A stretch of DNA of 20,657 bases, from contig JASMDC010000050.1 of NCBI GenBank assembly GCA_030753015.1, positions 1 to 20,657 on the forward strand, in the 5' to 3' direction. The notes under the pieces are model-generated. The model searched no databases. It was not told the DNA's origin and was given only the letters and a program-made list of their open reading frames with translations. This DNA comes from Candidatus Undinarchaeales archaeon (lineage in GTDB: Archaea > SpSt-1190 > JASMDC01). Below are positions 1-20,657 of this stretch, in pieces (the first letter of the stretch is position 1; every line of letters begins with the position of its first letter). Position numbers and translations under genes: made by a program.

Positions 1-72
1 TTCCTGTGCTCCTTCTACCTTTCGGCTCCATCACCTCCCTTTCGGAAGGGGACTTCCCGCCGAAGTAAAAAA

Positions 73-80
73 AGTTATAT
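73..80 (+). promoter_or_regulatory. TATA-type promoter box before the first small gene
   Basis: An A-rich stretch followed by AGTTATAT stands out from the G+C-rich surroundings. It lies about 27-34 bases before the GTG at 107, the usual spacing of an archaeal TATA box from its transcription start. The transcript would then begin almost at the start codon (leaderless). The reading frame is open through this AT-rich stretch, so it could instead be coding. Confidence 0.45.
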
Positions 81-106
81 CAGGATGTGACCCCCCGGCG
101 GGAGTA

Positions 107-475
107 GTGTGGCGGGATCGGGGCGCCTCCGGGGAACATGTGGGTGACGTGCTCGGTCTGTCCGAGCCCGCGAAAGGCGAGGACCTCAGGGCGTGCCTGG
201 AGCGCGTGATACGCACGGGTGATGCGGCCGAGAGCTTCGAGCGCGTCATGCGCCTCTACAACGAGCTTCGTGGCGTGTTCATCGTGTCAGGGGCTCGGCT
301 GAATCCCGACGGATCCCAGGATGCCGACTCGTCCCGTGTCTATTCCGGCTTCACCGACCGACACCGTCTCGCATCGTACCTCAAGGAGGGCGATCCGATA
401 GTGGAAATGGCAAGGCTCTACCGCCAGAGCGCTCTCGTCAGCGTTGCCGTTGACCTGTGGCTCGAGGAGCGCTGA
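107..475 (+). CDS. Small hypothetical protein, mostly helical, unknown function
   Basis: This 122-residue reading frame begins with GTG and is not recognised. The product is soluble, charged and probably mostly helical, with no signal peptide, membrane segment or cysteine motif. Amphipathic runs include DLRACLERVIRTG and SFERVMRLYNELRG; the C-terminal half ends in VDLWLEER. Codon use favours G or C in third positions, like the neighbours, which supports real coding. The start is uncertain: the frame stays open leftwards to base 2 with no ATG, GTG or TTG before 107, so the gene could be the 3' part of a longer one entering the window. I prefer 107 because the bases just upstream are A-rich, use atypical codons and contain a TATA-like box. 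It ends 119 bases before the end of the convergent deacetylase-family gene. Confidence 0.6.
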   Translation: MWRDRGASGEHVGDVLGLSEPAKGEDLRACLERVIRTGDAAESFERVMRLYNELRGVFIVSGARLNPDGSQDADSSRVYSGFTDRHRLASYLKEGDPIVEMARLYRQSALVSVAVDLWLEER

Positions 476-505
476 GCACGCCGGGGCGACCATGCTCTGT
501 ATGTC

Positions 506-522
506 AAGGTAAACGATACCTT
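506..522. terminator. Perfect short hairpin between convergent genes
   Basis: AAGGTA and TACCTT form a perfect six-base-pair stem around a five-base loop. It lies in the 119-base gap between two genes that end facing each other, so it could help end transcripts from either side. No T-run follows on the plus strand, only a pyrimidine-rich stretch, so a terminator role is weakly supported. Confidence 0.25.
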
Positions 523-594
523 CCTGTTCCTCCTCATGACTCATCGCTTACGATGACACGTCGATCCTTCGCTCGACGCTATAGGGGCGAACAC

Positions 595-1647
595 CTAGAA
601 ACAGTCCCAGTGCTCGGCCAGATGGCCACGAAGCCGGTCAAGCACGCGTGCGAACATCGGGTCCTCGCCCTCTTGGTCCCCGGGCAGCTCAACGCGCTCC
701 TCCGGGTAGTCTACGGGGATGTCCACACCGGTGACGCCGCGGATGAGGGCGGCCCAGCTCTGGGGGACATGGTCGCCGTACCCGCTGATCGTGAGGTCCA
801 CCAGCCGGCCGCAGCTCGTATCGGACAGCTCGCGCACCATCGCCCCAACCGCCTCGAGCCCGGCCATGTCCAGCGCCAGCTCGGTGAGCTCGTCGCCCAC
901 GTAGGGATCACTGCCGCCGTTGCGGATGATGACGTCGGGACTGAACGAGCGGGTGAGCGGGGTGACGACCTCGTCGAAGGCACGACGGAACCGGGGCAGG
1001 CCGGAATACGGAGGGAGTGGGATGTTCACCGTATAGCCGAGACCGGTGCCCGCACCCAGCTCGGAGAGGAATCCGCGGCCTGGGTAGAGGGTGCGTGGAT
1101 CCTGGTGGAGAGAGACGAACAATACCTTGCGGTCATCGTAGAATATGTCCTGGGTACCATTGCCGTGGTGGGCGTCGGTGTCGATGATCATCACCCGTTC
1201 TACATCGGGCCCGTCCAGTAGTGTCCGGGCGGCCACTGCAACGTCGTTGAAGAGGCAGAACCCACCGCCATCGTCGCGGGCGGCATGGTGGAATCCACCG
1301 AACGCGCATGCCACCGGCGCCCCGTCCATGACGCTCCGGGTCGCTGTCAGGGCTCCGCCCACAATGAGCCGGGCCGCGTCCACCATCCCGGGGAGCACAG
1401 GGGTGTCGAGGGTGAGCATCCCGCCAACCCGCTCCAGGGCCGCGATCCGATCCAAATAGGAAGGAGCATGGACCCGCTCCAAGACCTCCCGGGAGGCCGG
1501 TTCGGGTTCCACCAGCTCGAAAGAGGATGCAGCATCGCTGGCCTCCAGTAGCTCGATGAACGCACGGAACCGCGCGCCGTTGAAGGGATGCCCCTCCCCC
1601 AGGTCGTAGTCCCCATACTTGGAGGAGTACACCAGCGGGACTGCCAT
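595..1647 (-). CDS. Histone deacetylase / acetylpolyamine amidohydrolase family protein
   Basis: This 350-residue protein has the whole catalytic signature of the zinc-dependent deacetylase fold, which removes acetyl groups from lysines, polyamines or similar amides. The His pair is in GGFHHAARDDGGGFC (H120, H121). The metal-site motif IDTDAHHGNGTQ supplies D158 and H160, and the third metal ligand is D247 in NGGSDPYVGD. A tyrosine in ISGYGDH (Y290) is placed like the transition-state Tyr of the family. Length fits single-domain prokaryotic members. The ATG at 1647 is chosen because GATAAAAGC lies about 25 bases upstream, giving a likely leaderless transcript. The upstream neighbour on the same strand is tnpB, ending only 60 bases away. 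The natural substrate (chromatin protein, other acetyl-lysine or acetylpolyamine) cannot be told from sequence. Confidence 0.93.
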   Translation of the reverse strand: MAVPLVYSSKYGDYDLGEGHPFNGARFRAFIELLEASDAASSFELVEPEPASREVLERVHAPSYLDRIAALERVGGMLTLDTPVLPGMVDAARLIVGGALTATRSVMDGAPVACAFGGFHHAARDDGGGFCLFNDVAVAARTLLDGPDVERVMIIDTDAHHGNGTQDIFYDDRKVLFVSLHQDPRTLYPGRGFLSELGAGTGLGYTVNIPLPPYSGLPRFRRAFDEVVTPLTRSFSPDVIIRNGGSDPYVGDELTELALDMAGLEAVGAMVRELSDTSCGRLVDLTISGYGDHVPQSWAALIRGVTGVDIPVDYPEERVELPGDQEGEDPMFARVLDRLRGHLAEHWDCF

Positions 1648-1665
1648 GGCCCGTCAGAACGCCAA

Positions 1666-1674
1666 GCTTTTATC
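1666..1674 (-). promoter_or_regulatory. TATA-type box for the deacetylase-family gene
   Basis: Read on the minus strand the sequence is GATAAAAGC, centred about 24 bases before the ATG. This is the spacing for a leaderless archaeal transcript. It also lies just past the end of tnpB, so the deacetylase gene need not depend on tnpB transcription. Confidence 0.5.
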
Positions 1675-1707
1675 AATGTACCATCCCGTTGTACGAACCT
1701 TACCCAT

Positions 1708-2904
1708 CTAGAACAATTCGAGACGGTGTTCGATTCCCGCTTCATCAGGGGTAGTTTCACCGCCGCAGTAACGCGACGGCCAGCGCTTTCCCTTCTCACG
1801 GGCGTTTAAGCTCTCCGTGCAACTCACGGCGAGCTTTTCGAGATTGTGACTCGCGTTCAGGTCGCGGTCGATGCGAAGGCCACACTTCCCGCACATGAAC
1901 GTACGTTCAGAGAGCCTCAGCCTCCTCTTCACATGACCGCACCTTGAACACCTCTTGCTTGACGGGAAGAACCTGTCGGCGACCACGAGCCGCGACCCGC
2001 ACCACTCGGTCTTGTAATCGAGTTGCTGTCGGAACTCATTGAACCCGACATCTGACACGGCTTTGCTAAGATGCTTGTTATTCATCATCCCGGAAACGTT
2101 CAGGTCCTCGACCACCACGACCGACTTGGTTCTCGCCAGCCATGAGGTGGCCTTGTGGATTGCATCCCTGCGAATGTTGCCGATTCGGGCGTGGACCCGC
2201 TGTATTCGATGCACGGTCTTCTTACGGTTCTTGCTCCCTTTCCTCTTCCGAGCGAGCGATCTTTGCATCCTCCTGAGCTTCCGCTCGTAGCGTGAGAATG
2301 ACCTGGGATTCTTGAACACCGTCCCGTCGGACACGGTGGCCAACCGTTCGATGCCGAGGTCGACTCCCGCAGACGGTCCGCCATTTATGGGGACATCGAT
2401 CTCCTCCTCGACCAAGACGGACACGTACCACCGCCCGGCACGCTCCGACACGGTGGCCGAGAGTATATGGACGTCGGTCGGGAGGTACCCGCGCTCCTTG
2501 AGCCTAAGCCTCCCGAGCCTAGGCAGCTGGATGGCGTTCTCGAAGACCTTGATGGTTCCCGTCAGCCTGAACGAGCTAGCACCTCGCTTCCTCGACCTGG
2601 ACCTCGGGTACCTTGCCCTGCCGGTGAAGAAGTTCTTGAACGCGGTGTCGAGGTCACGCAAGGCCTCCTGCGCTGCGCACTTGGACACCTCGTACATCCA
2701 CGGATAGACCTTCACCTTGAGCCGGTTGAGCTCGCGGTGAAGCTCGATGCTGTTGGTCGACCGCTTTTCTTTCTCATACAGCTCGATCCTCCGTGCAAGA
2801 CCCCAGTTGTAGGTGAACCTCGCCGTACCAGCATGCTTCAGGCAGGTGGTGCGCTGCGTGTTATTGAGCTTCAGCTCGGTCTTGTAGCCACGATGGACGA
2901 TCAT
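1708..2904 (-). CDS. tnpB: TnpB, IS605/IS1341-type RNA-guided nuclease, apparently intact
   Basis: This 398-residue protein is a full-length TnpB, the transposon-encoded ancestor of Cas12 that cuts DNA guided by an RNA from the element's own end. The N-terminus GYKTELKLNNTQ and the YPWM...KCAAQEALRDLDTAFKNFF region are family hallmarks. The RuvC acidic residues are present: D182 in GVDLGIERLA, E266 in VVVEDLNVSG, and the DRDLNASHN motif around D346-D348. A zinc ribbon is formed by C319, C322, C338 and C341. No frameshift or stop interrupts it, so it may be active. No TnpA transposase is in the window, so it is a solo IS1341-like copy that would need help to move. The guide RNA normally overlaps the 3' end of tnpB; here that would be roughly 1650-1800, but the exact element ends are not visible. 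Confidence 0.95.
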   Translation of the reverse strand: MIVHRGYKTELKLNNTQRTTCLKHAGTARFTYNWGLARRIELYEKEKRSTNSIELHRELNRLKVKVYPWMYEVSKCAAQEALRDLDTAFKNFFTGRARYPRSRSRKRGASSFRLTGTIKVFENAIQLPRLGRLRLKERGYLPTDVHILSATVSERAGRWYVSVLVEEEIDVPINGGPSAGVDLGIERLATVSDGTVFKNPRSFSRYERKLRRMQRSLARKRKGSKNRKKTVHRIQRVHARIGNIRRDAIHKATSWLARTKSVVVVEDLNVSGMMNNKHLSKAVSDVGFNEFRQQLDYKTEWCGSRLVVADRFFPSSKRCSRCGHVKRRLRLSERTFMCGKCGLRIDRDLNASHNLEKLAVSCTESLNAREKGKRWPSRYCGGETTPDEAGIEHRLELF

Positions 2905-2989
2905 TCCTGTTCCGCCTCACGGCCTTTCCTGTTCGGTCCCGTGCAAGCAAGGCTCGGCCGATTCACGTCACGCCTCGTAATACTATTTT

Positions 2990-3028
2990 GGCATCCATCC
3001 AGTATAGGATTATGGGGAGGGCGATGCC
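2990..3028. repeat. Imperfect inverted repeat upstream of tnpB
   Basis: GGCATC (2990-2995) pairs with GATGCC (3023-3028), with a weaker inner TCC/GGA pairing. It lies about 90 bases upstream of the tnpB start. Subterminal hairpins are typical of IS200/IS605-family ends, so this could mark the element's left end; it could also be an ordinary intergenic hairpin. Confidence 0.3.
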
Positions 3029-3173
3029 GGTAATATGAAGAGGGAAACTCATGCACAGAGAGCGTTCCTGTAGAGCGCTGCTCTGTTAGGCGGGGAGGTG
3101 CATCCCGCCATTGAACAGTCGATAGGCCGTTGTCAAGTCCAATCCGTTCTTCCTCGCCCATCAGAGAGTTGGT

Positions 3174-3187
3174 AATAAATTATTATA
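3174..3187 (+). promoter_or_regulatory. AT-rich TATA-type box for the metallophosphoesterase gene
   Basis: AATAAATTATTATA is the most AT-rich run in this gap. Transcription would start near 3205, a few bases before the GAGGAA ribosome-binding stretch at 3205-3210 and the ATG at 3216. Confidence 0.55.
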
Positions 3188-3215
3188 GTCTAAATCCTCC
3201 CCTTGAGGAACTGTT

Positions 3216-4166
3216 ATGGTGTCGCTACGGATCGGTGTCATCACGGACTCACATGCGACCGGCCACGAGCGAGAGGCAGCTTTAGCCCTGGACGACCGCG
3301 ACTGCGACGTCCTCGCGTACCTGGGCGACCTCCCGGGGCACATGGGCGGGTCCGAGGCTGTCCAGCACCGGCAGATCCTGGATGGTCTGGAGAACCTCAG
3401 CGCGTTCCCGGGTACGGTGTTCGTCATCCCCGGCAACTACGAGGAGTACGCGCCCTACAAGGCCGCGTTCGCCGAGGCCCTGAGAGAGCATTCGAACCTC
3501 TGCGATGCCAGCACCTTCGACCGGACGTTCACAGCGAAGGGCATCGAACTGGCGTTCCTTCCAGGCTCGAAGTACTACGCGAGCGGATTCAGGGTGCGTG
3601 CGGGGACCGGGACGGGGCTCTATCAGGGCGGCGACCGACGCTTCTGGGTCTCCGATCCCGCCGATCTCAAGAACCTGGTCAAGAACCCACGGCGTGCCGT
3701 CGTCATGGTCCACAACCCGCCGCAGCTCCCCGGGGTCCATGCCATCGACGTGGCGCTGCGGGCTGTGTGCACCGAGGACGTCGAGGTGGAGGGCCACATC
3801 TTCCACGCAGGCACCAAGGTGGTGGGCCCGCTGGCAGAGACCCTTGTCCGCCGGTGGCTCGCAAAACCGCTCCTTGAGCACACGGGGAACCCCGAGCTCG
3901 CCCACGTGCTGTTCGACCTCGGTATCAAGCAGGTCGTGGCCGGAGATATCCACGAGGCGGCCGGGTGCGTCGACTGGTCGGGCTCTGACCTCTCCACGGG
4001 CCGATGGCTCCGCGAGTTCCACTTCAATCCCGGACCGGTGTCAGCGGGCGACTACGGGCTGGTGACCGTGCGTGGCGACGGGTTCGGAAAGGTCGAGCGG
4101 TTCAACCTCTCCGGAAGTGCGCCCCGGGACTATCTGGACCCTTACATCCACTGGACCGACAGGTGA
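3216..4166 (+). CDS. Calcineurin-like metallophosphoesterase, unknown substrate
   Basis: This 316-residue protein carries the metal-binding motifs of the calcineurin-like phosphoesterase superfamily in order: D11 and H13 in ITDSHATG, D38 in YLGDL, N74 in PGNYEE (a variant of GNHE), H166 in VMVHNPP, and D244-H246 in GDIHEAA (the GHxH motif, here with Asp for the first His). These residues normally hold two metal ions for phosphoester hydrolysis. There is no signal peptide or membrane segment, so it is predicted to be cytoplasmic. A long insertion between motifs (about residues 85-160 and 175-235) is not recognised and may set specificity. The ATG is preceded by GAGGAA about six bases away and by an AT-rich promoter. 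It stands alone between divergent tnpB and the DsbA-like gene. Substrate (nucleotide, phosphoprotein, nucleic acid) is not deducible. Confidence 0.88.
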   Translation: MVSLRIGVITDSHATGHEREAALALDDRDCDVLAYLGDLPGHMGGSEAVQHRQILDGLENLSAFPGTVFVIPGNYEEYAPYKAAFAEALREHSNLCDASTFDRTFTAKGIELAFLPGSKYYASGFRVRAGTGTGLYQGGDRRFWVSDPADLKNLVKNPRRAVVMVHNPPQLPGVHAIDVALRAVCTEDVEVEGHIFHAGTKVVGPLAETLVRRWLAKPLLEHTGNPELAHVLFDLGIKQVVAGDIHEAAGCVDWSGSDLSTGRWLREFHFNPGPVSAGDYGLVTVRGDGFGKVERFNLSGSAPRDYLDPYIHWTDR

Positions 4167-4364
4167 TGGTCCGGGGGCAGGGGGGTCGTCCACACGACGT
4201 CTTATCAACGAGTAGCTGGAGCCGTACGATGACGTGGAGGTCTTATCTACATATCCCTGCTCATGTGGACGGGATCCTGAAGTCTAATCTAAAGGTCCCG
4301 TCGAACGTCCCCGATCCCCCCTTGAGGTCAACAGCGACCCACGCTCGCGCCAGGTCGAAACACC

Positions 4365-4370
4365 TTTAAA
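4365..4370 (+). promoter_or_regulatory. TATA box for the triple-thioredoxin gene
   Basis: TTTAAA within CACCTTTAAACC lies about 35 bases before the ATG at 4403, predicting a transcription start near 4392 and a leader of roughly ten bases. The rest of the 4167-4402 gap holds no gene I can support. Confidence 0.5.
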
Positions 4371-4402
4371 CCTTCGTCATCGACCCGGCCACGGGAACGC
4401 TC

Positions 4403-6688
4403 ATGCCTACAAAGAAGCTCACCAAGAAAGAGATCGCTGAGATCGAGGAGGAGCTCGTCGCCGTCGAGGAGAGGCTCGACGACATGAACGAGGTGATCAC
4501 TCAACGGGAGTCGGCCACCGATCCGTGGATGATCACATCCCTATTGCTCGCTTTCATCCTTGTCATCGGTGTAATGGGATTCAGGGGCGAAGGATTCGCC
4601 TTCCAGCCCGGCACCAGCGGTGGAGGCATCACCCTCCAGCAGGTGCAGAACCTCGCCATCGACATGCGAGCTCGTGGTCTCTCCGAGACCGAGGTGGCCG
4701 AGGGACTGGGCATCCTCGGCATCGACGTCTCGACCATCGCTTCCATCGTGGAGGCACCAAAGGCGACACCTCCGACCGCTACCGTCACTCCGACCGCTAG
4801 ACCGGAACCTACGAAGGTCGCCCCCACGCCCGCCCCCGAGGTGGATGAAGGGACGGCCGTGGTGACCATCATCGAGTTCTCCGATTTCGAGTGCCCCTTC
4901 TGCGGAAGGGCCCATCCCACGATCGAGCAGATCAAGAAGGAGTACGGGAGCAAGCTCAAGCATATCTTCAAGCACTTCCCGCTCAGCTTCCATCCATTCG
5001 CACAGAAGGCCGCCGAAGCGGCCGAGTGCGCCCGTGACCAGGGCAAGTTCTGGGAGATGTACAACACCCTCTTCGACAATTCCAAGGCGCTCGGGGAGAG
5101 CGATATCAAGGGGTACGCCGCCGAGCTGGGATTCGACATGGACGAGTTCAACGAGTGCTACGACAGCGGTATCAAGGATAAGATCGTGTTGGAGGACTTC
5201 ACGGAGGGCCAGTCCCGCGGCGTCTCCGGCACCCCCGCCTTCTTCATCCAGGGCACGACCGAGGACGGCAGCATCATAGAGGAGTCCATCCAGGGCGCGC
5301 AGCCCATCGAGGTCTTCAGGGACACCATCGACATGATGATCGGAGGTCAACGGCCCACGGACGAGGACCCTGCCATGGAGATCGTGGTCGTGAACGACAA
5401 GGAATGCGACTCGTGCGACCCGACCCAGATCCTGACCATCCTCAAGACGCAGCTCTTCCCCAAGGCGACCAGCCGGATCATCGACATCTCGTCCGACGAG
5501 GGCGCCGCCTTGGTGAAAGACCTCAAGCTCAAGGTGGTCCCGTCCTACCTCTTCCCCAAGGACGTGCTCACTGCCAGCCATAACTACATCAAGCTCCAGG
5601 ACATGCTCGAGGACAAGGGCGAGTGGCTCACCATCGTGCCCGGTGCCACCGGTGCCGGCCGGTACCTCGAACCGCCGTCGGTGGACGATGATCCGAGCAA
5701 GGGTCCTGCGGACGCGCCCGTCACCATCATCGAGTTCACGGACTTCCAGTGCCCGTTCTGCAAGCGTGGTACCGACATCGTCTATCAGATCATCGACACG
5801 TACGGTGACCAGGTACGGGTAGTGATTCGCGACTTCCCGCTCGCTGCTCTCCATCCCGATGCGCCCCTGGCCCACGAGGCGGCCGAGTGCGCCGACGAGC
5901 AGGGCAAGTTCTGGGAGATCCATGACAAGATATTCGCCAACCAGGCCGACGTCTCCATCGCCACGTTGAAGGGCTATGCCAATGACCTGGGCCTCGACAT
6001 GGACCGGTTCAACGCCTGCCTCGACGGCGGCGCCATGAAGGCCGAGATCGACGCTGACATGGCCGCCGGGAGGGAGTACGGCGTGTCCGGGACGCCCGCG
6101 TTCTTCATCAACGGCCTGATGCTGGCCGGCGCGCAACCGTTCGAGAACTTCGCCTCGATCATTGACGCCCAGCTAGAGAAGGCCGGTGCGGCCCCGGCAG
6201 CGCCCGCGGAGCCCACTGCGACACCCGCTCCAGCCGAGCCGTCAGAGGGAGAGGCCACTCCCGCTCCCGAGGCGACGCCCGAGCCCACCCCGGTGCCAAC
6301 AGGCCGGGCGGCGGACCTGGCAGCAGCGGCCTACGTCGGTAACACCGCGGCCGACAGCGCGCTTGCTGAAGCGTGCAAGAGCTGGATGTACAGCGACTGG
6401 GAGACGCTGCCCGAGACAGAGCACCCCCTGGGCGTGCTCGCCACGCGCATCGTCATGCCTGGTGACACTCGCGTGCTCACCGAGGACGAGTACCTCGCCG
6501 AGAAGGACCTCACCAAGTGCGACTGCATGGTGTTCCTCAAGAACAGGGGCGGTATCTCCGATTCCGAGGTCCGCGCGCCCTTCGCTGCCGAGACCGACTG
6601 CTCCGCATGGGGCCACGCGCGAGGGTGCGAGCTGCTCTGCTACGGTGACGGCGAGGACGAGTGCAAGGCTGCCCACGGGTGCGCCTAG
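4403..6688 (+). CDS. Membrane-anchored triple thioredoxin-fold (DsbA-CxxC-DsbA) fusion protein
   Basis: This 761-residue protein is a multi-domain thiol-disulfide oxidoreductase candidate. Residues 1-38 are charged and coiled-coil-like; 44-60 form a membrane anchor. After a Thr/Pro linker (about 120-147) comes a DsbA-like domain with CPFC at 164-167 and the cis-Pro motif GVSGTPAFF near 273-281. A smaller thioredoxin-like unit (about 325-412) has CDSC at 335-338. A second DsbA-like domain has CPFC at 450-453 and GVSGTPAFF at 560-568. A Pro/Ala/Glu linker (about 597-633) leads to a C-terminal region of about 125 residues with nine Cys, which I do not recognise. The two DsbA units are clearly related (QGKFWE and GxPAFF shared). 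It probably acts outside the membrane on exported cysteines. It is followed seven bases later by trmJ. Confidence 0.9.
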   Translation: MPTKKLTKKEIAEIEEELVAVEERLDDMNEVITQRESATDPWMITSLLLAFILVIGVMGFRGEGFAFQPGTSGGGITLQQVQNLAIDMRARGLSETEVAEGLGILGIDVSTIASIVEAPKATPPTATVTPTARPEPTKVAPTPAPEVDEGTAVVTIIEFSDFECPFCGRAHPTIEQIKKEYGSKLKHIFKHFPLSFHPFAQKAAEAAECARDQGKFWEMYNTLFDNSKALGESDIKGYAAELGFDMDEFNECYDSGIKDKIVLEDFTEGQSRGVSGTPAFFIQGTTEDGSIIEESIQGAQPIEVFRDTIDMMIGGQRPTDEDPAMEIVVVNDKECDSCDPTQILTILKTQLFPKATSRIIDISSDEGAALVKDLKLKVVPSYLFPKDVLTASHNYIKLQDMLEDKGEWLTIVPGATGAGRYLEPPSVDDDPSKGPADAPVTIIEFTDFQCPFCKRGTDIVYQIIDTYGDQVRVVIRDFPLAALHPDAPLAHEAAECADEQGKFWEIHDKIFANQADVSIATLKGYANDLGLDMDRFNACLDGGAMKAEIDADMAAGREYGVSGTPAFFINGLMLAGAQPFENFASIIDAQLEKAGAAPAAPAEPTATPAPAEPSEGEATPAPEATPEPTPVPTGRAADLAAAAYVGNTAADSALAEACKSWMYSDWETLPETEHPLGVLATRIVMPGDTRVLTEDEYLAEKDLTKCDCMVFLKNRGGISDSEVRAPFAAETDCSAWGHARGCELLCYGDGEDECKAAHGCA

Positions 6689-6695
6689 CGCCACC

Positions 6696-7550
6696 ATGAC
6701 ACACCAGCGACCGCCCAAGGTACGCGAGGACATCCTGCCCGAGAGCTCCAGCGCCGCTCCGGCGTACATCGATAATCTCGAGGTCGTGCTCGTTCGGCCC
6801 CGGGAGAGCGGCAATGTGGGTTCCTGCGCTCGCGCCCTGGGGAACTTCGGGGCACGCCACCTCACTGTCGTTGGCATGGACTGGTTCGACCGGAGCAAGG
6901 CCGAGAAGCGCGCGGTGGGTGCCTCCTGGCTCCTGGACCGGGTGAGGTTCGTCGACACGCTGGATGAGGCGATCGCTGACTGTACCTTCGTGTACGGAAC
7001 GGCAGGACGCGCACACCGCCACCGACGGACCATCACCGCCCGCAGCTTCACCGATGATGCGACGGGGCAGTTGGTCTCCAATCGCGTCGCCCTGCTGTTC
7101 GGATGCGAGCGGACGGGCCTCACCGAGACGGAGACCGACGCATGCCATGCCGTGGTCGCCATCCCGACGGACCCTGCCTTCCATTCCCTTAATCTCTCCC
7201 ATGCCGTCGTCGTGATGCTCTACGAGCTCTGGTGCGGATCGGTCACGACGGACCGTGACAAGGTCCCGAAATATGTTCCAGCCGCCGACCAGAATCGGTT
7301 GATGGACCTGGGCCGGCGCACCCTCTACCGCATCGGATTCCTCCGCCCGGAGAACGAGCCCCGCATCCTTCGCACGCTGATGAACCTCTCGGGGAGGACC
7401 GGGCTCACCCGGCGCGAGTTCCAGACGCTTGAGGGCGTGCTCCACCGGATGTACCGGATCGCCGACGAACAGGGGACCATCGGGCGGGATCCGGACACGT
7501 CTGCAGCACAAGGCAAGGTAGAAAAGGACCGGCGCGAAAAACAGGATTGA
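6696..7550 (+). CDS. trmJ: SPOUT-family tRNA/rRNA 2'-O-methyltransferase, TrmJ-like
   Basis: This 284-residue protein has the three SPOUT motifs of the TrmH/TrmJ class, which methylates ribose 2'-hydroxyls in RNA using S-adenosylmethionine. Motif 1 is VRPRESGNVGSCARALGNFG (34-52), motif 2 LLFGCERTGLTETE (133-146), and motif 3 PTDPAFHSLNLSHAVVVMLYEL (157-178), the trefoil-knot cofactor site. TrmJ proteins typically modify position 32 of tRNA; the C-terminal extension of about 100 residues (GRRTLYRIGFL...) fits TrmJ better than other SPOUT enzymes. The ATG at 6696 is chosen because it follows the upstream stop by seven bases and the motif spacing then matches the family; longer upstream reading in this frame overlaps the preceding gene. 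The stop is in overlap or near-overlap with the OsmC gene, suggesting co-transcription. Confidence 0.9.
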   Translation: MTHQRPPKVREDILPESSSAAPAYIDNLEVVLVRPRESGNVGSCARALGNFGARHLTVVGMDWFDRSKAEKRAVGASWLLDRVRFVDTLDEAIADCTFVYGTAGRAHRHRRTITARSFTDDATGQLVSNRVALLFGCERTGLTETETDACHAVVAIPTDPAFHSLNLSHAVVVMLYELWCGSVTTDRDKVPKYVPAADQNRLMDLGRRTLYRIGFLRPENEPRILRTLMNLSGRTGLTRREFQTLEGVLHRMYRIADEQGTIGRDPDTSAAQGKVEKDRREKQD

Positions 7551-7555
7551 TCGAG

Positions 7556-7972
7556 ATGTCCGAGGTCATTGTAGAACAAAAGGAGGACGGGCTGATGGAG
7601 GCTCGGGCCGGAGAGCATGTCGTGCTCATGGACCTGCCGCGGGCCTGGGGTGGAGATGAACGAGCCATGCGACCCCCCACCTTGTTCGTTGCGTCGCTCG
7701 GTGGCTGTGTCGCTGCTTTCGTCAAGAACTACTGTACCAACGCAGGGATCGATACCACTGGTATGAAGGTCACCGTGAGCTACGGCAAGAAGGAGTCGCC
7801 CAACAAGGGGGGGTACATGCTCACGGACATCAAGGCAACCATCGCCATGCCCCCCGGTGTGGAGCTGGGTAAGCGTGAGCGTGCCGTGCTACGGACCGCC
7901 GAGAGCTGTGTCCTCCATAAGACGCTCGAGAACTTCGAAGGGATACGGACCGAGCTCGCGGACAGCGAGTGA
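7556..7972 (+). CDS. OsmC/Ohr-family peroxide-detoxifying or thiol protein
   Basis: This 138-residue protein fits the OsmC family, whose members reduce organic hydroperoxides with a pair of cysteines. The first is C51 in the SLGGC motif at the start of the long helix, the second C118 in AESCVLHKTL; both fall where family members keep them. A further Cys, C60, lies one helix turn beyond the first. The RPPTLFVASLGGC stretch (39-51) is a strong family signature. I place the start at ATG 7556; a TTG at 7547 in the same frame overlaps the trmJ stop and is a possible alternative adding three residues. The short spacing suggests translation coupled to trmJ. Its nearness to the thioredoxin-fold fusion is consistent with thiol redox function. 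It ends nine bases from the convergent membrane-protein gene. Confidence 0.9.
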   Translation: MSEVIVEQKEDGLMEARAGEHVVLMDLPRAWGGDERAMRPPTLFVASLGGCVAAFVKNYCTNAGIDTTGMKVTVSYGKKESPNKGGYMLTDIKATIAMPPGVELGKRERAVLRTAESCVLHKTLENFEGIRTELADSE

Positions 7973-7981
7973 TCCGCCGCA

Positions 7982-8512
7982 TCACAGCTCGGTATATGGC
8001 GAGATAGGGCAACTCTCCCTTTCGCGACAATGCAGGCAGCTGAGCTGGAGCCGTGCCCGTGACCACGCGAACTGAAGGAGCAGGAACGTGGCCATGAACG
8101 CGGCCCGCCGATCGGAGAACTCGTCCACCACAAGGTAGAGAAGGGCGAAGGCCGGGAACACCTGGAACCAAACCGTCCAATGGAGGGCTGCGAGCATGTC
8201 GCCCGAACCATGATCACCTGTTTTGGGAGAGAAGAACTTCGACGCGAGCCATCCACGCCCGCTGCTACAGCGCGAGCCGAAGTAGGAGCAGCGACGGCAG
8301 CGTAGTATTGGGGCGAGGACAAGATAGTCGAAGATGAACACGGCCAGATAGACATCGGCCACCAGGCCATCGGCCATTGGTTGCATCCCGACGTAGGCGA
8401 CACCCACGACGATGAACGTGAGGAGGTTCGTGATAAGGACGTTCCCGAGAGGATAGGAGTCCCAGACCTCATCATCCACATCCGGGACGTCGTCCGCGGC
8501 GGGCGGGGTCAC
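7982..8512 (-). CDS. Small four-helix membrane protein with two cysteine clusters
   Basis: This 176-residue protein has about four hydrophobic segments (near 24-43, 52-70, 109-128 and 136-152) and two cysteine clusters: CRRCSYFGSRC (C72, C75, C82) followed by SSGRGW, and CLHCRERESC (C159, C162, C168). Six cysteines flanking the helices suggest a metal site or an iron-sulfur site at one membrane face, but the function is unknown to me; the CxxCxYxGxxCxxGxG pattern does occur in uncharacterised prokaryotic membrane proteins. The start is GTG at 8512. It lies 50 bases downstream of the DHH phosphoesterase gene on the same strand, so it may be co-transcribed, although GATATATC at about 8553-8560 could be its own TATA box. 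Confidence 0.75.
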   Translation of the reverse strand: MTPPAADDVPDVDDEVWDSYPLGNVLITNLLTFIVVGVAYVGMQPMADGLVADVYLAVFIFDYLVLAPILRCRRCSYFGSRCSSGRGWLASKFFSPKTGDHGSGDMLAALHWTVWFQVFPAFALLYLVVDEFSDRRAAFMATFLLLQFAWSRARLQLSCLHCRERESCPISPYTEL

Positions 8513-8562
8513 AGTCGTCTCACGGTCGTCCGTGTCCAGGGATGCCGACCTCCGATATATCC

Positions 8563-9888
8563 TTACTCCGGTCCCGGTGCATCGGGCCCCGCGACAGGGG
8601 ACTCGGCAGCGACCTCTTCACCGGCAGGGGGCGGTGTCACGTCCTCACCGGCTTCAGAGGGTTCGGTCTTCTCCTCTTCAGGGGGCCCTGCTTTATCGGT
8701 CGATCCATCCTTTTCGGGAGTATCGGCCTTCTCGGCCTCCTTGGGACGTCCTGGCCATCGTGGCCTTCGCCGCCAGCTGTCCGATCCCAGGTCCGACGGG
8801 GGCTCGACCGCGGGGAGTGCTCCTGTGAGGTTCTCACGGAACACGTCCATCGCACTTGCAGGTATCCGGGCATGGGCAGCCTCGGGGTGTCCCGATGCGT
8901 CGGCTCCCTCGATGCCCTTGATGGCGGCAGTGGCCAGATCACGAAGGTTCATCCCCTCCCTGCCCGTGCGCAGCTCTATAAGAGCAGCGTCATCCTCGAG
9001 CTCGGTGTTCACGACCGTGCACACCCACTCTGGGCGCCTGGCCCTGATGATGCCGGCCAGGTAGTTCTGGATGTAGAGCGTGGACTCGATGGGATAGTAG
9101 ATGAGGGCCTTGTCAGGGACGAAGGTGGCCTTCTCGTCGTGGATGTCCACGAGGTTGCGGACCACCCGGTTCGTGCTCAGCCGGTAGTGGAATAGATCGG
9201 CGGCGCCCGGGGGGCCCGAGACGACCATCTCTGGCGACTCGTTCTTTCCGGCATCGTTGAGCACCTCCACTGCCAGCGTCGCGCCCTTGCCACCGGCATA
9301 GGCACGCCCGCATGCGATGATCCCGATGAGGAAGCGCACCATGGCGAAGTCGCCGTACGAGGGACCTCCCTTGAGGTTCGGGAACCGATTGAAGGTCTCT
9401 TCCACGAGCTCGGGGAACCGGTCCTGTTCCTTGTCGCCAGCGACGCCCAGCAGGCAGATCCAGCAGAAGCGCTCGTACTCGCCCAGCTCGTTGATCATCT
9501 CGTAGACCAGATAGGCCACCGGGGCCTTCCGTCCCTCGGTGATGGTGGGATTGTAGTACACGATGTCAGGGACGTCGAACGGTTCGTTGTCCAGATGATG
9601 GTCGATGACGACCACCTTGGTCACCTTCGCCAGATCCTCATAGACGTCACGTGGACGGTGGGCGATATCGAGTACCACGGTGTAGTCGTAGTCGCGGGCC
9701 ATCTCCACAAGTGATGGCAGAATGCGGGGATCGCCGTTCTCCGGTGTGTAGAGCGTATAGGCCGTGCCGACGCTCTCGAGGAACAAGCTGAAGAGCGAGG
9801 CAGAAGAACAGCCGTCGGCATCGCCGTGGAACACGACGAGCACGCGGTCTGCCGGATGTATCGAGCTCAGAACATCTATTAGACTCAT
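8563..9888 (-). CDS. DHH/DHHA1-family phosphoesterase with long acidic tail
   Basis: This 441-residue protein belongs to the DHH superfamily (RecJ, NrnA and cyclic-di-AMP phosphodiesterases), two-metal enzymes that hydrolyse phosphodiesters. Motifs are in order: HGDADGCSSA (H21, D23, D25), LDIAH (D74), the DHH triad D96-H97-H98 in VVIDHHLDN, and GVAGDKE (D152). The C-terminal substrate domain shows the glycine motif in DASGHPEAAHARI (about 330-342). From about residue 365 a Pro/Glu/Lys-rich, probably disordered tail of some 75 residues follows. There is no membrane segment. A strong ribosome-binding site precedes the ATG. Choice between nuclease, oligoribonuclease and cyclic-dinucleotide phosphodiesterase cannot be made from motifs alone; archaeal RecJ-like proteins are the nearest general match. 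Confidence 0.9.
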   Translation of the reverse strand: MSLIDVLSSIHPADRVLVVFHGDADGCSSASLFSLFLESVGTAYTLYTPENGDPRILPSLVEMARDYDYTVVLDIAHRPRDVYEDLAKVTKVVVIDHHLDNEPFDVPDIVYYNPTITEGRKAPVAYLVYEMINELGEYERFCWICLLGVAGDKEQDRFPELVEETFNRFPNLKGGPSYGDFAMVRFLIGIIACGRAYAGGKGATLAVEVLNDAGKNESPEMVVSGPPGAADLFHYRLSTNRVVRNLVDIHDEKATFVPDKALIYYPIESTLYIQNYLAGIIRARRPEWVCTVVNTELEDDAALIELRTGREGMNLRDLATAAIKGIEGADASGHPEAAHARIPASAMDVFRENLTGALPAVEPPSDLGSDSWRRRPRWPGRPKEAEKADTPEKDGSTDKAGPPEEEKTEPSEAGEDVTPPPAGEEVAAESPVAGPDAPGPE

Positions 9889-9895
9889 CTTGGGT

Positions 9896-9902
9896 TCACC
9901 TC
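9896..9902 (-). promoter_or_regulatory. Strong Shine-Dalgarno site for the DHH phosphoesterase gene
   Basis: On the minus strand GAGGTGA lies seven bases before the ATG at 9888. This fixes the start and shows that this transcript has a real leader, unlike the leaderless starts elsewhere in the window. Confidence 0.75.
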
Positions 9903-9966
9903 AGGAGCATACAGGATGTGATGGATGATGCCGTAGAGATACGGTGTGGTTTGATGCGATGGAGCA

Positions 9967-10015
9967 CCGCTCGGAGCGGCGCCTGTGAGCATGACTGTCA
10001 CGCCCACCGGGGCGT
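9967..10015. repeat. Two perfect hairpins in the divergent intergenic region
   Basis: CCGCT/AGCGG (9967-9979, three-base loop) and ACGCCC/GGGCGT (10000-10015, four-base loop) lie between the divergent DHH gene and the pilus-like cluster. On the minus strand a TATA-like TTTAATATA at about 10016-10024 would start a DHH transcript near 9993, so the first hairpin would sit in its leader. They could be operators or leader structures; no known riboswitch is recognised. Confidence 0.35.
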
Positions 10016-10038
10016 ATATTAAATGTTTTTGCGTCAAC

Positions 10039-10052
10039 AAAATTATAAATAC
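10039..10052 (+). promoter_or_regulatory. TATA-type promoter of the pilus-like gene cluster
   Basis: AAAATTATAAATAC is a strong AT-rich box in an otherwise G+C-rich region. Transcription would begin near 10072, giving a leader of about 20-30 bases containing AGAGGG at 10076-10081. It is the only clear promoter before the first four genes of the cluster. Confidence 0.6.
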
Positions 10053-10093
10053 TACGAACCCCTAGTCTTCAACTAAGAGGGTAGACCGGAAAC

Positions 10094-10609
10094 GTGATTG
10101 TCATGGCCGATCAAGCTGAATACGAGCTCATCCCATTAACTCCCATCCGCAGGATGGAAAAGGAGATCGCGGACCTTAAGAAGAACAAGGAAGGCGGCTC
10201 CACAGCGTTCCTCGTCAACGAGATCGTGGACATCCTCAAGATGAACCAGAAGATCGTCGATGACATGGTCCGCCTCCACGGTGATCTTGTGAGCAAGCTC
10301 TCACGCACCACCGACCGCATCGACCGGCTAGTGACCTCCATGGACAAGCTCGTCGAGATCCTGGGCGAAGCCACCGAGGCCGAACTGGCCGGTGAGAGCG
10401 GCGGCTACCGTGGCGGTGGCGGCGGCGGTGGTGGCGGCGGCGTAGCCGATGAGAAGATGGACAAGGTCATCGAGCAGAACGCGGCCCTCATCAACAGCCT
10501 CAAGGTCATCTCGGGTGAACTGGGCAAGCTCGGTGAGGTCGAGAAGGGACTCCAGAAGCTAGAGAACCTGGAGAAGGAATCACAAAGGGCCGGTCGACGA
10601 GGGAGGTAG
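10094..10609 (+). CDS. Coiled-coil protein with polyglycine linker, first gene of pilus-like cluster
   Basis: The protein is 171 residues from GTG 10094, or 168 from ATG 10103; the GAGGG near 10077 is closer to the GTG, while the ATG gives the more usual MADQ start. Counting from the ATG, residues 7-90 are charged heptad-like helices (MEKEIADLKKNKE, DRIDRLVTSMDKLVEIL), then a run of ten glycines at 104-113 forms a flexible linker, then a second helical unit (115-168) ends in the basic RAGRRGR. There is no signal peptide, membrane segment or Cys, so it is probably cytoplasmic. I recognise no family. Position as first gene, five bases before a pilin-like gene, suggests an accessory or scaffold role at the cytoplasmic side of the secretion machine, possibly a loose analogue of archaellum ArlCDE; that is inference. 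The ATPase of the cluster has similar polyglycine linkers. Confidence 0.85.
   Translation: MIVMADQAEYELIPLTPIRRMEKEIADLKKNKEGGSTAFLVNEIVDILKMNQKIVDDMVRLHGDLVSKLSRTTDRIDRLVTSMDKLVEILGEATEAELAGESGGYRGGGGGGGGGGVADEKMDKVIEQNAALINSLKVISGELGKLGEVEKGLQKLENLEKESQRAGRRGR
10602..10607 (+). promoter_or_regulatory. Perfect Shine-Dalgarno GGAGGT for the first pilin-like gene
   Basis: GGAGGT overlaps the end of the coiled-coil gene (stop at 10607-10609) and lies seven bases before the ATG at 10615. It supports that start and translation from a shared transcript. Confidence 0.75.
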
Positions 10610-10614
10610 GTTCC

Positions 10615-11706
10615 ATGACACGGTGGACGCGGGGTCAAGTCAACATCATGTCGGCAGTGCTCATCACGGGCATCCTGCTGGCCGCCGTGGCAGGTACCTA
10701 TATTTGGGCACAGCCCATCATGCAGAAAGCGACAGACCAGCGTCGCATCGAGTACGCCAAGGAGATGCTCTCGTCGATCAATGACGGCGTGGAGAACGCC
10801 GCCATGCAGAAGCAGCAGAAGGTCGTACCGGTCGAGTACGACCGCGGCGTCCTAAAGCTCATAACCGAGGCGGGTACCGGCGAGTACGTGCTCCAGTACG
10901 AGATCGAGACCAACATCCCCATGCTCGCGTCAACTGCATGGGTCCCACTTACGGGGACCGAACTGCCGTTGCAGGAGAACGCGAAGTTCGTGACCGCCTG
11001 GTGCTACAACATGGGGCATCAGGGCGATGATCAGAAGAAGTCCTCGCGTGACGCACAGTGCAAGAACATGGACTCCTGGGAGTTCTGGAAGGCCTTCGAC
11101 CTTACCGGGAACGGCGATTACGTCCCCTACTTCACTAGCTGCAAGGAGCTTGGAGGCCCCAGCTACTTCGGTGTCTCGGACAACATCATCACCATCGAGT
11201 CGAACGAGTACCGCGCGCTCGTGTGCGACACGGGCCGACAGTCCTATTCCTGCTTGGTGCCGTGGAAGAACGGCGAACTCGAAGTGAACGAGAACGGCTG
11301 CCAGGGCGCTTGGAAGACCAAGAACGACCGCGTCACGATCGGGGACAGCAAGTGGCAGGTGGCCGAACTGAATACCGGCGACATGGTCGCCATCGGCCTG
11401 CGTCTCCTCTCAGGGTACGTGGACAAGATGGGTATGAAGGGCAAGAGCTCGCCCTGTGTCATCATCGCCCGCTCGCTGAGCCCCTCGCAGAACCGGCGCG
11501 CGATCATCCGTATCAAGTGCCGGCCAATCTACGACTCACAGGACAACATCGCCTACGACATCAAGCTCAAGCCCGGACAGATCACGCTCGCACCGGCGGG
11601 ATCGCATACGATCACGATCCGTTACCGGTTCGACAAAACCCTGCCACCAAAGCCAGGGGAGCAATGGACGACCAAGGAGATTACTGTCGAGGTGTCCCTG
11701 GACTAG
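10615..11706 (+). CDS. Large pilin-like / archaellin-fold secreted protein, eight cysteines
   Basis: This 363-residue protein begins with MTRWTRGQ followed by a hydrophobic helix (about 9-31, VNIMSAVLITGILLAAVAGTYIW) and a polar helix continuing to about 65. This is the layout of an archaeal type IV pilin-like protein: a short basic leader, RGQ processing motif and a helix that packs into a filament core or stays as an anchor. The rest is a beta-rich extracellular domain of about 300 residues with eight cysteines, an even number suited to four disulfides. The C-terminal part (PGQITLAPAGSHTITIRYRF...) looks like a beta-sandwich. It is bigger than typical archaeal pilins, so it may be a minor, tip or adhesive subunit rather than the major one. 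Cleavage needs a prepilin peptidase not present in the window. Confidence 0.75.
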   Translation: MTRWTRGQVNIMSAVLITGILLAAVAGTYIWAQPIMQKATDQRRIEYAKEMLSSINDGVENAAMQKQQKVVPVEYDRGVLKLITEAGTGEYVLQYEIETNIPMLASTAWVPLTGTELPLQENAKFVTAWCYNMGHQGDDQKKSSRDAQCKNMDSWEFWKAFDLTGNGDYVPYFTSCKELGGPSYFGVSDNIITIESNEYRALVCDTGRQSYSCLVPWKNGELEVNENGCQGAWKTKNDRVTIGDSKWQVAELNTGDMVAIGLRLLSGYVDKMGMKGKSSPCVIIARSLSPSQNRRAIIRIKCRPIYDSQDNIAYDIKLKPGQITLAPAGSHTITIRYRFDKTLPPKPGEQWTTKEITVEVSLD

Positions 11707-11715
11707 GTCCCAGCG

Positions 11716-12339
11716 ATGGCGAACCGCCGACGCTCCACTTGCCGACCACAAGGGCCGCGCTCCCGAATACTCACGCACGAGCGTGGACAGCAGCTGATCA
11801 TCGAGGCAGTCCTGACCTTCGGCGCCGGCGTCATGGTGCTTGGGATGGTGGCGACTGTGTTCTCATTCACGAACGAGAAGGTCGTCACGATCCTTATCGA
11901 GCGGTACATCGAAGAGATCGCGGACTACACGGCCTCGGCGATCCTCATCGTGTACGAATCGGGCAAACACTTGAAATCGCCGACACCGGATCCCATCGCT
12001 GTCTCGGAGCTCCGTCTCGACATCCCCGAGATGCTGGCGAACGAGCCCTACCTCATGCACGTGTCCCACGACCGGCGAAAGAAGGCAATCGTGGTGTCCG
12101 TCAAGATCCCGGGTAAGGCGCGCAAGGACGTGCTCGTCACCGGTCTTGAGGACGTTAACGTCTCCTGCTGCAATTGTAAGAGCTGGAAGGAGGAATCTTC
12201 GACGAGCGAGTTCTATGGTGAGATATTCCCCATTGCTTTCCCCAGCGGAAGACAGATGGTAGTGCGTCTCTTCAAGCCGTATCGCATGATCGGGTCCGAT
12301 AAAGTATATAACGCATTATGTATTGAAGAGTTACAGTAG
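11716..12339 (+). CDS. Second pilin-like protein (ArlF/ArlG-like layout)
   Basis: This 207-residue protein has a basic N-terminus of about 23 residues, then HERGQQLIIEAVLTFGAGVMVLGMVATVFSF, an RGQ-type pilin-like signal with a Glu shortly after the Gln, and a hydrophobic helix to about residue 52. A charged helix (NEKVVTILIERYIEEIADY) and a beta-rich domain follow. The DVNVSCCNCKSW motif holds three cysteines, with another near the C-terminus (ALCIEEL). Size and layout resemble the ArlF/ArlG stator proteins of archaella, or a minor pilin, but no sequence signature decides between them. No shorter start exists near the RGQ motif, so the ATG at 11716, nine bases after the previous stop, is used. 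A hairpin overlaps its stop codon. Confidence 0.75.
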   Translation: MANRRRSTCRPQGPRSRILTHERGQQLIIEAVLTFGAGVMVLGMVATVFSFTNEKVVTILIERYIEEIADYTASAILIVYESGKHLKSPTPDPIAVSELRLDIPEMLANEPYLMHVSHDRRKKAIVVSVKIPGKARKDVLVTGLEDVNVSCCNCKSWKEESSTSEFYGEIFPIAFPSGRQMVVRLFKPYRMIGSDKVYNALCIEELQ

Positions 12340-12361
12340 CCACGCGGTTCTCGCTGGCTAC
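12336..12361 (+). promoter_or_regulatory. Hairpin over a stop codon, upstream of the secretion ATPase
   Basis: GTAGCCA (12336-12342) pairs perfectly with TGGCTAC (12355-12361), with an inner GCG/CGC extension past a single bulged base. It contains the TAG stop of the second pilin-like gene and ends just before GAGGG, the likely ribosome-binding site of the ATPase GTG at 12378. A TATA-like AAAGTATATAAC at 12301-12312 precedes it, within the upstream coding end. It could be an RNA processing, attenuation or translation-control site. Confidence 0.4.
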
Positions 12362-12377
12362 GAGGGCTGATGCGGCC

Positions 12378-14378
12378 GTGAAAAAGAAGAAGCGCATCGT
12401 TGATGGCATCGTCAAGGGTAAGCTCTCTCTCATTAGACGGAAGACCCACCGCGACAGGAAGCGCATCATCCGTGCATCGATCAATCCCGTGAACGTCGAT
12501 GTCGCACCGGCACCGGTCATCGTGACCGGCGGCGGAGGTGGCGGGGTATCGAGCCCCGCTGTCGAGGCAGCCATCCTCAAGATCCTCCAGCGCATGGACT
12601 CCATGCCCGCACCCGCACCGAGGAGCAGCGCAAGCGATGACGGGCTCATCGAGGAGTTCGGCTTCCAGCAGGAAGCGCTACTCGAAGAGATGCGCGCCAT
12701 GCGCCAGCAATCGGGTGGTGGAGGTGGCGGGAGCGAGGTGAAGATCGCGTCCAAGAAGAGATCAGGAACCCATGGCAAGAATCAGGAGGGCATCAAGCTC
12801 CTCACCCTGGAAGAGATGGCCGAGCTCGGGCTGGAGGACCGATTCGAAGAGATCCAGCGGGCGAAAATCGAGGAGTCCCAGGAGCTCAGGAACGTCAACC
12901 AGACGTACCCGCTCATGCAGAGCCCGCTGAACACGGAGCGCACCCTGACGTGGGCCAACATCCGCTACAACCAGCAGACCAAGTCACTGGTCTATACGGT
13001 CATCGAACCGCAGATGTCCGAAGAGGAGGAACAGGTCTTCAAGGAGATTCAAGTGAAGCTCCAGGAGCGCATGGACGTCAACTTCGAGGGCGGGGGCGCG
13101 TTCCAGCAGGAGTTCCTCGTCAACAAGGTGTACGAGTTCCTAAACTACTTCGGCTACGTCCTCTCCCCAGACCAGCTGGAGAAGGTCATCTATTTCGTGG
13201 TCCGCGACTTCATCGGGCTCAACAACCTCGAGCCGCTGCTCCATGATCCCGCTATTGAGGACATCTCGTGCGACGGCTTCAGCATCCCGGTCTTCATTGC
13301 TCACAACAATCCCCTCTTCGGAGAGATCGCCACGACAGTGGTGTTCGAGGACAAGGAACTACTGGACAACTTCGTCATGAAGCTCTCTCAGCGGTGTGGT
13401 AGGGCCATCTCAGTGGCCGACCCCCTCCTCGACGGAGCACTGCCTGACGGGAGCCGTGTCCAGGCGACCTTCGGTACCGACATATCCAAGCGCGGTTCCA
13501 ACTTCACCATCCGTAAGTTCTCCAAGGAGCCGGTCACGCCTATCAAGATGGTGCGGTCCGGCACTGTCACTCCCGAGGTGCTTGCCTATCTATGGCTCGC
13601 GGTCGAGGCTGGCAAGTCGGTCCTCGTGTCCGGAGCGACCGCCACAGGGAAGACGACCATGCTCAACGCCATCTCCCTCTTCATCAAGCCAGAGCAGAAG
13701 ATCGTCTCTATCGAGGACACGGCGGAGCTGCGTCTGCCCCACCCCAACTGGCTGCCCCAGGTGGCACGGGCCGCTGCTGGCTCGCATGGTGTGGGTGGCG
13801 TATCGATGTTCGACCTGCTCAAGGCCGCACTGCGCCAGCGCCCTGATTACCTCCTAGTGGGGGAGGTGCGTGGCGACGAGGCAGCCATCATGTTCCAGGC
13901 CATGTCAACAGGCCACGCGGGGATGAGCACCATCCACGCAGAGAACATGGAGAAGCTCATCAATCGTCTCACCACAAAGCCGATCAGCCTTCCTGCGGTG
14001 CTCCTCGAGAGCCTTGACATCGTCTTGTTCCTCATCCGTGCACGGCTGGGCAAGCATTACGTGCGCCGCGTCAACCAGCTCGTGGAGATCGCGGGAGTGG
14101 ACGGGGACACCAAGGAGGTCCAGACCCGGTTCGTGTTCGAGTGGGATCCCACCGAAGACACCATCGCTGCGCTCGAGGAGAGCGTGGTCATGGAGAAGGT
14201 CAGGGTCAACCGGGGTATCTCCAAAGAGGAGATCCTCGCCGAGCTCTACAGGCGTGCGAAGCTCCTGGAATGGCTCAACGACAACAACATCGTGGACTTC
14301 GAGCGAGTATCGAAGTTCATCGAGACCTACTACGTGGACCCCGAGAGGATCAGGCAGTGGACTCGCGGTGAGGTCTAA
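12378..14378 (+). CDS. Type IV pilus/archaellum-type secretion ATPase (VirB11/ArlI/TadA family) with N-terminal extension
   Basis: This 666-residue protein is the motor ATPase that drives filament assembly or export in type II/IV and archaellum systems. Walker A is GATATGKT at 419-426; the Walker B-like LLVGEVRGDEA is near 492-502, followed by the STGHAGMSTIHAE His box. The N-terminal-domain segment DGALPDGSRVQATF also fits the family. The first 135 residues are unusual: MKKKKR and a cluster of basic residues to about 35, two six-glycine linkers (51-56 and 113-118), and a helix between them (SPAVEAAILKILQRMDSM). They resemble a flexible tether to membrane, nucleic acid or partner. A GTG start at 12378 is used; the ATG at 12370 is in another frame and hits a stop. 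The stop overlaps the next gene's ATG by one base. Confidence 0.92.
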   Translation: MKKKKRIVDGIVKGKLSLIRRKTHRDRKRIIRASINPVNVDVAPAPVIVTGGGGGGVSSPAVEAAILKILQRMDSMPAPAPRSSASDDGLIEEFGFQQEALLEEMRAMRQQSGGGGGGSEVKIASKKRSGTHGKNQEGIKLLTLEEMAELGLEDRFEEIQRAKIEESQELRNVNQTYPLMQSPLNTERTLTWANIRYNQQTKSLVYTVIEPQMSEEEEQVFKEIQVKLQERMDVNFEGGGAFQQEFLVNKVYEFLNYFGYVLSPDQLEKVIYFVVRDFIGLNNLEPLLHDPAIEDISCDGFSIPVFIAHNNPLFGEIATTVVFEDKELLDNFVMKLSQRCGRAISVADPLLDGALPDGSRVQATFGTDISKRGSNFTIRKFSKEPVTPIKMVRSGTVTPEVLAYLWLAVEAGKSVLVSGATATGKTTMLNAISLFIKPEQKIVSIEDTAELRLPHPNWLPQVARAAAGSHGVGGVSMFDLLKAALRQRPDYLLVGEVRGDEAAIMFQAMSTGHAGMSTIHAENMEKLINRLTTKPISLPAVLLESLDIVLFLIRARLGKHYVRRVNQLVEIAGVDGDTKEVQTRFVFEWDPTEDTIAALEESVVMEKVRVNRGISKEEILAELYRRAKLLEWLNDNNIVDFERVSKFIETYYVDPERIRQWTRGEV

Positions 14379-15337
14379 TGAGCTTTGCAGAAGAATACCT
14401 TCGCTTCTCTTACTCGTTGTTCGGCAGCCTCGTCGAGTCGTACGGTTCGTCGCTTGCCGACATCCGCAACGACCTGCGTAAGGCGAGCATCCGCCTGACG
14501 GCCGAGGAGTACGTGTCCGCTGCCATCATGAGCTCTCTGATCCTGCCCATCCTCCTTCTGGTACCCACTGGCGTGCTGATGATCCTCCTTGATCCCTTCG
14601 CACCCAACACCATTATCATCGTCGCGTTCGGCGCGGTGTTCGGCTGGACGTTCATGTTCGTGGCGGTGCTGACGATGTTCTATATCTACCCTGCGATCAT
14701 CGTCTCGGGGAAGAAGAAGTCCATCGACAACATCCTGCCGTTCGCAACGACGTACCTGGCCACCATGGCCGGATCGGGGATGCCGCCGCAGAACATCTTC
14801 AAGATCATGTCGAAGTTCGACCAGTACGGGGACGTGAGCCAGGAGGCAAAGCTCATCACCCGTGACATCGAGATCTTCGGTATGGACGTGCCCACCGCCC
14901 TCGAGCGGGCCTCGGGACGCCAGGCATCCGAACAGTTCAAGGACCTGCTGTGGGACATCAAGGACACCATCACCACGGGCGGTGACCTCAAGATCCTCCT
15001 CCACGAGAAGTCACGAGAGTACATGAACGTATACCGGCGATCACTGGACTCCTACGTGGAGCAGCTGTCGATGTTGGTGGAGATGTACATCACTGTCGTC
15101 ATCGTAGGATCTGTGTTCTTCGTGGTCATGTCGGCGGTCATGACGGTCATGGGCGGGGGGGACATCATGCCGCTACTACAGAAGGGCATGTTGATAATGC
15201 TGCCGCTGGCGGCTGACGGATTCATCGTCATGGTCATGACCATGTCGCCCGTGGCAAAGGCAGACAGCACATACGAGATACTCATTCTGGGTGCGCTCAC
15301 CTTCGTCGTCATCATCTACGTGGTGGTGTCCACATGA
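14378..15337 (+). CDS. T2SSF-domain platform membrane protein 1 (ArlJ/TadC-like)
   Basis: This 319-residue protein is an inner-membrane platform protein of type II/IV secretion, the partner that contacts the ATPase. After a cytoplasmic N-terminus there are two hydrophobic segments (about 46-71 and 78-108), then a cytoplasmic T2SSF helical bundle (about 115-230, with FATTYLATMAGSGMPPQNIF and TTGGDLKILLHEKSREY), then three membrane segments (about 233-258, 265-289, 299-318). The GGDL motif is usual in this family. Its ATG overlaps the ATPase stop as TAATG, a sign of tight translational coupling. ArlJ often has two T2SSF units in one chain; here each unit is a separate gene, as in Tad-like systems that have two platform proteins. 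Confidence 0.88.
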   Translation: MSFAEEYLRFSYSLFGSLVESYGSSLADIRNDLRKASIRLTAEEYVSAAIMSSLILPILLLVPTGVLMILLDPFAPNTIIIVAFGAVFGWTFMFVAVLTMFYIYPAIIVSGKKKSIDNILPFATTYLATMAGSGMPPQNIFKIMSKFDQYGDVSQEAKLITRDIEIFGMDVPTALERASGRQASEQFKDLLWDIKDTITTGGDLKILLHEKSREYMNVYRRSLDSYVEQLSMLVEMYITVVIVGSVFFVVMSAVMTVMGGGDIMPLLQKGMLIMLPLAADGFIVMVMTMSPVAKADSTYEILILGALTFVVIIYVVVST

Positions 15338-15349
15338 CTACTGCCGGAA

Positions 15350-15364
15350 CGATGGTTTTTTATT
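15350..15364 (+). repeat. First copy of CGATGGTTTTTTATT, probable terminator or promoter element
   Basis: This 15-base sequence occurs here and, exactly, at 16686-16700. Both copies lie 12-16 bases after the stop of a T2SSF gene. A run of six T suits archaeal U-rich termination; the AT-rich core could also serve as a promoter for the next gene. Confidence 0.45.
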
Positions 15365-15374
15365 CTCGCGACGC

Positions 15375-15381
15375 GTATAAT
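15375..15381 (+). promoter_or_regulatory. Possible internal TATA box before the second T2SSF gene
   Basis: GTATAAT lies about 48 bases before the GTG at 15426. It predicts a start of transcription near 15403 and a leader of about 20 bases carrying the AGGAGG site. Together with the T-run just upstream it suggests that the second T2SSF gene can be transcribed separately. Confidence 0.4.
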
Positions 15382-15411
15382 CTACATAGGGACACTTTTA
15401 TGCGACCACGT

Positions 15412-15418
15412 CAGGAGG
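15412..15418 (+). promoter_or_regulatory. Shine-Dalgarno that selects GTG 15426 as the start
   Basis: CAGGAGG lies seven bases before GTG 15426, an ideal spacing. A TTG at 15420 in the same frame is only one base away from the site and is therefore not the start. Confidence 0.7.
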
Positions 15419-15425
15419 ATTGCCT

Positions 15426-16670
15426 GTGAGCCTACGCCAGAAGCTTCTTGAGCTGCGCGAGGACAAGAAGATGCTGACTGTCATCTTCGGCGCCTTCATC
15501 GGACTCAGCATCATCATGTACGGCGTGTTCATGAAGTTCACGGACCCCGACATGGGGTCCGAGTCGTTCGCATCGATCATCATCGTAGGGGTGATCTCCA
15601 TGGGCGGTCCCTATGCCTTCGTCCAGTACCAGGAGTTCTCCCGTATCCAGAAGATGGAGGAGGCCCTCCCCAACTTCCTGCGATACATCGCAGAAGCGCG
15701 TCGGTCCGGTATGACCATCCCGCATGGTCTGTCCAACGCCGCCAAGACCGATTACGGACCGCTCTCGCCCGAGATCCGGATGATGGCGTCCCAGCTCTCC
15801 TGGGGTATCCCGTTCCCCCATGTCATCGAGATGTTCATCGACCGGAACGACAAGTCGTCGTTCATCCAGCAGTCGATGGGTATCATCATCGAGGCATACC
15901 GCTCGGGAGGAGATGTGGCCGAGACCATGGAATCGGTGGCGCAGGACGCACGACTCGTCAAGGACCTGGAGGCCGAGCAGAAGGCCAAGATGTCGGCACA
16001 GGTCATGATCATGTACGTCATCCATATCATCTTCCTCGTCATCATCTACGCTCTAACCACCATCCTCAAGCCCCTGCTCGTGATGCAGAAGTCCTCGGGT
16101 CTGTCGTCCATGTTCGGTTCATCGGGCGGTAAGTCGCTCACCACCGGCAGCTACCGCACCCTGTTCATGAACATGTGCTACATCGAGGGGATCTACAATG
16201 GCCTCATCGCCGGTGAGATCGGTGACGGCTCGGTGATCGCCGGGTTCAAGCACTCGATGATCATGCTCACGATGTCGATCCTGATGTTCGCCGTGGTCAT
16301 CAAGCCTCAGCCCATGTCCATGACACCACTGGTCGTCTCGTCGTACTTCTACCCCGACGAGCCCATCGTGATGGAGGGCTCGGTGTCCAAGCCCGACGGC
16401 TCGCCGGTGAAACACGCATCCGTTGGCGCGGTCCTCCTGTGCATCACGTCCGAGATGGGGGAGAGCGGGTGTCGTAAAGGTGATATCGTGTGCGAGGTGG
16501 ATTCCAGGTGCGGTATGTGCAAGTGCGTGCGTACCGACAACTGGGGCGTGTACAAGCTGTCGCTCAAGTCACCTGTCGAGGCCGGCGATTACCAGATAAA
16601 GGTGGTCGTCGTCGACGACAAGGTCACCAAGACACGTATCACCGAGTCCTCGGACTTCACCGTCGGTTAG
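15426..16670 (+). CDS. T2SSF-domain platform protein 2 with Cys-rich C-terminal beta domain
   Basis: From the GTG at 15426 this protein has 414 residues. Two membrane segments (about 17-36, 48-67) precede a cytoplasmic T2SSF bundle (about 75-190, with EALPNFLRYIAEARRSGMTIPHGL and YRSGGDVAETMES), then membrane segments at about 191-215, 247-264 and 274-293. The sequence GIYNGLIAGEIGDGSVIAGFKHS (255-277) is characteristic of the ArlJ C-terminus. A domain of about 100 residues follows (311-414), with YPDEPIVMEGSVSKPDGSPVKHASV, a carboxypeptidase-regulatory or Ig-like beta signature, and six cysteines (C339, C349, C356, C362, C365, C367). If the segment at 247-264 crosses the membrane, the tail is outside the cell. 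I know of no standard ArlJ or TadC with such a tail. It stands 88 bases after the first platform gene. Confidence 0.9.
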   Translation: MSLRQKLLELREDKKMLTVIFGAFIGLSIIMYGVFMKFTDPDMGSESFASIIIVGVISMGGPYAFVQYQEFSRIQKMEEALPNFLRYIAEARRSGMTIPHGLSNAAKTDYGPLSPEIRMMASQLSWGIPFPHVIEMFIDRNDKSSFIQQSMGIIIEAYRSGGDVAETMESVAQDARLVKDLEAEQKAKMSAQVMIMYVIHIIFLVIIYALTTILKPLLVMQKSSGLSSMFGSSGGKSLTTGSYRTLFMNMCYIEGIYNGLIAGEIGDGSVIAGFKHSMIMLTMSILMFAVVIKPQPMSMTPLVVSSYFYPDEPIVMEGSVSKPDGSPVKHASVGAVLLCITSEMGESGCRKGDIVCEVDSRCGMCKCVRTDNWGVYKLSLKSPVEAGDYQIKVVVVDDKVTKTRITESSDFTVG

Positions 16671-16671
16671 A

Positions 16672-16700
16672 CACCCTTCCGGGTGCGATGGTTTTTTATT
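16672..16700 (+). terminator. Hairpin plus T-run after the second T2SSF gene, containing the second 15-base repeat
   Basis: CACCC (16672-16676) and GGGTG (16681-16685) form a stem with loop TTCC, followed by CGATGGTTTTTTATT (16686-16700). A hairpin with a T-run directly after a stop codon looks like an intrinsic terminator. In archaea the T-run itself is usually the important part. The 15-base sequence repeats the one at 15350. Confidence 0.5.
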
Positions 16701-16733
16701 GATAGCAGACGTAGGTGCGGCGTGGGAACCGTC

Positions 16734-16784
16734 ATGGAGCTCCGGGAACGGGACCAGAAGCTGCACAAGCTCCAGGTGGGATGA
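16734..16784 (+). other. Possible 16-codon leader ORF before the membrane protein
   Basis: An ATG opens a frame encoding MELRERDQKLHKLQVG and ends three bases before GTG 16788. The end contains GGTGGGATGA, which would also serve as the ribosome-binding site of the next gene. A comparable nine-codon ORF (MRPRQEDCL, 15400-15429) overlaps the start of the second T2SSF gene. Either may be chance. Confidence 0.25.
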
Positions 16785-16787
16785 CAC

Positions 16788-17330
16788 GTGGCCGATGAGC
16801 TCCCCAAACCCCAGGCGCTCGCTCTCACCATCATGGCCGCAGCGGCTGCCGTCATCCTCTCCATCGTCGTCTTCGGTATGAACAGCGCTAATCCCATCAA
16901 ATGGCTCGTTGGCCTGACCGCGATCCCTGGAATACCGTACGCATATGTCAAGGTTACCATGAGGTCACTGGGCGTCCGACCGGGCGATATGAGCGGTGCA
17001 GGACGGATGTGGTTCGCCCACCTTCTATTGATCGTCTTCTCGCTCCTGCTCATCGCCTATCTCGATGATCTCCCGGCACTACAGACGCTCTGGAACCTGG
17101 GTGAGGGTCCTGGGTTGGGGAGGCTTCTGACAAGGGCCGAGCTCGTGGGCGTGCTCGAGCTGCTCTGCTGCTTTGCCGCCGTGTTCAACGGTCTCGCCCT
17201 TGGACAGTGGCGCATCGTGCACTGGTTCTTCACCGGCGAGAGCGAGGATGATGCCTTCAACCGGACAGCGCGGTATGGTGGAAAAATGTTCATGTTAACT
17301 ATGGTCCTGTTCGAAGAGTTCCTCAAGTAG
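16788..17330 (+). CDS. Hypothetical membrane protein, last gene of the pilus-like cluster
   Basis: This 180-residue protein begins at GTG 16788 and has four hydrophobic stretches: LTIMAAAAAVILSIVVFG (about 11-28), PIKWLVGLTAIPGIPYAYV (about 35-53), MWFAHLLLIVFSLLLIAYL (about 68-86), and LVGVLELLCCFAAVFNGLALG (about 116-136). The C-terminus FNRTARYGGKMFMLTMVLFEEFLK may form a fifth amphipathic helix. I recognise no family. It follows the second T2SSF gene by 117 bases, beyond a probable terminator, so it may be a separate transcript or partly read through. Its location suggests, but does not prove, a membrane accessory role for the pilus-like system. It ends two bases from the convergent transporter gene. 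Confidence 0.75.
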   Translation: MADELPKPQALALTIMAAAAAVILSIVVFGMNSANPIKWLVGLTAIPGIPYAYVKVTMRSLGVRPGDMSGAGRMWFAHLLLIVFSLLLIAYLDDLPALQTLWNLGEGPGLGRLLTRAELVGVLELLCCFAAVFNGLALGQWRIVHWFFTGESEDDAFNRTARYGGKMFMLTMVLFEEFLK

Positions 17331-17332
17331 GC

Positions 17333-17758
17333 TCATGCCTGCGATATTATATAGACCCCGGTCAGGATTAGCCCGCCACCACCAGCCAGGAAAGCGTAGT
17401 TCACTTCCTCGTTGAGTACGACCAGCGCTGTGAGCACGGCGAAGAGCGGGTACGTCGATGAGATGAAGGCGACCTTGGAGGAGTCCTCGATCTCCAGAGC
17501 GCTGAAGTAGAACCAGAAGCCCAGGAACGAGCCGACGATGGCGGTGTACATTAGCGGGGTCCAGGCTGCACGGGGCACGATTAACTGCCGTTCTCCCGAG
17601 GACGCCATCAGCCACACCATGAAGCAAACGCTCCCGATGAGGTGCTTGAGGCAGGCGAGCGTCCGGATGTCGACGTCGAGGTCGACGATGACCTTCTCTG
17701 CCACGACGGTCGTCCCCCAAAAGAACGATGCGAGGAGCGATAGCATGACTGCGTCCAT
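17333..17758 (-). CDS. Half-size EamA (drug/metabolite) transporter, single five-helix unit
   Basis: This 141-residue protein matches one EamA repeat, a five-helix unit of the drug/metabolite transporter superfamily. The helices run through LLASFFWGTTVVAEKVI, ACLKHLIGSVCFMVWLM, PLMYTAIVGSFLGFWFYFSAL, VAFISSTYPLFAVLTALVVL and FLAGGGGLILTGVYII. The typical FWGTT near the N-terminus and SSTYPLFAVL...LNEEVN near the fourth helix are kept. Most EamA transporters have two units (about 300 residues), so this probably works as a dimer like other half-size members. The ATG at 17758 is chosen because CCTTTTAAGG lies 25 bases upstream, implying a leaderless transcript. Substrate is unknown. Confidence 0.87.
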   Translation of the reverse strand: MDAVMLSLLASFFWGTTVVAEKVIVDLDVDIRTLACLKHLIGSVCFMVWLMASSGERQLIVPRAAWTPLMYTAIVGSFLGFWFYFSALEIEDSSKVAFISSTYPLFAVLTALVVLNEEVNYAFLAGGGGLILTGVYIISQA

Positions 17759-17780
17759 GGGCTGCCGCTGGTACGGGCAT

Positions 17781-17790
17781 CCTTAAAAGG
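17781..17790 (-). promoter_or_regulatory. TATA box of the half-size EamA gene
   Basis: CCTTTTAAGG on the minus strand, a perfect ten-base palindrome, is centred about 27 bases before the ATG. That predicts a transcription start within a few bases of the start codon. Confidence 0.55.
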
Positions 17791-17810
17791 GTGATGGTGG
17801 CCGGGCGCGC

Positions 17811-18314
17811 TCAAACGATCGTGATGCTCCTCACGCCCTCGATCCGGCGCAGCCGCTTGACCAGCCCGTCCGGGAGCTCCTTGTCGAGCACGAGGAGGAG
17901 GGAGGGCTCCTCGTTAAATGAAGGATCCTCGGCGATGGCCTGATGGATGCCCACGTCGAACTCGGCGATCGCTGTCGAGATGCGTGAGAGCAGACCCCGC
18001 TTCGCTGCGTCGTCCGGGGCGATGCGAAGGGCCACCAGCCCAAGGTGTGAAGCAACGTCCCGCAGCGCCGGCTGGGGGCGCAGGTTCGTGAAGACAGCGC
18101 TGAGGATGGTATCGTCGAGGATGGTGCGGCAGGTCTGGTCCACCACTCTTCGATCGACACCGATGGTACGGGCCAGTCCGGCATGGGATACCGGGACGCC
18201 GCTCGTGTGGACCCGGCCCTCATCGTTCACGGCCAGTCCTCGGGCGTAGAGAGCACGCGCCACTCTGAGCTGCGCTCGTCGTCCGCCGAACCGGTCACTT
18301 ACTGCCGACCACAT
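17811..18314 (-). CDS. HTH- and ACT-domain regulator of amino-acid metabolism (COG2150-like)
   Basis: This 167-residue protein has an N-terminal helix-turn-helix-like part, in which VPVSHAGLARTIGVDRRVVDQTCRTIL (about 40-66) reads as a DNA-binding motif, and a C-terminal ACT domain (about 88-167, from ASHLGLVALRI to LVKRLRRIEGVRSITIV). ACT domains bind amino acids or related ligands, so it probably senses an amino acid and controls genes. The arrangement matches the archaeal COG2150 family of predicted amino-acid metabolism regulators. The ATG at 18314 has an AAATATAAAC box about 26 bases upstream, so the transcript is likely leaderless. The divergent neighbour is a tryptophan synthase beta remnant, which may be significant. 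Ligand and targets are unknown. Confidence 0.85.
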   Translation of the reverse strand: MWSAVSDRFGGRRAQLRVARALYARGLAVNDEGRVHTSGVPVSHAGLARTIGVDRRVVDQTCRTILDDTILSAVFTNLRPQPALRDVASHLGLVALRIAPDDAAKRGLLSRISTAIAEFDVGIHQAIAEDPSFNEEPSLLLVLDKELPDGLVKRLRRIEGVRSITIV

Positions 18315-18335
18315 AGAATGAAAATGTGCGAAAAA

Positions 18336-18345
18336 GTTTATATTT
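18336..18345 (-). promoter_or_regulatory. TATA box of the ACT-domain regulator gene
   Basis: Read on the minus strand AAATATAAAC is centred about 26 bases before the ATG at 18314. The same AT-rich stretch is too close to the plus-strand ATG at 18354 to be a good promoter for it. Confidence 0.55.
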
Positions 18346-18353
18346 GTTCACAT

Positions 18354-18575
18354 ATGTACATTTTACAGCGAGTAATAAGAGTCTTCTTCGCAGGGGACAT
18401 CTTCGCCAAGAGCGAGGGTATCATCATCGCCCCGGAGAACGCTCACGCGGTGGCCGCTGCCATCCGCGAGGCCAAGGAAGCGAACGAGGAACGGATCATC
18501 GTGTTCAATCTCTCGGGTCACGGACTGCTGGACCGGGGCTGGTACGAGGCCTACCTGAACGGCAAACGGGAGTAA
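18354..18575 (+). pseudogene. C-terminal fragment of tryptophan synthase beta chain (TrpB2-like)
   Basis: This 73-residue frame is like the very end of TrpB, the pyridoxal-phosphate enzyme that joins indole to serine. The stretch FAKSEGIIIAPENAHAVAAAIREAK followed by EERIIVFNLSGHGLLDRGWYEAYL matches the family pattern of FARTEGIxPAPESxHA and ILFNLSGHGxxDxxxY, more like TrpB2 than TrpB1. A full TrpB has about 400-450 residues, so more than 80 percent is missing and no active-site lysine region is present. The first ten residues (MYILQRVIRV) do not look like TrpB, and the upstream DNA belongs to the divergent regulator gene. It is most likely a decayed remnant or recombination relic. A short expressed ligand-binding peptide is possible but unsupported. 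Confidence 0.7.
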
Positions 18576-18620
18576 GGGGGACGGAACGACGTAAGTATGG
18601 ACGTGGGCGTGGCCCAGGAG

Positions 18621-18648
18621 GTCCAGTCCCGCTCCTTTTTTCTTGGAC
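18621..18648 (+). terminator. T-run with flanking short inverted repeat
   Basis: A run of six T (18636-18641) is flanked by GTCCA (18621-18625) and TGGAC (18644-18648). It lies 60 bases after the TrpB fragment and just beyond the end of the convergent surface-protein gene. It may end plus-strand transcripts. Confidence 0.35.
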
Positions 18649-18650
18649 GA

Positions 18651-20657
18651 CTAGAGCTTGGAGCCGCCGGTCTCGATCACGATGTCCACGATCTCGGATG
18701 ACAACCCCGTGATCATCTCCTCCTGCTCGCCATAGACCGTGATCGCGAGCTCGTAGGTATTGACATCATAGGAGAACTTCGTGCCGATGAAGTTCTTGGA
18801 GTATGCGCCGCGTGCCGAGAAGGCGACCAGATAGGTGTTCCCGTCGGGCGAGTAGGTCTCGCCCACCTTGTGCATCGCAGAGCACTTGCCCTGGAGCTTG
18901 TCGAACACCTCCTGGGGATCGACGGTGAGCTGCATCCGCGTCTTATTGCTCGGCAGGGCCTTGACCTTAGTCTTGAACCCATCGAGGTCCATCGGGACCT
19001 TCTCAAGGAAGGGACAGACCGAGCCCACAGTAACGGGCTGCACCTCGACCATCTTACGGTTGTTCTTGATGTCGTGGTAGATGACCGTGCCGGTGATGTT
19101 GCCGGAGACGCACCGGGTGGGCACGAGCTTGAAGATGGCGCTCTGGAACTCACCACGCTTGAGGGCACCGAGATCGACGCTGTTGCTCCCGCCACCTTCG
19201 ATGCGGAACGCCTTGGGTATGTCGAGGTGCACGGAGACGTCCACCAGTGGGAACGTGGAATTGTTCACTACCTTCACACCGATCTTGATGATGTTGCCCT
19301 CACGCGTGACCCCGCGCTTGACGCTGACCTTCTCTTCTCCGATGGTCTTCCTCTTGAGAACGTTGAGGTAGTAACCAAGCGCACTGATACCGCCGATGAT
19401 GGCGAATAGGAATTCCCAGTACGCGAGGAGGAAACCGACCGGGTTCTCCTGCAGGAGCTGGAGGGCCGGTTTCTCCACAGGCACCTCCTCTTCCTCTTCG
19501 GTGCAGTAGAAGCGATCGGTGTCGCAGTATTCGTCCACCATGCAATGCGCGTCCGATGTACAGCAGACGAATCCCTGGAGGCAACATACCTGGTTGCAGT
19601 TTGCCGAATCGCACTCGGCGTTCGCTGTACAAGCGATCCCAACGTCCTTCTTGACCGTCGCTAGTGCATTCTGGGCCTCGGACTGGGCCTCGAGCACAAG
19701 CTTGTAAGCCTTGGCCACGTCGCCTGCTTCCACGGCACGGGCGGCCTCCGTCAGGACGGTATCGATGGAGAGCGTGTCCAGTCCTTTCTCCTTTGCGCTC
19801 GCGATGAGTGTACGTGCCTTCTCGAGCTCAATAGATACATCAGACTCCGTGATCTGCTCCGTTGGTTTCTCAGTGGGTTCCGGCGACGCACCGATCTCGA
19901 CACAGAAAAAACGCTCCTTGTCGCACTGTTCGGTCTCAAGGCAGTCCGCGTTGGAGACACAGCAGGTCCTACCCTTGAGGCAGCACACCTGCCAGCAGTT
20001 GGCGGAGTGGCAATCGGAGTTCCTGTTGCAGACCTTGCCGTTCTCGAGTAGAACGACGGGCGTTGCCGATGGTGCCGAGGTCGGGACGATCGTCTGCACG
20101 GGCGTGGCAGAAGGTGAGGGTGGCTCCGTCGGTGCTTGGGACGGTACCGGTGTTGCCGTGGGAGTCTCGGTCGGGGAAGGCTCCGGGACCGGCGTGGCAT
20201 CAGGTGCTGCGCAGTAGAAGCGATCGCTGCACTCCTTTTCAGGCGGGCAGTCAGTGTCGGAGATACAACAGGTCTGACCGGCGACACAGCAAACACCGCT
20301 GCCGCAGTTTCCGCCAAGGCAGTCCTCGTCATCGGTGCAGGGGCCACCATTGGCACGCTTGGGGCGTTCGGTGGGTGCCTGAGTAGGGGCTTGCGTGGGC
20401 GCTTGGGTAGGACCTTGAGTGGGCGTTTGGGTCGGTGCTTGAGTGGGCGTTTGGGTAGGACCTTGAGTAGGTGCCTGAGTGGGCGCTTGCGTGGGTGCCG
20501 CGGTGGCAGTCTGCGCCACCTCTCCACATATCTGGACATTGGTCAAAGTGCCGTAAATAACTCCGAACACAGGCCATCCATCGGAATAACCATAGAGGAC
20601 AGTGACATCGTTCAAGCCGGACACGTCCACCTCGAGCTCGCAGTCCTTGGAAGCCTG
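18651..20657 (-). CDS. Cys-rich surface protein with TQxP stalk and membrane anchor, 5' end outside window
   Basis: The frame is open to the right edge, so the N-terminus is missing; 668 codons are visible. Numbering from the GTG at 20630, a stalk of ten TQxP repeats (47-86) is followed by three Cys modules at 98-140, 201-243 and 334-376. Each has ten cysteines, mostly spaced C-x5-C-x4-C-x3-CC-x5-CC-x5-C-x5-C-x6-C, reminiscent of Dickkopf-type Cys-rich domains. A Pro/Thr linker separates modules 1 and 2, and a helical segment (about 265-328) separates 2 and 3. A membrane helix (about 398-424) ends in the basic LKRK, then a beta-rich, CARDB-like segment (about 440-540) and a final region to 659. 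By the positive-inside rule the Cys modules are outside and the C-terminus inside. Adhesion or cell contact is a guess. The stop is at 18651. Confidence 0.88.
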   Translation of the reverse strand, partial: QASKDCELEVDVSGLNDVTVLYGYSDGWPVFGVIYGTLTNVQICGEVAQTATAAPTQAPTQAPTQGPTQTPTQAPTQTPTQGPTQAPTQAPTQAPTERPKRANGGPCTDDEDCLGGNCGSGVCCVAGQTCCISDTDCPPEKECSDRFYCAAPDATPVPEPSPTETPTATPVPSQAPTEPPSPSATPVQTIVPTSAPSATPVVLLENGKVCNRNSDCHSANCWQVCCLKGRTCCVSNADCLETEQCDKERFFCVEIGASPEPTEKPTEQITESDVSIELEKARTLIASAKEKGLDTLSIDTVLTEAARAVEAGDVAKAYKLVLEAQSEAQNALATVKKDVGIACTANAECDSANCNQVCCLQGFVCCTSDAHCMVDEYCDTDRFYCTEEEEEVPVEKPALQLLQENPVGFLLAYWEFLFAIIGGISALGYYLNVLKRKTIGEEKVSVKRGVTREGNIIKIGVKVVNNSTFPLVDVSVHLDIPKAFRIEGGGSNSVDLGALKRGEFQSAIFKLVPTRCVSGNITGTVIYHDIKNNRKMVEVQPVTVGSVCPFLEKVPMDLDGFKTKVKALPSNKTRMQLTVDPQEVFDKLQGKCSAMHKVGETYSPDGNTYLVAFSARGAYSKNFIGTKFSYDVNTYELAITVYGEQEEMITGLSSEIVDIVIETGGSKL
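20373..20492 (-). repeat. Ten tandem 12-base repeats encoding TQxP
   Basis: Ten consecutive copies of a 12-base unit encode Thr-Gln-(Ala/Gly/Thr)-Pro. The copies differ mostly at third codon positions and at the third amino acid, so they are degenerate rather than a fresh expansion. Such Thr/Pro stalks hold a domain away from the membrane and are often glycosylated. The stretch is prone to length variation between strains. Confidence 0.85.

Follow-up and report, generated by a model that had tools for sequence, protein, structure and literature searches.

An archaeal type IV pilus is generally recognized by a PilB/GspE/FlaI-type ATPase with intact motifs, a T2SSF platform, and prepilins with class III signals in a genome that also encodes a prepilin peptidase. 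The described systems closest to the locus reported here are the euryarchaeal type IV pili of clade 2. According to Makarova et al. 2016 (PMC4858521), clade 1 and many of the clade 2 systems possess two tadC genes, and archaeal pilins are usually encoded in trans; the two-gene platform of Tad and Epd pili is attributed to gene fission by Denise et al. 2019 (PMC6668835). The type IV pilus islands of DPANN archaea, as presented by Makarova et al. 2019 (PMC6393860), likewise combine an ATPase with a TadC-type platform and poorly conserved pilins, and proteins of unknown function with signal peptides are there taken as pilins. All Undinarchaeota genomes encode pili (PMC7414124), and clusters with two-gene platforms carry Tad annotations in both Undinarchaeota and Nanohaloarchaeota (PMC9563170).

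Here, we analyzed a stretch of 20,657 nucleotides from a Candidatus Undinarchaeales archaeon (contig JASMDC010000050.1; hereafter, the window) and describe in it a locus which, judging from the sequences of its machine parts and their phylogenetic placement, most probably (about 80%) codes for the machine of an archaeal type IV pilus, from a branch that many DPANN-type archaea share.

Results

A six-gene locus encoding a pilus-type assembly machine

All seven open reading frames that an earlier note on this DNA had joined into a single locus are present at their positions. The first six, running from 10103 to 16670 on a single strand with short gaps, are a real locus and one conserved unit. 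The seventh (16788..17330), encoding a membrane protein, is unrelated and was excluded; it was rejected as a pilus component, having no homologue in nine genomes of the window's phylum (a sample of 10 genomes, nine of 0.6-1.1 Mb) or in any pilus locus searched, and lying beyond a terminator-like hairpin with a T-run (16672..16698, plus strand) that follows the sixth gene. Hairpins of this kind arose at similar frequency in shuffled sequences, so that this one is only suggestive as the end of the locus. Ahead of the locus, upstream of its head gene, lies a probable archaeal TATA element, AAATTATAAATA (10040..10052, plus strand), read from the sequence by its resemblance to the consensus only.

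The fourth gene (12378..14378, plus strand) encodes an assembly ATPase of the archaeal GspE/FlaI superfamily. In agreement with its first description as a secretion ATPase, the protein matched PF00437 (T2SSE) at 5e-36, with Walker A (GATATGKT), Walker B (LLVGEVR), Asp and His boxes all intact, and harbors an extra low-complexity region at its N-terminus. Among solved structures, AfGspE (2oap) was the nearest with 393 bits, followed by FlaI (302 bits) and CpaF (173 bits). The two genes that come next, encoding FA (14378..15337, plus strand) and FB (15420..16670, plus strand), both matched T2SSF (PF00482; 1e-15 and 1e-18, respectively), and archaellum-platform (ArlJ) models aligned with FA through their N-terminal part and with FB through their C-terminal part. 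By these profile matches, FA and FB correspond to the N- and C-terminal halves of a platform made as a single protein elsewhere. The extra domain noticed earlier in the second T2SSF protein proved real: an Ig/carboxypeptidase-regulatory-like domain occupies approximately residues 310-416 at the C-terminal end of FB and is conserved in the window's class, and CarboxypepD_reg was matched at 8e-6 in the relative L032. By our reading of the membrane segments, this domain would face outward; in the window it is rich in cysteines.

The split of the platform had been read in the earlier note as a Tad feature, and its GLIAGEIGxGSVxAGxKHS motif as ArlJ-like. Neither reading was supported. Two-gene platforms are common in ordinary archaeal pili according to PMC4858521 and, given this account and that of PMC6668835, a split platform is not unusual. 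The motif is typical of the platforms of the euryarchaeal/DPANN pilus group, where it occurred in many split and several fused proteins (e.g. GLVAGVMGEGSFSSGIKH in L082). With a strict pattern it was found in none of 16 archaellum platforms, 10 of which were cut short at the locus edge; the six complete ones have a divergent form at the motif position.

P1 (10615..11706, plus strand) and P2 (11716..12339, plus strand), earlier described as two pilin-like proteins with an RGQ motif, indeed carry an RG|Q prepilin motif, at residues 6-8 and 23-25, respectively. DUF7289 was matched by 16 of 23 P1 homologues and DUF7266 by 14 of 18 P2 homologues; the window's own proteins fall under the Pfam cut-offs, P1 matching DUF7289 with an E-value of 0.08 only. 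The signature minor pilin of clade 2 is arCOG02911, to which DUF7289 may correspond. AlphaFold models of P1 (pLDDT 76) and P2 (pLDDT 69.5) display an N-terminal helix some 60 residues long, after which comes a beta domain in the former and a set of beta strands in the latter, a layout shared with archaeal pilins, and the P1 profile matched the archaeal filament subunit 8fk7 in the PDB with an E-value of 0.0017. Fold searches with Foldseek and VIA-align returned weak and mixed matches to P1 and P2, none of them confident, and the archaellin matches of P2 covered the N-terminal helix alone; the attempt to choose by fold between stators (ArlF/G) and minor pilins failed for both proteins.

Most relatives encode a major pilin between the head gene and P1, a position that is empty in the window. 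Two major pilins with GVTPVIAIILLLMMTVAAAG are encoded on contig C51 of the same genome and one more candidate on contig C28, and four matches to A24 prepilin peptidases scored above the cut-off, on contigs C42, C117 and C28. The locus had been said to lack archaellin, ArlH, ArlCDE and prepilin peptidase. This stands insofar as archaellin (PF01917) and ArlDE (PF04659) had no match at E<=1 in an assembly that is 98.9% complete, the locus has no ArlH ORF and the window's contig no A24 peptidase; major pilins and prepilin peptidases, however, are supplied in trans.

The head gene encodes CC, a conserved component of the locus

The first gene of the locus had been left unassigned. Its ORF spans 10094-10609; counted from the ATG at 10103, where its homologues begin, it encodes a soluble, helical protein of 168 aa that we named CC (10103..10609, plus strand). 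CC matched no family in Pfam or NCBIfam. A profile search found it in 80 of 394 archaeal genomes, 67 of them, from 29 families and mostly DPANN-sized, at E<=1e-18; a named example is the Aenigmatarchaeota record JACPAE010000001.1. Alignment of the homologues revealed a common N-terminal YEVVPxxPIRxLExRI motif (YELIPLTPIRRMEKEI in the window, where a poly-Gly linker is also present), a helical middle part and a variable tail, often of low complexity. CC and its homologues are devoid of any hydrophobic membrane segment, unlike the signal-peptide proteins of the DPANN islands in PMC6393860. On the evidence of this alignment and of the gene order described below, CC is a conserved and genuine component of the locus. 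It is apparently undescribed, a marker subunit for which the family databases consulted have no entry, and no description of it was found in the available text of PMC6393860, PMC7414124 or PMC9563170.

From its sequence, CC is likely a coiled coil. A heptad test on the window's CC gave a weak signal that 40 of 500 shuffles equalled, and the matches of the CC profile in the PDB were generic coiled coils. One match of the CC HMM, with an E-value of 0.0067, lay inside an archaellum locus. CC was considered as a homologue of ArlCDE, and this was dropped: profile-profile comparison with hhalign yielded a probability of 17% (2% for the reversed control), and single searches gave small E-values, yet the likeness was confined to helical stretches. 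We retain an analogy between the two. The position of CC suits a scaffold job; homology to ArlCDE or ArlX is not demonstrable.

The locus probably belongs to a distinct pilus branch

The ATPase tree was anchored with Sulfolobus FlaI (4ii7), Archaeoglobus GspE (2oap) and CpaF (8rkd), with SH-aLRT support from a quick search. All archaellum ATPases, SaFlaI included, formed one clade (support 100). The window's ATPase fell in a 36-row clade (99) holding every CC-linked pilus ATPase, itself inside a 59-row branch (95) of mostly small genomes, and CpaF fell outside the window's clade. AfGspE was placed in an 18-row branch, which a fork with a support of 85, a value at which branches are not firm, unites with the branch of the window and with another, small one; the window's clade would thereby be the sister, and not a member, of the branch holding AfGspE. 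A tree built without anchors also put the window's ATPase outside the archaellum clade. The platform tree agreed, with all CC loci in one branch (99) and the archaella apart (100). Loci L039-L041, from the same phylum and with higher TadA scores, formed separate branches in both trees. The phylogeny set beforehand as one check against a distinct system, namely ATPase and platform inside a known archaellum or Tad clade, was thus not what we obtained.

AfGspE is, by our inference, a clade 2 ATPase in the scheme of Makarova et al. 2016. With the euryarchaeal type IV pili of that clade (PMC4858521), represented here by AfGspE, the locus shares the ATPase family, the platform motif and a frequent two-gene platform; the minor pilins would belong to matching DUF families. 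In contrast, no sampled genome of the AfGspE-holding branch has CC.

The survey of gene neighborhoods covered about 60 loci of related ATPases, drawn from some 50 archaeal families, and a further 20 centered on CC genes. More than 20 loci repeated the order CC-(major pilin)-P1-P2-ATPase-FA-FB, the fuller recurring form being CC-(small 2-TM protein)-(1-2 GITPVIA pilins)-P1-P2-ATPase-FA-FB. For 45 of the 51 distinct CC genes with room for it, a pilin-family gene lay directly downstream, in the same orientation and no more than 1.5 kb away, and the ATPase was found as well in 21 of the 28 with 6 kb of room, both counts coming in part from a set selected for having CC. Among genomes sampled via the ATPase alone, CC was present somewhere in 20 of 24 from the window's clade and in none of the 28 whose pilus ATPases are related but lie outside it (Fisher 8e-11, kinship ignored). 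None of the 10 genomes of the nearest branch had CC; most of them keep the P1-P2-ATPase-FA-FB order. The four exceptions in the clade, the small genomes G003, G005, G007 and G009, belong to the same class as the window, and their ATPase-FA-FB genes adjoin neither CC, P1 nor P2. The survey of gene order, which the earlier note had asked for, accordingly revealed a defined and conserved system in many lineages.

Discussion

Gene content, motifs and trees agree with the original view of a pilus-type assembly locus that is not an archaellum. The window's ATPase and platform lie in a clade of their own outside both archaella and Tad pili, the platform motif is that of the same pilus group, and split platforms are common; therefore, the locus is not an archaellum/Tad hybrid. 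What remains of the "distinct system" originally proposed is a distinct, conserved branch within the archaeal type IV pili, in which one subunit is new; the argument from a mixture of Tad and ArlJ features falls, as does a new class of machine. Motor and platform are ordinary, and the novelty apparently lies in CC, an extra cytoplasmic helper gene at the head of the locus.

By analogy with known type IV filaments, prepilins, the major ones encoded elsewhere (e.g. on C51), would be cut after KG/RG by A24 peptidases that are also encoded elsewhere. A hexameric ATPase would then drive the FA-FB platform, which would lift pilins into the filament, and P1 and P2 would act as minor pilins in its priming or capping.

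The same machine might instead serve a secretion or DNA-uptake pseudopilus with short filaments rather than a surface pilus. The machine parts fit either reading, the major pilin is encoded outside the locus, and DNA import has been suggested for Undinarchaeota pili (PMC7414124); most relatives nevertheless keep major-pilin genes within the locus and this genome encodes several such pilins, which renders a pseudopilus unlikely. More improbable still is a divergent archaellum, in which CC would stand for ArlCDE, P1 and P2 for the stators ArlF and ArlG, the ATPase for ArlI and FA plus FB for ArlJ. In its favor, arl operons are roughly collinear with the locus: they encode homologues of the ATPase and platform and, at similar positions, a component of a cytoplasmic ring and two stators that resemble pilins. 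Both halves of the ArlJ model are matched, and among the NCBIfam models the ATPase matches FlaI best. However, the 448 bits of that match fall below the cut-off of 550 (matches above it elsewhere reach 850), the two trees keep the window's proteins apart from archaella, and the fused platform, ArlH, archaellins and ArlCDE of the archaellum were not found in the locus, with neither archaellin nor ArlDE domains in the genome; CC and ArlCDE have no significant profile match, and P1 and P2 have prepilin motifs and match other families. A Tad/Epd-type pilus, as in the annotations of PMC9563170, is just as improbable. Two platform genes beside a TadA-like ATPase speak for it, but a two-gene platform is not specific to Tad (CpaF/TadB/TadC; PMC4858521 and PMC6668835), the TadA model TIGR03819 gave 175 bits against a cut-off of 373, CpaF and the higher-scoring L039-L041 branch separately, and other Tad parts were not recognized in the locus. 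An Epd pilus would be recognized by an EppA peptidase in the locus and an ATPase of the Epd clade; the contig has no A24 peptidase, and the named anchors of the ATPase tree were FlaI, AfGspE and CpaF.

Returning to the type IV pilus, CC may, tentatively and purely from its place and conservation, surround the ATPase and platform in the cytoplasm as their scaffold or adaptor, analogous to ArlX or ArlCDE in the archaellum; alternatively, it could couple the machine to pilin supply or to a position in the cell. It is possible, though we would hold it rather doubtful, that CC serves a major, non-archaellum pilus lineage of DPANN archaea as a dedicated cytoplasmic motor subunit, forming a ring or scaffold around ATPase and platform in the manner of ArlCDE or ArlX, and was gained once at the base of the clade and mostly kept since.

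DPANN archaea are mostly attached to hosts. The pilus would likely serve adhesion and cell-cell contact, and possibly twitching or DNA uptake; rotation is not implied. Pili of DPANN archaea have been poorly defined and labelled as Tad clusters; a clear clade that has a gene order of its own and CC as a conserved marker subunit makes this system recognizable in genomes. CC also offers a concrete target, as a possible binding partner of the ATPase and a part that the pilus may require.

Variation around the assembly ATPase and platform genes in relatives

Loci from other archaea vary around the genes for the assembly ATPase and the two platform halves, FA and FB. In four Aenigmatarchaeota loci (L008-L011), an ORF of 228-239 residues, which the start of its sequence suggests to encode a KaiC/ArlH-like P-loop protein, was located between the ATPase and FA; the ATPases of these loci formed a separate branch in the ATPase tree. 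In the close relatives L032, L033 and L035-L037, the ATPase-FA-FB order was retained and was followed by a different set of secreted proteins, the coiled-coil protein CC and the pilin-like proteins P1 and P2 being absent from its vicinity.

In many relatives, among them L118, L121, L108 and L007, CC was often preceded by a same-strand ORF of ~550 residues, which, judging from its start in L007, possibly encodes a thermosome subunit. Located 3′ of FB in L034 was a gene for an FG-GAP repeat protein (2866-4665), a candidate adhesin. Contig C55 encodes a second ATPase (L014:10807-13562) that belongs to the window's clade, shows 47% identity and harbors an N-terminal zinc-ribbon; it was flanked by two small helical ORFs, and no platform gene was found within the 19 kb covered.

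Other genes of the window and size of the genome

The window further encodes a TnpB RNA-guided endonuclease (1708-2904, minus strand) exceeding the NCBIfam subfamily cut-off, beside which no transposase was seen, and a 761-residue membrane-anchored protein with a tandem pair of DsbA/thioredoxin_4 domains (4403-6688). No Pfam match was obtained for a large protein (18651-20657, minus strand) that contains PTQAPTQ repeats, a membrane segment and several copies of a cysteine-rich, CxxDxDC-like motif.

The assembly to which the window belongs totals 3.85 Mb, compared to 0.6-1.1 Mb for nine other genomes of the same phylum. It represents either a mixed bin, its contamination being 5%, or an unusually large kin of small-genome archaea.
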